From Gemmatimonadaceae bacterium (lineage in GTDB: Bacteria; Gemmatimonadota; Gemmatimonadetes; Gemmatimonadales; Gemmatimonadaceae), in NCBI GenBank assembly GCA_025358925.1, contig JANYHT010000039.1, forward strand, positions 310,001 to 374,000: a DNA stretch of 64,000 nucleotides. The letters are read 5' to 3'. The translations under genes and the position numbers were made by a program. Each line of letters starts with the position of its first letter. Positions within the stretch are counted from its first letter, which is position 1. Shown here one piece after another: positions 1 through 64,000 of this stretch. The notes under the pieces were generated by a model, which was given only the letters and a program-made list of their open reading frames with translations, ran no database searches and was not told the origin of the DNA.

Positions 1-257
<257 letters not shown>

Positions 258-1052
258 TCAGATGACTTCGAGAACACCGAGTGCCCCGTGACAATGGGAC
301 ACTGTACCGACCAACACAGCGAACGGACCTTGCTCGCCCCATGCCGCCACTTGCGCATCGGCATCGGCGATCGCTGCGGCGTCGATCATTCCAACACCAT
401 ATGTGCGGTGTGTACAGTGAAAAGTAACGGGACCGCAGAGCGGCGGCGCAGCGGACACGAACGCAGCGAGGGCAGGCGGCATACTCCAATCACGCACACC
501 GCGCGTCGCTGGGCAGCGTGCCGGTTCGATGCAGTTCACCGGACACGTCCATGTGGCAAAACTCACGTAATGGCGACCGTCCGGTGCGCCGCGTTCCCAT
601 GGCATGTCGGGCGCTCGCGTGAGCGGCGACACGCGCACCTCGCGATGCGGCCATCTTTCCTGCGCGCGCGCAAGCAGCCAATCAAAACACAAATGCGGCA
701 TGAGCGGAGAAGGTACCATCGCATGGTCACGGAGCGCGTGCGAGCCGAGCAACATCCATTCGGCGATGTAGTCCGCCCATGTTGAACGCACGAGCGTCAC
801 CGCGACGTCATGGTACCCTTCTTTTGCCAAGCGCTCGGCAACGAGGCACGACGGATTGCGGTCAACAACCACAATTTCATTCGCTGAAAACGCCCCGCGC
901 TGTGACGCCTTCACCAACTGCTGCACATACCACGATCCGTAACATCCGCCACCAATCACGACGACGCGACCGAATCGCAGTGGCTCGCGGACTTGGCCAA
1001 CGCGATTCGTCAATTGTGTCAGCGCATCAGCGCCAGAGATGCCGACCTCCAT
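258..1052 (-). CDS. Rossmann-fold protein with Cys/His-rich C-terminal half, unknown function
   Basis: I do not recognise a named family with confidence. The first third has a dinucleotide-binding glycine motif (VVIGGGCYGS, residues 31-40) and a following acidic strand end (VVVDRN, 61-66), as in NAD(P)-binding Rossmann domains. The second half holds a CPxxCxEPxxCP cluster (C170, C174, C180), an HCTH motif (212-215) and a SHCH motif (252-255), which could bind zinc or an Fe-S centre. The start overlaps the upstream SDR gene by 26 bp and the end lies 27 nt before trxB, so it belongs to the same transcript. Automatic pipelines might call it TrkA-like from the Rossmann domain alone; nothing here supports potassium transport. 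Confidence 0.75.
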   Translation of the reverse strand: MEVGISGADALTQLTNRVGQVREPLRFGRVVVIGGGCYGSWYVQQLVKASQRGAFSANEIVVVDRNPSCLVAERLAKEGYHDVAVTLVRSTWADYIAEWMLLGSHALRDHAMVPSPLMPHLCFDWLLARAQERWPHREVRVSPLTRAPDMPWERGAPDGRHYVSFATWTCPVNCIEPARCPATRGVRDWSMPPALAAFVSAAPPLCGPVTFHCTHRTYGVGMIDAAAIADADAQVAAWGEQGPFAVLVGTVSHCHGALGVLEVI

Positions 1053-1767
1053 CTACCGTCAGCAAAGTGCCGGTGACATACGTGGCATCGACGAGGTAGT
1101 GAATGGCCTGCGTGATATCGTCCGGTGTGCCGCTTCGCTTAAGCGGAACGTCGGCGAGAAACTTGGAAAGCGTTTCAGGCGATAATGATTCTGGGGCTAG
1201 TACGAGTCCAGGGGCAACGGCATTGACACGAACACGAGGCGCAAGCAATGACGCGACGGTGTGCACGAGTTGCGTCAACGCCGATTTGGTTACTTGATGC
1301 GGAATGAGTCGCGGGTGAATGGACTCGAACGCCAAATGATCGGAGAGTTGAATAATCACGCCGCCATCGCGCATTGCGGGAGCGGCCGCCTGCATGAGAA
1401 AAAATGGTGCCCGCAAATTGATGTCAGCGACGGCATCCCACTCAGCAGGCGTGACCGCATCGAACGAGTGCCATTTCATCACCGACGCCGAACTCACAAC
1501 GACATCGAGCGCACCGAAGGCACGTGTTGCGGCGTCGACAAGACGTGCGGGCGCGGTTGGATCGGCGAGGTCTTCCTGTACCACGTGCACGAGCGTACCG
1601 GCGGCACGTAATTCAGTCGCCAACGCTTCCGCTTCAACGGGAGAATTTCCGTGATGCAGAACAATCGCGTCGCCGCGTGCAGCAAAGCTGCGAACGATGG
1701 CGGCGCCCAGTCGTCGTGCACCGCCGGTCACTAACGTGGTGCGACGGGGTGCCTTGCTGTTGCTCAC
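1027..1767 (-). CDS. Short-chain dehydrogenase/reductase, pteridine-reductase-like, atypical active site
   Basis: Classical-SDR-sized protein of 246 residues. It has the TGGARRLG cofactor loop at 14-21, where the Arg-rich form favours NADPH as in FolM/PTR1. The acidic LSD lies at 151-153 and the C-terminal VNAVAPG and VDGG elements are present. The catalytic YxxxK motif reads HQVTK (157-161), so the tyrosine is replaced by histidine; Lys161 remains. The GTG start at 1767 overlaps the stop of the upstream PHP gene (GTGA), a coupling arrangement seen repeatedly in this run. By family the reaction would be reduction of a pteridine or an acyl/keto substrate, but the tyrosine change makes ordinary SDR chemistry uncertain. 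Confidence 0.8.
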   Translation of the reverse strand: MSNSKAPRRTTLVTGGARRLGAAIVRSFAARGDAIVLHHGNSPVEAEALATELRAAGTLVHVVQEDLADPTAPARLVDAATRAFGALDVVVSSASVMKWHSFDAVTPAEWDAVADINLRAPFFLMQAAAPAMRDGGVIIQLSDHLAFESIHPRLIPHQVTKSALTQLVHTVASLLAPRVRVNAVAPGLVLAPESLSPETLSKFLADVPLKRSGTPDDITQAIHYLVDATYVTGTLLTVDGGRHLWR

Positions 1768-2648
1768 GACGCACCTATCGCGCGCGCTGCAACGCGCGCG
1801 TCTTGCCAGTCGAGCCAGATCTTTGGCACCAACTGTCCGCCGAGTCGACGTGGTCCTTCGTGCGTACCGTGCCAGTCGGAACCGCCGCTGGGAAGCAGCC
1901 CCGCTTTCTCGACGATATCGATCAAACGTTGCGACAGGTATGGCGCATGACTTGGGTGCAACACTTCTACCGAGTCAAGACCGACTTTTGCAAGCTTCTC
2001 TACGCGTGCGGCGGTTGCCGCTTCGCCTGGATGCGCCCAAACCGCGAGTCCGCCGGCGCGATGCACAAGCGTAATTGCGTCGGCAACTTCAAACGGCGCC
2101 TTCGCCATATACGCCGGTCGGTTCCACCCAAGCCAGCGATCAAACGCCTCGCGGAAGTCGCGCACCCATCCGCCGTTTACCAAGGCACGCGCCACGTGCG
2201 GACGTCCGACGGCACCGTCAGCAGCTTCGTGCAGCACGGCGTCCATCGTGACCGGAATTCCTTGCGCGTTTAGTGACGCAACAATGCGCTCCGCACGCTC
2301 GATACGACCAAGGCGAAGCTCCGCTAGCGCACTGCGCATGGTATCGCGATTGCTCAGATGTAGACCAAGCAAATGGAGTTCTTCGCCTTCAAAATGCGAA
2401 CTCAGTTCAACGCCCGGCACGATCCGTACGCCGAGTCGGTTTCCCGCTTCGATCGCCCCACTGAGACCATCCACGGTATCGTGATCGGTGATGGCGATGG
2501 CGAACAGTTGTGCGGCGCTCGCGGCCTCGACCACTTTCGCTGGTACGAGCGCACCGTCGGACGCCGTGGTATGCACCTGCAAGTCGACAAACTGCCCAAC
2601 CGTTTCGGCGCGTACTGCGGTGTCACGCCCATCCACGCTATCGGTCAC
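1764..2648 (-). CDS. PHP-domain phosphoesterase (YciV/RNase AM-like)
   Basis: PHP metal-dependent phosphoesterase of 294 residues, the usual size for the YciV family, which removes phosphate from 3',5'-nucleoside bisphosphates and trims RNA 5' ends. Metal-ligand motifs are clear: DLQVHTTASDG (22-32), TDHD (54-57) and PGVELS (78-83), with an HPGE near the middle and a GGSDWHG near the end. The GTG start at 2648 overlaps the stop of the small upstream gene (GTGA) and the stop overlaps the SDR start. About 20 residues precede the first motif and could partly be untranslated if a later start is used. The family assignment is firm; the substrate is inferred. Confidence 0.85.
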   Translation of the reverse strand: MTDSVDGRDTAVRAETVGQFVDLQVHTTASDGALVPAKVVEAASAAQLFAIAITDHDTVDGLSGAIEAGNRLGVRIVPGVELSSHFEGEELHLLGLHLSNRDTMRSALAELRLGRIERAERIVASLNAQGIPVTMDAVLHEAADGAVGRPHVARALVNGGWVRDFREAFDRWLGWNRPAYMAKAPFEVADAITLVHRAGGLAVWAHPGEAATAARVEKLAKVGLDSVEVLHPSHAPYLSQRLIDIVEKAGLLPSGGSDWHGTHEGPRRLGGQLVPKIWLDWQDARVAARAIGAS

Positions 2649-2911
2649 GCGCGATAACCCGCTTCGGGAGAGCGCGCGCTCGATTGCGACGTTCCGAATA
2701 ACGTGATCAGCGCGCGATCATCAAGCTCCGCCATCGATTGTTCGCGCGCTCGCGCGGACGTCGGCGAGTAGCGCGTCACACGCACCTCTCGCGAGTCGTC
2801 GTGACCCGTGACAAATATCAGTCCGAATTCGTCGCCGACCGACTGTGTAAGGAATCCGGACGGATACACGTGCCAGACGCGTCCTTCGATGGAAATCACT
2901 CTCGCAGGCAT
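2645..2911 (-). CDS. Small conserved-looking protein, unknown
   Basis: Protein of 88 residues starting MPARVISIEGRVWHVYPSG. The start was chosen because an excellent ribosome site (AAGGAGGG) sits six bases before this ATG; an upstream in-frame start lacks one. The N-terminal half (about 1-50) is rich in beta-forming residues and reads like a small beta-barrel that would carry a GREA/Tudor-like surface. The C-terminal half is charged and possibly helical (AREQSMAELDDRALITLF). It overlaps the PHP gene by 4 bp and follows the 82-residue gene by 4 nt, so it is translated as part of the operon. No function can be assigned. Confidence 0.65.
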   Translation of the reverse strand: MPARVISIEGRVWHVYPSGFLTQSVGDEFGLIFVTGHDDSREVRVTRYSPTSARAREQSMAELDDRALITLFGTSQSSARSPEAGYRA

Positions 2912-2915
2912 GCTG

Positions 2916-3161
2916 CTACCCTCCTTGTACTTCACGCCAGACGTTGGTCGGCGTCGATCCACTGAGCGCACTCGTCAGCGCCACAACATCAGCCCCTTCG
3001 GCAAACTCGATGAATCGTCCGTCCTCTGTCGCGTGTTCAAAGACCCAAAAGTGTACGTGCGCCTCCTCAAAGTCGACACGTCGCTGCTGTAGTGCCGCGA
3101 AGTAGGCTTCGCGTGCGTGTGCGTGAACATGTCGTTCCGTCGTGGCGAGCACGCGCGACAT
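2916..3161 (-). CDS. Small acidic protein, unknown
   Basis: About 81 residues. The ATG at 3161-3159 shares one base with the TGA of the upstream E2 gene (TGATG), which argues for translational coupling and for this start over a GTG one codon earlier. The sequence is His- and aromatic-rich at the N-terminus (RHVHAHAREAYFAALQ) and acidic in the middle (FVFEHATEDGRFIEF-like), with no signal peptide, membrane segment or Cys motif. It reads like a small antibiotic-biosynthesis-monooxygenase or NIPSNAP-sized ferredoxin-like fold, but that is only an impression from the alternating hydrophobic pattern. Real because of the tight spacing on both sides. Confidence 0.6.
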   Translation of the reverse strand: MSRVLATTERHVHAHAREAYFAALQQRRVDFEEAHVHFWVFEHATEDGRFIEFAEGADVVALTSALSGSTPTNVWREVQGG

Positions 3162-4477
3162 CACATCCCGACGTCTGACACCGACTCCAGTGCCTTCTTC
3201 AGATCACCCATGAAACGATCGGCGTCCGCACCGTCCACCACGCGGTGATCAAACGACAATGAGAAATACGCGCACGTGCGAATCGCAATGGTATCTTCGC
3301 CATCCGGGCCGGTGATCACCTTCGCACGTTTCTCAATCGCACCAAGTCCGAGAATCGCCGTGGTGCCCACCGGAATAATTGGTGTACCAAGCAGCGAACC
3401 GAACACACCAGGATTGGTCACCGTGAACGTGGCATCTTGCACATCGGTTGGGCTCAACTTCTTCGTGCGAGCGCGCAACGCCAGATCGTTGGCCGCTCGA
3501 ACAAGCCCGGTTAATGACAGTTCGTCCGCGCGCTTCATCACCGGCACGATGAGACCAGATGGATCGAGCGCAACGGCAATACCGATATTGATCTGCTTTC
3601 GGTAAATGACGTCGTTGCCCGCGACGGACGCGTTCAGCACGGGGTGCCGTTTGAGCTGCTGCGCGACCGCCCGAAAGATAAACGGCAGGTACGTGAGCTT
3701 CTGCTCCGTCTGCGCTTCAAACTCTTTGCGCATGGCGCTGCGAATGCGCGCGACTCTGGTGAGATCAACCTCAAAAAACGTGGTGACATGCGCGGCTGTA
3801 CGAATCGCCAAGGTCATGTGCTCCGACGTGAGGCGTCGAATTTTGGACATGGGCTCGACCGTATCGCCTGTCCACGGCGTGGGCATCGGTCCGTGCTGGT
3901 CGACACCCACCGGAGCGTGCGTGGATAATGCGACGCGCGCTGCCGGTCGGTGCTCGAGATACGCTTCGAGATCCCTCTTGGTGACCCGTCCGGCGATGCC
4001 GCTGCCCGACAGGCTCGCAATCTCCACACCGTGTTCAGCCGCAATTTTGCGAACGAGCGGCGATGATTTTGTCCGAAGACGATCTTCGAACGAACCGGCG
4101 ACCGCCGTTGTGACCGGGCTTGTACTCGAGGCCACTGGCGGCGGCACATGCACCGCTACCGCTGTGGCGGCCGTCGCGGTGCTCACGACTGCCGGCGTTG
4201 GCGCCGCCGCAGGAGGCAGCGCTGCTGCTGCGGACGCATCCGTCTCCAAGCGTGCGACTACCGTTTGAATTGCCACCGTCTCGCCTTCGGCGACCAGAAT
4301 TTCAAGCAGCACACCAGCGGACGACGACGGAATCTCTGCATCCACCTTGTCAGTCGAGATTTCGAACAGCGCTTCATCGCGCTTGACGGCGTCACCGACC
4401 TTCTTGAGCCAACGTGATACCGTACCCTCTGCGATGGACTCGCCCATCTGGGGCATGATGATGTCTACACGTGCCAC
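3161..4477 (-). CDS. 2-oxoacid dehydrogenase E2, dihydrolipoamide acyltransferase
   Basis: Core acyltransferase of a pyruvate or branched-chain 2-oxoacid dehydrogenase complex: it moves the acyl group from E1 to CoA. From the N-terminus there is a lipoyl domain with lipoylated Lys44 in STDKVDAEIP, an Ala/Pro/Val linker, an E3-binding domain (SSPLVRKIAAEHGVE), and a catalytic domain ending in the active-site FDHRVVDG. The GTG at 4477 (reading ARVDIIMPQMGE next) is preferred because a GAGG site lies eight bases upstream and lipoyl domains normally begin here; an ATG further upstream gives a non-homologous tail that overlaps the preceding gene. E1 genes are just upstream and no E3 is present. 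Branched-chain type is likelier than PDH but not proven. Confidence 0.93.
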   Translation of the reverse strand: MARVDIIMPQMGESIAEGTVSRWLKKVGDAVKRDEALFEISTDKVDAEIPSSSAGVLLEILVAEGETVAIQTVVARLETDASAAAALPPAAAPTPAVVSTATAATAVAVHVPPPVASSTSPVTTAVAGSFEDRLRTKSSPLVRKIAAEHGVEIASLSGSGIAGRVTKRDLEAYLEHRPAARVALSTHAPVGVDQHGPMPTPWTGDTVEPMSKIRRLTSEHMTLAIRTAAHVTTFFEVDLTRVARIRSAMRKEFEAQTEQKLTYLPFIFRAVAQQLKRHPVLNASVAGNDVIYRKQINIGIAVALDPSGLIVPVMKRADELSLTGLVRAANDLALRARTKKLSPTDVQDATFTVTNPGVFGSLLGTPIIPVGTTAILGLGAIEKRAKVITGPDGEDTIAIRTCAYFSLSFDHRVVDGADADRFMGDLKKALESVSDVGM

Positions 4478-4481
4478 TCGG

Positions 4482-4814
4482 TCATCCTCGCGTCGAAGGC
4501 TGCTGCGCGGCGAGATCGGTCCGTCGATCTGCACGTCGCAAGCGCCACAGTGCCAAAATAGGAAGAGAGACGGCGCCTAACACGCCGCCAGCGAACGCAA
4601 ACCACCACCAATCGCAGGCCGGTAGTCCCGGCTGCGGTTCGCATCGCGAGAAAAACCCGAACGCCTTACCCACAAAGACGCCCGACATGGCTCCGCTGGT
4701 GGCGCCGATGAAAAACGTGAAGCATCCAACACCGATATTACGACCAACGCGGTCCTCCGAGACAGTGCTGACCGCTGTCCCGATTTCTGATGTGCCGTTT
4801 TCGGCAGATTTCAT
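4482..4814 (-). CDS. Small two-helix membrane protein, unknown
   Basis: 110 residues with two hydrophobic stretches: residues about 27-55, Gly-rich (GCFTFFIGATSGAMSGVFVGKAFGFF), and about 70-92, followed by an Arg-rich tail (LRRADRR) that predicts a cytoplasmic C-terminus. Two Cys residues flank the loop between them (CEPQPGLPAC). It lies between E1beta and E2, with 3 nt on one side and 4 nt on the other, so it is expressed with the complex. I do not recognise a family. The placement between enzyme subunits is unusual, but membrane recruitment of the complex would be speculation. Confidence 0.65.
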   Translation of the reverse strand: MKSAENGTSEIGTAVSTVSEDRVGRNIGVGCFTFFIGATSGAMSGVFVGKAFGFFSRCEPQPGLPACDWWWFAFAGGVLGAVSLPILALWRLRRADRRTDLAAQQPSTRG

Positions 4815-4817
4815 CGC

Positions 4818-5795
4818 TTAGTACGCCACAAGTCGTTGCACCACACGAACGATATCCGCCGTTTGCGGAAGAACGTAGTCCTCAAGGGTCGGCGCAAAGG
4901 GCAACGGCACGTCGGCCGCGGTCACGCGCAACACCGGCGCGTCGAGCCACTCAAAGCACGTTTCTGAGACACGCGCGGTAATCTCACCGGCGATGCCGCC
5001 CGTTCGCGTATCTTCGTGCAACACCAAAAGCCGATTGGTTTTTTTGACGGTGCGAAAAATTGCCTCGTCATCCATTGGTGCAAGTGAGCGCAGGTCGAGC
5101 ACTTCAACCGAAATACCGAACTCCGATTGTAGTTGCTCGGCCGCCTCAAGCGCTTTCCACACGGCCGCCGCGTACGTAACGATCGACACGTCACTACCTT
5201 CGCGCGCGATTCGCGCCTGACCGATCGGTACGACATGATCGCCCAATGGCATCACTTCTTTCACGCGACGATACAAATACTTGTGTTCGAAAAAAAGTAC
5301 GCAGTCGTCATCGCGTACGGCCGCCTTCATCAATCCTTTTGCGTCACTCGCGGTGGATGGATACACAATCTTCAAGCCTGGCGTATGGAGGAACCCTGCC
5401 TCCGGATTCTGCGAGTGAAACGGTCCACCGCGCACATAGCCGCCGCTCGGACCGCGTACGACCATTGGACACGGCAGGAAGGCGCGATACCGCGCCGTCG
5501 CGACATAGTTGGTGAGCATATCGTATGCGTTCGCGATGAAGTCGATGAACTGCATCTCCACGATTGGACGTAGGCCCATGTGCGCGGCGCCGGCGGCCGC
5601 ACCAACAATGCCGATCTCGCTGATGGGCGTATCGATGACGCGCTGCGCACCAAAGCGCGCCAGCAACCCTTCGGTCACTTTGAACGCACCGCCGAACGCA
5701 CCGATGTCCTCACCGAGACAAAAGACGTTGACGTCGCGTTCCATTTCTTCAAACAATGCTTCGCGAATGGCCTCGAGGTATGTAATCTCGGTCAT
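4818..5795 (-). CDS. 2-oxoacid dehydrogenase E1 beta subunit
   Basis: Beta subunit of the thiamine-diphosphate E1 heterotetramer, about 325 residues as usual. It starts MTEITYLEAIREAL, followed by the E1beta hallmarks FCLGEDIGAFGGAFKVTEG, DTPISEIGIVGAAAGAA, and a C-terminal transketolase-C domain with EDTRTGGIAGEI. The ATG at 5793-5795 overlaps the E1alpha TGA (ATGA); a longer in-frame extension exists but is Arg/Cys-rich and unlike the family. It is encoded right after E1alpha and before a small membrane protein and E2. With E1alpha it decarboxylates the 2-oxo acid and reductively acylates the lipoyl arm of E2. Confidence 0.94.
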   Translation of the reverse strand: MTEITYLEAIREALFEEMERDVNVFCLGEDIGAFGGAFKVTEGLLARFGAQRVIDTPISEIGIVGAAAGAAHMGLRPIVEMQFIDFIANAYDMLTNYVATARYRAFLPCPMVVRGPSGGYVRGGPFHSQNPEAGFLHTPGLKIVYPSTASDAKGLMKAAVRDDDCVLFFEHKYLYRRVKEVMPLGDHVVPIGQARIAREGSDVSIVTYAAAVWKALEAAEQLQSEFGISVEVLDLRSLAPMDDEAIFRTVKKTNRLLVLHEDTRTGGIAGEITARVSETCFEWLDAPVLRVTAADVPLPFAPTLEDYVLPQTADIVRVVQRLVAY

Positions 5796-6922
5796 CCCTT
5801 CGTACCGGCATCGACATCCCACGTGCCCCACCCTTGCGCCCGCTCGTCGCCGTATCGGAGAGCAGCGGCATCGCGACGAAACCACAACGGTTGTTCAGAT
5901 GACGGGTTCGCGTACACACCAAGGAGCGCATCTAACGCCTCAGGCGGAACGGAGGTCTCTGCCAAATCTGTCGCGACGTCAATCTCGTGCAGAATACGCG
6001 CGTCGAGAGCGGCGAGCTCCTCCTCTGTTGCGTGCAACACATCGCGCAATACACGCACGTAGCGATCGATGGGATCATTCTGTGTCGCCCAGCGCTCAAC
6101 TTCTCCCGGCAACATATACGACTGATTGTCATGCTCGGCATGTCCTTTTCGACGAAACGTCATAAGCTCGATAAGCGTCACGCCCTCGCCGCGCCGCGCG
6201 CGGTCCACGGCCGTTTTCGTCACGTCATAGACCGCTAAGACATCGTTTCCGTCAGCCTGCACACCCATCACACCGTAGCCAATTGCCTTATCGACAAATT
6301 GTGCGGCGGCGGTCTGCTTCGCCGTCGGCGTCGAATACGCGTAACCATTGTTTTCGACGATCACGACCAGCGGACAACGTTGCACCGCCGCGAAGTTGAT
6401 GCCCTCGTGAAACGCGCCGGTACTCGTGGCGCCGTCGCCGATGTACACAAGTCCAACGCGATCTTCACCGCGCATCTTAAAAGACAGCGTCACTCCCGCC
6501 ATCACCGGCACCATGTCACCCAACGGCGAGATCTGGCCGATAAAACCGCGCACGGTATCGCCAAAATGGATATTCAATTCGCGACCTCGCGTCGGAGAGT
6601 CGCCCTTCGCCATGTATTGCCGCAACACTTCAAGCGGTGTCGCACCCTTCACCAGCATCGAGCCAAGATTGCGAATGAGTGGCGAGAGGATGTCCCGTTG
6701 CTCCAGCGCAAAAGCGCTGCCGACGGAGTCTGCTTCTTGACCCAGCGATCGGAATAGTCCACCGACAACTTTCGTTTGACGATACAAATTCACAAGACGC
6801 TCTTCGAGTTGTCGCGTGAATTTCATCCAATAGTACAACGCGAACTTTTGCTCTCGCGAGAGCGCGTCACTCGGTCGCTCCACTACCCGTGCTGCGCGCG
6901 CCGCGCGAGACACACGCGCCAT
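5792..6922 (-). CDS. 2-oxoacid dehydrogenase E1 alpha subunit
   Basis: Thiamine-diphosphate-binding subunit, 376 residues. The ThDP/Mg motif begins with GDG at 162-164 (GDGATSTGAFHEG) and ends in ENNGYAYSTP about 30 residues later; the phosphorylation-loop region RKGHAEHDNQSY follows. The ATG at 6922 shares its A with the stop of the upstream gene (TGATG); a TTG one codon earlier is possible. The length and the PxGxRELNIHF segment fit branched-chain/acetoin-type E1alpha better than the single-chain AceE. First enzyme gene in the E1alpha-E1beta-x-E2 block. Confidence 0.93.
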   Translation of the reverse strand: MARVSRAARAARVVERPSDALSREQKFALYYWMKFTRQLEERLVNLYRQTKVVGGLFRSLGQEADSVGSAFALEQRDILSPLIRNLGSMLVKGATPLEVLRQYMAKGDSPTRGRELNIHFGDTVRGFIGQISPLGDMVPVMAGVTLSFKMRGEDRVGLVYIGDGATSTGAFHEGINFAAVQRCPLVVIVENNGYAYSTPTAKQTAAAQFVDKAIGYGVMGVQADGNDVLAVYDVTKTAVDRARRGEGVTLIELMTFRRKGHAEHDNQSYMLPGEVERWATQNDPIDRYVRVLRDVLHATEEELAALDARILHEIDVATDLAETSVPPEALDALLGVYANPSSEQPLWFRRDAAALRYGDERAQGWGTWDVDAGTKG

Positions 6923-7215
6923 CAATACCCCGCCTCGATTTCATGGCGAGGGTCATCGACACGGTGCAGCGCGACGAAGAATTTCTTCACGTTTTTGTCG
7001 AGGCGACTTTCCCCAACTTGATCCGTATGCGCTTCTACTAGGGTGGCGTGGCCACCGTCCATCTTGATCATCAGTCGCAGCACACCGAGCACGCCAGAAA
7101 AAGTTCGCGATCGCATTTCTGACGCACTTCGCGTCAGGCCCACGGTCGGGAAAAATCGGTCTGCGCTTGCAAGGACATCATCCGGCGTGAGCGGGGTGCG
7201 GTGGAAATGTCGCAC
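6922..7215 (-). CDS. Small basic protein, unknown
   Basis: 97 residues from a GTG start with an AAAGG-like site ten bases upstream. Mixed charge, a Leu/Met-rich stretch in the middle (VLGVLRLMIKMDGGHATLVEAH), then a Lys-rich segment (DKNVKKFFVALHRV). No Cys, no membrane helix and no signal peptide. It overlaps the E1alpha start and lies 2 nt after the lipoprotein gene, so it is an operon member. No family recognised. Confidence 0.6.
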   Translation of the reverse strand: MRHFHRTPLTPDDVLASADRFFPTVGLTRSASEMRSRTFSGVLGVLRLMIKMDGGHATLVEAHTDQVGESRLDKNVKKFFVALHRVDDPRHEIEAGY

Positions 7216-7217
7216 GT

Positions 7218-7751
7218 TCAGGGTACCTTTTTTCTCGTACTATCCGGCGTGACAGTCTTCCGATTGGGCTTGACGGTTGGCTCAGCCGGACGCGCCGACT
7301 GCGGCGTGCTAAAGTCGCCCGGTTCGTCGGCCGAGAGAATGTCCTGCGTCCAGTCTTGCGTGCGTTGCAACGCTTTTGTCGAATCGGCGCGAAACTGCAG
7401 TCCCATCGCCCACATGCCTGCCGTCACAAACATCAAGTTCGTGCGATAGGTACCCAGCTCCCCGGTCTCTTCAAGGCCGTTGGCAACCGTCTTTCGATCC
7501 TTATTCGTTGCGAAGACGCGGCCTTGGCCGCCTTGAATTGGCTTGCCGGTGTGCACGTCATTCACGATGACGCGCCAATAGGTGGGCTCCAACGCGCGCG
7601 TGGGCTTCGATTCGACCGTCACCCGGACAACAAAGCTATCCGTCACGAACCGAAGTTCGTTGAGTGGCGCCGTCCCGCTGCCGCAGGCGGCCACGCTCAG
7701 GCCGCCCACGATTGCTAGAAGAAACACTGCGCACGCGCGGAGGAGTTTCAT
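7218..7751 (-). CDS. Predicted lipoprotein, unknown
   Basis: 177 residues with a clear lipoprotein signal: MKLLRACAVFLLAIVGGLSVAAC, with the lipobox Cys at 23. The mature part has a beta-rich domain (about 30-140) whose pattern, an ETGELGTYRTNLMFVTAGMW-like segment near 95-115, resembles YtkA/FixH-type beta-sandwich proteins. The last 35 residues are Pro/Thr/Lys-rich and probably disordered. The ATG overlaps the stop of the inositol-phosphate synthase gene (ATGA). Likely anchored in a membrane facing the periplasm; the role is unknown. Confidence 0.7.
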   Translation of the reverse strand: MKLLRACAVFLLAIVGGLSVAACGSGTAPLNELRFVTDSFVVRVTVESKPTRALEPTYWRVIVNDVHTGKPIQGGQGRVFATNKDRKTVANGLEETGELGTYRTNLMFVTAGMWAMGLQFRADSTKALQRTQDWTQDILSADEPGDFSTPQSARPAEPTVKPNRKTVTPDSTRKKVP

Positions 7752-9079
7752 TGATAATACTCGAGCCCGAGATGAGTAATCTGCTCCTCACCCATCAGGT
7801 GTCGGAGCGTGTTCTTCAGCTTCGTTTGCTGAATAAAAAGATCATGTTCGGGTTGTAATCCTGGAGCGGTTTGGGGCGACTTGTAATAGAAGCTTAACCA
7901 TTCCTGAATGCCCTTCATACCGGCACGCATCGCGAAGTCGCTGAACAGGGCAAGATCGAGAACGATTGGCGCGGCGAGAATAGAATCGCGGCAAAGAAAG
8001 TTGACCTTGATCTGCATCGGATAGCCAAGCCAGCCTTTGATGTCGATGCTATCCCAGCCTTCCTTGTTATCACCACGCGGCGGGTAGTAGTTGATACGCA
8101 CCACGTGCGAAAAATCTTTATATAACTCAGGGTACAACTCGGGCTGCAGAATGGTGTGCAGCACCGACAGTTTCGACTCTTCCTTCGTTTTGAACGACGC
8201 GGGATCGTCGAGCACTTCGCCGTCGCGGTTGCCAAGAATATTCGTGGAGTACCAGCCCTCGAGGCCGAGCATGCGCGCTTTCAGGCCCGGCGCAATGACG
8301 GTTTTCAGCCACGTTTGACCCGTCTTAAAATCTTTGCCCGACACCGGCACACCTTTCTTGACAGCTAAACCGAGCAACGCAGGGAAATCGGCGGACAAAT
8401 TCGGTGCACCATTGCAATAGGGGACGCCCTCCATAATCGCGGCCCACGCGTACAGCATGCTCGGGGCGATCGCATCATCACTCTCCTCCATCGCCTGCTC
8501 GAACGCTTCGATGGTTTGATGCTGCGGTCCCGCTTTGATATACGTCTCCGTCGAGCCACACCACACCATGGCCGCGCGCGCCGCCCCGTGCTCTTTCATA
8601 AAATTTCGAATGTCAGCGCGAATCTGCTCGGCGAGATCGCGTTTGTTCTTCCCGGTTTTTACGTTGGTCGCACCAGTAATGCGCGTGACGTAGCGGAGCT
8701 CAAAAGCTGCGGGCATCGGCTTAATGCTTTTGAGAAACTCCGCGACAGGCTCGAGATCGGATTTTTCCAACACGCCGGCTTTCGTCGCCGCGGTAAAGGC
8801 GTCATCGGGGATCGGATCCCATGCGCCGAACACGATATCATCGAGTGACGCCAGCGGCACCAGATCGCGAATAAGAGGACTGCGGTTCTCCGTGCGCTTG
8901 CCCAAGCGAATGGTGGCCATCTGCGAGAGCGATCCAATAGGCACCGAAAGGCCGCGCCGCACGCGTTCGACACCGGCCATAAACGTGGTGGAGACGGCGC
9001 CCAGACCCGGAGTGAAAATCGCCAACTTGCCGGTGGCGGGGGCGATAGACGCGGCACTGCTGCGGAGCGAATCGGTCAC
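7748..9079 (-). CDS. ino1: Inositol-3-phosphate synthase
   Basis: NAD-dependent enzyme that cyclises glucose-6-phosphate to myo-inositol-3-phosphate in the cytoplasm. Seen: the Rossmann glycine motif TPGLGAVSTTF (23-33), NLSADFPALLGLAVKKGVP and GKDFKTGQTWLKT in the centre, and SILAAPIVLDLALFSDFAMR near the C-terminus, all characteristic of MIPS proteins. At 443 residues it is longer than the actinobacterial form (about 365) and closer to the Bacteroidota form. The GTG start at 9079 overlaps the stop of the upstream phosphatidyltransferase gene (GTGA), a strong sign that the two act in one inositol-lipid pathway. Confidence 0.92.
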   Translation of the reverse strand: MTDSLRSSAASIAPATGKLAIFTPGLGAVSTTFMAGVERVRRGLSVPIGSLSQMATIRLGKRTENRSPLIRDLVPLASLDDIVFGAWDPIPDDAFTAATKAGVLEKSDLEPVAEFLKSIKPMPAAFELRYVTRITGATNVKTGKNKRDLAEQIRADIRNFMKEHGAARAAMVWCGSTETYIKAGPQHQTIEAFEQAMEESDDAIAPSMLYAWAAIMEGVPYCNGAPNLSADFPALLGLAVKKGVPVSGKDFKTGQTWLKTVIAPGLKARMLGLEGWYSTNILGNRDGEVLDDPASFKTKEESKLSVLHTILQPELYPELYKDFSHVVRINYYPPRGDNKEGWDSIDIKGWLGYPMQIKVNFLCRDSILAAPIVLDLALFSDFAMRAGMKGIQEWLSFYYKSPQTAPGLQPEHDLFIQQTKLKNTLRHLMGEEQITHLGLEYYQ

Positions 9080-9705
9080 TTCGGCAACTCTCCCTGAGTG
9101 GTCGTACGATAAACGTACAAAATGCGTTGAACTGCGGTAATCCAGGCGGTGACAGACAGCAACGTGACGATGGCCGCGAGGACCCAGCCATTTAACGCGA
9201 GACCAAAGAATGCTTGCGGCGCGGATAACAACGTGATGCGTTCGGGCCGTTGGAGCAGGCCCACCTTCGCGTCGAGTCCGAGCCCTTCCGCACGCGCCCG
9301 TGTGTACGACGTAACAAACGTGCCGATCAGTCCGAGCAGCGTAATCGTGAGCATGATGTTGCTCTCGTGCACCGTACTCGTAGCATAAAACACGACCAAT
9401 CCACCCAATAGCACGCCGTCGGAGACGCGATCTAACGTTGAGTCGTAGAATGCGCCGAATACCGAACTACGCCCCGTCCGCCGCGCCACTGTACCGTCGA
9501 GCACGTCGAACAGCGCCGTCACGCCGAGAAACCAGCCAGCCGTTTTGATGTGCCCGCTCGCAAAAATGCCGCCGGCGATCACCGTGCAGATCGTTCCGAC
9601 CGTCGTGATCGTATTCGGATGCACACGACGTCGCACCAGCCAATCGGCGACCGGCTCGATGAGCCGAAGATAGCCGCGTTGAATCGCGTCCCACAGAGAT
9701 TGCAT
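9076..9705 (-). CDS. CDP-alcohol phosphatidyltransferase, probable phosphatidylinositol-phosphate synthase
   Basis: Integral membrane enzyme that moves a CDP-linked lipid onto an alcohol. The complete family signature DxxDGxxARx8GxxxDxxxD is present (D67, D70, G71, A74, R75, G84, D88, D92), with about six hydrophobic segments around it. The ATG at 9703-9705 gives a normal 209-residue protein; the longer reading adds 38 residues translated from a perfect inverted repeat and is rejected. The overlapping inositol-3-phosphate synthase gene suggests the acceptor is inositol-3-phosphate, as in actinobacterial and Bacteroides systems. PgsA-type glycerophosphate transfer is the alternative. No phosphatase for the second step is adjacent. 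Confidence 0.88.
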   Translation of the reverse strand: MQSLWDAIQRGYLRLIEPVADWLVRRRVHPNTITTVGTICTVIAGGIFASGHIKTAGWFLGVTALFDVLDGTVARRTGRSSVFGAFYDSTLDRVSDGVLLGGLVVFYATSTVHESNIMLTITLLGLIGTFVTSYTRARAEGLGLDAKVGLLQRPERITLLSAPQAFFGLALNGWVLAAIVTLLSVTAWITAVQRILYVYRTTTQGELPK

Positions 9706-9739
9706 CTCGTCTGATGCTGGAGAGTTGGGACCGGAAGCG

Positions 9740-9771
9740 GTGACGGGACGAGGCGAGCCTCGTCCCGTCAC
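9740..9771. repeat. Perfect 14-bp inverted repeat, hairpin
   Basis: The arms at 9740-9753 and 9758-9771 are exact reverse complements, separated by the four bases CGAG. It sits in the 132-bp gap between the NamZ stop and the phosphatidyltransferase start, both on the minus strand. There is no T-tract on either side, so it is a factor-assisted terminator, an mRNA stability element or a protein site rather than a classic intrinsic terminator. A weaker 5-bp hairpin (CCTAG, loop CAAA, CTAGG) lies about 40 bases away next to the NamZ stop. Confidence 0.75.
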
Positions 9772-9837
9772 ATGGCCGGACTGAACAGTCCAACCGCAGA
9801 GGAAGCGTTGCCCTAGCAAACTAGGACCGGCCCCCCA

Positions 9838-11187
9838 TCAACGGTAGAGATGATACCGTCGCACATCCCGTTCGAATGCGACAATGGCCGGCAATTGTCG
9901 ATCCATGACCGCGTCAGGATCGGCACCGGCCAAGATGGCTTCGCGAACGCGAGCGGAACCCATACGCAGATCAAACCCCCGGTCGTCGATGTGCAAGGAG
10001 TCTCGATTTACGCGTGCCAACCCCCAGAGCAGCGCGGCGCCGACCCGCGCTGGCTGGACCAGCGCACGATCGGTGACTTCAATGCGCAATCCCGGAATGG
10101 ATTGTCCGCCATACTTGCCGTCGCCCGGCTGTACCGGCGTAAATCGCTCCGCATGAAATCGAACGCCCGTCAGCGCGAGATCTTCGAGCAGTCGCACCAG
10201 CGTGTCCGCACGCATCCACGGCGCACCAACGCGCTGAAACGGATCGTTCGTACCGCGCCCGACCGAGAGATTGGACGACTCGAACGGCACCAACGCCGGA
10301 TACAACAACGCACTTGTTTGATTCGGTAAATTGGGCGAAGGTCGCACCCAAGGAAGCTGGGTCTGGTTGAACCACATCGCGCGGCGCCAATACTGCATCG
10401 GCACGACCGTCAACCGCGTCCCCAATTTCAACTGCCCTTGGAAGAGTCGCGCGAGCTCGCCCATGGTGAGACCGTGCCGCAGCGGAAGCGGAAACAACGC
10501 GAAGCCATTGGCTGATTTTGTGGGGCTCGGCTCTTCTGCGTTCGCCAGCGATGAGTCGAGAATTGCGCCTTCCGTTCGAACGCCGGACAACGGATTGGGA
10601 CGATCAAGCACGAGGACCGGAATGCCACGGCGCGCACCCGCTTTCATGGCATAGAGCATCACGCCGACATATGTCCACGTTCGCGTACCGATGTCCTGTA
10701 GATCCACCACCAATACGTCGACATCGGTAAGCAGACTATCCGGAGGAGCGATGGTTGACTTCTGATATAACGAGTGGACGATAAGTCCCGTTTTTTCGTC
10801 TTTTTCGTCGGCGACATTTACGTGATCGGCAGTGCCCGCGACGCCATGCTCCGGCGAGAACAATCGCACGAGCTTCACGCCTGCACGTTGTGCGCGAGGG
10901 TCGCTGAAGAGCAGATCAATGGATCGACGTCCGCGCTCATCAACACCCGTTTGATTGGTGATGAGGGCGACGCGCTTGCCGGACACCAGCCGGATGCTAT
11001 CGTCCATGAGCACGGAAATACCAGGACGGACGCGACGAGTGATGCGCAACGGCATCCCATCGATACCGTCTTCCGGCAGCGGTTGATTGTCCGGTGGGCG
11101 ATTATTGCCCGCGCACGCAATCACGCCACTGCCAATGCTCAACGCGACGAGCGCGCGCCGCAGGACTGAGCGCGCCGACTTTCTCAC
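9838..11187 (-). CDS. Exo-beta-N-acetylmuramidase NamZ family (DUF1343), secreted
   Basis: DUF1343 proteins include NamZ, which cleaves terminal MurNAc from MurNAc-GlcNAc chains outside the cytoplasm. Seen: ALITNQTGVDERGR, FSPEHGVAG, VDVLVVDLQDIGTRTWTY, LDRPNPL and PLRHGLTMGELA, the family's conserved blocks, in a mature region of about 400 residues. The GTG at 11187 is chosen because it begins a lipoprotein signal (MRKSARSVLRRALVALSIG, then a lipobox ending IAC about 25 residues in). A longer ATG reading adds 63 residues that run antisense through the start of the divergent gene. It lies head to head with the NagZ fusion, matching the known namZ-nagZ partnership of Bacillus. Confidence 0.88.
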   Translation of the reverse strand: MRKSARSVLRRALVALSIGSGVIACAGNNRPPDNQPLPEDGIDGMPLRITRRVRPGISVLMDDSIRLVSGKRVALITNQTGVDERGRRSIDLLFSDPRAQRAGVKLVRLFSPEHGVAGTADHVNVADEKDEKTGLIVHSLYQKSTIAPPDSLLTDVDVLVVDLQDIGTRTWTYVGVMLYAMKAGARRGIPVLVLDRPNPLSGVRTEGAILDSSLANAEEPSPTKSANGFALFPLPLRHGLTMGELARLFQGQLKLGTRLTVVPMQYWRRAMWFNQTQLPWVRPSPNLPNQTSALLYPALVPFESSNLSVGRGTNDPFQRVGAPWMRADTLVRLLEDLALTGVRFHAERFTPVQPGDGKYGGQSIPGLRIEVTDRALVQPARVGAALLWGLARVNRDSLHIDDRGFDLRMGSARVREAILAGADPDAVMDRQLPAIVAFERDVRRYHLYR

Positions 11188-11226
11188 ACGCGCACAACGC
11201 GCGGACCCTTCCGGACTTCTTTCGAG

Positions 11227-14200
11227 ATGCGTCACGCACTCCTCCAGAAATTGCCAGCGTACCGATACGGCACGCGGGTCCTCCTTCCCGGCCAACACAT
11301 CAGCTCGCGACACCCCTACGTGCGCGCACTCACTGTTGCCCTCATCACGACGGTCGTGTTTGCATGTGCATCTCAAAACGCCACACGTTCGACGGATCGT
11401 ACACCGCGTCGCAGCACGACGACACCACCCGCCGCGCTCTCGCTCAATCCCAACGTGCCGTTACCGGCGACACACCGTCGATGGATTGATAGCACGCTGA
11501 GCTCGCTCTCATTACGTGAGCGTGTGGGACAGATGGTAATGATCTGGATGCTCGGTGACTTTACCAACGCACGTGAACCGGGCTTTCTCAAGCTCGTCAC
11601 ACAAGTGCAACGCGACGGGGTGGGTGGCATCGTGATGTCACTCGGCTCACCAATTGAAGTGGCTGCCAAGTTGAATTACTTGCAGCAGCGCGCGCGTGTG
11701 CCATTGCTTGTGGGTAGCGATGTAGAGCCCGGCCTCGGTCGACTCGAAGGGGGCGTGTTTGCACCGTCCCTATATCAGGGCGGAAGCGCAACCGTCTTGC
11801 CGAGCAACATGGCAATCGGCGCATCGGGCCGCGAGGACGACGCAGAGGCGGCGGGTCGGATCGTCGGCATCGAATCGAACGCCATCGGGATTCACATGGC
11901 GTTTGCGCCGGTGGTCGACGTGAATAATAATCCGAATAACCCAGTGATCAACGTACGATCATTTGGTGAAGATCCACGCAGCGTATCGCGATTGGCGATA
12001 GCATTTGTACGCGGTGTGCAGAGCAGCGGCACTGCGGCAACCGCCAAACATTTTCCCGGACACGGCGACACGGGCACGGATTCGCATCTCGGATTGCCCG
12101 TCATCATGGTTCCGCGTTCGCGGCTTGATACCGTGGAGCTCATGCCGTTTGCTGCGGTGATTGGCGCTGGCGCTGCGGGTATGATGACGGCCCATATTGC
12201 CTTGCCGGTTGCGTATGGAGATAGCACACCAGCCACGCTGTCGCCTCGCATCATGCAGGGATTGCTTCGCGATTCGTTAGGCTTTCACGGCCTCACGCTG
12301 ACTGACGCGATGACGATGGAAGGACTCGCGAAAGGGTACGGGGTGGAAGAGAGTGTGCTGCGCGCGATCGATGCCGGCGACGACATCTTGCTCATGCCCG
12401 TCGATGTCACCAAGGCGATTGACGCGGTGGTCCACGCCGTCGAATCGGGTCGCATCACGAGCGCGCGCATCGACGTCAGCGTGCGGCGGATTCTCGAAAT
12501 GAAGTTGCGCACTGGAGCAGTTGCGCGCCCCGTCGTTCCGCTGGATTCGCTGCGCGAGCGTGTTGCGACACCCGAACATTTAGCCATCGCCGACGGCATT
12601 GCACAGCGGGCCATCACGTTGGTGCGTGATAGCGCACACTTAGTACCCATTGCGCGAAACACGAACGTGTTGTTTGTGACGTATGCGCCTGATGCGGAGC
12701 TCGTGACTGGCAGCACATTTGTCTCGGAGGCGCGTGCGCAAACGTCGAAGATGCGCAGTATTCGACTTTCGCCGCACGCGAGTGCCGACGAACTCGACAC
12801 CTTAGCGCGCGACGCGCAGCGATATGAGCGTATTGTTGTGTACAGCTACACGCGCACGCTCGAAGGCGAAGGCCGCCTCGCTATACCCACACAAATCGCT
12901 GCGTTTGTCGGTCGACTTGCGCAAACCGGAAAGTTGCTCGTCGTTGCGGGCGGTAATCCGTATCAGCTGCGACAGATGCCGCAAGTTCCCACGTATCTCG
13001 CCACATATGGTCGCGGCGATGCGCTCGAGCGCGCCGCCGCACGCGCGCTGTTTGGCGCTGCTCCAATCAGCGGTCATATACCGGTCTCGCTGCCTGGGTT
13101 CTTTTCGCGTGGTGACGGCCTGCTGCGGGATGTCACGCCGAACACCGCAATCCCATTCGCGGCACGGGCCACGGTGCTGCGCGATAGTCTGCGCGCTGTT
13201 CTCGAACGCGCCGTTGCCGATACTGCCTTTCCGGGTGCATATGCTGCCGTGGGCAACGCGGACGGCATTGTCGCGGAGTACGGAGTCGGTCACCTCGACG
13301 AGAACGACGCCACGCGTCCCGACGCCAATACCATCTGGGATCTTGCGTCGTTAACGAAAGTGATCGGCACCACAAGCGCGGTCCTCCAGCTTGTCGGAAG
13401 CGGACGCGTCGCGCTTGATTCGCCGGTCGTAAAATACTTGCCGCAATGGACGCCACTTTCGGCGCAACACATCACCGTACGCATGTTGCTGATGCACACT
13501 GCGGGATTGCCGGCGTGGCGACCGTTGTACAAGGAGGCGGCGAATGCCGCGCAGGCGGAGCAACAGTTATTTGCGACGGGGCCCGATACCATTCCAGGAA
13601 AACGATTTCTGTATAGCGATCTCGGTTTCATTTTGCTCGGCAAGATGGTTGAACGCGTGTCGGGTGAACCGCTCGCGCAGTTTGATAGCGCCCATGTCTT
13701 TGCGCCACTTGGCATGACCGATACGCGCTACCTGCCACCAGCATCTTGGTTGCCGCGCATTGCGCCGACCGAGCAAGATCCATGGCGCAATCGCAAACTG
13801 CGCGGTGAAGTGCACGACGAAAACGCGTTCATCTTGGGCGGTGTGTCGGGTCACGCGGGACTCTTCTCAACAGGTCGGGACTTGGCACGATTTGCCCGCA
13901 TGTATTTGCGCGCGGGCGAACTTGACGGGCATCGCGTGTTCCCGTCGTCCACCGTCGCCGCATTTACGACCGTGCAAGACACGTCCATCTCGCGACGCGC
14001 GTTAGGATGGGAGACACCGACCGGAGGCAATTCGGCCGGACATCTGCTGACGAGCCACGCCTTCGGACACACCGGTTTTACGGGGACGTCGGTCTGGATG
14101 GACCCAGGGCAAGGACTCTTCATCATCCTCCTCACAAATCGCGTCAATCCGACGAGAGAGAACCGAAAAATCGGTGCCGTCCGCAGTGCCCTTGCAGACG

Positions 14201-14259
14201 CCGCCATTCTGGCGCTGCGGCCCGATGCGCGCTCGGGCAGTGCCCGACCACCGCGATAG
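11227..14259 (+). CDS. NagZ-type beta-N-acetylglucosaminidase (GH3) fused to a beta-lactamase-like serine hydrolase
   Basis: Exported protein of about 1010 residues. A hydrophobic stretch at 32-46 ends in a Cys at 47 (VVFAC), so it is probably a lipoprotein; a GTG at 11320 is the alternative start and gives a shorter signal. The GH3 domain (about 85-420) carries the NagZ general-acid motif KHFPGHGDTGTDSH near 273-286 and the nucleophile Asp360 in TDAMTMEG. A linking domain follows (about 440-640), then a class-C-beta-lactamase/transpeptidase-like domain with SLTK at 708-711, YSD at 796-798 and HTG at 948-950. It would remove GlcNAc from peptidoglycan fragments; the second domain probably acts on peptides or is an esterase. 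Similar fusions are known in Bacteroidota. Confidence 0.92.
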   Translation: MRHALLQKLPAYRYGTRVLLPGQHISSRHPYVRALTVALITTVVFACASQNATRSTDRTPRRSTTTPPAALSLNPNVPLPATHRRWIDSTLSSLSLRERVGQMVMIWMLGDFTNAREPGFLKLVTQVQRDGVGGIVMSLGSPIEVAAKLNYLQQRARVPLLVGSDVEPGLGRLEGGVFAPSLYQGGSATVLPSNMAIGASGREDDAEAAGRIVGIESNAIGIHMAFAPVVDVNNNPNNPVINVRSFGEDPRSVSRLAIAFVRGVQSSGTAATAKHFPGHGDTGTDSHLGLPVIMVPRSRLDTVELMPFAAVIGAGAAGMMTAHIALPVAYGDSTPATLSPRIMQGLLRDSLGFHGLTLTDAMTMEGLAKGYGVEESVLRAIDAGDDILLMPVDVTKAIDAVVHAVESGRITSARIDVSVRRILEMKLRTGAVARPVVPLDSLRERVATPEHLAIADGIAQRAITLVRDSAHLVPIARNTNVLFVTYAPDAELVTGSTFVSEARAQTSKMRSIRLSPHASADELDTLARDAQRYERIVVYSYTRTLEGEGRLAIPTQIAAFVGRLAQTGKLLVVAGGNPYQLRQMPQVPTYLATYGRGDALERAAARALFGAAPISGHIPVSLPGFFSRGDGLLRDVTPNTAIPFAARATVLRDSLRAVLERAVADTAFPGAYAAVGNADGIVAEYGVGHLDENDATRPDANTIWDLASLTKVIGTTSAVLQLVGSGRVALDSPVVKYLPQWTPLSAQHITVRMLLMHTAGLPAWRPLYKEAANAAQAEQQLFATGPDTIPGKRFLYSDLGFILLGKMVERVSGEPLAQFDSAHVFAPLGMTDTRYLPPASWLPRIAPTEQDPWRNRKLRGEVHDENAFILGGVSGHAGLFSTGRDLARFARMYLRAGELDGHRVFPSSTVAAFTTVQDTSISRRALGWETPTGGNSAGHLLTSHAFGHTGFTGTSVWMDPGQGLFIILLTNRVNPTRENRKIGAVRSALADAAILALRPDARSGSARPPR

Positions 14260-14306
14260 GCGGTTCGTGCGCCGGCGAGGGAACTCCTAGCCATTCGCTG
14301 TGTTTC

Positions 14307-14335
14307 TTGAACGAAAGCGAACCAGTCGCTATTGT
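14307..14335 (+). promoter_or_regulatory. Candidate sigma70-type promoter for the Fe-S carrier gene
   Basis: TTGAAC at 14307-14312 and TATTGT at 14330-14335 are separated by exactly 17 bp, a near-consensus -35/-10 pair in the 186-bp gap between the NagZ fusion and the A-type carrier. The region between it and the start contains a small hairpin (GTCCGC, loop GTAGT, GCGGAC at 14370-14386). This suggests that the downstream genes are not simply read through from the fusion gene. Confidence 0.4.
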
Positions 14336-14445
14336 ACTAGCAGTATGACGCGACGCCGTAGTGCCAAAAGTCCGCGTAGTGCGGACAGCGGCAACGGCGC
14401 GCTCCATCAAGCCGGTCGCGCTGACGACCGCCTCGGAGAACTACG

Positions 14446-14802
14446 ATGAGCACGATGCAGCAGCCGGATACGTTGGTCGTCATCACCTCCGTCGCCGGAG
14501 TGGAAGTTCAAAAATTCATGGTTGCGGAAGGTGTGACGCCAGAGCAAGGTGGCCTGCGCGTCTCGGTGATGCCCGGCGGCTGTAGCGGCTTTAAATACGG
14601 GCTCGTGATCGAAGACAAAAGTGCCGAAGACGACATCGTGCTTGACCACGACGGTTTTCGCGTGTTTGTTGACCCGTTTTCGGCGCAATACCTGAGCGGC
14701 ACCGTGATCGACTACGTGACATCCATGCAAGGCTCGGGCTTCACATTCAAGAACCCCAGCTCGACCGGCGGCTGCGGCTGCGGTAGTTCTTTCTCGGCCT
14801 GA
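14446..14802 (+). CDS. A-type iron-sulfur carrier (IscA/ErpA family)
   Basis: Scaffold/carrier that hands Fe-S clusters to apoproteins. 118 residues with the three invariant cysteines: C46 in PGGCSGFKYG and C110/C112 in GGCGCG, plus the conserved FVDPFSAQYLSGTVIDY segment. A GGAGAA site precedes the ATG by six bases. It is the only gene in this stretch without an obvious amino-sugar role, lying 17 nt before the NagB-PIG-L gene. ErpA or SufA-like identity cannot be separated by eye. Confidence 0.92.
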   Translation: MSTMQQPDTLVVITSVAGVEVQKFMVAEGVTPEQGGLRVSVMPGGCSGFKYGLVIEDKSAEDDIVLDHDGFRVFVDPFSAQYLSGTVIDYVTSMQGSGFTFKNPSSTGGCGCGSSFSA

Positions 14803-14818
14803 TTTTCATCGCGTCCGT

Positions 14819-16825
14819 GTGGACGCATTTCCCGAGCCCGTTGCCATGAGTTTTTCGGCCATCGGAAATCCGGAGCAATTGCCGCTGCATCAGGCCCGCG
14901 TACTCGATTCGAGTCGCGGGCCTTTGCATACGGAAGCTCCGCATTTTCTGCAAGGAAGCGCTGCTGCGGTGTCGCGTGAGCGCATTCCGGTTGTGGTGGT
15001 GCTCGATCACGAGGCGCTGGCGCGTCTTGTCGCCTTGCGCATCGCAACCCTCATCCGAGCACGTTCCGCCGACGCTCGCTCGCTCGTGCTGGGCCTCGCC
15101 ACCGGCTCGACACCCATTGGCGTCTATCGGGAATTGATACGACTGCATCGCGAGGAAGGCTTGAGTTTTCGCCATGTGATCACGTTCAATTTGGATGAAT
15201 ATTGGCCGATGCCGCCCGAACGTATTCACTCCTATCATCGCTTCATGTGGGAGAACCTGTTCTCACAAGTGGATATTGATCCGGCAAATGTGCATTTGCT
15301 CGACGGTACGTTGCCACGCGAGCAAATCGACGACGCGTGTCGCGCGTACGAAGAGGCAATTGTCGCGGCAGGTGGAATCGATTTTCAGTTGTTGGGCATC
15401 GGCAAAACCGGCCATATCGGTTTTAACGAGCCTGGCTCAGGCGAGTTGAGTCGTACACGCCTCATCCATCTGGATCACGTGACACGTCGTGACGCCGCAG
15501 CGGATTTTTTCGGTGAAGAGAACGTACCGCGCGAAGCCATCACGATGGGGATCGCCACCATTCTCGCCGCGCGTGAAATTGCGATCTTGGCGACGGGTGA
15601 GCACAAGTCGAAAGTGGTACTGCGCGCCGTGGAAGGAGAGATTGACCGCGATGTTGCTGCCACATTTTTACAGCGACATCCAGCCACCACATTTTATGTC
15701 GACGAGCCTGCCGCCGCAGATCTGTCGCGTATCGCAACCCCCTGGCTGCTGGACGAGGTGGTGTGGACAGACGCGCTTGAGTTACGGGCAGTGACGTGGC
15801 TTGCAGGCCGCACTGGTAAGGCCATCCTGAAGCTGACGCAACAAGACTACTCGGATCATCAGCTATCATCGCTCGTTGCGCGTCACGGGTCACCCGGCGC
15901 GGTAAACGGTTTGGTATTCAACGTGCTCGGCGCAAAGATTCGCGGCAAGAGCAAACTGCCGCGCGGGAAACGCGTGATTTGCTTCTCACCGCATCCTGAT
16001 GACGACGTCATTTCGATGGGTGGCATTCTTCGTAAGTTTGTTGAAAACGAAAACGCGATCACTGTTGCGTACATGACCAGCGGAAACATCGCCGTCTTCG
16101 ATCACGATGTGCGACGCTACATGGATTTTCTCGTGCGCCTTGATCAAGAGCGTATTGGCGATGGAACTGCCGTACGCTCGTTGGCGGAAACGGTCCACGC
16201 ATTTCTTGAAGCAAAGCGACCCGGCGAGGTTGATATCGGCGAAGTGCAAGACATCAAGCGCGTCATCCGTGAATCTGAAGCGGTAAGCGGTATCGAAGTG
16301 ATGGGGCTGAATCGTGAGCACGCTCGTTTTCTTAACTTGCCCTTTTATCAGACTGGCAAGGTGCGCAAAGATCCGATCGGCGCGCCCGACGTTGCGATCG
16401 TCGCCAATCTGTTGCGCGAATTGCAGCCGGAGATTGTATTCGTGGCTGGTGATTTGTCGGATCCGCACGGTACACACCGCATGTGCAAGGAAGCCATCGA
16501 TGCCGCATTACTCGAAGTGTATGGCCATCGTGCACCGACGAACGGATCGGTCGCGGCGCCAGAGGTGTGGCTTTACCGTGGCGCGTGGCAGGAATGGCCC
16601 GTGACGGAGGCCACTGTGTTGGTGCCGTTGTCGCAGGAAGAACTGACGCTCAAGATTCAAGCGATCTTCAAGCATCAATCGCAGAAGGATTCTGCGCCGT
16701 TTCCTGGGCAGGACGAACGCGAATTCTGGCAACGCGTTGAACAGCGCAATAAAGCCACCTCCGCTCAACTCGATCGTTTGGGTCTCGCCGAATACTTCGC
16801 CATGGAAGCCTATGTTATCGCCTAG
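14819..16825 (+). CDS. Glucosamine-6-phosphate deaminase (NagB-like) fused to a PIG-L/LmbE deacetylase domain
   Basis: 668 residues, two domains. The NagB part (about 58-330) has LGLATGSTPIGVYREL, the catalytic-base region NLDEYWP (D126-E127) and GIGKTGHIGFNEPGS with His199 and Glu204; the residue equal to Asp141 of E. coli NagB is Thr197. The C-terminal part (about 375-660) is a zinc-dependent PIG-L/LmbE deacetylase with PHPDDD near 390 and HGTH about 160 residues later. Expected chemistry: deamination of glucosamine-6-P to fructose-6-P, and possibly removal of acetyl from a GlcNAc compound. ATG 14846 is an alternative start. The symporter gene follows after 12 nt. Confidence 0.9.
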   Translation: MDAFPEPVAMSFSAIGNPEQLPLHQARVLDSSRGPLHTEAPHFLQGSAAAVSRERIPVVVVLDHEALARLVALRIATLIRARSADARSLVLGLATGSTPIGVYRELIRLHREEGLSFRHVITFNLDEYWPMPPERIHSYHRFMWENLFSQVDIDPANVHLLDGTLPREQIDDACRAYEEAIVAAGGIDFQLLGIGKTGHIGFNEPGSGELSRTRLIHLDHVTRRDAAADFFGEENVPREAITMGIATILAAREIAILATGEHKSKVVLRAVEGEIDRDVAATFLQRHPATTFYVDEPAAADLSRIATPWLLDEVVWTDALELRAVTWLAGRTGKAILKLTQQDYSDHQLSSLVARHGSPGAVNGLVFNVLGAKIRGKSKLPRGKRVICFSPHPDDDVISMGGILRKFVENENAITVAYMTSGNIAVFDHDVRRYMDFLVRLDQERIGDGTAVRSLAETVHAFLEAKRPGEVDIGEVQDIKRVIRESEAVSGIEVMGLNREHARFLNLPFYQTGKVRKDPIGAPDVAIVANLLRELQPEIVFVAGDLSDPHGTHRMCKEAIDAALLEVYGHRAPTNGSVAAPEVWLYRGAWQEWPVTEATVLVPLSQEELTLKIQAIFKHQSQKDSAPFPGQDEREFWQRVEQRNKATSAQLDRLGLAEYFAMEAYVIA

Positions 16826-16837
16826 CAACGCGCCGTC

Positions 16838-18373
16838 GTGACCGGTCGTTTTAACCTTGTCGATTTGGCGGTGTTGCTGATCTACCTGAGCGGCACCACC
16901 GCGCTCGGCATGTGGATTGGACGCTCGCAGAAATCGGCCAACGATTATTTCGTAGCGGAGCGGTCAATCCCGTGGTGGGCAGTGCTGTTTTCGATTGTGG
17001 CGAGTGAAACGTCAGCGCTCACGTTTATCAGTATTCCGGGACTCGCGTACACGGGCAATCTTGGATTTTTGCAGGTGGTCGCCGGCTATATCATTGGTCG
17101 ATTTGTCGTTTCGTTCACGCTGTTGCCAAAATATTTTGAAGGACAACTGGTGACCGCCTATGCATTACTCGAAACGCGGTTCGGACTAACGACGCGTCGC
17201 TTCACGTCGATTGTGTTTATGGGCACGCGCGCATTGGCCGATTCGGTGCGTGTCTTTGCGACCGCAATTCCGGTGGCGCTGATTATCGGTCCGGCGTTGC
17301 CGAAAGCGTATGCGATGCCAACGGCGATTATTGTGTTGGGATTGCTCACCGTGATTTACACGTATCGCGGCGGTATGAAGGCCGTCGTGTGGACGGAGCT
17401 TGTGCAAGCGGCGGTGTATGTGATCGGCGGCCTTTCAGCGATCGTGCTCATTGGCCAATCCGTGAATGGCGGATGGAGCGAGATTTTTCGGCAAGCGGGC
17501 GCGGCTGGCAAGTTGCAAGTGATCGACACCTACACCGGGTTTGACAAACCGCATACCATTTACGCGGGATTAATTGGTGGTGCGTTTCTCGCGATGGCCT
17601 CACACGGTGCCGACCAGCTGATCGTGCAGCGGCTGCTCTCGAGTCGCTCGTTGAAAGACGCGCAGCGCGCGCTGATTGGCAGTGGCTTTGTGGTGTTTGC
17701 GCAGTTCACGCTGTTTTTGATGGTCGGACTCGGTCTCTGGGTACTGTTTCAGGGTCGCGTGTTTGCCGCCGCCGATCAAATCTTTCCGAGCTACATCGTT
17801 GAACGCATGCCGCATGGCTTGGTTGGACTCATTGTGGCTGCGATTGTTGCCGCAACGATGAGCACACATTCGGGAACGATTAACGCGTTGGCCGCATCAA
17901 CGACGCACGACATTTACTTGCCACTCACGGGCCGTCGCGCGGATGACCCACGGACGCTCAAAGTGGGCAAACTTTTTGCACTGGCGTGGGGCATTGTGCT
18001 TACGGTTGGCGCGCTGTTATTCAAGGAACAGGGAACGCCGGTAGTCGTGATTGCATTGTCGATAGCATCATTCACCTACGGTGGTCTGTTGGGGGGATTT
18101 TCACTCGGACTGTTTTGGAAGCGCGCGATTCAGCGCGATGCTCTGCTCGGCATGAGTGTCGGTATTGGATGCATGGCGTTCATCGTCTTTGCAAAACAAT
18201 TCGTCGTTGCGTTTCCGCAGTTGGCTGACACGCTTGGTCCGTTTGGCTCGATTGCATGGCCGTGGTATGTGTTGATCGGCACGTCGATTACGTTCGTGAC
18301 TGGCGTACTTTCATCTCTGACTCACGCGGAGCCTCCAGCGGTGCCGATCACTATTACGGGAATTCGCTCATGA
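16838..18373 (+). CDS. Sodium:solute symporter (SSS family), probable amino-sugar importer
   Basis: 511 residues with about 13 membrane segments and the SSS signatures: GMWIGRSQKSANDYFVAERSIPWW at 22-46 and a mid-protein AIVAATMSTHSGTINALAASTTHDIY (the helix that carries sodium-site Ser/Thr residues). The start is GTG at 16838; no strong ribosome site is visible, and coupling from the upstream gene 12 nt away is likely. Its stop overlaps the kinase start (ATGA). Family members carry sugars, amino acids or sialic acid; GlcNAc, MurNAc or a disaccharide is inferred only from the neighbours. Confidence 0.9.
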   Translation: MTGRFNLVDLAVLLIYLSGTTALGMWIGRSQKSANDYFVAERSIPWWAVLFSIVASETSALTFISIPGLAYTGNLGFLQVVAGYIIGRFVVSFTLLPKYFEGQLVTAYALLETRFGLTTRRFTSIVFMGTRALADSVRVFATAIPVALIIGPALPKAYAMPTAIIVLGLLTVIYTYRGGMKAVVWTELVQAAVYVIGGLSAIVLIGQSVNGGWSEIFRQAGAAGKLQVIDTYTGFDKPHTIYAGLIGGAFLAMASHGADQLIVQRLLSSRSLKDAQRALIGSGFVVFAQFTLFLMVGLGLWVLFQGRVFAAADQIFPSYIVERMPHGLVGLIVAAIVAATMSTHSGTINALAASTTHDIYLPLTGRRADDPRTLKVGKLFALAWGIVLTVGALLFKEQGTPVVVIALSIASFTYGGLLGGFSLGLFWKRAIQRDALLGMSVGIGCMAFIVFAKQFVVAFPQLADTLGPFGSIAWPWYVLIGTSITFVTGVLSSLTHAEPPAVPITITGIRS

Positions 18374-19320
18374 GCGTCGGTCCACTCGATCCGATGCCCC
18401 TCGTTGTTGGCGTTGATGGCGGCGGGAGTCGCACGCGCGTGCTGTTGGCCGACGCGAATGGCACCATCTTGGCGAGAACGGAGGGAGCCGCGACTGCGCT
18501 CAAGCCGGGCCATGAATCCGATGCCGCCGATACCATCAGGGCGTTGATCGCCGACGTGCTGGCCATGGCCGACCGTTCCGAAACACGACCAGCGGTATGT
18601 GTGGTCGGCGTCGCGGGCGCGGGTCACGAGCGGTCGGCACAAGCGTTGTGGTCGGCGTTGGCGTCGCGTCGTATTGCCGATGACGTCTCCGTGCAAGCCG
18701 ATGCCACCATTGCCCTCGACGATGCGTTTGGCGATTCGTCGGGCGTGCTCCTTATCGCCGGCACTGGCTCTGTGGCGTTCGCGCGCGCGCCGGACGGTAC
18801 ACTGGAACGCTGCGGTGGATGGGGTCCGAATATTGGTGATGAAGGTAGTGCCGCGTGGATTGGACGTCGCGCGCTGAGCGTGATTACCGCGGCGCAAGAC
18901 GGACGTGAGCCCGAAACAGCACTTGGCGGCGCGGTCCTTACCGCGTTGGAGCTTGAGTCGCTCGAAGATCTCATTCCGTGGGCCGCGGCTGCGACGCCCG
19001 GCATATTTGCAACGCTCGCGCCGGTGATTGGGCAAGTGGCTGCTACGGGTGATCTCCGCGCTAATGCGCTGATCAGCTTGTGCGTAGAAGAACTCACACT
19101 CCACGTTCGCACGCTTGCACGGCGCTGCTTCACAGACGAACGCGCTGCGGTGCCAGTCGCGTTGTCCGGCGGTCTGCTGTCGAAAGGCTCGCTCGTGCGG
19201 AAGCGTTTGGAGCAGCGAATGAAGAGTGCGGTGCCTGGTGCGACCGTGCGCAGCGAAGAAGTAGATGCAGCACGCGGTGCCGTGCGCAGGGCGCGGCGAT
19301 TGCTTGGAGTTGAGGTGTAG
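18370..19320 (+). CDS. BadF/BadG/BcrA-type ATPase, probable N-acetylglucosamine kinase
   Basis: About 316 residues of the ASKHA sugar-kinase superfamily. PHOSPHATE-1 is VVGVDGGGSRTRVLLAD near residue 12, the adenosine region has LIAGTGSVAFAR, and GGWGPNIGDEGSAAWIG is typical of the GlcNAc-kinase branch. The ATG at 18370 overlaps the symporter TGA, so the two are translationally coupled. The likely role is phosphorylation of imported GlcNAc (or a related amino sugar) at C6, feeding the NagB fusion. A MurK-type kinase acting on both GlcNAc and MurNAc is a real alternative given NamZ nearby. Confidence 0.88.
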   Translation: MSVGPLDPMPLVVGVDGGGSRTRVLLADANGTILARTEGAATALKPGHESDAADTIRALIADVLAMADRSETRPAVCVVGVAGAGHERSAQALWSALASRRIADDVSVQADATIALDDAFGDSSGVLLIAGTGSVAFARAPDGTLERCGGWGPNIGDEGSAAWIGRRALSVITAAQDGREPETALGGAVLTALELESLEDLIPWAAAATPGIFATLAPVIGQVAATGDLRANALISLCVEELTLHVRTLARRCFTDERAAVPVALSGGLLSKGSLVRKRLEQRMKSAVPGATVRSEEVDAARGAVRRARRLLGVEV

Positions 19321-19331
19321 GGAGGCCGTAA

Positions 19332-20420
19332 CTACTGTAGTTTCCGCTTCGCTGGCGCCTGCAACCGCTGCACGTCAGGCATCACGACAATCAACCCATC
19401 GGCCGGCGTCGTATTGGAATGCCCCTGTACGAGATGCTCCTGGTACCGATCCAGCGCGTAGTCAAACGCATTTGACGGATCCGCATCAACAATTTCAAGG
19501 TCGGTCTCCGACATTGTCAGTTTTCCAAATCGTAACGTACCGCCGTGAAAGTACATAAAGTTTTTCGCTGACGAACCGGGACGTTGCACAAGCGCAACCT
19601 TCGCCGCTTCCGCGGATCCAAAGATCTGCCGCATTCCGCCACGTTCGAGTTTGATTGCCGTCAACTTTCCGCGAATTTCCGGCGGTGGCAACATCTGAGT
19701 GGGATTCAACACAAAATCATCACCGTCGATGCGCGCGCCGTGGCCAGGTTCGAGTTTGATCAACTTGCTCAATCCCCCTAACCATTTGGACAATCCTTTC
19801 ACGCCAACTCCGGCCACCGTGATCGCTGTCGGATGCACGCGGATCTCACCGTCACGCGTCAACGCCACACTTGCCCGAATACGAAATGACAACCACACGC
19901 CTTTGTGCATTGATCCGGTTTGCACCATTTCATTACGGTCGATTGACACATGCAAATTACGCAACGGCGACCCAGCGTAACCAAACACGTGCCGATTGAG
20001 CAACGTGGCTAGGCTGTTCGTATCAACGGCAATATCGCCGCTCTCAATGTTGATGATCATCGAGCGTTTGTCATTGAGCGCCGGCGGCGAACCCTTCTTT
20101 GCGGGCAATACAGTGCCCTGCAAGCGCGCAATGGCGAGCACTATGCCAGGCTCGATGTGCATGTTCACATGCCGCATGTCCGTGTGAACGGTTGACACAC
20201 TTGCTGCACTCTCCGCATGAGCAGTTAAACGTCGCCGCGCGCTGTCGGCTTTCTCCATGATTGGCGCGAGCGATGCGTCGCTAGGTAAAGCACTCGCTGA
20301 GTCCGCAGTCGCACCGGCGACAGGTGCCGCCGCCGAATCCGCACGCGGAGGCGTCGGCGTACTGCACGCGACCAGCGACGCAAGCGCAACCGCCCACGAT
20401 CGCATACGTTGAAATTGCAT
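19332..20420 (-). CDS. Predicted lipoprotein, unknown
   Basis: 362 residues. The signal peptide ends in a lipobox (ALASLVAC, Cys19), followed by an Ala/Ser/Pro-rich spacer to about residue 50. The globular part has several long beta strands with repeated hydrophobic-Gly spacing and a D-x-N-rich loop pattern (MIINIESGDIAVDTNSLATLL). This may be a periplasmic lipid- or ligand-binding sandwich, similar in feel to DUF-type AsmA/LptA proteins, but no named family is recognised. Convergent with the kinase gene, 11 nt apart, with no clear terminator between them. Confidence 0.7.
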   Translation of the reverse strand: MQFQRMRSWAVALASLVACSTPTPPRADSAAAPVAGATADSASALPSDASLAPIMEKADSARRRLTAHAESAASVSTVHTDMRHVNMHIEPGIVLAIARLQGTVLPAKKGSPPALNDKRSMIINIESGDIAVDTNSLATLLNRHVFGYAGSPLRNLHVSIDRNEMVQTGSMHKGVWLSFRIRASVALTRDGEIRVHPTAITVAGVGVKGLSKWLGGLSKLIKLEPGHGARIDGDDFVLNPTQMLPPPEIRGKLTAIKLERGGMRQIFGSAEAAKVALVQRPGSSAKNFMYFHGGTLRFGKLTMSETDLEIVDADPSNAFDYALDRYQEHLVQGHSNTTPADGLIVVMPDVQRLQAPAKRKLQ

Positions 20421-20477
20421 ACATAGATGTAACCATCCTCACACGGCTAGTTCCTCCTCGTAAGCTCCGGCAGCGAT

Positions 20478-21764
20478 CTACGTGACCGCCACCGCGCCTT
20501 CCGCGGGAATCTCCAACACCCCTTCCCATCTGGCCATCACCGCCGTGGCGAGACAATTCCCGAGCAAATTCACCGATGTGCGTGCCATGTCCATCACGGC
20601 ATCGACGCCGAGTATGACGGCAATGCCTTCGAGTGGCAGTCCAAACTGCGCGAGTGCCCCAGAGAGAATCACCAGCGACGCGCGTGGCACGGCCGCCACA
20701 CCCTTCGACGTCAGCATCAGCGTGAGCATCATCAGCAACTGCTGACTGATGGGCATGTTGATGCCGGCGGCCTGCGCAACAAACACCGATGCGACCGCCA
20801 GGTACAACGTCGAGCCATCGAGGTTAAACGAATAGCCCGTTGGCAACACGAACGACACAATGCGTCGCGGTACACCGAACTTTTCCATCGCCTGCATGGC
20901 CTGCGGAAACGCGGCTTCGCTCGACGCGGTGGTAAACGCGATCAACCACGGTTGCTGTACCGTGCGCCAAAAACGAATGATTGGAATACGCATAATAAGC
21001 GCAACCGGAACCAGCACTGCGAGCACGAAAATAATGAGCGAGACATAGAGCGTACCAACAAGTTTGGCGAGGTTAAGCATGACGCCCAATCCACTCTTGC
21101 CAACGGTCACACCGATTGCGGCACCGATACCGATCGGCGCGTACACCATGACGACGCCAACAAATTTGAACATCACATCGCTCATCGACTGCAGCCAGTC
21201 GAGCATCACCTTCTTTGACGGCCCTTCCACGCGCGCGAGGGCGACCGCGAAAATGATGGCGAAAAATACGATCTGCAATACTTCGTTATTCGCCGCCGCT
21301 TCAAAAAAGCTTTGCGGTACGGTGTGCTCAAGCACCGAGCTAAACGTCGGTGTTTTTGTCGCCATGGCCTTGAATTCTTCGGTGCCGCTGGTGGCGAGCT
21401 GCACGCCAACGCCCGGCTTCACGAGGTTCACGGCAACGAGCCCAATCACCAACGCCAGCGTGGTCACTATTTCGAAATAGATGATAGAGCGCAGCGCAAG
21501 TTTGCCCACCTTTTTCATATCGTCGCCGTGACCGGCGATGCCAACAACCAGTGTGCTAAACAACAACGGCACGATCAGCGACTTGATCATGCGTAAGAAA
21601 ATGTTCGCGAACGGCTTCAGGTTGACGGCGAAGTCCGGCGCCAACCAGCCAATCAGGATGCCGATCACCATCGAGATCAGAATCCACTGCGAAAATCCGA
21701 TACCGAGAAAGCCGCGCTTCCCGGTCGGAGCCGACGCCGATGACGTGGCGGGAGAATGTGTCAT
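20478..21764 (-). CDS. Dicarboxylate/amino acid:cation symporter (DAACS family)
   Basis: 428 residues, membrane protein of the GltP/DctA type. Seen: the N-terminal WILISMVIGILIGW helix, FLRMIKSLIVPLLFSTLV, the serine-rich re-entrant region TTASSEAAFPQAM, the FVLPTGYSFNLDGSTLYLAVA signature and a C-terminal GVDAVMDMARTSVNLLGNCLA substrate site with the conserved Asp and Asn. In this family these bind the carboxylate substrate and sodium or proton. Glutamate/aspartate versus C4-dicarboxylate cannot be decided by eye. It ends 58 nt before the lipoprotein start and begins 12 nt after the pyrophosphatase stop. Confidence 0.93.
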   Translation of the reverse strand: MTHSPATSSASAPTGKRGFLGIGFSQWILISMVIGILIGWLAPDFAVNLKPFANIFLRMIKSLIVPLLFSTLVVGIAGHGDDMKKVGKLALRSIIYFEIVTTLALVIGLVAVNLVKPGVGVQLATSGTEEFKAMATKTPTFSSVLEHTVPQSFFEAAANNEVLQIVFFAIIFAVALARVEGPSKKVMLDWLQSMSDVMFKFVGVVMVYAPIGIGAAIGVTVGKSGLGVMLNLAKLVGTLYVSLIIFVLAVLVPVALIMRIPIIRFWRTVQQPWLIAFTTASSEAAFPQAMQAMEKFGVPRRIVSFVLPTGYSFNLDGSTLYLAVASVFVAQAAGINMPISQQLLMMLTLMLTSKGVAAVPRASLVILSGALAQFGLPLEGIAVILGVDAVMDMARTSVNLLGNCLATAVMARWEGVLEIPAEGAVAVT

Positions 21765-21775
21765 CGGAGTCTCGG

Positions 21776-23959
21776 TCAGATAAACAACGGTGCGAGCACC
21801 AACGTGATGGTCGACAGCAGCTTGATGAGCACGTGCAGTGACGGACCCGCAGTGTCCTTGAACGGATCACCAACGGTATCGCCGACGACCGCAGCCTTGT
21901 GCGCATCAGATTTCTTGCCGCCGTACGCGCCCGTTTCGATGTATTTCTTGGCGTTGTCCCACGCGCCGCCGCCGTTGTTCAGGAACCCGGCCATCAGAAT
22001 GCCAACAACCGTCGCAATCATCAGGAAACCAGCAACGGCTTCAGCGCCAAGATTTTCGCCCGGACCGCTGAGGCTCTTGAACACGAGGCCAACGCCGATC
22101 GGAAAGGCGATGACTAAGAAACCAGGTAGCACCATCGCCTTCAGGGCGCCTACGGTGACGATATCGACGCACGCGGCATAGTCCGGCTCTTCAGTGCCAA
22201 GCATGATGCCTGGGCGCGCCTTAAACTGCCGACGCACTTCGGTGATCACACTTTGAGCGGCTTTCGAAACGGCCGTCATTGCAAGCGATGAGAACCAGAA
22301 CACCAACATGCCGCCAATCAGCGCGCTGACGAATACTTGCGGCTTGCTTAGGTCAACGTGCAACGCTTTGCCGGTGTAGTTCTTAACTTCGTCGAGATAC
22401 GCCGAAAACAACAAGAACGCAGCGAGGGCCGCAGAGCCGATCGCATAGCCCTTGGTGAGCGCCTTCGTGGTGTTGCCCACCGCATCGAGACGATCCGTTT
22501 TGTTGCGAATAGCTTCGGGCTGCTTGGACATCTCGACGATGCCACCCGCATTGTCCGTGATCGGTCCGAATACATCCATCGCGAGGATGTAGCCGGCGGT
22601 ACCCAACATGCCCATCGTGGCGACGGCCGTACCAAACAAACCGCCGGCCGGCATTCCATCGATCATGATGCCGCTACTGCGGCCGAGCATGAAGCTGGAC
22701 ACGAGGGCGATCGCGATCGTAAACACTGGCAACACCGTCGACTCCATGCCCACGGCGAGTCCCATAATGATGTTGGTCGCCGGTCCCGTCTGCGATGCTT
22801 CGGCAATCGACAACACCGGGCGATAGCGATACTCGGTGTAATACTGTGTGATAAAAACAAACGCGATTGAGGTGACGACTCCGATCATCGCGCAGCCGAA
22901 GTAATGCAGCCACGCCTCGGGCGCTTCGGGCGTAACCAGCAACCATTTGCATGCGAAGAAAATAGCGACGCTCACCAGTGCGGCCGTGATGTAGTAGCCG
23001 CGATTGAGCGCCTTCATCGGATCAGCATCTTCGGTTGTGCTTACCGTCATCACGCCGATGATCGAACAGATCAAACCAAGCGAGCCGATGACGAGCGGGA
23101 AGAGAATGCCCGCAACACCGAATGACTTGAACAGGATGACGCCAAGAATCATCGCGCCAATATTTTCGGCAGCGGTCGATTCAAACAAGTCGGCGCCGCG
23201 ACCAGCGCAGTCACCAACATTGTCACCCACGAGGTCCGCGATAACGGCAGGATTGCGGGGATCGTCTTCTGGAATTCCCGCTTCAACTTTACCCACCAAG
23301 TCTGCACCAACGTCTGCCGCTTTCGTGTAGATGCCACCACCGAGCTGTGCAAACAGCGCAACGAACGATGCGCCAAAACCATAGCCGACAATCAAGAACG
23401 GAATTTTTGTCGCCCAGGTATTTGCATCAATGCCGACGGGTGCCAGCATCGTGAGGATGGCAAAGAGACCACCGACACCGAGCAAGGACATCGACACGGT
23501 GAACAACCCCGACACCGCACCACCACGCAGCGCGGTTTGAAGCGCCGCGTTGAGTGACGTCATCGCTGCAGCTGCAACGCGAATGTTGGTGCGAATAGAC
23601 ACCCACATGCCCATGTAACCAGCGACGCCCGAGGACAGGGCGCCGAGGAGAAACGAGAATACGATGAAGAGGCCGAAGACCTTCGGGTCATCGACCGGAT
23701 CTGTCGCGTTGTGCGATCGAAGCACGCCATACCCGACGCCCAACACGATCGCGACCAGTACGGCCAACATCGCAATCGTTTTGTTTTGGCGCTTGAGATA
23801 CGCTTCAGCGCCAACCTGAATAGCGTTCGAAATCTTCTGCATCGCAGGCGTGCCGCGGTCACGCGCAAGGACCCAGCGCGCGAGGAAAACGGCGAAGACC
23901 AGGGCGGAGATGCTGCTGCCGAGGATAATGGTCAACAGCGACGACGTCGATGGCATCAT
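21776..23959 (-). CDS. hppA: Membrane-bound pyrophosphatase, potassium-independent type
   Basis: 727 residues with about 16 membrane helices. It couples pyrophosphate hydrolysis to proton (or sodium) pumping. The active-site block reads DVGADLVGKVEAGIPEDD and continues NVGDCAGRGADLFES, and the second acidic motif DNAGGIVEM is present. The determinant near residue 475 reads GNTTKALTKG: Lys at this site marks the potassium-independent group, whereas the dependent group has Ala. Proton pumping is therefore expected. The start MMPSTSSLL is followed directly by the first helix. The next gene, a symporter, starts 12 nt downstream, and the 210 bases upstream hold nothing I can support. Confidence 0.95.
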   Translation of the reverse strand: MMPSTSSLLTIILGSSISALVFAVFLARWVLARDRGTPAMQKISNAIQVGAEAYLKRQNKTIAMLAVLVAIVLGVGYGVLRSHNATDPVDDPKVFGLFIVFSFLLGALSSGVAGYMGMWVSIRTNIRVAAAAMTSLNAALQTALRGGAVSGLFTVSMSLLGVGGLFAILTMLAPVGIDANTWATKIPFLIVGYGFGASFVALFAQLGGGIYTKAADVGADLVGKVEAGIPEDDPRNPAVIADLVGDNVGDCAGRGADLFESTAAENIGAMILGVILFKSFGVAGILFPLVIGSLGLICSIIGVMTVSTTEDADPMKALNRGYYITAALVSVAIFFACKWLLVTPEAPEAWLHYFGCAMIGVVTSIAFVFITQYYTEYRYRPVLSIAEASQTGPATNIIMGLAVGMESTVLPVFTIAIALVSSFMLGRSSGIMIDGMPAGGLFGTAVATMGMLGTAGYILAMDVFGPITDNAGGIVEMSKQPEAIRNKTDRLDAVGNTTKALTKGYAIGSAALAAFLLFSAYLDEVKNYTGKALHVDLSKPQVFVSALIGGMLVFWFSSLAMTAVSKAAQSVITEVRRQFKARPGIMLGTEEPDYAACVDIVTVGALKAMVLPGFLVIAFPIGVGLVFKSLSGPGENLGAEAVAGFLMIATVVGILMAGFLNNGGGAWDNAKKYIETGAYGGKKSDAHKAAVVGDTVGDPFKDTAGPSLHVLIKLLSTITLVLAPLFI

Positions 23960-24170
23960 AGGGAAAGCAAGTAGTCGGTCAGAGAGCAGCGTAGAAGGGA
24001 GCGCGCTGTCAGAGTGAGAGATGACCAGATTTTCGTTCGGTCAAGCTACCGGCCCGCACAGAGCAGAGCCAGAGCGCGTAACGACGGAAAACGCACGTCT
24101 CGCCGGAGACCGAGTCATTCAATACGCCGCAATACGCCAATGTCCCCGGCAATGTCATTTCGCGAGCACG

Positions 24171-25025
24171 TTACAACGAGTACGTGATCTCGGTTTTTGC
24201 GCGTACGGGGACACCCAGCGCATTCACGGCTGGACGAAAGCGAATAGACGACAAAGCTTCGCGCAATTTGCGATTGTACGAGCCGTCTCGCGTCGGTGTG
24301 AATTGCAAGTCGAGCACCTTGCCGGTGGAGTCGACATCAAACACCACGACCACGGTGCCCTTCGCCTTCGACGGCACTGGGATTGGTGGCAGAAACAACT
24401 CGGTCGGCGCCGGTGGATAAATGGAGCCTGGCCCGCCGCCGGTGCCCGGCCCAACACCCGTACCCTTGCCCGTGCCAACTCCGGAGCCAACGCCGCCTCC
24501 ACTGCCAGGCCCTGCGCCTGCGCTCCCGTCCGTCCCTGCACCGCCGCCGGTTCCAGTCACCGCCGACTTGACGTCTGCCGCAATATCTGGAGACGCCGTC
24601 TTTGGCTGTTCCGACGGTTTCTGTTGCGGTGGCGGAACAACGGGCGGTGGCACAATGGGCTTCACTTCGGGTGGTTTGACCAGCGGTGGCAAAACCGGCG
24701 GCACGAGGGCGGGCGCGACCTTTACGAACTCAATGCGCTCGTTTTTTGGAACACCTCCAGTGCCACGATTTCCGCCACCACCACCACCAGCCGGACCAGC
24801 ACCACCTGCGCCCAATATTTCGTGTAGCAGCTCGGGTGACGCGAACGGGACGATCAGCAAGAACACCACAAGCAAGTGCAATAACACCGCGATGATCGCA
24901 CTTGTGACTCGCCGTTGCCGGGCGACCGGTATGCCAATCGGCGGCCGATATCGTGGCCGCTCGCCGGGTAGCGGTGCGGACGTCGGTTCACACGAACTGT
25001 CTAAACCCCGAGGTGGAGAAACCAT
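24171..25025 (-). CDS. TonB-like energy-transducing protein with Gly-rich linker
   Basis: About 284 residues. One N-terminal membrane helix (SAIIAVLLHLLVVFLLIVPFA, near 42-62), a Gly-rich patch, a Pro/Val/Lys linker (PPLVKPPEVKPIVPPP), a second Gly/Thr/Ser-rich stretch of about 45 residues, then a C-terminal TonB domain (GTVVVVFDVDSTGKVLDLQF and LREALSSIRFRPAVN). The ATG at 25025 is chosen because the longer reading begins with a non-homologous Cys/Arg-rich tail. A shorter start cannot be excluded. It is 173 nt after the second ExbD gene, so it may have its own promoter. It would carry proton-motive energy to outer-membrane receptors. Confidence 0.8.
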   Translation of the reverse strand: MVSPPRGLDSSCEPTSAPLPGERPRYRPPIGIPVARQRRVTSAIIAVLLHLLVVFLLIVPFASPELLHEILGAGGAGPAGGGGGGNRGTGGVPKNERIEFVKVAPALVPPVLPPLVKPPEVKPIVPPPVVPPPQQKPSEQPKTASPDIAADVKSAVTGTGGGAGTDGSAGAGPGSGGGVGSGVGTGKGTGVGPGTGGGPGSIYPPAPTELFLPPIPVPSKAKGTVVVVFDVDSTGKVLDLQFTPTRDGSYNRKLREALSSIRFRPAVNALGVPVRAKTEITYSL

Positions 25026-25198
25026 GCGAGCGGGAAGCGAGCCGAGAGTACACGCGACGCAGCGAGATGCTGCGCGCAACCTTCGTAACGTAGTACGGCG
25101 GACGAACCCGTGAGGATCGTCCGCCGTACACGCGTACCACATTGCAGCGGACCGCGAGTGCTACCCCGCCCACTCAGAAAGGAGTCGACGGAGACAGA

Positions 25199-25606
25199 TC
25201 ACTTTGGCGGAACACCGATGACTTTGACGCCAGCACCACGCGCTTGGTCCATCGCCCAGATGACAGACGAATACTTCACCGTCGTATCACCCTTCACGAA
25301 AATGATCTTTTCGGGACGCGGATCGTAGATGGTTTTCAGTCGCGCAAAGAGCGCTGCCTTTTCGACAGGCTCTTTGTTGATCGCGTACTTGTCACCCGGC
25401 AACACTTCGAGCACGATCTGATCGGGATTGACGTTCGGCTGCGCCGGCTGCGGTGTTGGATCAGGCAGCTGCGTGTCGATCGCCTTCCGGCTCATCGGAA
25501 TGATCATCATAAAAATGATGAGCAACACGAGAAGCACGTCGATCATGGGCGTGACGTTCATGTCGTTACTGAGATTACTACCCCCACCGCCTGTTGACAT
25601 ACTCAT
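25199..25606 (-). CDS. ExbD/TolR family protein
   Basis: 135 residues. It starts MSMSTGGGGSNLSNDMN and has one membrane helix (MIDVLLVLLIIFMMIIP) in which the family's functional Asp is D23 (NVTPMIDVLLVL). A Pro-rich hinge and a periplasmic domain follow (DKYAINKEPVEK, KIIFVKGDTTVKYSSVI). It works with ExbB to turn proton flow into TonB movement. The start is 1 nt after the stop of the other ExbD gene, so the two are translated together; they differ in their C-terminal half and are not a recent duplicate. Confidence 0.92.
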   Translation of the reverse strand: MSMSTGGGGSNLSNDMNVTPMIDVLLVLLIIFMMIIPMSRKAIDTQLPDPTPQPAQPNVNPDQIVLEVLPGDKYAINKEPVEKAALFARLKTIYDPRPEKIIFVKGDTTVKYSSVIWAMDQARGAGVKVIGVPPK

Positions 25607-25607
25607 A

Positions 25608-26084
25608 CTACTTGGCTCCGGGGGCTTTTAAGCCTGGCATGATGTGATCGCTCTCCAACAGCGATTCCGTACCAGGCAGCTGTTCGGTGATGAGCGCTGC
25701 CACGGCAACACCGGATTTCGCCAGACGGTCGAGTGCATCAACCACCTTCAAATACTGCAGATCCTTGTGGGCTTTGACGTACATGATCTTGTCTTCGGTG
25801 CGCACGGAGTAGATCTGCTTGACTAACGTTTCCAGATCCTCGTTGCGCACCGGCTTCTTGTTCAAATAGTACCGGCCCTGATCGTCGATGCCGAGCACCT
25901 GATCACCCTCAATTTCCGGATGTGGCCTGAGATTCTGCCCGTCCGGTGGGACCGCCGTAAAGCCCGCGTTGATCTGCGGGATGGTGATCATGAAGATGAT
26001 GAGGAGCACGAGCATAACGTCGATCATGGGTGTGACGTTTGGCTCAGCTTTAACACCTGGGCCTCCGCCTGCGCTCATACCCAT
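25608..26084 (-). CDS. ExbD/TolR family protein
   Basis: 158 residues, the first of two ExbD paralogues. The membrane helix is NVTPMIDVMLVLLIIFMITIP with the proton-channel Asp in MID. A longer periplasmic part follows (YYLNKKPVRNEDLETLV, KIMYVKAHKDLQYLKVV) and a tail of about 25 residues (LPGTESLLESDHIMPGL) that the second ExbD lacks. It begins 33 nt after ExbB. Two different ExbD proteins per ExbB are common in Gemmatimonadota- and Bacteroidota-type operons. Confidence 0.92.
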   Translation of the reverse strand: MGMSAGGGPGVKAEPNVTPMIDVMLVLLIIFMITIPQINAGFTAVPPDGQNLRPHPEIEGDQVLGIDDQGRYYLNKKPVRNEDLETLVKQIYSVRTEDKIMYVKAHKDLQYLKVVDALDRLAKSGVAVAALITEQLPGTESLLESDHIMPGLKAPGAK

Positions 26085-26117
26085 CGCGAAACTCCTTGTC
26101 GTTCAGTGATGCGACGA

Positions 26118-26849
26118 TTACTGCGAGATGGAGGTCTGACCGGCAGTGTTGAACTCACGCGTGAACCGCGAGCGACCAAACTCACCCGACACACCCTTGA
26201 TGAGATAGTCGATCATTTCCTTTGACGTGTACGTCATCTCGGCCGTGAGATTGTCGATCTTCGTCTGGAAGTAGTTGAATGACCACACGGCCGGAATGGC
26301 AACGCCGATTCCGAAGGCGGTGGTGATCAGTGCTTCGGCAACACCAGCGGCGATGGCCGTGATACCACCAGAACCCGACGACGCCATGCCGGTGAACGAG
26401 TTAACGATACCCATCGTGGTGCCGAGCAATCCGACGAACGGTGCCGTGGCGCCGACCGTTGCGAGTACGCCGAGTCCGCGCTTGAGATCAACAACCGTCA
26501 TCAGCATTTCACGCTCGACCGCACGCTCTGCTGAATTGATGTCTGCAACTGTCACCGAACCGTCTTGAATGAGCGGACGAATTTCGGCGAGTGCGCCACC
26601 GAGGACGCGCGCGACATGCGACTTCTTGTAGCCTTCAGCGAGCTTGATGGCTTCGATGAGGTTGTCTTCTTCAAGGAATTGAGAAAACTCTGGAGCGAAC
26701 TTGCGCGTCTCGGCTTGCGCCTTCCGCATGGCCCACCACTTCGAGATAAGCACCGTGGTCGAGAAAGCCGACATCGCGGCCAACGTGAACACGATGCCCT
26801 TCGCGAAACCGCCCATCGACTGAAACAGCGCCAGCAGGGACATGTTCAT
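26118..26849 (-). CDS. ExbB/TolQ/MotA family proton channel
   Basis: 243 residues. A first membrane helix lies near residues 15-35, a long cytoplasmic segment follows with SAERAVEREMLMTVVDLKRGLGVLATV, then the pore helices VGATAPFVGLLGTTMGIVNSF and TTAFGIGVAIPAVWSFNYF. A GGAG site stands nine bases before the ATG at 26849; a second ATG two codons later is possible. It supplies the proton channel for the two ExbD proteins encoded downstream. Confidence 0.93.
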   Translation of the reverse strand: MNMSLLALFQSMGGFAKGIVFTLAAMSAFSTTVLISKWWAMRKAQAETRKFAPEFSQFLEEDNLIEAIKLAEGYKKSHVARVLGGALAEIRPLIQDGSVTVADINSAERAVEREMLMTVVDLKRGLGVLATVGATAPFVGLLGTTMGIVNSFTGMASSGSGGITAIAAGVAEALITTAFGIGVAIPAVWSFNYFQTKIDNLTAEMTYTSKEMIDYLIKGVSGEFGRSRFTREFNTAGQTSISQ

Positions 26850-26885
26850 GAAACGAATCTCCGCAGATCGAAAAGAGAGAGAGAA

Positions 26886-27602
26886 CTAGCGGTTCAGAGA
26901 GAACTGGAACGGCTGCTGCACAAGCTGCTTCACCTTACGTCCACCCACCTCGGCGGGTAAAAACCGCATCCGCTGCAGTGCGTTCTTCACCGCGTTCGAG
27001 AAGAGATCGTTATCGGTTTTGAGCACTTTGAAAGTGTTCATCTCCGCACGACCAGTTGTATCCACCACAAACTGCGCGAGTACGGTGCCTTCGATGCCAG
27101 CAGAGCGGAGCATATCCGGATACGTTGGGCCCGCTGCGCCTGGCGCCATGACGACAGGCTTCTCTACTTGAAAGTCGAAGTACGGCTGGTCGCCCTGCGG
27201 AACTGGGCCCTTACCACCCTCAACGCCCTTACCGGTGCCGCCGGCAACACCTTTTCCAGTGAAGTCACTTTCATCCGTGGCTTTCTTGGACAGATCGATG
27301 TCGGGAATGATGTCCGGGATCACGATCGGCGCCGACAGTACTTGGAAGCCTTTCGGCGGCGGCGGCGCGACCACCTGATCTGGTGGTGGGGGTGGCTTTT
27401 CCGGCTCGGGTGGCTTGGGCTCGTCCTTCTTCACCTCGACGAAATCCACCTTCTCTTCTTTCGACTTCTCGTTCGAGAGTCCGGCGTTTGCCGTCAGCAC
27501 GACGCCGCCAACGATCAGGATCCCGTGCACGATGATCGACGCAACGGACCCACCCAACCGCTTTTGCTTCTTGGCCTTCGACTCAACCAGATTGTTAAAC
27601 AT
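26886..27602 (-). CDS. tonB: TonB family protein
   Basis: 238 residues, first gene of the energy-coupling operon. Basic N-terminus (KAKKQKR), a membrane helix (SVASIIVHGILIVGGVVL) with the His characteristic of TonB, a Pro/Lys/Glu linker with PEKPPPPPD, a Gly/Thr/Lys patch, and a C-terminal TonB domain (AGIEGTVLAQFVVDTTG, ALQRMRFLPAEVGG). The 111 bases upstream, up to the histidine-kinase stop, hold no clear terminator or promoter that I can support. It drives the import of large nutrients (siderophores, glycans, B12) through outer-membrane receptors; none are in the window. Confidence 0.92.
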   Translation of the reverse strand: MFNNLVESKAKKQKRLGGSVASIIVHGILIVGGVVLTANAGLSNEKSKEEKVDFVEVKKDEPKPPEPEKPPPPPDQVVAPPPPKGFQVLSAPIVIPDIIPDIDLSKKATDESDFTGKGVAGGTGKGVEGGKGPVPQGDQPYFDFQVEKPVVMAPGAAGPTYPDMLRSAGIEGTVLAQFVVDTTGRAEMNTFKVLKTDNDLFSNAVKNALQRMRFLPAEVGGRKVKQLVQQPFQFSLNR

Positions 27603-27713
27603 CAGGCGTGTCCGGGGTACGGGTCGCAGTGTACGGGTAGGAGTCCGTAGACTGACTTCCGCGAGTTTATCCTCGGTTAGTGATCGAGCAATGGAGAAAA
27701 GATTAGGATCAGA

Positions 27714-29225
27714 TTAATCCGGGGTTAGTTTTGACCATTCAGACTCAAGTCGTGAAGACGAACTTGCAGCGCTCCCATGCGCCGTTTCGTTCGACAATGG
27801 AAGCATCACCGTAAAGGTGCTTCCGCGTCCGAGCCGCGACTGTACCGTCAATGTGCCACCATGCGCCTGCGCAATCCATTGAGAAATCGCTAAGCCGAGA
27901 CCAAAGCCGCCCCGATCAGCCGCACGCGAGCGCACTCGGTCGGCCCGCCAAAAACGCTCGAATACAAACGGCAGATCGGCAGCAGCAATTCCAATCCCCG
28001 TATCGCGCACGGTGACCACCGCGTGCTCGTCGACCCTCGTGAGCGAAATTTCCACGCGGCCACCGTTGGGTGTGTACTTGATGGCATTGGTCACGAGGTT
28101 GAGCAGCAATTGTCGCAGCCGACCGGGATCACCGTGTACTTCTGCTTCTTGAATAATTGGCGCATCGATGATCAGATCCCCATCCTCACCGAGGAGGCGT
28201 GCGGTTTCAACAACCTCGCGCGTCAGTGCAGCAAGCGCGACAGGTTCACGATAAAGGTCAAACCGGCCCTCGTCGGCACGCGCTAACGTGAGCAGCGATT
28301 CGACCAAGTCGGCCATGCGCGTCAACTGCTGCAAGGCTTCTTCAAGTGCGATCGCGCGCTCTGTACGGTTTGACGTTGGCGACATCGCCCTTTCAACGTC
28401 CGCGCGCATGACGGTGAGCGGAGTTTTGAGTTCATGGCTCGCGTCGGCGGTGAAGCGACGCAATGCACCGAAGGATGTTTCCAATCGCTCGATAAACGCG
28501 TTGAGCGTAGACGAGAGACGCGCGAGTTCGTCGCCCGCCGCACCGATGGCCAATCGCCGATGCAGCGACCGACCATCGGTGATCGCCTCCACTTGATCCA
28601 CCATGCGGTCAATCGGTCGAAACACACGCCCCGCAATCACCCACGAAAAAATGATGGACAGGACGATTAAGAACGGTGCAACCACGAGCATCGTGTTCAC
28701 CAAATCGGTCGGCGCAAGCGTTGCCGGCGTGGTACTGGTTGCCGCGTAGACGCGATAGCGCGCATTGACGCCGAGCATCACATCACGGGACGCGATCAGC
28801 ACCTCATCCGCGCGCATGGTGACCACATGACTGCGCGCGCCCGGCAGTGTTTTCCGTGCGGAGTCGCTGAAGAGTCCTCGATCTTGCACTGAGAGAGCGG
28901 AGACATCCGGTGACGCATAGAGATCGTAGCCCGTGCTGTCTTGCACCAGCACGTAGTCGGGCAGCAATTCAAGAAATGCGCGCAGTCGTACGGAGACTGT
29001 GGGGCCCGCCAACGGATCATTCTTTGCGACGACCGGTTCCGTGCCGGAGCTGCGTGCAATGTTGATGGCCCGTACTACGCGATCCACCGCTTCCTGCGCC
29101 TGCTGCTCGAGGTCGCGATAGACGGTGACCCGACGCGCTGTGAGCAACGCCAACGCAAAAACGAACAGCGTAGTGACCAGCGCGGTCGTGTATGCTGCGG
29201 TAAGTCGCGACCGAATCGAGCCCAC
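27714..29225 (-). CDS. Membrane sensor histidine kinase
   Basis: 503 residues. Membrane helix 1 at about 8-30, an extracytoplasmic sensor of about 145 residues, helix 2 near 178-200, then HAMP (RVFRPIDRMVDQVEAITDG). The HisKA H-box is DASHELKTPL and the ATPase part has N (NLVTNAIKYT), G1 (DTGIGI) and G2 (GGFGLGLAIS) boxes. All catalytic motifs are intact. The GTG start lies 18 nt after the OmpR-type regulator gene, its obvious partner. The stimulus is not evident. The last 25 residues are Ser-rich and variable. Confidence 0.93.
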   Translation of the reverse strand: MGSIRSRLTAAYTTALVTTLFVFALALLTARRVTVYRDLEQQAQEAVDRVVRAINIARSSGTEPVVAKNDPLAGPTVSVRLRAFLELLPDYVLVQDSTGYDLYASPDVSALSVQDRGLFSDSARKTLPGARSHVVTMRADEVLIASRDVMLGVNARYRVYAATSTTPATLAPTDLVNTMLVVAPFLIVLSIIFSWVIAGRVFRPIDRMVDQVEAITDGRSLHRRLAIGAAGDELARLSSTLNAFIERLETSFGALRRFTADASHELKTPLTVMRADVERAMSPTSNRTERAIALEEALQQLTRMADLVESLLTLARADEGRFDLYREPVALAALTREVVETARLLGEDGDLIIDAPIIQEAEVHGDPGRLRQLLLNLVTNAIKYTPNGGRVEISLTRVDEHAVVTVRDTGIGIAAADLPFVFERFWRADRVRSRAADRGGFGLGLAISQWIAQAHGGTLTVQSRLGRGSTFTVMLPLSNETAHGSAASSSSRLESEWSKLTPD

Positions 29226-29243
29226 GAGCGCGTCGTCGCCCCG

Positions 29244-29912
29244 CTATGCGCGAATCATGTAGCCAACACCGCGCACCGTGGTGATCAGCTTCTTCTCGTA
29301 CTTCGCGTCGATTTTTTTGCGCAGATGATTGATGACGACATCCACGATATTCGTACCAGGATCAAAGTGATATCCCCACGCGTACTCCGTGATGAGCGTA
29401 CGGCTCATCACGCGTCCCGCATGCCGCATCAGGTACTCGAGGACTGCAAACTCTTTCGGCGTAAGCTCGATGGATTCGCCGGCCCTTCGTACGTCGTGTG
29501 TGCCTTGATCGAGCTCCAGATCACCAATGCGGAGCATCGGTGAGGCAATGGCGCTTGGTCGGCGCGCGAGCGCTTCCACGCGCGCCAAAAGTTCTTCAAA
29601 CGCGAACGGCTTCGTGACGTAATCATCCGCACCGGCACGCAGTGTTTCGACTTTCGCATCGACAGCATCTTGCGCGGTCAGCACTAATACCGGACGCTCA
29701 AATCCGCGCGATCGCAAACTGCGCAGGACATCGATGCCGCTACGACCAGGCAGTCGCATATCCAAAATGACAATGTCGTACGGCTGTGAGAGCGCCATGC
29801 GTTCACCATCGGCGCCATTCGCGACGAGGTCGGCCTGCCATCGCTGCTCCTCGAAGCCGCGACGAACGAACTCTCCCACGGTTGGATCATCTTCGATTAC
29901 TAAAATCTTCAT
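29244..29912 (-). CDS. OmpR/PhoB-type response regulator
   Basis: 222 residues. The receiver domain has the acidic pair ED at 7-8, phospho-acceptor Asp51 in VILDMRLPGRSG, and Lys in YVTKPFAFEELL. The winged-helix domain carries ELTPKEFAVLEYLMRHAG and a recognition helix near NIVDVVINHLRKKID. It pairs with the downstream HAMP kinase (18 nt gap) and follows the NtrC-type gene by 28 nt, so two regulators share one transcript. Its targets are unknown; the TonB operon just beyond the kinase is a candidate by position only. Confidence 0.94.
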   Translation of the reverse strand: MKILVIEDDPTVGEFVRRGFEEQRWQADLVANGADGERMALSQPYDIVILDMRLPGRSGIDVLRSLRSRGFERPVLVLTAQDAVDAKVETLRAGADDYVTKPFAFEELLARVEALARRPSAIASPMLRIGDLELDQGTHDVRRAGESIELTPKEFAVLEYLMRHAGRVMSRTLITEYAWGYHFDPGTNIVDVVINHLRKKIDAKYEKKLITTVRGVGYMIRA

Positions 29913-29940
29913 CTCGTTATCCTACGATGCGACGCGCGTT

Positions 29941-31329
29941 TCATGATGTGGGTCGATGAAACCCGAATTCGCGGATTTTTCGATAGAGGGTCTTTGGCGA
30001 AATACCAAGCATGTCGGCCGCACGTCCTTGATGCCATCCACTGCGCTCCAGCACGTCGGCAATGTGACGGCGCTCAAGTTCAAGCAGTGTCAGGGTGACC
30101 GACGGCGTCGCGCGTGCCCCAGCGCCAACATCCGCACCGAGCGGCAAGTCATGCGCGCTGACGTGTCCGTCAATGGCTAAGAGCACGGCACGCTCGATGA
30201 CATTGCGCAACTCTCGCACATTGCCTGGCCACCGATATCGCTCAAGGGTGGACAACGCATCCGTGCTTAACGTTGGTGCCTGCACGCCACCAAACTGCGT
30301 TAGGAAGTGTTGCGCGAGTAGCGGCACATCCACGAGTCGTTCACGCAACGGCGGAAGCGCGACGCGGATGGTGTTAATGCGATGCAGCAGATCCTCGCGA
30401 AAGGCGCCGGAGGCTGCCATGCGTGAAAGATCCTGCGTGGTTGATGATACGACGCGCACATTCACCTGCACTTTTTGTGTGCCACCCACGCGATAAAAAC
30501 TGCCCGTCTCTAACGCGCGGAGCAATTTGCCCTGCAGTTTCAAGTCCAAGTCGCCAATGTTGTCGAGATACAACGTGCCGCCGCCAGCAAGCTCGATGAT
30601 GCCGACCTTGCGTTGGTCCGCACCAGGGAACGCGCCCTTCTCGACGCCAAAAAGTTCAGTCTCCAACAAACCATCGGCGATCGCCGCGCAATTCAGGTCG
30701 ACAAATGGTCCATCCGGATGGCCGCCATGTTCGTGCAGCATGCGTGCGATGAGATCTTTGCCAGTTCCCGAATCACCCATCACCAGTACCGGCGAACCAC
30801 TCGGCGCGACGCGTTCGATCAGCGACAGCACGGCACCGAGCGGTGCGTAGTGGGTGAGAAATCGAGGCGAGGCGGCTGCACGCTTCAGTCGTGAGTGCAG
30901 CAGCGCGTTATCGCGCGTCAGAATGCGCTTCTCCCATGCCCGGCGCACCAGCGCGTCAATCTCCGCCATACGATACGGTTTCGACAGAAAATCATACGCG
31001 CCAAGTTTGAGCGCGGTGATTGCCGTTTCGATCGTTCCGTTCCCGGTAATCACAATAATTTCTGGGGGCATTGGCTGTTCGCGTACCAAGCGGAGCACTT
31101 CTAGGCCATCCAGCTCGGGCATCACGATGTCCAAGAGTGCGACATCAAATGCTTCGGCGATCAGCAAGTCGAGCGCAGCGCGACCGTTCCGCACCATCGT
31201 GACCGCAAAGCCGCGCGCGGTCATGAAGTGTTCGAGAATCATGCCAAGATTTGCTTCGTCTTCGGCGATGAGCACGCGAATCGGACGCGTGGTATCACTC
31301 CCGCGCGAAGGTGTCAGCGTCTCGGTCAC
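29941..31329 (-). CDS. NtrC-type response regulator with altered AAA+ motifs
   Basis: 462 residues: receiver (Asp67 in VALLDIVMPELDG, Lys117 in FLSKPYR), AAA+ domain (Walker A GDSGTGKD at 185-192) and a Fis-type helix-turn-helix (GRAADMLGISPKTLYRKI). Two key motifs deviate: the sigma54 loop GAFTGA is GAFPGA (232-237), and Walker B is GTLYLDNIG with Asn257 where Glu is normal. The arginine finger region FREDLLHRINTIRV is intact. The GTG start overlaps the stop of the upstream PAS kinase (GTGA), which is therefore the cognate sensor. Whether it still activates sigma54 promoters is doubtful. Confidence 0.92.
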   Translation of the reverse strand: MTETLTPSRGSDTTRPIRVLIAEDEANLGMILEHFMTARGFAVTMVRNGRAALDLLIAEAFDVALLDIVMPELDGLEVLRLVREQPMPPEIIVITGNGTIETAITALKLGAYDFLSKPYRMAEIDALVRRAWEKRILTRDNALLHSRLKRAAASPRFLTHYAPLGAVLSLIERVAPSGSPVLVMGDSGTGKDLIARMLHEHGGHPDGPFVDLNCAAIADGLLETELFGVEKGAFPGADQRKVGIIELAGGGTLYLDNIGDLDLKLQGKLLRALETGSFYRVGGTQKVQVNVRVVSSTTQDLSRMAASGAFREDLLHRINTIRVALPPLRERLVDVPLLAQHFLTQFGGVQAPTLSTDALSTLERYRWPGNVRELRNVIERAVLLAIDGHVSAHDLPLGADVGAGARATPSVTLTLLELERRHIADVLERSGWHQGRAADMLGISPKTLYRKIREFGFHRPTS

Positions 31330-32945
31330 GCGGACAACTTCTGTAGCGAGCGGAGCAAGGGCAACGACATCCGAAACGTGGCCCCGGTGGCGAGTCGTTC
31401 TTGGCCTAGTAGCTCTAACTGCCCACCATGATCGTTGACGATGCTGTAACAGATGGCGAGACCAAGCCCAGTACCCTGACCGGGCGCTTTGGTCGTGAAG
31501 AACGGTTCAAACACTTTCGCATGAAGCGATCTCGGAATACCCGGCCCTTCATCCGAGACCTCCAACGCGGCCACACGCTGGCCGTCCTCACTGATCACTT
31601 GATGTGTACGGACAGTCACCCGCATTCCCTCGGGTGTCGCGTCGAAGGCATTCATCGTGAGCGCGATGAGCACTTGCACTAACTGATCGGCGTCGGCGTC
31701 GACGAGCAGCGGCAACGTTTCTTCCAGCTCCGTCACCATTTTCACTCGCTTGTAACGCGGATGGTGCTGCAGAAGAAACAACCCTTGTCGAACAATGCCG
31801 TTCAGATCCAACGGCTCTCGTTGCGCAGCTTTCGGGCGTGAGAAATCGAGCAGTCCATTCACGATGCGTTTGCATCGTTGCACTTCAAGATCAATAATGC
31901 GAAGCAGTTCGTGTTGCGACGTACCCGATGCGGACGGACTAGGCGCTGTCACACTGGTGACGTCTTCTTGGAGAGAAAGCGACTCAGCACATGCGGCAAT
32001 GGTTGCCAGCGGATTATTGATTTCGTGCATCACACCCGCCGCAAGTTGACCGAGCGCCGCCAACTTTTCTGACTGCGCCGTGCGATCGATGGCCGCCTTC
32101 CAATCCGTAATATCCTCGCCGATAGTAATCACGTGCGTCACGTCACCATCACCCATGCGCATAGGAATTTTCGAGATGCGATAGGAACGCAGATCACCGA
32201 ACGCTTGGCTGTCCATTTGAAATTGCTGCAGGCGGCCCGATGCGAAGACTTCGTCAAACTCACGCTTGAGCAGTGCTGCGGGTTGGCGATGCAGCACGTC
32301 AAAAATCGTGCGCCCAATCGCATCGGTGCGTGAGACGCCTTGCAATCCTGTTTCCCGTTTGTGATTCCATGCATGAATACGATAATCGCGATCGACGACG
32401 TACAGCCCAACCGGCAACGAATCGACGACGCATTCGATAAACGCGCGTTGCTCGACGATTTCGCGCATGCGCGCCGACAGTTGACTCTCGAGTTCACGCG
32501 TACGCGCGTCGCGGGCAACGACCACAGCGAGTAAATCAGCAACGGTGGCAAGCAACCCACGCTCGTGTTCGGCGAGTGGTGCCGTTCGCTGAATGACCAG
32601 AGCGCCGAGACCCACTCCCGCCGACTTGAGCGGTAATTCTGTGCGCGTCGAACGAACGATCCGTCGCGGCGGTCCTACGCCATCGTGCGTCCATGCCTGC
32701 CGAGACCCAGCAGTATCGCGTAACTCAATCGTGGTCTGGTCCGCCTCCAACATGGCGCGCAAGCGCTGTAACAGCGCGACGGCGCCGCTATCGGTATCCG
32801 AGGCTCTCGCCAACAGCGCAGCCAATTCTGCGACCGCCTCAAGCGAGGCACCGGATGTCACGGGCGTAGGCGGAGGCGTGTGTTCACAGTCGGAAAGTAG
32901 GCGCAGCTCCGGCTTCGGACAAGCTGACCGATGCCGCAGCTGCAT
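31326..32945 (-). CDS. Soluble GAF-PAS histidine kinase (NtrB/AtoS-like)
   Basis: About 539 residues without a membrane helix. A GAF-like region at about 35-160, a coiled stretch (ELESQLSARMREIVEQRAFIE), a PAS domain (ECVVDSLPVGLYVVDRDYRIHAWN), then HisKA with the H-box GVMHEINNPLATIAACAES and an HATPase with DEGPGIP and GTGLGLAICYSIV. The ATG at 32945 (MQLRHRSACPKPEL) is preferred; a longer reading would overlap the peroxiredoxin gene. The nitrogen-regulator-type H-box fits its NtrC-type partner in the overlapping downstream gene. The ligand sensed by GAF/PAS is not visible. Confidence 0.9.
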   Translation of the reverse strand: MQLRHRSACPKPELRLLSDCEHTPPPTPVTSGASLEAVAELAALLARASDTDSGAVALLQRLRAMLEADQTTIELRDTAGSRQAWTHDGVGPPRRIVRSTRTELPLKSAGVGLGALVIQRTAPLAEHERGLLATVADLLAVVVARDARTRELESQLSARMREIVEQRAFIECVVDSLPVGLYVVDRDYRIHAWNHKRETGLQGVSRTDAIGRTIFDVLHRQPAALLKREFDEVFASGRLQQFQMDSQAFGDLRSYRISKIPMRMGDGDVTHVITIGEDITDWKAAIDRTAQSEKLAALGQLAAGVMHEINNPLATIAACAESLSLQEDVTSVTAPSPSASGTSQHELLRIIDLEVQRCKRIVNGLLDFSRPKAAQREPLDLNGIVRQGLFLLQHHPRYKRVKMVTELEETLPLLVDADADQLVQVLIALTMNAFDATPEGMRVTVRTHQVISEDGQRVAALEVSDEGPGIPRSLHAKVFEPFFTTKAPGQGTGLGLAICYSIVNDHGGQLELLGQERLATGATFRMSLPLLRSLQKLSA

Positions 32946-32976
32946 CGGTGCGGGGTTGCAATTGCGTTCCCTCTGC

Positions 32977-33462
32977 TTATGCGGCGGAGAGCGCCGTCGA
33001 GATAGCGGCCAAAATCTCAGCATTTTCACGACGCTGGCCCGGTGTTTCCTCAACGTGCGCCCAACGCACGATGCCCCGTTTGTCCAGTAAAAAGTATGCA
33101 CGATTTGCAAAGAACGCGTCTTCGCGCAGCACGCCGAACGCGCGTGAGGCTTCGCGTTTGAAATCCGACAGCATCTCCACCTTGAGGCTGTATTTGTGCT
33201 TGAACTCTTTTAAGGTCGGAACCGAATCCACACTGATGGGCAGGACATCGACGCCATGCCCGGTGAATGCGTCAAAGTCTTCGCTGAAAGCGCACACTTC
33301 GCTGGTGCACACGCTCGTGAACGCCATCGGAAAGAAGGCAATGAGCACATTCGATTTTCCCTCGAATGCGGAGAGGGCGACGGTTCCGCCGGCCGTCGAT
33401 GCGAGAGCAACGTCGGGCGCGTGGTCGCCGATTTGCGGCGTGCGAGTTGCAGTAGTAGTCAT
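32977..33462 (-). CDS. Peroxiredoxin (AhpE/Bcp-like)
   Basis: 161-residue thiol peroxidase that reduces hydrogen peroxide and organic peroxides in the cytoplasm. The peroxidatic Cys is in FFPMAFTSVCTSEVCAF (about residue 52), with a second Cys five residues later, the AhpE-like arrangement. The Arg and WxH elements (GIVRWAHVEETPGQRR) near the C-terminus fit the family. Its ATG has no strong ribosome site. It lies 31 nt before the PAS kinase gene on the same strand, with 160 bases to the divergent GGDEF gene. The reductant is probably thioredoxin or a mycoredoxin-like protein. Confidence 0.92.
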   Translation of the reverse strand: MTTTATRTPQIGDHAPDVALASTAGGTVALSAFEGKSNVLIAFFPMAFTSVCTSEVCAFSEDFDAFTGHGVDVLPISVDSVPTLKEFKHKYSLKVEMLSDFKREASRAFGVLREDAFFANRAYFLLDKRGIVRWAHVEETPGQRRENAEILAAISTALSAA

Positions 33463-33622
33463 CAGATGAGGTCTGTGGTGAGCATCAGCAGGGCGAAAAG
33501 ATCGGAATTGGTAATGACCGTCACACGTAGGCGCTGTCGGAGCCTGAACATGTGCTCTTCATCACGGCAGCGACTATCACAGAATCAGCATGGTCTAGCG
33601 CGCGAAGAAAACCAAGATATCG

Positions 33623-35518
33623 TTGACAGTCTTCCACACCTCTCCGTTCATGTCTTCAGGTACACGTCGCTTGACCGCATCGCAACACGTAGTGGTCGAC
33701 ACTGATCGCGCGCTTCGCGTCCTCCTCGTTGATAACGATGCAGGAGAGGCGCAGCGTTCCGAGGAAGGTTTGCGCGCGCGATTCGGTGATCGGTTGGCCG
33801 TCGTGCACGTCGCTACCGTGGCGCAAGCGATCCGCAGTTTGATGGAAATGCCGTTCGACGCAGTCGTGCTTGAGTTGGCCGTCGGTGATGCGAGTGGCAT
33901 GGCGACGCTGGCCGGCGTGCGCGGCGCGGCGCCAACCGTTCCCGTTGTGGTCTTTGCTCGTTCATTGGACGAGGCCCTTGCCCTACGCGCACTGCGCGCT
34001 GGTGCACAGGAATGTCTTGCTAAGGAAAATACGCCACCCGACGGACTCGCTCGCATGTTGGGTTATGCAATGGAACGTCAGCGTCGCTTGGCCACGCTTG
34101 AGGCCGCGCACAGCGATGCGGCGCACCGGGCTACGCATGATCCGTTAACGGGGTTAGCAAACCGCGAATTGTTTCTCGCGCAACTAGAGCGCGCGCTCGC
34201 GTTCGGTGCTCGCTACGCGCGCAAGACTGGCCTGCTCTTTGTCGATTTGGATGGGTTCAAGGAAATCAACGACACTTTAGGTCACGCGAAAGGCGACGTG
34301 CTTTTGCGCGGTGTGTCGAGTCGACTGCTGCAGTGCGTGCGACGTTCGGATGCGGTGGCACGACTCGGTGGCGACGAATTTGTTGTCTTGTTACCCGACG
34401 TCACCAGCCGTCGCGATGTGGCGTACGTACGCGATACCATTCTCGATTGTCTGCAAGCGCCCCTCGACCTTGGTGACGGCCAGTCGTTGGTTGTGGAAGC
34501 CAGCGTTGGTGCGGCGATGTCTCCCATTGACGGCGTGAGCGCAGACGAACTCCTCGCGGCAGCCGATGCCGCGATGTATCGCGACAAGTTTGACCGTCGT
34601 GGCGCGCGCACCTCCACACCAACGCTCGGTGTGGCAGCGACGTCGCACGTCGGCGAGACCTTCGCGCCGAGCGCCGAACAATCGGTGCCGCAGCGTCGGG
34701 AATCTCGACTGCGTCTGGCGCTGGACCATGGCGAGTTTGAGGTGCACTACCAGCCCATTTTGCACGTTATTTCGGAGCATCTCATCGCGGCGGAAGCCCT
34801 GCTCCGCTGGCGTGATCCCGATCACGGACTCATGTCGCCCTCGTCGTTTTTGTCGCTTGCGGAAGACACTGGTTTAATCGTTCCCATTGGTGAGATGGTG
34901 TTGCGCGCTGCCTGCAGTGCCGTTGTGGGTTGGCGCACGCATGTCGGCGCGCGGGACATTCGAGTGTCGGTGAATCTCTCGGGTGTGCAGTTGCGTGAGA
35001 AAGGCTTTGATCGACGCCTGGCGGCGATTCTTAAAGAAACAGGCTGTCCGGGCGACGCCTTGGTGTTGGAGCTGAGCGAGAACAGCGCGTTGCAGGATGG
35101 CGATGGTACGATTGAGACGTTGCGCGACCTGAAGGCGCTTGGCCTACGCATCGTCGTTGACGACTTTGGCGTTGGTCGCACCTCCATGACATTTTTGCGC
35201 ACCGCGCCCGTGGACGGCATCAAGATTGACCGTCGCTTCATATCGCAGATGCTGGTTGACCAGCGTGATTTGGCCATTGTGGCGTCGCTTTCGTGGTTGG
35301 CACAAGGACTCAGTATCGCGCTGATCGCGGAGGGCGTTGAAAGTGCGGAGCAATCGCAACGCTTGGTGCGCCTCCAGTGTTTTGAGCAGCAGGGTTTCTA
35401 CTTCAGTGATGCGCTGCCTGAGAGCGGGTTGACGGCATTGCTGAACGCCACGCGTCTCACTGATCTCGACACGCGCTCGTGGCGGTCGGCGCGTGCCGTT
35501 GGTGCGGTCGGCGGATAA
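33623..35518 (+). CDS. Cyclic-di-GMP protein: receiver-like, GGDEF and EAL domains
   Basis: 631 residues. The receiver-like domain (about 30-150) has its phospho-acceptor position occupied by Glu84 (VVLELAVGDASG) and an acidic DND at the N-terminal pocket. GGDEF is intact at 249-253 with LFVDLDGFKEINDTLGH before it. EAL is intact at 391-393 (AEALLRWRD), followed by NLSGVQL, KIDRRFI, DDFGVG and IAEGVES. Both synthesis and hydrolysis of c-di-GMP are possible. The ATG at 33623 is followed by a second at 33650, and the real start is not certain. Its stop is 45 nt before a strong terminator hairpin. Confidence 0.93.
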   Translation: MTVFHTSPFMSSGTRRLTASQHVVVDTDRALRVLLVDNDAGEAQRSEEGLRARFGDRLAVVHVATVAQAIRSLMEMPFDAVVLELAVGDASGMATLAGVRGAAPTVPVVVFARSLDEALALRALRAGAQECLAKENTPPDGLARMLGYAMERQRRLATLEAAHSDAAHRATHDPLTGLANRELFLAQLERALAFGARYARKTGLLFVDLDGFKEINDTLGHAKGDVLLRGVSSRLLQCVRRSDAVARLGGDEFVVLLPDVTSRRDVAYVRDTILDCLQAPLDLGDGQSLVVEASVGAAMSPIDGVSADELLAAADAAMYRDKFDRRGARTSTPTLGVAATSHVGETFAPSAEQSVPQRRESRLRLALDHGEFEVHYQPILHVISEHLIAAEALLRWRDPDHGLMSPSSFLSLAEDTGLIVPIGEMVLRAACSAVVGWRTHVGARDIRVSVNLSGVQLREKGFDRRLAAILKETGCPGDALVLELSENSALQDGDGTIETLRDLKALGLRIVVDDFGVGRTSMTFLRTAPVDGIKIDRRFISQMLVDQRDLAIVASLSWLAQGLSIALIAEGVESAEQSQRLVRLQCFEQQGFYFSDALPESGLTALLNATRLTDLDTRSWRSARAVGAVGG

Positions 35519-35563
35519 CGCAGCATCGCAGGCCGCATTGCGAGCACCTCGCCTGCAAAACAA

Positions 35564-35593
35564 AAAGGCCGATGCATTTCTGCATCGGCCTTT
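35564..35593. terminator. Bidirectional intrinsic terminator
   Basis: A perfect 13-bp hairpin, arms 35564-35576 and 35581-35593, loop TTTC. On the minus strand it is followed by a T-run (complement of CAAAACAAAAA), so it ends the tRNA-Ala/act transcript strongly. On the plus strand only three T follow, giving weaker termination of the GGDEF-EAL transcript. Confidence 0.88.
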
Positions 35594-35606
35594 CGTGTTG
35601 GTGCAG

Positions 35607-35679
<73 letters not shown>

Positions 35680-35749
35680 GATGCTGCGCGCGGCCGTTGA
35701 TTGAACGTCGGCGACGCGACAGCGAACAGTAAATCTAATACCGGAAGTG

Positions 35750-37081
35750 CTACTCGTGCGCCGGTAATGGTTCCATCGTACGCGGATCGACCGGCACCTG
35801 CACCTCGTCTCGCGCTGGCGTCGTCATCATGAACACCCGCATGACGGGGAATGCATTCATGAATCCTGTGTACGACAAGCCCCACAGTCCAAGCATGCCA
35901 ATCGTTGTGCCGATCTCCCAGAAGCCGAACGGTAATGTTTTCGCATCGCCATAAATGGACGGGTAGATCTCGATGTACCTATGCAAATACAACCCGATGA
36001 TGCTGCACACCGCGAACAACACAAACGTCGGCAAATACATCTTGGCGGCCTTGGAAATCAGACCAAAGAACGGCAGCACGAAGATGAAAATCGGCACCAA
36101 CACCGTCACCGTCTTCCAGACGCCGGTGAGCCGCAGGCGATAGAAAAACGTTTCTTCTGGCAAGTTGGCGTACCAGATCACCAAGTACTGACTGAAGCTG
36201 ATGTAACCAAAGAATGCGGTAAACGCGAAACAGAGTTTGCCCAGATCCCACAGCTGATCCATGGAGACCACGTCGGTGGACGCGAGGTGATTGCGCCACC
36301 ACATCGTGAGCAGCGACAGCACCATAAGCATGTTGACCCACGCGCCCATGAACACAATCCACGCATACATGGTCTGTTGAAAATGCAGGCTAATCGTCAT
36401 GGAGTAGTCCCACGCCATGACGCACCACCCGAAAACGAAAACCATGCACACGGCAACGGCAAGCTTGCCCTGCGTTGAATGCTGCGAATGCAACTCGCGA
36501 CGTTCGTCTCCAAAACCCGCACGCATTTTCGCGCGAAGTCCGGCGGCCCATGTGGCGCCGTATTCCGGCAACACCGCCACGTCAAGGCGCACGGAATTGT
36601 ACACGAACAACAGTTGCAGCACCGTCATCGTACCGAACAGCACAATGCCACGTAGAACGAAGAAACCCGGTGACAAATACAAGGCTTTTTCAGGCGACTC
36701 GATGACCTCGCGACCCGCCCACGTGAAGATGTGTTCGCGTCCCGGGAAGAGAATGAGTAGCAGCAGAATGAACGCCACGGGCATGAACGCGACGTAGCCT
36801 TCCGCGAACCGAATGATCGGACGTGACCAACGCGCCGTCACAAGGCGATGCACCGCCGCGAAGGCGACACCCGCAGAAGAAATCGTGGTGAAGAACAACC
36901 AGTTGAAATGCAATGCATGCCACGCGCGCTCTTGCCCGCTAAAGACACCGACAAGGAACGTCGCAATGCCCACGATCGCGAACACGGCACTGACGAGCGT
37001 CACCGTGCGAGGAATCGGCTTGCCGATCAGACGACGCGCAAACTCATCGCGCGTCGGATAGTGATGCTGAGCGCCGCTCAC
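35750..37081 (-). CDS. actF: Alternative complex III subunit ActF (NrfD-like membrane protein)
   Basis: 443 residues with about ten membrane helices, homologous to the other quinol-binding subunit ActC. Helices include VTLVSAVFAIVGIATFLVGV, NWLFFTTISSAGVAFAAVH and FTAFFGYISFSQYLVIWYA. In the complex it contacts ActB and contributes to quinol handling or proton movement. The GTG start overlaps the actE stop (GTGA). It is the last protein gene of the operon, before the tRNA. Subunit naming follows the order of the operon and the domain content. Confidence 0.9.
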   Translation of the reverse strand: MSGAQHHYPTRDEFARRLIGKPIPRTVTLVSAVFAIVGIATFLVGVFSGQERAWHALHFNWLFFTTISSAGVAFAAVHRLVTARWSRPIIRFAEGYVAFMPVAFILLLLILFPGREHIFTWAGREVIESPEKALYLSPGFFVLRGIVLFGTMTVLQLLFVYNSVRLDVAVLPEYGATWAAGLRAKMRAGFGDERRELHSQHSTQGKLAVAVCMVFVFGWCVMAWDYSMTISLHFQQTMYAWIVFMGAWVNMLMVLSLLTMWWRNHLASTDVVSMDQLWDLGKLCFAFTAFFGYISFSQYLVIWYANLPEETFFYRLRLTGVWKTVTVLVPIFIFVLPFFGLISKAAKMYLPTFVLFAVCSIIGLYLHRYIEIYPSIYGDAKTLPFGFWEIGTTIGMLGLWGLSYTGFMNAFPVMRVFMMTTPARDEVQVPVDPRTMEPLPAHE

Positions 37082-37833
37082 TGCTGCTTCTCCTTGCCAC
37101 CGCCCATCGTGGCGGAATTCACGCCGGACGAACCAGGCGTGAGCGTAATCGTCGGGTGCAAATATGGCACGGGCTTAGTCGGAGCGGTTTGTGATGGACC
37201 CGGCACGTTGGTCCCGTTCTGTCCGGGATATCCGGCGGGCGACGTGTCCGCCTTAAATGTGGTTTTGCCTTGCAACGTCCGCACATAGTTCACAACGTCC
37301 CACCGATCCGCTTCTTCGATGCGATTGTAACTGGGCATCACACCGCGCCCATTGCGAATCATGCCGTAGATGTAGCCGTCGGTGAACCCAGACGCTCGTT
37401 CATTCATGAGCGAAATACCGGCCATGCCATATTTCGTGGCGAGACCATTGCCCATGCCGTTCACGCCGTGACACACGGAACAATTGATCTGAAAGTTCTT
37501 CCGGCCGTTTTCGAGCGAGCGCTCGTCGACGGGTACCGGATTTGGCACAACCGAGAACGAATCGATGACACCCGGAAGCGGCGCATAGGAAATGGCGTAG
37601 GCCGCACTCGAAGTGCCTTGCATCGGCACGCTGAACTTGGGCTGCCCACGCGGCGGTGTCGTCGTATCAGCATCGTTCTGCGACAGCGGCTCCCACGGAT
37701 CGATCTTCGGCTGGCGCTTGAAATCGGTGAACCACGTACAGGCACCAAATGCGATCGGCACCACGAGCACCGCCGACACGCGCATAACGCGCGCAGCCAA
37801 CGCCTGCACACCTGACGAAAGATTAGGCTTCAC
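37078..37833 (-). CDS. actE: Alternative complex III subunit ActE (monohaem cytochrome c lipoprotein)
   Basis: About 251 residues. The GTG at 37833 has a GAGG site six bases upstream and overlaps the end of actD by 11 bp; an ATG at 37785 directly before the lipoprotein signal is the alternative. The signal is RVSAVLVVPIAFGAC. One haem-c motif, NCSVCH, lies near the middle, followed by a distal Met/GMGNG region (MGNGLATKYGMAGISLM) and YNRIEEADRWDVVNYVRTLQG. It is a periplasmic electron carrier of the complex, accepting from ActA or ActB. The tail of about 60 residues is Pro/Thr/Gly-rich. Confidence 0.88.
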   Translation of the reverse strand: MKPNLSSGVQALAARVMRVSAVLVVPIAFGACTWFTDFKRQPKIDPWEPLSQNDADTTTPPRGQPKFSVPMQGTSSAAYAISYAPLPGVIDSFSVVPNPVPVDERSLENGRKNFQINCSVCHGVNGMGNGLATKYGMAGISLMNERASGFTDGYIYGMIRNGRGVMPSYNRIEEADRWDVVNYVRTLQGKTTFKADTSPAGYPGQNGTNVPGPSQTAPTKPVPYLHPTITLTPGSSGVNSATMGGGKEKQQ

Positions 37834-38323
37834 GTCGCACCTCAACCGCGCCATGTTGGCGCAACAACGCCTCGGCTTGCGTCGCCTTTGATGCATCGCA
37901 CGCCACGAAAATTCCAAAATCGCCAGCAGAGAATCGCACGTCGTAGCCTGACGTTGTGGTGAGACGCGGAATGCGCGAGTGGATAAACATGCCGGCCACC
38001 GTGGCGAGCGCACCGACAAGCACCATCACTTCAAACCCGATAATGGTGTACGGAATCCACGAGGCAATCGCTTTTCCGCCGGTGACGAGCGGCCAGTATT
38101 CGGACGACCAGATGGCAATCCAGTAGCCGAACGTCACGCCCAGCAAACCACCGATGAGTGTATACCGTCGAACAACACTGTTCGGCCCATCGATCGCGTG
38201 CTCGAGCTCATGCCGAATCGTCGGCGAATACACCGTGATGTCGCCTAACCGCTTGACTTTGAGGTCTTCGATTGCGGCTACAGTCGTGTCGAGGTGATGA
38301 AACGCACCGAGGACGCCTTGCAT
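37823..38323 (-). CDS. actD: Alternative complex III subunit ActD (DUF3341)
   Basis: 166 residues with two central helices (YTLIGGLLGVTFGYWIAIW and TIIGFEVMVLVGALATVAGMF) and soluble ends. The N-terminus, VLGAFHHLDTTVAAIEDLK, fits ActD proteins, which have a ferredoxin-like domain before the helices. The ATG at 38323 overlaps the actC TGA (TGATG). ActD anchors in the membrane; its exact job is not established. Confidence 0.9.
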   Translation of the reverse strand: MQGVLGAFHHLDTTVAAIEDLKVKRLGDITVYSPTIRHELEHAIDGPNSVVRRYTLIGGLLGVTFGYWIAIWSSEYWPLVTGGKAIASWIPYTIIGFEVMVLVGALATVAGMFIHSRIPRLTTTSGYDVRFSAGDFGIFVACDASKATQAEALLRQHGAVEVRREA

Positions 38324-39726
38324 CAGTGCTGCCCCCCACTGCTCGATCGCTTCAATCGCGGAGCGATAATTTCTTTCAGCTCAGCGATGGCCATGACCGG
38401 CATCTGCTTCACGAAGAGCAAGAACCACATGAAAAACCATCCGAACGAGCCGAGGAGAAATGACATGTCGATCCAGCTCGGCATGTAGCTGCCCCACTGC
38501 CACGGCTCAAATTCATGAGACAGCGACGGCACGACGATCACAAAACGTTCGAACCACATGCCCAAGTTGATGAAAATGCTGAGCACGAACAACCACGTGG
38601 GATTGCGCCGCAACTTTTGCGACCAGAGGGACATTGGCAGCGCCATGTTGCACAACAACATGATCCACGCCGCCCACCACCACTGACCAAACACGCGATT
38701 GTAGAAGAATTCTTGCTCAGCGCGATTTCCGCTGTACCACGCGATGAAGAATTCGATGAGATAGGCGCACCCAACCACCTGCGACGTAAAAAGCACGACC
38801 TTCGCTGTGGCGTCGAGATTGTTGAGCGTGACGTAATGCTCGAGCTTAAACCACTTTCGCATCGGAATGATGATCGTCCACACCATCGCGAAGCCTGAGA
38901 AAATTGCACCGGCGACGAAGTACGGTGGGAAGATCGAGGCGTGCCACCCCGGTACATCCGACATCGCAAAGTCGAAGGAAACGACAGAGTGAACGGAGAG
39001 CACGAGCGGTGTGCTGAACGCCGCTAAAAACAGATATGCTTTCGCGAAGTGACGCCATTCGCGATCACTGTTGCGCCAGCCGAGTGACAGGATGGACAAC
39101 ATGCGTTTACGCGTTGGGTTGGTTTCCTTATCGCGCAGTACGGCAATATCGGGAATCAAGCCGATAAACAAGAACGTGGTGGAAATGGTGAGGTACGTCG
39201 AAATGGCGAAGACGTCCCACACCAACGGCGACTTGAAGTTTGGAAACAGCAACCGCCAATTTGGATACGGAAGAAGCCAGAAAAACTTCCACGGTCGTCC
39301 GATGTGAATAATCGGGAAGAGTCCGGCGGTCATGACCGCGAACACCGTCATTGCTTCGGCCGCACGATAAATCGACGTGCGGAAGCCAGCGCGGAAGAGA
39401 TAGAGAATGGCGGAGATGAGCGTGCCGGCGTGGCCGATACCGACCCAGAAAACGAACGTGATGATGAAATTTCCCCACATCACCGGCGGCTCGTATCCCG
39501 CTTGTCCGAGTCCCCAATAAATCTGATAAATCCACGCCGAGACACCGATCAGCATCGCGGTGACGGCGCACATCAATCCGATGAACCACTTCTTTGTAAA
39601 GCCAAGGGTCGCGATGATTTCGCGATCGACTTGTTCGTAATCCCGGACTGCGGGGAGTTGCACGTCGGCCGACGCGATATTCGGTCCACGAATGCCTTCA
39701 CGCACCGGCTGAGAGATGGTCGCCAT
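38323..39726 (-). CDS. actC: Alternative complex III subunit ActC (NrfD/PsrC-like)
   Basis: 467-residue membrane protein of about ten helices with the NrfD-family features: VGIGHAGTLISAILYLFRAGFR, an LFPNFKSPLVWDVFAISTYL loop and FAMSDVPGWHASIFPPYFVAGA. The His in GIGHAG is the conserved quinol-site residue of this subunit. A GAGGAGG ribosome site eight bases before the ATG at 39726 is the strongest in the operon. ActC takes electrons from menaquinol and passes them to the Fe-S clusters of ActB. Confidence 0.94.
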   Translation of the reverse strand: MATISQPVREGIRGPNIASADVQLPAVRDYEQVDREIIATLGFTKKWFIGLMCAVTAMLIGVSAWIYQIYWGLGQAGYEPPVMWGNFIITFVFWVGIGHAGTLISAILYLFRAGFRTSIYRAAEAMTVFAVMTAGLFPIIHIGRPWKFFWLLPYPNWRLLFPNFKSPLVWDVFAISTYLTISTTFLFIGLIPDIAVLRDKETNPTRKRMLSILSLGWRNSDREWRHFAKAYLFLAAFSTPLVLSVHSVVSFDFAMSDVPGWHASIFPPYFVAGAIFSGFAMVWTIIIPMRKWFKLEHYVTLNNLDATAKVVLFTSQVVGCAYLIEFFIAWYSGNRAEQEFFYNRVFGQWWWAAWIMLLCNMALPMSLWSQKLRRNPTWLFVLSIFINLGMWFERFVIVVPSLSHEFEPWQWGSYMPSWIDMSFLLGSFGWFFMWFLLFVKQMPVMAIAELKEIIAPRLKRSSSGGQH

Positions 39727-39740
39727 CTGTTTGCGCCTCC

Positions 39741-42700
39741 TCAGGCCTTGGCCGACGCCGCTGGCGCCGAATGGTTGACCTTCTTCAGATAGACCACGGC
39801 GGTAAACGTGTTGAGTTCTTCGAACACGTGATATGCGCGACGGTCATAGGCGAGCTTTGACACACTCCAGTTCTCGTCCGCCGCATCACCAAACACAATC
39901 GCGCGCGACGGACAAGCCTGTGCACATGCGGTGGTGAATTCGTCGGCCTTGACCGGACGCCCTTCCGCAGTGGCACGATGTTCTGCTTCGCGAATACGCT
40001 GCACACAGAACGTGCATTTCTCCATGACACCTTTGCCGCGCACCGTGACGTCAGGATTGAGCGCCCAGTGCATGGGCTCCGGCCACGCGTATTGCTTGCG
40101 TGCTGGCTCTCCATAGCCGAACCAATTGAAATAGCGAACCTTGTACGGACAGTTGTTGCTGCAATAGCGCGTGCCAACGCACCGATTGTAGACCTGCACG
40201 TTGAGGCCATCCGGCGAGTGGTACGTCGCGTACACCGGACACACGGGTTCGCATGGTGCGTTGCCACACTGTTGACACAGCATCGGCACGAAACGAGTGT
40301 CGAAGTCCGGCGAGAATTCGTTCTCCGTATTCTCGTTGCCTTCGTAGTATCGCTCGAGGCGAATCCAGGCCATTTCGCGGCCCTTGATAATATTCGCGCC
40401 CGGACGTTCATCCCACGTGGTGGGACTCAGCGCGCGGCCTTGATACGGTGCGCCCACCGTTGGGATGTTGTTCTCGCTGTAGCAGGCAGTCACGCACGCT
40501 TGGCATCCGGTGCAGCGCGCAAGATCGATGGTCATGGCCCAGCGACGATGCTCCATGCCCGATGGGTGCGACGGGTCGTACATGCCCGTCGCTTTACTTG
40601 AGTCGTTGGCAAATTCACCTTGCGCATCGGCTGCCACGGGAGACCGTAACCCTGGCTTGAATGCGTTGGGCGCCATCCCCGCAATGACTTCATGCTCACC
40701 ATCACCAGCCTTGCCGCGTAATTCTTCGAGCGTAGTGGCCTGACCAATTCCACGGCCGTGCTGACGCGCCGATCCTTCAGTCGTGGCCAACTGCGACGCT
40801 TCGGCGAGCACGGTCACGTTGCCCTTGCTCGCCGTTAACGTCAGCGCACCCGACGCATCCCAACCATGCGGAATGAGATCGTACGCGTTGACACCAACAT
40901 TTTGCGCAAAGCGCCCATACGCGGTGTGACCCAGACCAAGCGCCAACGCCACGGTGTCGGGTCGCACACCCATGTATTCGTAAACAGGCACCGTGACTTT
41001 TCCGGCGGCCGTTTCGATCGTCAGGTGCTGACCCTCTTTGAGTCCAAGCTTGCGATAGGTCTGCGGATGCACCTCCACCCACGACTGCCACGCAATCTTT
41101 GTGACCGGGTCGGGAAGCTCCTGCAACCACGGCTTGTTTGCGCCGCGTCCATCGCCGAGCGTGGCGGACGGATACACCTGTACGAAGTACTCGCCAGCGG
41201 TGGCCGCGAGCGCGGGCGCAGGGGATGCCAGTACGGTGTTCGAGCGCGACGATGTTGCGAGGAGCGGAGTTCCTGCGACCGTGGCTTTCGTCAATGCACT
41301 GACGAAGGCGGCATTGCCGCCCGGAAACTTCGCTATGTACCACGCGCGATAGTCGGCCACGTTGTACTTCGATGCGAGCGCCTGATCTTTCTTGGCGAGT
41401 TCGATGAGCACGTTGGCCGTGGCTTTCGTGTCGAACACAGAATCGAGCGTGGACTGCTGCAATCCAATCTGCCCTTGCATCGACACCGCGTCGCCCCAGC
41501 TTTCCAGCCAATGATTGTCGGGCAACACCAAATCGCACAGCGACGATGTCTCATCGGGCATCGTAGAGAATGAGACTTTAAACGGTACCTTAGCAAATGC
41601 GGCGATAAAGCCGGCTCCCTTGGGCATTGTGTGCGCGGGATTTGCACCGCGTACAAACGCGACAGGAACGCTACCCGACGCCATGCGGAGGACGGCGCCC
41701 GCGAGATCCGCGTACGACGACAACCCAGTGTAACCGCCATGCGATGCGGCGGGCTTAATCGTGACACCAACGCTGCCTCCGCGCTTGTTGATGTCGGCCA
41801 CCATGGCGCCGCATTCGACCGCGTCTGCTGTGCTCACGCCGCAGATGGCCATCACACCACTGCCGGCACCTTTGATTGCCGCCGCGAGCGACTCAATCGT
41901 TGCGGTGGGCACGCCAGACGCATCGGACGCAGCAAGCACGGTGCCTTGTCCGGTGAGAGCTGCGCAGATGGCCATCTCACTGCCCGGCTTTGCAGCGATC
42001 CATTGGTCCGCGTTCAGCCCAGTCAATGATCGACGCGAGCCGACATACACCATGTACGGTGCGCCTTCGATCTTCGCACGCGCATCGGCCCAATCGAGTT
42101 GCTGCGGCACTGCGTGTCCCCATCCATCGAGGAAATCCGCGCCGAAACTCACGACCAGTTTCGCCGCGCCGAAGTCAAGCGACGGCCATTCGGTACCATA
42201 TGCTTTTTTGTTCGCCGCGATCGTGGCGCCGGGTGCCAACGCATCGACGCTGAGGTGTGCAGGCATGCCTTGCGCTGCCAACCACTGGTCAAGGAACCCC
42301 GGAAACGTTCCTGATTCATGCGCATTGATGAACACTGCATTTCCCGCTTGGCCTTTGCTCTTCGTCTCGCCGAGCTTTTGCGAAAGCAGTTGCAACGCCT
42401 TCTCCCACGTGGTGGGCTTGAGCGAATTGCCCTCGCGCACCATGGGTGAGCGAAAGCGATCCGGGTTGTACAATCCCTGCATCGACGACAACCCCGTGGC
42501 GCAGATGGCGCCTCGGCTCATCGGATGCTCCGGATTGCCCTCAAGCTTGATTGGTCGACCGTCGCGTACCTCGGCGAGCACACCACAGGCCGTCGCACAT
42601 TCACGGCACGTGGTGGCGTAATACTGCGAGATGCCGGCAACCGTGTTGTCGGGCGACGTGACGTATGGAATGAGCTTCCCCACCTTTTCGGAGGAGCAAC

Positions 42701-42785
42701 CCACAACGGCTGTCGTAGCGCCGGTAGCGCCAAGAATTTTGAGGAAGTCGCGGCGTTTAACGCCGGTTCCCGCTTCAGTGCTCAT
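39741..42785 (-). CDS. actB: Alternative complex III subunit ActB (molybdopterin-oxidoreductase-like plus Fe-S)
   Basis: 1014 residues. A Tat-type signal (VKRRDFLKILGATGAT) is followed by a long molybdopterin-oxidoreductase-like domain (to about 730). ActB proteins lack the cofactor itself, but the N-terminal CRECATACGVL cysteines remain. The C-terminal ferredoxin-like domain carries four Cys groups: CTGCQACVTAC, CQQCGNAPCEPVCPV, CVGTRYCSNNCPYK and CTFCVQRI with CAQACP, enough for four clusters. It conducts electrons from ActC toward the haem subunits. A GGAG site lies seven bases before the ATG. Confidence 0.95.
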   Translation of the reverse strand: MSTEAGTGVKRRDFLKILGATGATTAVVGCSSEKVGKLIPYVTSPDNTVAGISQYYATTCRECATACGVLAEVRDGRPIKLEGNPEHPMSRGAICATGLSSMQGLYNPDRFRSPMVREGNSLKPTTWEKALQLLSQKLGETKSKGQAGNAVFINAHESGTFPGFLDQWLAAQGMPAHLSVDALAPGATIAANKKAYGTEWPSLDFGAAKLVVSFGADFLDGWGHAVPQQLDWADARAKIEGAPYMVYVGSRRSLTGLNADQWIAAKPGSEMAICAALTGQGTVLAASDASGVPTATIESLAAAIKGAGSGVMAICGVSTADAVECGAMVADINKRGGSVGVTIKPAASHGGYTGLSSYADLAGAVLRMASGSVPVAFVRGANPAHTMPKGAGFIAAFAKVPFKVSFSTMPDETSSLCDLVLPDNHWLESWGDAVSMQGQIGLQQSTLDSVFDTKATANVLIELAKKDQALASKYNVADYRAWYIAKFPGGNAAFVSALTKATVAGTPLLATSSRSNTVLASPAPALAATAGEYFVQVYPSATLGDGRGANKPWLQELPDPVTKIAWQSWVEVHPQTYRKLGLKEGQHLTIETAAGKVTVPVYEYMGVRPDTVALALGLGHTAYGRFAQNVGVNAYDLIPHGWDASGALTLTASKGNVTVLAEASQLATTEGSARQHGRGIGQATTLEELRGKAGDGEHEVIAGMAPNAFKPGLRSPVAADAQGEFANDSSKATGMYDPSHPSGMEHRRWAMTIDLARCTGCQACVTACYSENNIPTVGAPYQGRALSPTTWDERPGANIIKGREMAWIRLERYYEGNENTENEFSPDFDTRFVPMLCQQCGNAPCEPVCPVYATYHSPDGLNVQVYNRCVGTRYCSNNCPYKVRYFNWFGYGEPARKQYAWPEPMHWALNPDVTVRGKGVMEKCTFCVQRIREAEHRATAEGRPVKADEFTTACAQACPSRAIVFGDAADENWSVSKLAYDRRAYHVFEELNTFTAVVYLKKVNHSAPAASAKA

Positions 42786-42871
42786 GCAGTCACTCCGCTC
42801 CGGGCGGCTTCACAAGAATGACAGCGCGCACTCGACGCGCCATCACCTTATGAACGAGGGTCAGACGACGA

Positions 42872-43489
42872 TCAGTAGTGGCAGGTGCTGCAATCGTAAC
42901 GCGCCTTCTTTGCGGGCATCGCTTCAAGCGCCGGTGTGACCGGCATGCCAGCGAGACGCGCGCCTTCTGCCGGCTTGTAACCCTGCACGTGGCAGTTTAC
43001 ACACCAGCCCATGTTGAGCGAGTTGGCTTGCGTGACAGGGACATAGTTGGTGTCCGGTCCCTGCTTGCCTTGATTTTGAATCTGTCCGTGGCACGACTGA
43101 CAGGTCACACCTGCATTCACGTGACGCATATGCGGGAAATGCACGTACTCTGGGACTTTGTGCACGCGATTCCACGGAATGGGCAATCCCTTTGCATAGA
43201 ACGCTGCCACTTTCTTGATCTCCGGTGCACCCGGCTTGACCAAGAGATGACATCCCATGCAGGTCGCAACCGACGCGTTGCCGGGATCTGGCGACTTATT
43301 GGCCCCGCTGTGGCAGTAGAGGCAGTTCATCCCAGCTTTCTGTACGTGCGGTGAGTGCACGAACTTGACTGGCTGTTCGACTCGCAACCCCTGCGACGAC
43401 GACGCGCCGCTGTAGGCTGACAACAACGTTGCCGCTGCGGCCAGTGCGAGAAATCCAGGAATCACCGTCCACTTCTTCTTGACCGTCAT
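42872..43489 (-). CDS. actA: Alternative complex III subunit ActA (pentahaem cytochrome c)
   Basis: About 205 residues with five CxxCH haem-c sites: CLYCH, CMGCH, CQSCH, CVNCH and CSTCH, the last four residues before the stop. The N-terminal helix WTVIPGFLALAAAATLLSAYSG anchors or exports it. The ATG at 43489 gives a standard signal but has no good ribosome site; a TTG 28 codons earlier is the alternative. ActA is the periplasmic electron exit of the complex, working with ActE. It is the first gene of the operon, 86 nt before actB. The 295 bases upstream contain no clear promoter. Confidence 0.92.
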   Translation of the reverse strand: MTVKKKWTVIPGFLALAAAATLLSAYSGASSSQGLRVEQPVKFVHSPHVQKAGMNCLYCHSGANKSPDPGNASVATCMGCHLLVKPGAPEIKKVAAFYAKGLPIPWNRVHKVPEYVHFPHMRHVNAGVTCQSCHGQIQNQGKQGPDTNYVPVTQANSLNMGWCVNCHVQGYKPAEGARLAGMPVTPALEAMPAKKARYDCSTCHY

Positions 43490-43784
43490 CGACGCGACCG
43501 GGAAGGCGAAGGTAAAGCGTGCGCGGCGACGGAGAAATTTCGTTGCCGGACATGTAAACACACTGCGCGCCAACTGTGCTTCGCGAATAATTTCACGAGA
43601 ACACTGCTATGCTCGTAAGTTGGTGCCCACACGATTTTTGCAAGCGCGAAGTATGACCGGCACCGTATTTGTACGCAAGTGCAGATGTGAGACGCAAAAC
43701 GTGAGTTTCCGAAAGGTTCCAGCATCGAAGGGCAACGCTGCGGCCACTCACGTGTTCCCGACCCACTCGCCCACCGCGCGCGCC
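43490..43784. other. Intergenic stretch between act operon and amidohydrolase gene
   Basis: About 295 bases with no gene I can support. A reading frame runs through it on the plus strand but continues antisense into the amidohydrolase gene and has no family features. It probably holds the act promoter: TTGCAA on the minus strand near 43635 is a possible -35 box, but no -10 at normal spacing is visible. No terminator hairpin with a T-run was seen at either end. Confidence 0.5.
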
Positions 43785-44624
43785 CTACAACGACCGAGGC
43801 GCTTCGGCACACATTCGCGCGCGGTGCGAGAAACGCCGACCATCAAGGAAAGGCGACTCGCGCAGCGCATCACGAACGTCATCGGGCAACAAGGCGACCA
43901 GTGCACGGCACTGCTGTGCAAGGCGCAGCGGCCACGCCGTGCCCCAAGCCAATCGGTGCGCGCCGATCGTGCGCACCAAGTGCAGAAAGTGATCCTCTGG
44001 CGGCCCCCAGAGCCATCCGAAATCGTAGGCAACCCGCGCTTGTTCATCGGGCGTGAGCCCCCAATGCGTTTCCTCGATGAGCTCTCGGCCCGCGCTCGCA
44101 ACCAAAAGATGACAACGCGAATTGGGGAGCCGCGCTATGGCACGAAGAGTGGCGGCGGATACGTCACCGGCGACGTCCATCGGATGGCGCTGCCGCATGT
44201 CCTCAAAACGCACTGTTGCGTGCATCACAATGCCGTACTCGCCGCACGCGAGCGCCAATTCCGCGAGCGCCGTGTGACCCGCGCTTAGTCCCCATTGCGC
44301 CGGATACACCCGAATCGCGGGCGCGCCCTCACTATGCGCGGCAGCCAACGCCAACTCCCAGTGCGGCCAGTCTGGACGGACAATTGGTGCGGGATGGAGC
44401 GTGTCGCGATGTGCGGCGATCGCGCGATACAGGGTGCGGTTTGACGGTGCCGGGTCGCGATAAAACGCGCCGGGCAAGTGGCCCACCCAAGCGCCAGCAA
44501 ATCCTTCGCGCTCGAGCACACGCACCAACACATCAGCGTCGGGGTGCGGAATATCACGAAAGGGATAGCTCCCAATCCACGCATTCACGTCAACGGGCCG
44601 AGTCTCGGCGACGGACCCAGTCAT
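43785..44624 (-). CDS. Amidohydrolase-fold protein lacking the HxH metal motif
   Basis: 279 residues of the amidohydrolase-2 TIM-barrel type. Where the family has DxHxH, this protein reads VDVNAWIG (N14, W16), and the late metal Asp (WxSD) is replaced by AWGTAWPL. One barrel His (GIVMHATVRF) is kept. The ATG at 44624 overlaps the stop of the upstream amidohydrolase (ATGA). The longer frame adds 53 residues that are out of register with the family. The two proteins are distant paralogues translated in tandem. It may be a non-catalytic partner, bind a different metal, or act as a lactonase/isomerase without metal. Confidence 0.8.
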   Translation of the reverse strand: MTGSVAETRPVDVNAWIGSYPFRDIPHPDADVLVRVLEREGFAGAWVGHLPGAFYRDPAPSNRTLYRAIAAHRDTLHPAPIVRPDWPHWELALAAAHSEGAPAIRVYPAQWGLSAGHTALAELALACGEYGIVMHATVRFEDMRQRHPMDVAGDVSAATLRAIARLPNSRCHLLVASAGRELIEETHWGLTPDEQARVAYDFGWLWGPPEDHFLHLVRTIGAHRLAWGTAWPLRLAQQCRALVALLPDDVRDALRESPFLDGRRFSHRARMCAEAPRSL

Positions 44625-45469
44625 GTGTGAGCCTCGTGCACAGAAACATCGAATGACTGCATCGGAAAGAGCCGCACCGCATTCCGCGACCGCATATCCG
44701 CGATGTCGTCCGCGCTCGCACCCACCTGATCCAGTGCCCAGAGTTTGGTCAACCCCGTACACATCGTGATGTCGGACGCCCACAGCAGTCGTCGTGCGCC
44801 AACCCAGCGCAATGCGTCATCGAGCATGCCGCGATCAATCCCGCTACCCGACAGATCCATGACCACGTTTGGCATGTCATGCACCGCTGGCAAGGTGTGC
44901 GCCCAATCGCCACCACCACCAATGTGCGCGAGAACAAACGTCACGCGTGGATGTCGCGCGGCCAATCGCGCAACATCACGTCCGTCGGATGCATCCTGAT
45001 TGGGCCAGTCGCGTCGACGGTGTTGCCAGACGTGCTGTAGCACCGGCACGTTGAAGTCGGCGGCGGCAGCGGCGATGTCATCCAACAAATGATCATCCGC
45101 ACGACGCCCTGCCGCGAGCTTGATGCCAATGGCACCGCGCGCGATACCCGTCGTAATCTCTGCAAGCGCGTGCGCTTTGAAATTCGGGTTCACCGCCACG
45201 TACGCACGCACCCGTGACGCTTCGGTTGTTGCAAATCGCAGCATCCAGTCGTTGGCCTGCGTCTGATCATCGGGTGATGCGAAGTATGTCGGCGACGCGT
45301 GTCCCCACGAGCCGAGTATTGACGCGACGTGATAGCGCACCCCGATGCGCGTCCCGGCGTCGAGACGCGACGCATTGTAGCGCATCCAATCGGCGCGATT
45401 GGTGAACGGCGAATGAAAGTGCGCGTGCACGTCAATGAGCGGCGCAGACCCGCCGAGTGGCGTGAGCAT
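44621..45469 (-). CDS. Amidohydrolase family 2 (metal-dependent hydrolase)
   Basis: 282 residues. Metal ligands look complete: LIDVHAHFHSPF (10-21), PVLQHVWQH in the middle, FVLAHIGGGGDW, and LLWASDITMCTG near the end. Members of this superfamily open lactones, decarboxylate or hydrolyse amides. The ATG at 45469 lies 3 nt after the aminotransferase stop and the stop overlaps the partner gene. Sequence between motifs does not match a named subfamily I can recall. By context it probably acts on a product of glycan or amino-sugar breakdown. Confidence 0.85.
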   Translation of the reverse strand: MLTPLGGSAPLIDVHAHFHSPFTNRADWMRYNASRLDAGTRIGVRYHVASILGSWGHASPTYFASPDDQTQANDWMLRFATTEASRVRAYVAVNPNFKAHALAEITTGIARGAIGIKLAAGRRADDHLLDDIAAAAADFNVPVLQHVWQHRRRDWPNQDASDGRDVARLAARHPRVTFVLAHIGGGGDWAHTLPAVHDMPNVVMDLSGSGIDRGMLDDALRWVGARRLLWASDITMCTGLTKLWALDQVGASADDIADMRSRNAVRLFPMQSFDVSVHEAHT

Positions 45470-45472
45470 TGA

Positions 45473-46711
45473 TCAGTCGATGCGACGAGGACCGGGAAGC
45501 AATGCTTTCATCACCTGCGGCATGGCGGCCTGAATGACATCAAGCGCGTTTTGGTCGTGCGCGATTGCCGCGAATTGATATGCGCCACGCTTGACCAGCA
45601 CACCGAATCGCGCGCACGCAGCCACCACGGCGTCGAGCCGCTCTGGTACATCGGCGACGAAGCGCCACATTTGCGGCGGCCCTTCTGCACGCACACCAAC
45701 CCACGGAGATTCGTCGAGCGCGTCACCGATAATTTGTTGGATGAGACCACCGGCAAGCGTCAGACGCGCCGGCACATCAACGCGATCATGCCAATCCAAC
45801 ACGGCCTTCGCTGCCGCCAAGCCTGTACTTTCCGCGGCGGCGGTGGATGAAATCCACGTTCGCGCTGCGGCTTGCATCACACCGGCACGGCCCACCACGG
45901 CGGCCAGTGGATATCCGTTCGCCATCGCCTTGCCGACGGTTGTCAAGTCGGGCGTCACGTCGAGTAATTCTTGTATGCCGCCCGTCCGCATGCGAAATGC
46001 TGTTTTGATTTCGTCGAAGATGAGCACGGCGCCAACGCGATCACATGCAGCGCGCGCTGATGCGAGCCACGCGCGACTCGCAACGTGATGGATAAGCGGT
46101 TCAACAATAACGGCGGCCAGTGTGGACGCGTGTTCCACGATTGCCGCCTCCAGCGCAATGACATCGTCAAACGGGACCATCGTCAGATGTTGGCGCGTGT
46201 CTGCCGGCACGCCGTCGGCATCGCTATTCCAATCCAACCACCCAAAATACCCACAGGCGATGATGTGCTCGCGGCTTGTCGCCGCGCGCGCAAGCCGTAT
46301 CGCTGCCGCGTTTGCTTCCGCACCTGTTCGAAGAAAGCGCACTTGCTCCGCGCACGGAATAACCTCAACAAGTCGTTCGGCAACTTCGACTTCGAGCGTA
46401 TGCGGGAGCCCCGTGACATTGCCATTCGAAGCCGCGTGCTGCACGGCGCGCGTGACGGCGCCGTCAGCATAGCCGATCGCCACAGCGCCGAGGGCCATCG
46501 TACAATCGATGTACCGTCGACCGTCGGGGGCGAACACCGTGCAGCCTTCCGCCCGCGCAAAGTGCGACGGCACGGCGGCATCGAGCGCTCGCGTGCCGTA
46601 CATCGTGGCTGGCTGTTTGCTGCCGGTAGACGAACCACCGGGAATGACGTCAGCGGCTCGAACACGCCAATTATCGTCACGCCCGTTAATAAATGGAATC
46701 GAGAAACTCAC
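45473..46711 (-). CDS. Class III pyridoxal-phosphate aminotransferase (HemL-like fold)
   Basis: 412 residues. VIPGGSSTGSKQP at the N-terminus, FLRTGAEANAAAIRLARAAT for phosphate binding, VLIFDEIKTAFR with the PLP-ring Asp, and the Schiff-base Lys in LTTVGKAMANGYPLAAVVGR. The start is GTG, overlapping the methyltransferase stop (GTGA). It resembles glutamate-1-semialdehyde aminomutase in fold, but HemL's usual tetrapyrrole neighbours are absent. The position among glycan genes suggests transamination of a sugar, or removal of an amino group from one. The exact substrate is unknown. Confidence 0.88.
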   Translation of the reverse strand: MSFSIPFINGRDDNWRVRAADVIPGGSSTGSKQPATMYGTRALDAAVPSHFARAEGCTVFAPDGRRYIDCTMALGAVAIGYADGAVTRAVQHAASNGNVTGLPHTLEVEVAERLVEVIPCAEQVRFLRTGAEANAAAIRLARAATSREHIIACGYFGWLDWNSDADGVPADTRQHLTMVPFDDVIALEAAIVEHASTLAAVIVEPLIHHVASRAWLASARAACDRVGAVLIFDEIKTAFRMRTGGIQELLDVTPDLTTVGKAMANGYPLAAVVGRAGVMQAAARTWISSTAAAESTGLAAAKAVLDWHDRVDVPARLTLAGGLIQQIIGDALDESPWVGVRAEGPPQMWRFVADVPERLDAVVAACARFGVLVKRGAYQFAAIAHDQNALDVIQAAMPQVMKALLPGPRRID

Positions 46712-47499
46712 GCGTCGCTCCGAGCCGTCGCATCGTTCAAGGCTCGCGTGACGGCAAGGCGTGTTTCTCGTTCGATCGTGCGCAAGACTTCAATACTGGA
46801 TGCGCGGAGCAGCATCAGCTCGCGAAGATCTGGTTTTGCGCGATAGACGAGCGATCGTAACGTGCGCATGACCAGCTCTGGATTACGGGTGCGAAAATAT
46901 GCGATGGCATCGAGTGCAGCCTGCGCGTCGGCGAACGTCTGCTCAAGTTCTGCCATGGAAGGTTGCGGTGCCGATTTCTTCGCGGGAGCGATTTTCTTGG
47001 TCGCATCGCCTGCACGCAAATGCAGTTCGTAAAGCGCCAAAAGACAGGCTTGCGCCACGTTGAGCGAGAAGTGATCGGTGGTTGGAATTGTGGCGATTGC
47101 GTGCGCCCGATCGAGCGCTTCGTTTGGAAGGCCGTGATCTTCTCGTCCAAACATGATCGCCACTCGTCCAATTGCCGCCTTGGAAATCAATTCGACAGCG
47201 GCCGTTCGCGGGGTATGTCGAGCCCACTTTGCCGCGCGCCGTCGACCGGAGAACGCAACCACGTGTACGCAATCCGCTAAGGCCGCGTCGAGCGTGTCGA
47301 AATGTTGAATACGCTCAACGAGTTCACGCGTATCGTGCGCAATCTGCTCAAGACGATTTTTGTCGTACGCACAAGGACGGACGAGGCGCAAATCGTCGGC
47401 GCCCATATTTTTCATCGCGCGCACGACAGCGCCGATGTTGATCGGATCCTGCGACTCGTACAACACCACGGTGACAGCAGACAGAATGGAAGCGGGCAT
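46708..47499 (-). CDS. TrmH/SpoU-family RNA 2'-O-methyltransferase (TrmJ-like)
   Basis: 263 residues. The SPOUT knot motifs are present: VLYESQDPINIGAVVRAMKNMG (motif 1), VAIMFGREDHGLPNEAL (motif 2) and TIPTTDHFSLNVAQACLLALYELH (motif 3), as in tRNA Cm/Um32 methyltransferase TrmJ. A C-terminal extension of about 75 residues is rich in Ala/Lys/Glu and helical. The ATG at 47499 is chosen; a GTG two codons earlier is possible. It overlaps the aminotransferase start by 4 bp, so it is expressed with the catabolic genes although its job is RNA modification. 62 nt separate it from the heparinase stop. Confidence 0.9.
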   Translation of the reverse strand: MPASILSAVTVVLYESQDPINIGAVVRAMKNMGADDLRLVRPCAYDKNRLEQIAHDTRELVERIQHFDTLDAALADCVHVVAFSGRRRAAKWARHTPRTAAVELISKAAIGRVAIMFGREDHGLPNEALDRAHAIATIPTTDHFSLNVAQACLLALYELHLRAGDATKKIAPAKKSAPQPSMAELEQTFADAQAALDAIAYFRTRNPELVMRTLRSLVYRAKPDLRELMLLRASSIEVLRTIERETRLAVTRALNDATARSDA

Positions 47500-47561
47500 C
47501 TGCACAAGATAATGGCATCACAGCACCGAGGCATCGCCGCGCACGAATGAATTCCGCATGG

Positions 47562-50420
47562 CTACGTGAGCACAACGCGCAACGCACGGCTTGGTTCGTG
47601 ACGATCACCGCGCAAGTAGCCGAAGCCGCCACCGCCGCTCAAGACTAGTTGGCCCCGTCGACGCTCCCCGTTGGGAGATCGCTCATTGATGATGACGTCG
47701 AACAAGAGACGGCCGTCGCGCACGCGTGGCAGTTGCTCGCGATGCCAGCGCAGTCGCATCGCCCAGCCAGTTGCCGTGACTTGCCATTCGACCTCGGGTG
47801 GCACATGCGATCTGGCCACGAGCGTCGTCGCGCGCACACCACCCGCGAGTATGGGGACGATGAGCCCCCCGGCCGTCCATGCAGCGGATTCATCGTCTCC
47901 CAGATACCATTGCAGACCGTCGGCGTTCGTGTCCGTACGTTCGTTGTCGAGTGGATTTTCGAGGAGGTCCGACGTCGGCGCTATCGCGCCGGTCCGCGCG
48001 TCGATGTCAACGATGAAATGCACCGCAGTCGTTGCGATTTGTACGGTCGCGGTAGGCGCACCGGCGTCCACCCACGGCAGCTCGGTACGCACGTAATGCG
48101 GCTCGTCCAACTCAAATTGGAGGGCACCAATGATCGGTGTTCCGGGACGCACGTTGAGCGCTATTGCACTGACGGTTGGAATGTCGAGCGCGAGCGTCGG
48201 TTCGTCGATGAGATCCGCATCGCGCGGCGTCTGTCGCGATTCCGTCGTCGCGAGAAGTCCTCCGAGCTCGATATTGCTCCGTGCAGATTGCGCGTGCAAA
48301 TCGATATGCCAACCGTGCGCCGCGCGCGAATGTGCCGCTGTCGTACCGTCGTCGCTCTGCACTGTCGCGCACGGCATGCCTACGGCATCAAGGCGCACCG
48401 CGTTTACGGTGCCCGCGGACGAGGGCCAACACCAGACACCGACAATTCTTCCCGATCGGCCGCAGACCTGAAGCCAGTGGCGTGGCGATGCCGCATGCCC
48501 CGGTGCGCCCGGCGCCGTCGCGCGCACGAGCAGCCCATCGTGACTCGATGCGTACCAGACACGCGCCGTAGATGCCGCAGTGGCGGTTGCGTGCGCCGGA
48601 TTTGCATGGGCCGCATCGACCCGGAATTCCAATGTGCTACACATCGGCATGGATTCAACGTCGCGAAGAAAATCAAACCCATCCTCGACTCCACCAGCCC
48701 CGTGCTGCTCTGCGGGCATCCACAGTCCCTCACCCACGAGACGCGCCGCACCCGCAATCGGCACCGTGATTTCACGCGCCGTGTCCGAACTCCATTCAAG
48801 GACATCTACCAAATAATTTGCAGTGACAACAATTGTGCGTTCAACCGTGACACCAACGGCGAGTTCCTTCGCACGCTTCCAGATCCAACCGGCCGCGCCG
48901 CGATCCTCGAAGGCGAGCAGCTCCGTTGGCACGCGTTGCTGTGACGCGCGATCAATCAACGGTGCCGCGTGCGCGATCGTGCTGCGATACCAATGGAGTG
49001 CGCGTTCGGTGTAGCTGCCCGTTCCCGGATCATCGAGCCAACGCGCGTCGGCCGATTGCAGTGTAAGTGCGAGGGCGTCTGGATGCCCGTGCCCACCGCC
49101 CGTGTGTCCACCTTCGAGCGCCACGTATGTGCGCGCACCGTCACGACGTAGTACCGCCAACCCTTGCTCTCGCAACACACCACTGGTCTGTAACCACTCG
49201 CCGTGCGGCGCCGACTCTGCATCCGCCATGAGCAACGCACGCCACGAAAGGTCGGCGCGGGTGAGTGCGGTTGCCTCTGTATTGCGCTCCGCATCGGCGG
49301 TCGAAACGCGTCGCCCTGTCTCTTGTCGTGCGCAGCGATTGTCATACAGTCGCGTCAGCATACCTGCCACTCGTGCATCGGGCGCCGCCGACTGCACCGA
49401 GTGTGCATAGCCAAGCTCAAGCCACTCGGCAAATCGCCACTGGCGAATAGAGATCGCATATTGGGAATCGCGACGCGACGGCAATGTGTCATCAGGCAAC
49501 ACGCCGAACAATGGCGTTACGAATCCAGCACGATACCGTGCGTCGAGCGCCATTGGTAATGGTCGATCCATTGCGGCCAAGAGCTGCGTGCCATACCACA
49601 GGCCGCGATGCGCAAACATATGATAGTTCTCCCCCTCGTACCACGTGCCGTCGGACAGCAATCCATGCTCAACAAGCCACGGCAACCCGCCGCGCGCGTC
49701 TAAACGTTGCCTCACCACATGGTGCTCGCCGAGCAAGTGTCGCGCACTGAGCACGCTCACTTCGTTCCAAACTTGTCGATTACTCGTGCCTTCGTGAAAA
49801 TCACTGATCAGTGCAGCGCTCGGTGCCAGCAGCTGGTCGCGCACTTGGTTACCCAATGCCTGTATGCCGGGTGCCTGCGCACGCTCGAGTAGCGATAATG
49901 CGTGACACGCGTTCAATAGCCAGATTGATTCGAGATAGGTACTGAAGAATGGTCGTGACGGACCAAGCACATTGTCGCGATTGGGCCAGCTTGTGTACTG
50001 TTGCGCCAGCGTTTGTAGAATTCGCGACGCGAGTGCCGCGTGCTCGACATCGCCGCGCAGCGCAAAGAGCGTCGCGGCATGGACAGCTCGCTCGACGGTC
50101 CAGAGCTGCGCACCCATCGCCCACCAATCGTCGTGCTCGCGGCTCCGATACGCGACGTCGCACCGATCGCATCGATGCGCATGTGGTGACCACGGGTCAA
50201 ACTCCAGCAGTGTACCGTGCACGGGACAGCGCCCGCCACCTCGCGTGAGTCGCGCCTTCTGCGGAGGAATGGGGAGGGCACCCAAGAGCAGCGGCTCCAG
50301 CTCGTCCGAAAGACTATCGGCCAACGCCGCAAGCGGTGCGATGCCGTCAATGCGCGAGACACGCGCGTCGCGCCGACGTTGTTCGAGATTAAAACGAAGC
50401 AGTGTTGGCGACGTCGTCAC
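47562..50420 (-). CDS. Heparinase II/III family protein, large, probably intracellular
   Basis: 952 residues from a GTG that overlaps the stop of the substrate-binding-protein gene (GTGA, 50420). N-terminal part with a Cys/His-rich region (CPVHG then CDRCD, a zinc-like cluster near 65-100), an alpha/alpha toroid (WWAMGAQLWTVERAVHAATL, YLESIWLLNACHALSLLERA), and a beta-sheet heparinase domain with GHTGGGHGHPDALALTL and DDPGTGSYTERALHWYRSTIAHA. The family includes lyases for heparin, alginate and other uronic-acid glycans. There is no signal peptide. The first ATG further upstream would add 38 residues inside the neighbouring gene. The substrate is unproven. Confidence 0.88.
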   Translation of the reverse strand: MTTSPTLLRFNLEQRRRDARVSRIDGIAPLAALADSLSDELEPLLLGALPIPPQKARLTRGGGRCPVHGTLLEFDPWSPHAHRCDRCDVAYRSREHDDWWAMGAQLWTVERAVHAATLFALRGDVEHAALASRILQTLAQQYTSWPNRDNVLGPSRPFFSTYLESIWLLNACHALSLLERAQAPGIQALGNQVRDQLLAPSAALISDFHEGTSNRQVWNEVSVLSARHLLGEHHVVRQRLDARGGLPWLVEHGLLSDGTWYEGENYHMFAHRGLWYGTQLLAAMDRPLPMALDARYRAGFVTPLFGVLPDDTLPSRRDSQYAISIRQWRFAEWLELGYAHSVQSAAPDARVAGMLTRLYDNRCARQETGRRVSTADAERNTEATALTRADLSWRALLMADAESAPHGEWLQTSGVLREQGLAVLRRDGARTYVALEGGHTGGGHGHPDALALTLQSADARWLDDPGTGSYTERALHWYRSTIAHAAPLIDRASQQRVPTELLAFEDRGAAGWIWKRAKELAVGVTVERTIVVTANYLVDVLEWSSDTAREITVPIAGAARLVGEGLWMPAEQHGAGGVEDGFDFLRDVESMPMCSTLEFRVDAAHANPAHATATAASTARVWYASSHDGLLVRATAPGAPGHAASPRHWLQVCGRSGRIVGVWCWPSSAGTVNAVRLDAVGMPCATVQSDDGTTAAHSRAAHGWHIDLHAQSARSNIELGGLLATTESRQTPRDADLIDEPTLALDIPTVSAIALNVRPGTPIIGALQFELDEPHYVRTELPWVDAGAPTATVQIATTAVHFIVDIDARTGAIAPTSDLLENPLDNERTDTNADGLQWYLGDDESAAWTAGGLIVPILAGGVRATTLVARSHVPPEVEWQVTATGWAMRLRWHREQLPRVRDGRLLFDVIINERSPNGERRRGQLVLSGGGGFGYLRGDRHEPSRALRVVLT

Positions 50421-52021
50421 AGCGAATCTCGGCGCGTCCACTCCGAGATGGACACCAGCTCTCCGCGGAGGTCCATGGTGACGTGGTCGAGACGTCGCGA
50501 GCGCCCTTGCACCCCGCGTGCATGAAAGAGCCATGCAATCGGCATGCTATCGCGCAAAATAATTTCTACCTGCTGCCACTTTTCGCTTACGTTGTCCGCA
50601 GTCGCTTCGCGCGCAGCTCGCAGTGCACTGTCGAGCACTACCATGTGAAAGCCCGTGTAGTCCAAGGCCCCACTACGCTGGCTCGACATGAACATTGCGG
50701 ACAAGTTGCCGAGGGCGATATCGCCGGGAATACCTGTAAGCGCGAAATCGAACACTTTCTCTTTTGCGCGCAGTGTCGTCAGAAAGGTTGTCAATTCGGC
50801 AATCCTGATCGTCACGGCCACCCCGCGCGCGCGAAGATCTGCTTGCACTAACTGCTCGACCGCTTGATCACCGCTACCTACACTCAGGAGGGTGAGTGCG
50901 AGTGGTCTACCTTCGCGAGCGCGCTGTCCGCTGGCGACTCGCTTCCACCCCGCACTGTCGAGCAACGCATCCGCGCCCGTGGTATCGGGCAGTTGAGCGC
51001 TCGTGGACTGAAATGGTAGGCCGGGGGGAATGGCGCCTCCTGCCGGCGTGGCGAAGCCCGCGACCGCCGCGCGCACGAGTTGCACACGATTGATGGCCAT
51101 CGACACCGCACGTCGCACGCGCGCATCACGAAACGGCGCGCGCATCGTGTTGAACGCCAACACCGTCGAAAAAAGCGACGGCGGTGTCATGAGGACCAGC
51201 GTTGGATCGCGTTGCACGAGGGCCGCCATGTTTGGCGATACACCGGCGACATCGAGATCGCCGCTCACCAGTCCCGCAAACTTTGTCGCCGATTCATCGA
51301 CTACCGCCACGACAATTTGTGAAAGTTGCGGCGGTCCACCCATCGAGATTGGAAACGAGTCATTGCGAACGAAGCGCCAGCGTCGGCCGGCGGCACGATC
51401 AAGAAAGCGGAAGGGGCCATTGCCGATCGGCGCCGTAGAGAACGCATGTGCGCGCCATCGGTCGAGCGGTACCGTATCGAGCACGTGCATCGGGACAATG
51501 GGCAATTCGGCGAAGATGGTTGGCAACGTTGGCATGGGATCACGGAAATACACCGTGAGTTCGGTGTCGCTCCGCGCATTCACGGAGTCAATTGCCGCGA
51601 GCTCGCCAGCACGCGGTGATCCAAGTTTGGGGTTGCGCGCAGCGTTGATCGTAAATCGCGCATCGGCCGCAGAGGTTCGCGCTCCGTCGTGCCACCGTAG
51701 CCCCGAATCCAACACAAACGTAAGGATCCGATGCGCGTCGTCCCAAGTCCATCGACGCGCATAGTACGGCGTCGGTTGCAATGCCGGGTCGAGTCGAACG
51801 AGCGTGACGAAAAGCGCGTGACGCTGGATTTGGCGCGTGAGTGGGTGAACCGTGACCAACGGATTGCCCGACTCGAGATCGGTGCCAGACGCCATGACGA
51901 CGGTGCCGGAATCGCGCGTTGGCGCTCCGCACGCTGAGACGACGGATACGCTCGCTATTTGGAACAGCAGCGGATAGACACGTAGGCGCGTGGACAATGG
52001 CGTAGTGCGCAATCGCGTCAT
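50417..52021 (-). CDS. ABC transporter substrate-binding lipoprotein (SBP_bac_5, peptide/oligosaccharide type)
   Basis: About 534 residues. The ATG at 52021 begins an Arg-rich n-region and a hydrophobic stretch ending in a lipobox (SVSVVSAC). The fold matches DppA/OppA-type proteins: LESGNPLVTVHPLTRQIQRHALFVTLVRLDP, RIFTFVLDSGLRWHDGARTSAADARFT, and MSMAINRVQLVRAAVAGF-like segments. Such proteins bind peptides, nickel, or in several lineages oligosaccharides. Upstream ATGs at 52054 and 52051 would overlap the divergent permease gene. The heparinase gene follows with a 4-bp overlap. It captures the substrate for the permeases encoded on the other strand. Confidence 0.9.
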   Translation of the reverse strand: MTRLRTTPLSTRLRVYPLLFQIASVSVVSACGAPTRDSGTVVMASGTDLESGNPLVTVHPLTRQIQRHALFVTLVRLDPALQPTPYYARRWTWDDAHRILTFVLDSGLRWHDGARTSAADARFTINAARNPKLGSPRAGELAAIDSVNARSDTELTVYFRDPMPTLPTIFAELPIVPMHVLDTVPLDRWRAHAFSTAPIGNGPFRFLDRAAGRRWRFVRNDSFPISMGGPPQLSQIVVAVVDESATKFAGLVSGDLDVAGVSPNMAALVQRDPTLVLMTPPSLFSTVLAFNTMRAPFRDARVRRAVSMAINRVQLVRAAVAGFATPAGGAIPPGLPFQSTSAQLPDTTGADALLDSAGWKRVASGQRAREGRPLALTLLSVGSGDQAVEQLVQADLRARGVAVTIRIAELTTFLTTLRAKEKVFDFALTGIPGDIALGNLSAMFMSSQRSGALDYTGFHMVVLDSALRAAREATADNVSEKWQQVEIILRDSMPIAWLFHARGVQGRSRRLDHVTMDLRGELVSISEWTRRDSL

Positions 52022-52060
52022 ACGGGTTGACGCACGCGTTTTGTGACGCATCATCCTCGC

Positions 52061-53050
52061 GTGCGCCGTTTCCTAATGCGCGTCGTAAACGCGCTGGTCC
52101 TGCTCTGGCTCGTCACGACTCTCACCTTTGCGCTGATTCACAGTGCGCCGGGTGATCCCGCGACGCTCTTGATTGCGCCGTCCGCTACCGCAGCGGAGGC
52201 GCTGCACCAGCGCGCCGTATGGGGACTCGACGCGTCGTTGCCAACGCAATATGTGCGATGGCTATCGTCAATGCTGCGCGGAGACTTGGGCATGAGCATG
52301 GCGCTGGCGCGACCAGTGACCAACGTGATTGCGGATGCGTTACCAATCTCGCTTGCGCTGGGAGGTCTGTCGCTGCTCGCCAGCTTCGTGTTTGGCATTC
52401 TCATTGGCGGCGTACAAGCGTTACGCGCTTCGCGAACGGCGGACACCGCGATCACGATCGTCACTACCACGATCTACGCGGCACCGAGCTTCTGGCTCGC
52501 GCTCGCGCTCATCGCCGCGGTCACGAGTGGCGCGGCGTGGCTTGGTGTGCCGTCATGGATGCGACTACCGGCATTCGGCATGCGCGACGCGGCAGGATTA
52601 GCCACCGGCTTTGCTGCATGGCGTGACCTCGCTAGGCATGCCCTGCTGCCGTTGCTTGTCCTTTCCATGCCGGGCGCGGCCGGAGTCGCACGATATGCGC
52701 GCACCGCACTGCTCGACGCGTCGTCACAACCACATGTGCAAGCCGCCCGCGCGCGCGGTGTGTCTACGCGCGGCGTTGCAATGCGCCACGTTTTGCGCAA
52801 TGCGTGGACGCCGCTGGTCGTCCTCCTCGCACTGACGTTGCCGGGGCTGATTGCGGGATCAGTCTTCGTCGAACAGGTGTTTTCGTGGCCGGGACTCGGT
52901 CGTACAATGCTCACGTCAATTGCCGCGCGCGATTATCCCGTTGTCCTAGGGCTCACTCTCGTCTACGCCGCGACCGTGATTGCGTCAAATGCAATGTCTG
53001 ACGTGCTCCTCATGCGGCTCGATCCACGACGCCGCGCGAGTGGCTCATGA
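52061..53050 (+). CDS. ABC transporter permease, DppB-like
   Basis: About 329 residues, six membrane helices. It starts RRFLMRVVNALVLLWLVTTL, typical of the family, followed by HSAPGDPA, and contains the EAA-type loop ARARGVSTRGVAMRHVLRNAWTPLV. The GTG at 52061 is preferred; a GTG at 52043 and an ATG at 52076 are alternatives. Only 39 bases separate it from the divergent substrate-binding-protein start. The stop overlaps the second permease (ATGA). No ATPase gene for this importer is in the window. Confidence 0.9.
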   Translation: MRRFLMRVVNALVLLWLVTTLTFALIHSAPGDPATLLIAPSATAAEALHQRAVWGLDASLPTQYVRWLSSMLRGDLGMSMALARPVTNVIADALPISLALGGLSLLASFVFGILIGGVQALRASRTADTAITIVTTTIYAAPSFWLALALIAAVTSGAAWLGVPSWMRLPAFGMRDAAGLATGFAAWRDLARHALLPLLVLSMPGAAGVARYARTALLDASSQPHVQAARARGVSTRGVAMRHVLRNAWTPLVVLLALTLPGLIAGSVFVEQVFSWPGLGRTMLTSIAARDYPVVLGLTLVYAATVIASNAMSDVLLMRLDPRRRASGS

Positions 53051-53904
53051 GTTTGGGTCAATTCCCTGCATGGCATCACGACAATCGCATTCGCGTTGGC
53101 GCGGCCGTGCTCATTGCATTTATCGTGTGCGCGATCGTCATGCCGTTACTCGCTGCGCAATCACCCACTGACGTGACTGACGTCATGGCGACGCGACTCG
53201 TACCGCCATTTTCACACGACGCGCATGGGGTCCGTCACTGGCTAGGCACCGACGCTTTCGGACGTGACATTGTTATTCGACTCTGGGTTGCGGCACGCAT
53301 CTCACTCGGCGTCGGCGTGCTCGGCTCGCTCTTGGCGGGTGCCATCGGCGTCACGCTAGGCGCACTCGCAGCGTGGAACGGCGGCGTGGTGGACAGCGTC
53401 ATGGTCGCGGTGAGCGACGCGCTGCTCGCGATCCCACGATTGGTACTGCTCTTGGTGATTGCTTCACTCTGGGGTCCCGGTCTCGGCGTCGTGATTGCCG
53501 TGCTCGCGCTGACCGGATGGATGTCTGTCATGCGACTCGTGCGAGCGGATATCTTCGGTGTGCGCGTGTTGCCTTTTGTGGAAGCATCACGAGCACTTGG
53601 CATGACGCCGTCGCGTGTGCTGTGGCGTCACGTGCTGCCGAATGCGCTTGGCAGCACGATTGTCGCAATGACCCTTGGTGTCGGCAATGCCATCGTGCTT
53701 GAAAGTGGATTGTCTTTTTTGGGACTTGGTATTCAACCGCCGAGCGCGAGCTGGGGCAACATGATTTCCGGTGGACGAGAGTGGCTGCTCATTGCGCCGT
53801 GGATTGCGCTTGCTCCGGGAGTGATGCTCATCGCAACCGTTGTCGCGTGTACGTTGCTTGGTGATGCGCTCAGCGCCGCTCGCGACGTACGATCACGGTC
53901 ATAA
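53047..53904 (+). CDS. ABC transporter permease, DppC-like
   Basis: 285 residues, six membrane helices, with the DppC/OppC marks: HWLGTDAFGRDIVIRLWVAARISL, the EAA loop EASRALGMTPSRVLWRHVLPNAL and GLSFLGLGIQPPSASWGNMI. The ATG at 53047 overlaps the upstream permease stop. Its 3' end overlaps the convergent mannosidase gene by 35 bp, so a terminator between the two is impossible there. With the DppB-like partner it forms the membrane channel of the oligopeptide- or oligosaccharide-type importer. Confidence 0.92.
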   Translation: MSLGQFPAWHHDNRIRVGAAVLIAFIVCAIVMPLLAAQSPTDVTDVMATRLVPPFSHDAHGVRHWLGTDAFGRDIVIRLWVAARISLGVGVLGSLLAGAIGVTLGALAAWNGGVVDSVMVAVSDALLAIPRLVLLLVIASLWGPGLGVVIAVLALTGWMSVMRLVRADIFGVRVLPFVEASRALGMTPSRVLWRHVLPNALGSTIVAMTLGVGNAIVLESGLSFLGLGIQPPSASWGNMISGGREWLLIAPWIALAPGVMLIATVVACTLLGDALSAARDVRSRS

Positions 53905-56590
53905 TCGCACGCGGCGCAACAGTAATTGGCACACGCGCATGGGTGCGGAACGCAGGGCCAACGAGTGTTTCATCGAGACGACACGGCGTGACAATCCATG
54001 GACCGTCGTCCGGAAGGATCCAGGCTCCCACGACCGGATGATCTCGCAAGTTCATGGCGCGCAAAAGGAGCGAGTCGCCATCAGCAGTGAGTGTCACGGC
54101 AGACGCACGCAGGCCGTCGCCCTCAAGCGATGGCCCCGTCACCACAATCGGCATTTCATGCGCATCACGCCAGGTCTCGCCAACGAGAGGCAACAGCACC
54201 GCATCGGCTGCGTCTTCGATTTGATCGACGGTTGTCGGACTCCACGCCGCGTGCGGCAGTATCGCTAGACGCGCTCGGAATGCACCACGCGATTGCGCCT
54301 GAGGTATGGGGCATGGCCAGCCAGCGTGACCGGGGCGTTCGGGCAGTGTGTTGCGCGAGAGCTCACCAATGGCACGCAGTAACGTGACGGAGATGGCACC
54401 GTCTGCTACTGCGACTTCGGCCAATCCATCGGAGATGAGTGCAGCGCCAAACGTGGTATCGGACACGCTGACCCACCGATGCAACGGCATGGTCGAAGTC
54501 GGTCGTTCGGCCCCCTCGTGCACCCGTGACTGTGACCGCAGGTGGGTGGCGCGCGGAACGGGCCCGAACGCAGCATCTGCCCAGATCTTCTCTCCGCGCA
54601 CATCGGTCTGCCACGTGAGCCGCAGCCGATGGTCGCGCTTCTGGTTCAACCCGACCACATCACAGCGAAGGTACGTTGATGCGGCGTCGAGCACGAGCAA
54701 CGTGTGAACGTGAACACGCGATCGATTCGCGTGTCGCAACACCCATGTCACGCGCACGCTCGCGCGAAGCGGTCCACGATCCATCAACTCGATGCGCCCG
54801 ATCGTCAGTTGTGTCGCTTGACCGCGCAGTGATGCTGTGTAGCTATCCCCGACGTCCATGATGCTGTCGATCGTCAATGCCCGTTGCCACGTTCGCGTAC
54901 CACTCGCGAGCACAATACACGCGGTTGAAACGCGCAGCGAAAGCGTGCCGTTACCGAGCGTGATCTCATCATCCGTTTCCCTTGCGGTTACAAAGCGCGG
55001 CGGCGCGTCTCCGTTGCGCGATGCCTCGGTTACAGTTTGCGTCACGTCGATCACGCGAACGCCAAACGCGGGAAGTGCGAGGGCGCGAGGAAGCCACGCG
55101 ACGACGCGCTCCGCACGCACGAGATCATCGTCGGGATAATGCTGCGGAGACTCACGCCGCATGTGTTGCACTCGCGTGCCGAGGCGTTGCACCACGAGAT
55201 CGCCAACGACTGGCACATCGTTCGATGTTGCGGTGACTAGTGGAGCGCTCGGCGCGCTGCCTGGACCTACACGCACGTCTTCAATGGTTCGAACGAGCCG
55301 CAGCTCGACAATGCCGTGGCGCGAACGCTCGGTGCGATTGCGCACGAGCACAGGCGCGTGCTGCCGCACACCTTCGTTGCGCGCGTGCACGACATCGAAC
55401 CTCAGCGCGAGGTGTAAGGCCGCCTCTCGCAATCCGTAAATTTGCGCCTGCACCGCGTCCTGTCGCGCAGACATCGCACGGGCGACGACGTCAGTCGAGC
55501 ACCCGCACAATGTATCGTGTGGATGCGTTTGTAAAAGCGTTTCCCACGCGTGATGGAGCAGCAGCGGCATTTGCGCGAGCGTAATGCGGCCATCATCCGC
55601 GATCTGCCTCGCATCTGGCGCACCATGCAGCCAAGCAAGCGCAAGCCACGGCTCAACGTCACGTAGTAACGCTCGCTCTAAACGCGCGTTACGTCGCTTC
55701 TGCGCCGCGCGCGTTCCAAACGTTCCTTGCAAGCACCACGTGTAGCCATACGAATCACGCAGCTCGCCCGCAATATGCGGGAGCTCCATCGTCTGAGCGG
55801 CACGCAGCGCAGCACGGGCAAACATGTCGAGGGACGATGCAACAACGTGGATGCCGTCAGTTTGGGCGTGTTCGGCGAGCGTCGAGACGCGCGCATCGAT
55901 CATTGGTTGTGCGGCGTGATGGTCCGCGCCGTTGAGCAACAGCATCACTGCCGTCTCGTTACGCGAAAGCAATACATCACGGATCGCCCGCCATCGCGCG
56001 CGCGCAGCCATTCGCTCGAGCGGAAGCGCACTGCCAAATTCATAGCCATCGGGCGGCAGATGGTGCACCAATACCCGTGCGTCATCTGCTGCGTACCACC
56101 ACATAGTGTCCGTACGCGGATGTGCGGCACCGCCGAGTCCGCGCCAGACGATCGCCACATCGCAACCGTAGCCTGCGGCGATCGTTGGCAGCGCCGCGGG
56201 ATGTCCAAACGTGTCCGGGCAGTAGATCACGCGCGGCACTGGCGCACTGAACCGCGCGAGCGCGCGTCGTCCCGCCGCGAGATTCCGTAGTAGCGCTTCG
56301 CCCGAGGGAAGTAGATTGTCCGCGAGCACATACCACGGTCCCACATGCAGCGCGCCGCCTGCGAGATGCTCACGGAGACGTTCAGCACGATCAGGACGGA
56401 GGGTGAGATAATCGTCGAGGAGAATCGTTTGCCCGTCGAGGAGAAACGGGGCGGTATTGGTCGCCGGGCGACTCAGCAACGCGTCGATAAGCGGCATAAG
56501 GCGCTGCTGAAATCGAGCTGCTGGGTGATACCACTCACGGTCCCAATGCGTATGCGACACAACAAAGAGCTGACGAATTGGCACCGTCAC
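53870..56590 (-). CDS. Glycoside hydrolase family 38, alpha-mannosidase
   Basis: 906 residues. The N-terminal catalytic domain begins FVVSHTHWDREWYH (zinc ligands H13 and D17 region) and has the nucleophile Asp126 in VIYCPDTFGHPAALP. A three-helix domain (ERALLRDVEPWLALAWL) and a long C-terminal beta-sandwich with TWQTDVRGEKIW and HRWVSVSD follow. Family members remove alpha-mannose from glycans and, in bacteria, from mannosyl-glycerate or other small glycosides. No signal peptide, so probably cytoplasmic. The GTG start lies 19 nt from the divergent DedA gene, and the 3' end overlaps the permease gene by 35 bp. Confidence 0.92.
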   Translation of the reverse strand: MTVPIRQLFVVSHTHWDREWYHPAARFQQRLMPLIDALLSRPATNTAPFLLDGQTILLDDYLTLRPDRAERLREHLAGGALHVGPWYVLADNLLPSGEALLRNLAAGRRALARFSAPVPRVIYCPDTFGHPAALPTIAAGYGCDVAIVWRGLGGAAHPRTDTMWWYAADDARVLVHHLPPDGYEFGSALPLERMAARARWRAIRDVLLSRNETAVMLLLNGADHHAAQPMIDARVSTLAEHAQTDGIHVVASSLDMFARAALRAAQTMELPHIAGELRDSYGYTWCLQGTFGTRAAQKRRNARLERALLRDVEPWLALAWLHGAPDARQIADDGRITLAQMPLLLHHAWETLLQTHPHDTLCGCSTDVVARAMSARQDAVQAQIYGLREAALHLALRFDVVHARNEGVRQHAPVLVRNRTERSRHGIVELRLVRTIEDVRVGPGSAPSAPLVTATSNDVPVVGDLVVQRLGTRVQHMRRESPQHYPDDDLVRAERVVAWLPRALALPAFGVRVIDVTQTVTEASRNGDAPPRFVTARETDDEITLGNGTLSLRVSTACIVLASGTRTWQRALTIDSIMDVGDSYTASLRGQATQLTIGRIELMDRGPLRASVRVTWVLRHANRSRVHVHTLLVLDAASTYLRCDVVGLNQKRDHRLRLTWQTDVRGEKIWADAAFGPVPRATHLRSQSRVHEGAERPTSTMPLHRWVSVSDTTFGAALISDGLAEVAVADGAISVTLLRAIGELSRNTLPERPGHAGWPCPIPQAQSRGAFRARLAILPHAAWSPTTVDQIEDAADAVLLPLVGETWRDAHEMPIVVTGPSLEGDGLRASAVTLTADGDSLLLRAMNLRDHPVVGAWILPDDGPWIVTPCRLDETLVGPAFRTHARVPITVAPRAIMTVIVRRERR

Positions 56591-56609
56591 GGCAGGTCAC
56601 GAAAAGGGC

Positions 56610-57371
56610 ATGATGAGCGCGGGAAATTCACAACGGGAAGCTACAGCCGTTGACCCGCGCGGAGCACCGGTCGACCTTTCGCGAGCCGTCGTTGACGGGC
56701 TTGTTCGCGCCTCTCCATTCGCCCTTCTCGATCCCTTGCAAGCGCTCTTCGACTTTTTGCATCGCCTCCGCGACCTCCCCGCACTTGTCCAGTGGGCAGG
56801 TTATGTCGGCCTCACCGCGATCATTTTCGCCGAAACAGGATTGCTCGCGGGATTTTTTCTTCCGGGCGATTCACTGCTGGTCACGGCGGGGTTACTCGCG
56901 TCACAGCCAGATTTTGGACTTAATTTCTGGGTGTTGGGTGCACTGCTCAGCGCGGCAGCAATTATTGGCGACAGCGTGGGTTATCACATTGGTCGCTCAG
57001 TCGGCCCTCGGATTTTCACTCGCGACAACAGCCTACTCTTTAACAAAGCGCATTTACTTCGCGCGCAAGCATTCTACGATAAGCACGGCGGCAAGACAAT
57101 TATCTTGGCGCGATTCATGCCAATCATCCGAACGTTCGCGCCCGTCGTTGCAGGTGTGGGGCAAATGCGGTACCGCTCGTTTTTGTGGTATAACGTGATT
57201 GGCGGCCTCTCGTGGGTGTGGAGCATGTTGGCGATCGGGTACGTGCTCGGTAGAACGGTCCCAGCCGTCGCGCAGCACATCGAGGTGATGGTGATCGTGA
57301 TCGTGTTGTTGTCCATTCTGCCAGGCTTCATCGGATGGTGGCGCGAACGCGCCGCTACGAAAATTTCCTAA
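56610..57371 (+). CDS. DedA family membrane protein
   Basis: 253 residues. After a soluble N-terminus of about 50 residues there are the DedA features: FAETGLLAGFFLPGDSLLVTAGLLA with the conserved Glu and PGD, GDSVGYHIGRSVG, FYDKHGGKTIILARFMPIIRTF (the FxRxxPxxR motif) and a last helix. DedA proteins are proton-dependent membrane proteins tied to lipid carriers and cell-envelope integrity. An AAAAGGG site precedes the ATG closely. It is 27 nt before the superoxide dismutase gene. Confidence 0.9.
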   Translation: MMSAGNSQREATAVDPRGAPVDLSRAVVDGLVRASPFALLDPLQALFDFLHRLRDLPALVQWAGYVGLTAIIFAETGLLAGFFLPGDSLLVTAGLLASQPDFGLNFWVLGALLSAAAIIGDSVGYHIGRSVGPRIFTRDNSLLFNKAHLLRAQAFYDKHGGKTIILARFMPIIRTFAPVVAGVGQMRYRSFLWYNVIGGLSWVWSMLAIGYVLGRTVPAVAQHIEVMVIVIVLLSILPGFIGWWRERAATKIS

Positions 57372-57398
57372 CCCTCGTTCGTTGTCGGAGACGTCGCC

Positions 57399-58007
57399 AT
57401 GACCCATGTACTTCCCGCGTTGCCATATGCCGCAGAAGCACTCGAGCCGCATATCGACGCGCAAACGATGCAGATTCATCACGGCAAACATCATCAAGCG
57501 TACGTCACCAATCTCAACGCGGCAATCGAGAAGGCGCCGGAACTGGCGACGTGGTCGCTCGACGATCTAAACCGTCGTCTCAGTGAGGTGCCGGACGCCG
57601 TGCGCACGGCCGTGCGCAACAACGGCGGCGGTCATTGGAATCACTCGCTCTTCTGGCGTTTAATGGCTCCGCATGCCGGCGGTGAGCCCACTGGTGCCAT
57701 TGGCGCGGCCATCGCGTCGTCTTTTGGCGCATTCGGATCGTTCAAGGAGCAGCTACAAGCGGCGGGCGTCGGTCGTTTTGGATCTGGCTGGGCTTGGCTG
57801 GTCAGCGACGGTGGTAAGTTGTCAATTATCAGCACGCCTAACCAGGACAACCCGTTGATGGAGGGCAAGCATGCCATCCTCGGTGTCGATGTGTGGGAGC
57901 ACGCGTATTACCTCAAGTACCAAAACCGGCGTGCGGACTATCTCGCCGCGTGGTGGAACGTCGTGAATTGGACGGAAGTCGCCAAACTGTACGACGCGGC
58001 GAAATAG
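57399..58007 (+). CDS. sodA: Superoxide dismutase, Mn-type
   Basis: 202 residues of the Fe/Mn SOD family: [10 protein letters not shown] (27-36), [11 protein letters not shown] with the second His ligand, and [15 protein letters not shown] with Asp/His ligands. Gln in the [10 protein letters not shown] region, after the SGWAW segment, is the marker for Mn rather than Fe enzymes, and GGGH at the first-shell position agrees. No signal peptide, so cytoplasmic. A GGAG site lies nine bases before the ATG. A strong terminator follows 28 nt after the stop. Confidence 0.94.
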
Positions 58008-58035
58008 TCGCCTGTGATTATCTCACGAAACACTA

Positions 58036-58065
58036 CGGGCTCGGCATTGCGCCGAGCCCGTTTTT
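58036..58065 (+). terminator. Intrinsic terminator after sodA
   Basis: A 10-bp GC-rich stem (58036-58045 with 58051-58060), loop ATTGC, followed by five T at 58061-58065. It ends the plus-strand DedA-sodA transcript. The convergent gene stops 25 nt beyond, and its own T-run side is weak. Confidence 0.93.
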
Positions 58066-58090
58066 CACCTCGATTGGCAGTTGCTCACTG

Positions 58091-58837
58091 CTAGCGACTC
58101 ATCAACATTGGTATGAGGGCGAGCAATGCACCAATGCCGAAGCGAATGACCGCAGCTAAGGCGCCCGTCGACCGCGACGTTCGCGCAACCACCGCAACAC
58201 CGATGGCGGTCAGCACCAGCGACCAAATGCCAAAGACATCGAGGTTTTGCAGCAACGCGAGGAGCTGCGGAGACGCCGTGTTTGGATCCAAAAATCGCGC
58301 GGGTCCAAGCTGTCCGTCGCTCACACCGCGAATAGCGTTGCCATCAACGATCGCGCCCTGCACCGCGAGTGCGATGTAGCCGAGTACGCCCGGCATGTAA
58401 CTCCACGACGCGATCGTTGCGGACTGGCCGTAGGAAATCTTGGCGCCGACGATGCGTGCGCCAATCCAGGTGGCCAGTCCACCGAAAATTGCGATGAACC
58501 ACGGCACGAGCAACGGACCAAACATCGTCGAAAACGATGAAATTTTTCGACTCATCTCCATCGCACTGGCTGGCAGCTCGCGCCCTTGTGCCGCCGCCTG
58601 CGCCGTGGCCTTCGCCATGCCGCGAGCAAACTCCGCGTCGAAATACGGCGAAATGAGATTACGCAGCGCAAAAACGAGCACGCCACACAACACCATTTGA
58701 ATGAGGGCTGGTCGTACGAAACTGCTGTCGCGCATGCGATCAAACAGCGCAGACGGATGGATAAAGGCATCAACAATATCGTCCATCAACCCAGTTTTCT
58801 TTGCACCAGGCGCCACCGAATTAACGGGGAGCGTCAC
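58091..58837 (-). CDS. Yip1-family membrane protein
   Basis: About 248 residues, five or six hydrophobic segments in the C-terminal three quarters: ALIQMVLCGVLVFALRNLI, FGPLLVPWFIAIFGGLATWIGARI, YMPGVLGYIALAVQG, WSLVLTAIGVAVVA and GIGALLALIPMLM. The N-terminal part DDIVDAFIHPSALFDRM is typical of Yip1-like bacterial proteins. The GTG at 58837 is chosen because GGAGG stands four bases before it; a downstream ATG at 58786 is the fallback. It lies 61 nt after speA on the same strand. Function unknown, probably envelope-related. Confidence 0.75.
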   Translation of the reverse strand: MTLPVNSVAPGAKKTGLMDDIVDAFIHPSALFDRMRDSSFVRPALIQMVLCGVLVFALRNLISPYFDAEFARGMAKATAQAAAQGRELPASAMEMSRKISSFSTMFGPLLVPWFIAIFGGLATWIGARIVGAKISYGQSATIASWSYMPGVLGYIALAVQGAIVDGNAIRGVSDGQLGPARFLDPNTASPQLLALLQNLDVFGIWSLVLTAIGVAVVARTSRSTGALAAVIRFGIGALLALIPMLMSR

Positions 58838-58898
58838 GAGTCCTCCGAGCAAGAAGGTACAAATGCGAGCGCGGCGACTACCGCGCACGCTGCCAGCG

Positions 58899-60857
58899 CT
58901 ATCGCGCAGCCTCACCCTCGAGATACGTGTAACCCTCAAGGCCCGCCACGTAGTCTGCGATAAAAGCGTTTGCCTCTTCGCGCGTCAGCGACGTGGTCGC
59001 ATTCACCTTACGACGAAACGTGGCGAGAAGTTGCGATGCACCAAACTGCACGTAGTTCAGCACTTCCGTTACTGTATCGCCTTCCACGAGGTCAGTGATC
59101 TCGTAGGCGCCTTGGTCGTTGAGTCGCACATGTACCGCATTGGTGTCGCCAAATAAATTGTGCAAATCTCCCAAGATCTCTTGGTATGCACCCGTGAGAA
59201 AAATTCCGAGGATATAGTCCTCGCCATCACGAAACTCATGCAGTTCTAAACTGGGCCGTCCCTTTTTATCGCCAACGAATCGATCAATCTTGCCATCGGA
59301 GTCGCACGTCACGTCTTGCAACGTGCCGCGACGCAGCGGCTCCTCATTCAACCGATGAATGGGCATGATCGGAAACAGCTGATCGATGGCCCAACTGTCT
59401 GGTAACGATTGAAACAGCGAAAAATTACAAAAGTAGCGGTCGACGAGCGACGACTCGAGCTCTGGCAAAATATCTTCGTACGTATCGCGATGCGCGATGG
59501 CGGTGCGATAAATCGCATTCATGGTGGCGAGCCACAGCACCTCAGCCTTTGCCAAACCGCGTAAGTCCAACACACCGCTGTTGAAGTACTGTCGCGCGCG
59601 ATCCTTATCGAAGGACGCATCGTGAAACACTTCGAGCACCTTCCGGGTCTTCGCTGAACGCTCAGTCAGTGTGCGCCAATCCTCAAACATCTCGTGCAAC
59701 AACGAATGATCATCATCCGCCATCGGCGGCACCGGCTGCTCAGCTTGCGACTCCACGTCGATCACTTTCACCAGCAGCAGCGCGTGATGCGCCGTGAGCG
59801 CCCGTCCTGATTCACTAATGATGTGCGGCATCGGCAACTCTGCTTCGCGACACGCTTCCGCGATGGTATAAATCACATCGTTTGCGTATTCCTGCGGCGT
59901 ATAGTTCACGCTCGCGTTGTTGGTCGAACAGGTGCCGTCGTAGTCGATGCCCAGTCCGCCGCCGACATCCACGTGCGTGATATCCACGCCCATCGCGCGC
60001 ATTTCGATGTAGTATCGCGCCACCTCGGCCAACCCAGACTTGATGAAACGAATGTCCGTAATCTGACTGCCAAGATGGAAATGGATCAGCTTGAGCATGT
60101 CGATGCGATTCTCAGCCTGCAGGCGATCAATAAGCTTCACCAATTCGGCCGAACTCACACCGAATTTACTTTTTTCGCCGCCACTCTGCGCCCAACGACC
60201 CGCGCCTTCACTTGCCAACTTGATGCGCACCCCACAGACCGGGCGAACGCCGAGCTCCTCGGCAACTTCAAGTAAGACATCCAGCTCGCTCAACTGCTCG
60301 AGCACGATGAATACGCGATGCCCGAGTTTTTGCCCCATCAGGGCAAGGCGCATGAACTCGTGATCTTTGTACCCGTTGCACACGATGAGGTGTTCGGTGC
60401 TATCGGATAACCCAAGCACGGCTTGTAGCTCTGGCTTTGAGCCGCATTCGAGACCAACGCCGTGCAACTTGCCAAATTTGACGATCTCCTCAACAACGTG
60501 GCGCTGTTGATTGACCTTGATCGGATAGACGGTGGTATAGCCACCGGAGTAATCGAACTCTTTCATCGCGCTGCTGAACCGCTCGCTTAACGTCTCGATG
60601 CGCGAACGCAGAATGTCCGAGAAGCGAAGCAGCACGGGCAACTGCACACCCTGCTCCTCAAGATCGCGCGCGAGATCCTTTAGGTCGAGCACGAGATGCG
60701 GACGATTGGGATCCGGACGAACGATCACGTTACCGCGGTCACTCACGTCGAAATACCCCGCTCCCCACCCTTCAATGTTGTAGAGGGCGCGAGCAGCGTC
60801 GACGGACCAGGGCGCCGGTACGATGGACTCGGCGATGGGTTGGATACGGGTTGCCAT
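58899..60857 (-). CDS. speA: Arginine decarboxylase (biosynthetic SpeA type)
   Basis: 652 residues, the usual size for PLP-dependent SpeA, which makes agmatine from arginine for polyamine synthesis. Seen: TTVYPIKVNQQRHVVEEI with the PLP Lys, GLECGSKPELQAVL, KLIHFHLGSQI, DVGGGLGIDYDGT, and ISESGRALTAHHALL near the mid-protein. The C-terminal half with FSLFQSLPDSWAIDQLFP matches the family. ATG 60857 is taken; a TTG three codons before adds little. No agmatinase or agmatine deiminase gene is adjacent, so the rest of the polyamine route lies elsewhere. The divergent gene starts 131 bases away. Confidence 0.94.
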   Translation of the reverse strand: MATRIQPIAESIVPAPWSVDAARALYNIEGWGAGYFDVSDRGNVIVRPDPNRPHLVLDLKDLARDLEEQGVQLPVLLRFSDILRSRIETLSERFSSAMKEFDYSGGYTTVYPIKVNQQRHVVEEIVKFGKLHGVGLECGSKPELQAVLGLSDSTEHLIVCNGYKDHEFMRLALMGQKLGHRVFIVLEQLSELDVLLEVAEELGVRPVCGVRIKLASEGAGRWAQSGGEKSKFGVSSAELVKLIDRLQAENRIDMLKLIHFHLGSQITDIRFIKSGLAEVARYYIEMRAMGVDITHVDVGGGLGIDYDGTCSTNNASVNYTPQEYANDVIYTIAEACREAELPMPHIISESGRALTAHHALLLVKVIDVESQAEQPVPPMADDDHSLLHEMFEDWRTLTERSAKTRKVLEVFHDASFDKDRARQYFNSGVLDLRGLAKAEVLWLATMNAIYRTAIAHRDTYEDILPELESSLVDRYFCNFSLFQSLPDSWAIDQLFPIMPIHRLNEEPLRRGTLQDVTCDSDGKIDRFVGDKKGRPSLELHEFRDGEDYILGIFLTGAYQEILGDLHNLFGDTNAVHVRLNDQGAYEITDLVEGDTVTEVLNYVQFGASQLLATFRRKVNATTSLTREEANAFIADYVAGLEGYTYLEGEAAR

Positions 60858-60988
60858 GGCGGGCAAATTAGGGGATTGGCGGGTGCGGTGGCAGCGGCGG
60901 ACCGAGATAGGTCGCTTTACGAAGCCAATGTTGCCGTGGCGCCTTGATCCAGCGCACCAGGCGGAGTGATCGACGTTAGCTTCCGCTG

Positions 60989-62089
60989 ATGGAGCCGCAG
61001 CTGATCGCCAAGGCGGCGAGGGTGGGAAACGTCATCGAATCGTTACTCGCCGCACTCCACCCGGGGCGCGATGGGCCAACGGCGAAGCTGCTGCGCATCG
61101 TTCCGCACCGCAGTGTGGGCGACGCGACCTGCCTAACGGTGCGCGGCCGCGTGGTGCGCCAAGCGCCAACGAACCGTCGACCAGTGCGCGGTGTTGGGGC
61201 GATCCCCGCACGCGAACATTTGGCAGCGGTCTATCGCGCCTTCGACGCGTTGGAAGTGCCCTTTGCCCAGGTCGAAGTTTCACTCGATGGATTACATGTA
61301 ATGGGCGAGTGTGACGCGTCCGGATTTTTCTCCATGGACCTACGCGCGCCGAACGGTGCACCTTGGCGCAGCGGTCGACATACCCCGATGGTGCGACTGC
61401 GCAATACCGCTGGCATCGCGGAAGACGTCGAAAGTGTAGAGATCAACGTTGACGTGTTTGTGCCGGGCGAGCGCGCGACGCTGATGATCGTGAGCGATTT
61501 GGATGACACGGCGATGGACACGAATACCATCAGCACGATTCGTTCACTGCGCACCGTCATGTTTCAGAGCGCGCGACGTCGACAGGATGTGCCCGGCGTG
61601 CCCGCGCTCTACCGCGCGCTGCAAGGCGGTCTTGATGGAACGGCAGACAATCCCGTCTGCTATATCTCGAGCGGCGCTTGGAATTTATACGACATGGTGG
61701 TCGACTATCTCGATGCGCACAAATTGCCACACGGCGCCATCTTGCTCAACGATTGGGGTTCACGATCGCGCGGCTTTCACGCCGTTGCGCACGGGCATAA
61801 GGCGGCGCATGTAACTGCGCTTTTGGCGCGCGTGTCGTCGTTACCATTTCTTCTCGTCGGCGACAACGTCCAAGAAGACCCTGAATTGTATACCAAAGTT
61901 GCACTGCAGCATCCGGGGCGCATTGCCGCCATTTGGATTCGCGAGATTCGTCGAGATGCCTCGCGACGACGCGACATTGAAGCGCTCCGCACGGCGCTCG
62001 CGGCAATTTGTACCGATTTAGTCGTGTCGGATACCACGGCGCGCTTCGCGGACGATGCCGAAGCGCGCGGATGGATATTGCCGCGCTAG
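60989..62089 (+). CDS. App1-type phosphatase-domain protein (DUF2183)
   Basis: 366 residues. The C-terminal half is a HAD-like DUF2183 domain: MIVSDLDDTAMDT supplies the DxDDT catalytic motif, followed by ISSGAWNLYDMVVDYL, LLNDWG and FLLVGDNVQEDPELY. The N-terminal half (about 40-165) is a beta-rich region. Yeast App1, the founding member, is a phosphatidate phosphatase; bacterial ones are mostly uncharacterised. The ATG has no strong ribosome site. It ends 7 nt from the convergent AIM24 gene. Confidence 0.85.
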   Translation: MEPQLIAKAARVGNVIESLLAALHPGRDGPTAKLLRIVPHRSVGDATCLTVRGRVVRQAPTNRRPVRGVGAIPAREHLAAVYRAFDALEVPFAQVEVSLDGLHVMGECDASGFFSMDLRAPNGAPWRSGRHTPMVRLRNTAGIAEDVESVEINVDVFVPGERATLMIVSDLDDTAMDTNTISTIRSLRTVMFQSARRRQDVPGVPALYRALQGGLDGTADNPVCYISSGAWNLYDMVVDYLDAHKLPHGAILLNDWGSRSRGFHAVAHGHKAAHVTALLARVSSLPFLLVGDNVQEDPELYTKVALQHPGRIAAIWIREIRRDASRRRDIEALRTALAAICTDLVVSDTTARFADDAEARGWILPR

Positions 62090-62096
62090 CTACCTG

Positions 62097-62885
62097 TTAC
62101 CGGTCGCCGTCGAGCAACGCACCAATACCGCCCAGCATCGAGCCCTCCTCGCGACGACGACCACCGGCGCGCGGCGATGCCGAAATGATGCGATCCGCCA
62201 GCCGCGAGAACGGCAACGTTTGCAGAATGACCCGACCGGGACCGGTCATCAGAGCGAAAAACAAACCTTCGCCGCCGAAGAGCGCGGACTTGATACCGGG
62301 TACGCGCTGAATGTCGTATTGCACTGACGGTTGAAAGGCGACGAGACAACCGGTATCCACACGCAGTTGCTCGCCAGCGACTAGATCAATCGCGTGCAGG
62401 GTACCCGAGGCGTGCAAAAACGTGAGTCCATCGCCCTGCAACTTCTGCAGAATGAATCCTTCACCGCCAAAAAACCCAGCGCCAAATTTACGGGTGAAGG
62501 CCACCGAGATATCGACGCCTCGCGCCGCGCATAAGAAACTGTCCTTCTGCGCCATCACCGTGCCGCCCCAATCCCGCAACTGCAATGGCATAATCTTGCC
62601 CGGATACGGCGCGGCGAATGCGACATCAGCGCGACGCGTACTTTCATTGCCGAAGAGCGTGACGAAAAATGAATCGCCCGCCAGCACGCGCTTCCCGCCG
62701 GTAATCAACTTGTCAAAAAGCGAACCACTGCGAGCGTTCGGATCAAGCGTGGTCGCCATCGTAATGCCTTCGCGCATGAACATCATCGCACCAGCTTCCG
62801 CAAACACCGCCTCACCAGGATCGAGCGTGATGATGACCGCCTGCAGATCATCACCGATCACCTGATAATCAATTTCGTCAGCCAC
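62097..62885 (-). CDS. AIM24/TIGR00266 family protein
   Basis: 262 residues of the AIM24 beta-solenoid-like family, whose biochemical role is not known. Seen: LDPGEAVFAEAGAMMFMREGI, GGKRVLAGDSFFVTLFGNES, PGKIMPLQLRDWGGTVMAQKDSFLCAARGVDIS, and a C-terminal FGGEGLFFALMTGPGRVILQTLPF. The GTG start at 62885 follows a strong GGAGG site at seven bases. It starts directly after the S9 peptidase stop and is probably co-transcribed with it. Confidence 0.9.
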   Translation of the reverse strand: MADEIDYQVIGDDLQAVIITLDPGEAVFAEAGAMMFMREGITMATTLDPNARSGSLFDKLITGGKRVLAGDSFFVTLFGNESTRRADVAFAAPYPGKIMPLQLRDWGGTVMAQKDSFLCAARGVDISVAFTRKFGAGFFGGEGFILQKLQGDGLTFLHASGTLHAIDLVAGEQLRVDTGCLVAFQPSVQYDIQRVPGIKSALFGGEGLFFALMTGPGRVILQTLPFSRLADRIISASPRAGGRRREEGSMLGGIGALLDGDR

Positions 62886-64000
62886 TTATTTGCCTCCGGA
62901 GGGGCGACCCGACGTGCTGCTGCCGCCGGATGCAGGGGTTGTGGACGATCCTGTCACATGTACCTGATCCTGTCCCTTTTCGAGAAACGGAATACCACGC
63001 ACCATCCATGACGCGGGTTGAGCCCCGAGAAGTTTCGTCGCGAAGAAATCCTGCATCTTCCGATCAATGTCCTTTTGGTTCGCGCGCTTGGTTGGATTGT
63101 GCTCGTCGCCATTGTATACCACCATGTACGCTTCTTTCTGGAGGCGACGCATCGCCACGTAAAACTCAATTCCTTGATACCACGGTACCGACCCGTCGTT
63201 GTCGTTGGCCATGAACAGGACTGGTGTCGTGACACGATCTAAATGGAACAGCGGCGAATTCTCAACGAAGCGTTCTGGATATTCCCAGAGCGATCCACCA
63301 ATGCGGCTTTGCGTGTGCTCATACTGAAACGAGCGTGCAATGCCAGTTTGCCATCGAATCCCGCCGTACGCACTTGTCATGTTCACCACCGTGGCGTTTG
63401 GAACCGCAGCCGCAAACATGTTGGTCACGGTCACGAGGTACGCCGTTTGATATCCACCCCATGATTGGCCGGTAATGCCAAGGCGCTTTGGATCGACAAA
63501 ACCTTTTGCTATCAACGACTGCACACCCGGAATAATTGACTTGGCCGCGCTGGGCCCCGGTTGTCCATCGGTGTACACAATGTCCGGCATGAACACCAAG
63601 TAGCCCAGCGCGTTGTACACCATCGGATTGACGACGTTACGACCAGTCGGCGCAGTGTAATTGTGCAGACCATCCGACAGTTTTTCGTAGTAGTACGTGA
63701 TCAGCGGATATTGTTTCGATGCGTCGAAACCTTCCGGTTTGTACAGCAAGCCTTTGAGCGGAATACCATCGGTGTTGAGCCACGACACCAACTCCACCGT
63801 GCCACGTGCATACTGTCCGTCTTGCGGGTTCGCGTCGGAAATTTTTGCGACCTGCGTGAGGGATGCGCCAGTCCATAAGTCGGGAAATTCGCGATAGGTC
63901 TGCTGCGTCATCAAATACTGTTCGGCGTTGCGCGCCTTCTGTAACGCGCCGTAGTTTCGCGCACCCATCAGTATGCGTTCAGGCTTCGCCTCAACGCCCA
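62886..64000 (-). CDS. Prolyl-oligopeptidase family (S9) serine peptidase, C-terminal part (cut by window edge)
   Basis: About 371 residues of the C-terminal alpha/beta-hydrolase domain; the frame is open to the window edge, so the N-terminal beta-propeller lies outside. Nucleophile Ser in GITGQSWGGYQTAYL, Asp in FMANDNDGSVPWYQG, and His in YNGDEHNPTKRANQ form the triad. A Gly/Ser/Pro-rich tail ends the protein, which may be low-complexity. Enzymes of this family cut peptides and are often exported; the signal region is not visible here. The AIM24 gene follows without a gap. Confidence 0.92.
   Translation of the reverse strand, partial: GVEAKPERILMGARNYGALQKARNAEQYLMTQQTYREFPDLWTGASLTQVAKISDANPQDGQYARGTVELVSWLNTDGIPLKGLLYKPEGFDASKQYPLITYYYEKLSDGLHNYTAPTGRNVVNPMVYNALGYLVFMPDIVYTDGQPGPSAAKSIIPGVQSLIAKGFVDPKRLGITGQSWGGYQTAYLVTVTNMFAAAVPNATVVNMTSAYGGIRWQTGIARSFQYEHTQSRIGGSLWEYPERFVENSPLFHLDRVTTPVLFMANDNDGSVPWYQGIEFYVAMRRLQKEAYMVVYNGDEHNPTKRANQKDIDRKMQDFFATKLLGAQPASWMVRGIPFLEKGQDQVHVTGSSTTPASGGSSTSGRPSGGK

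Follow-up and report, generated by a model that had tools for sequence, protein, structure and literature searches.

A NagB–PIG-L fusion protein as a plausible replacement for NagA within the Gemmatimonadota

Introduction

Escherichia coli converts N-acetylglucosamine 6-phosphate (GlcNAc-6-P) to fructose-6-phosphate with two separate proteins, NagA and the allosteric NagB. De-N-acetylases of the PIG-L (LmbE) family are a different group of enzymes with varied substrates. A fusion of a NagB domain to a PIG-L domain is already catalogued as the NCBIfam family NF002557, which occurs in Gemmatimonadota, Bacteroidota, Planctomycetota and others and is apparently uncharacterised. No publication linking NagB or glucosamine-6-phosphate deaminase with PIG-L or LmbE was found, and the literature searched held no reported activity for any NF002557 member. 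For BT_0258, which we take to be a Bacteroides member of the family, a literature search restricted to material other than full texts returned no function. Attempts to express the chitin-locus nagB of Flavobacterium johnsoniae (Fjoh_4557) failed, and its deletion left growth on chitin unaffected, for which three other nagB-like genes were held responsible (PMC5127042). Here, a fusion gene of this kind is described from a Gemmatimonadaceae bacterium; "the window" denotes the whole stretch of 64,000 nucleotides that was analysed.

Results

The fusion is encoded by a single open reading frame of 668 codons that was called with a GTG start. The start codon is uncertain since the similarity to the family begins at about residue 46 and an in-frame ATG is found at 14846. 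The domains and motifs of the gene are as follows:

14819..16825, + strand: NagB–PIG-L fusion protein, 668 aa (alternative start ATG 14846)
15005..15673, + strand: NagB-type deaminase/isomerase domain, aa 63-285 (Pfam PF01182, Glucosamine_iso, 81 bits)
15194..15196, + strand: Asp126, equivalent of E. coli Asp72, the enolisation base (invariant in 88 fusions)
15407..15409, + strand: Thr197, equivalent of E. coli Asp141 (alignment of 88 fusions)
15980..16507, + strand: PIG-L (LmbE) zinc-dependent de-N-acetylase domain, aa 388-563 (Pfam PF02585)
15986..16006, + strand: SPHPDDD, aa 390-396, metal-binding and general-base motif (invariant in 88 fusions)
16460..16480, + strand: DPHGTHR, aa 548-554, with the HxxH metal-ligand motif at 550-553 (His553 in 88/88 fusions, His550 in 86/88)

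The protein matches NF002557 ("glucosamine-6-phosphate deaminase-like protein") with 885.8 bits over residues 46-666 (cut-off 384), and because this match spans the whole length a chance join can be excluded. The score against the equivalog model TIGR00502 (nagB) is 249.8 bits, above the cut-off of 236.9, and the PIG-L domain scores 62.8 bits (cut-off 28.2) and contains both metal motifs, PHPDD and HxxH. Pfam, NF002557 and the motif alignment thereby bear out the two-domain architecture of the original prediction, and its residue assignments (Thr197 at codon 15407-15409, with Asp126, His199 and Glu204 retained) all proved correct in the alignment: Asp126 lies within FNLDEY and Thr197, His199 and Glu204 within GKTGHIGFNEP. 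The closest named relatives are proteins of Gemmatimonadetes MAGs (84% identical).

An AlphaFold2 model was built with 42 relatives (mean pLDDT 90.2). The modelled NagB half superimposes on Bacillus subtilis NagB (2bkv) with a Z score of 37.8 and an rmsd of 1.1 Å over 242 residues, and the PIG-L half resembles BshB (6p2t, Z 23.3), Dac (3wl3, Z 22.8) and MshB (Z 18.5), three enzymes that deacetylate GlcNAc-containing compounds. Among viral structures, good matches were obtained only to PIG-L-like phage proteins. Sequence conservation across phyla is strong in both halves. In the PIG-L half, conservation extends beyond the domain to the C-terminus, and the invariance of SPHPDDD (88/88) together with the many conserved residues up to the C-terminus indicates that this half has not decayed.

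The genes around the fusion are the following:

9838..11376, − strand: NamZ exo-beta-N-acetylmuramidase (PF07075 + PF20732)
11227..14259, + strand: GH3 (NagZ-like) domain fused to a beta-lactamase-family serine hydrolase, 1010 aa (Pfam-type domain search)
14446..14802, + strand: IscA/ErpA-family Fe-S protein (family match), with no evident role in the cluster
16838..18373, + strand: SSS-family Na+/solute symporter (PF00474), 12 bases downstream of the fusion
18364..19320, + strand: BadF/BadG-family sugar kinase (family match), overlapping the symporter gene

The symporter is probably an amino-sugar importer. The best solved relative of the kinase is a MurNAc/GlcNAc kinase (8zo3, E 1.8e-29), followed by a probable GlcNAc kinase. 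Within 15 further Gemmatimonadota loci the BadF kinase lies near the fusion in eight and the symporter adjoins it in seven, and the MurQ of the source genome is encoded on another contig. Farther upstream (window 7748-9819, − strand), an inositol-3-phosphate-synthase-like gene was noticed by eye beside a CDP-alcohol phosphatidyltransferase-like gene, which suggests inositol lipids.

The neighbourhood and the kinase relative point to a salvage of peptidoglycan sugars in which phosphorylation precedes deacetylation. The reverse order, in which the substrate of the PIG-L half is unphosphorylated GlcNAc or a GlcNAc-containing disaccharide, the BadF kinase then produces GlcN-6-P and the NagB half deaminates it, would agree with the nearest solved PIG-L chains by sequence profile, the diacetylchitobiose deacetylases, which act on non-phosphorylated sugars, and with the glucosamine kinases that are known within the BadF family. 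It is nevertheless unlikely given that the kinase matches enzymes acting on MurNAc or GlcNAc best and that the MurQ of the genome delivers GlcNAc-6-P and not GlcNAc.

The lack of a visible nagA gene, noted originally for the window, holds for the whole source genome (96% complete): all 37 candidates were scored against TIGR00221 and the best reached 30 bits (cut-off 225.65). The fusion is the sole NagB of this genome, the second TIGR00502 match reaching 46 bits. The fusion was found over the cut-off in 186 out of 295 Gemmatimonadota genomes and NagA (E<=1e-15, six candidates scored per genome) in seven, so that 184 of the 186 fusion genomes are without a NagA detected among those six candidates. 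In only two genomes (G257 and G265) do the two occur together, and in each the NagA gene lies directly next to a stand-alone NagB-like gene of its own. Four of the seven NagA genomes belong to one outgroup family, which has NagA alongside a stand-alone NagB (open frames of 259-267 aa) and lacks a fusion that exceeds the cut-off, and the seventh (G268) carries a distant homologue of the fusion. Taken together, the outgroup family, the two genomes with both genes and the distribution among the 186 genomes indicate that within the Gemmatimonadota NagA is accompanied by a separate NagB, and that the fusion does without NagA. The strongest evidence for a replacement of NagA is this pattern. MurQ was identified in 278 of the 295 genomes, including the source genome. 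Among the genomes that lack the fusion, 23 have no NagB over the cut-off and 20 contain MurQ and neither NagA nor NagB, indicating that GlcNAc-6-P can apparently be handled in some other way.

Outside the Gemmatimonadota, 40 named genomes with the fusion were examined for NagA and NagB. NagA was found in 27 of them and was missing from 13; in 20 the fusion is the sole NagB, and nine of these 20 contain NagA. The PIG-L half is thus kept even where NagA exists, and replacement of NagA does not extend to the family in general. No single conserved neighbour was found for the fusion in these phyla, where gene order is not conserved, and ROK kinases, MFS transporters and SusD proteins recur beside it in a few loci. 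The coexistence with NagA, including the nine genomes in which the fusion is the sole NagB, would fit a PIG-L half that acts on some other N-acylated hexosamine phosphate, NagA, where present, taking GlcNAc-6-P and the fusion serving as a side-substrate or repair enzyme that feeds the NagB step. Such a role is improbable in view of the 184 Gemmatimonadota fusion genomes without detected NagA, in which the fusion often lies in a GlcNAc/MurNAc salvage cluster, and many of the coexisting NagA genes adjoin, by their coordinates, a NagB-like gene of their own.

Ten records from Bacteroidota, e.g., NZ_CP095069.1 of Hymenobacter, place the fusion on a plasmid or secondary replicon. A distant full-length homologue of 784 aa (L167:2781-5132, + strand) is 25% identical to the fusion, and similar open reading frames are present in three genomes (G268, G162 and G187). 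It contains PHHDDI and the NagB motif GIGPDGHIAFNTRG, in which Asp141 is kept and the Glu148 position is apparently Thr. Judging by these sequences, the distant homologues may form a separate, apparently uncharacterised NagB–PIG-L branch.

The deaminase half was compared in an alignment of 88 fusions from Gemmatimonadota, Bacteroidota, Planctomycetota, Balneolaceae, Rhodothermales and Ignavibacteria. Asp126, His199 and Glu204 (E. coli Asp72, His143 and Glu148) and the phosphate-binding Lys263 (E. coli Lys208) are each conserved in 88/88. At the position of E. coli Asp141, 71 fusions have Thr, 10 Asn and seven Ser, and none has Asp; Thr alone is therefore not universal in fusion-type NagB, and the set Thr/Asn/Ser is. 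The residue is Asp in the NagB of E. coli, human and Vibrio cholerae, and Asn in the solved enzymes of B. subtilis (2bkv) and Streptococcus mutans (2ri0, 2ri1) as well as in one stand-alone NagB from the Gemmatimonadota. Since these last three carry Asn, a non-acidic residue is ordinary in the non-allosteric branch of NagB, and the Thr of the fusion is ordinary too. The suggestion that the Asp141 to Thr change alters the ring-opening relay is accordingly unsupported, the NagB enzymes of B. subtilis and S. mutans being monomeric and active with Asn, and the substitution can be ruled out as the mark of a new mechanism. The hexameric, allosteric E. coli type is recognised by Asp141 and Lys160, where the source fusion has Thr197 and Ile216, and all 88 fusions carry Ile, Val, Met, Ala or Cys at the Lys160 position.

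The phosphate group is held in S. mutans NagB by Lys194, Thr38, Ser37 and Arg127, and Arg159 belongs to the substrate-guiding lid (PMC8369159). The four phosphate residues would correspond to Lys263, Thr98, Ser97 and Lys196 of the source fusion (position 196 is Arg in 72/88 fusions and Lys in 10/88). The position of E. coli Arg172, which is equated here with S. mutans Arg159, retains Arg in only 17/88 fusions. Acidic residues at positions 219, 225 and 229 are nearly fixed (Asp225 in 82/88, Asp229 in 75/88; aa 225-229 correspond to window 15491-15505), and the NagB enzymes of E. coli, human and B. subtilis carry other residues at the places of Asp225 and Asp229. The loss of the Arg172 equivalent together with these acidic residues is the one real difference left from other NagB proteins. 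A NagB half that is altered or catalytically dead through the Asp141 to Thr change, leaving the deacetylase alone at work, might be read from the merely "deaminase-like" family name, the absence of Asp at this position and the frequent loss of the Arg172 equivalent, and is very unlikely in the face of Asn in the B. subtilis and S. mutans enzymes, the four invariant residues, the 1.1 Å match to B. subtilis NagB and the fact that the source genome would then have no NagB whatever.

Discussion

The fusion is probably a bifunctional amino-sugar-phosphate enzyme that stands in for the missing NagA at the end of peptidoglycan-sugar salvage. On balance, the data also favour a more specific reading in which a single polypeptide, freed from the GlcNAc-6-P allosteric control of the E. 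coli type, takes GlcNAc-6-P to fructose-6-P and its PIG-L deacetylase serves as a non-homologous replacement of NagA in most of the Gemmatimonadota. The GlcNAc-deacetylating fold shared with BshB, Dac and MshB and the invariant PHPDD metal and base residues speak for this explanation, and the loss of the Arg172 equivalent in most fusions and the varied substrates of PIG-L enzymes speak against it.

We infer the substrates, both activities and the order of the pathway as follows. NamZ and NagZ would release MurNAc and GlcNAc, which the SSS protein would import and the BadF kinase phosphorylate, and MurQ would convert MurNAc-6-P to GlcNAc-6-P. The PIG-L half would then hydrolyse the N-acetyl group of GlcNAc-6-P to give GlcN-6-P, with the metal most likely held by PHPDD and HxxH, and the NagB half would isomerise and deaminate GlcN-6-P to fructose-6-P and ammonia, with Asp126 as the base and with His199 and Glu204 opening the ring, on the pattern of the monomeric Bacillus-type enzyme.

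The original proposal that the fusion may replace NagA and could convert GlcNAc-6-P to fructose-6-P is therefore partly supported. Within the Gemmatimonadota the distribution of fusion and NagA and the operon with symporter and kinase, in a neighbourhood that includes NamZ and NagZ, make the replacement plausible and well supported on comparative genomic grounds, and for the family as a whole it fails, 27 out of 40 genomes of other phyla having both. If true, it would supply the missing deacetylase step in the recycling of peptidoglycan and chitin sugars in the Gemmatimonadota and would probably close the same gap in parts of the Bacteroidota and Planctomycetota. A large family that is named only "deaminase-like" could then be annotated more precisely.

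Compared with known systems, the proposed overall reaction is that of the E. coli NagA and NagB pathway, which differs in using two proteins, in that NagA is an unrelated amidohydrolase and in the allosteric activation of NagB by GlcNAc-6-P. The NagB half is like B. subtilis NagB (2bkv) in its fold, its GIGRxGHIGFNEPG motif, the non-acidic residue at the Asp141 position and the absence of the allosteric-site Lys160 (Ile/Val in the fusion), whereas the B. subtilis protein is a stand-alone enzyme, has Asn instead of Thr and retains the Arg at the Arg172 position. With the archaeal Dac (3wl3, 8bgn) and BshB (6p2t) the PIG-L half shares the fold (Z 22-23), the PHPDD motif and deacetylation of a GlcNAc moiety, the last of which is predicted for the fusion; these enzymes are not fused to NagB, act on chitobiose or GlcNAc-malate and are about 20% identical. 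To NF002557 (PRK02122) the source protein belongs as a member, with a 621-residue match, the identical order of the two domains and no difference.
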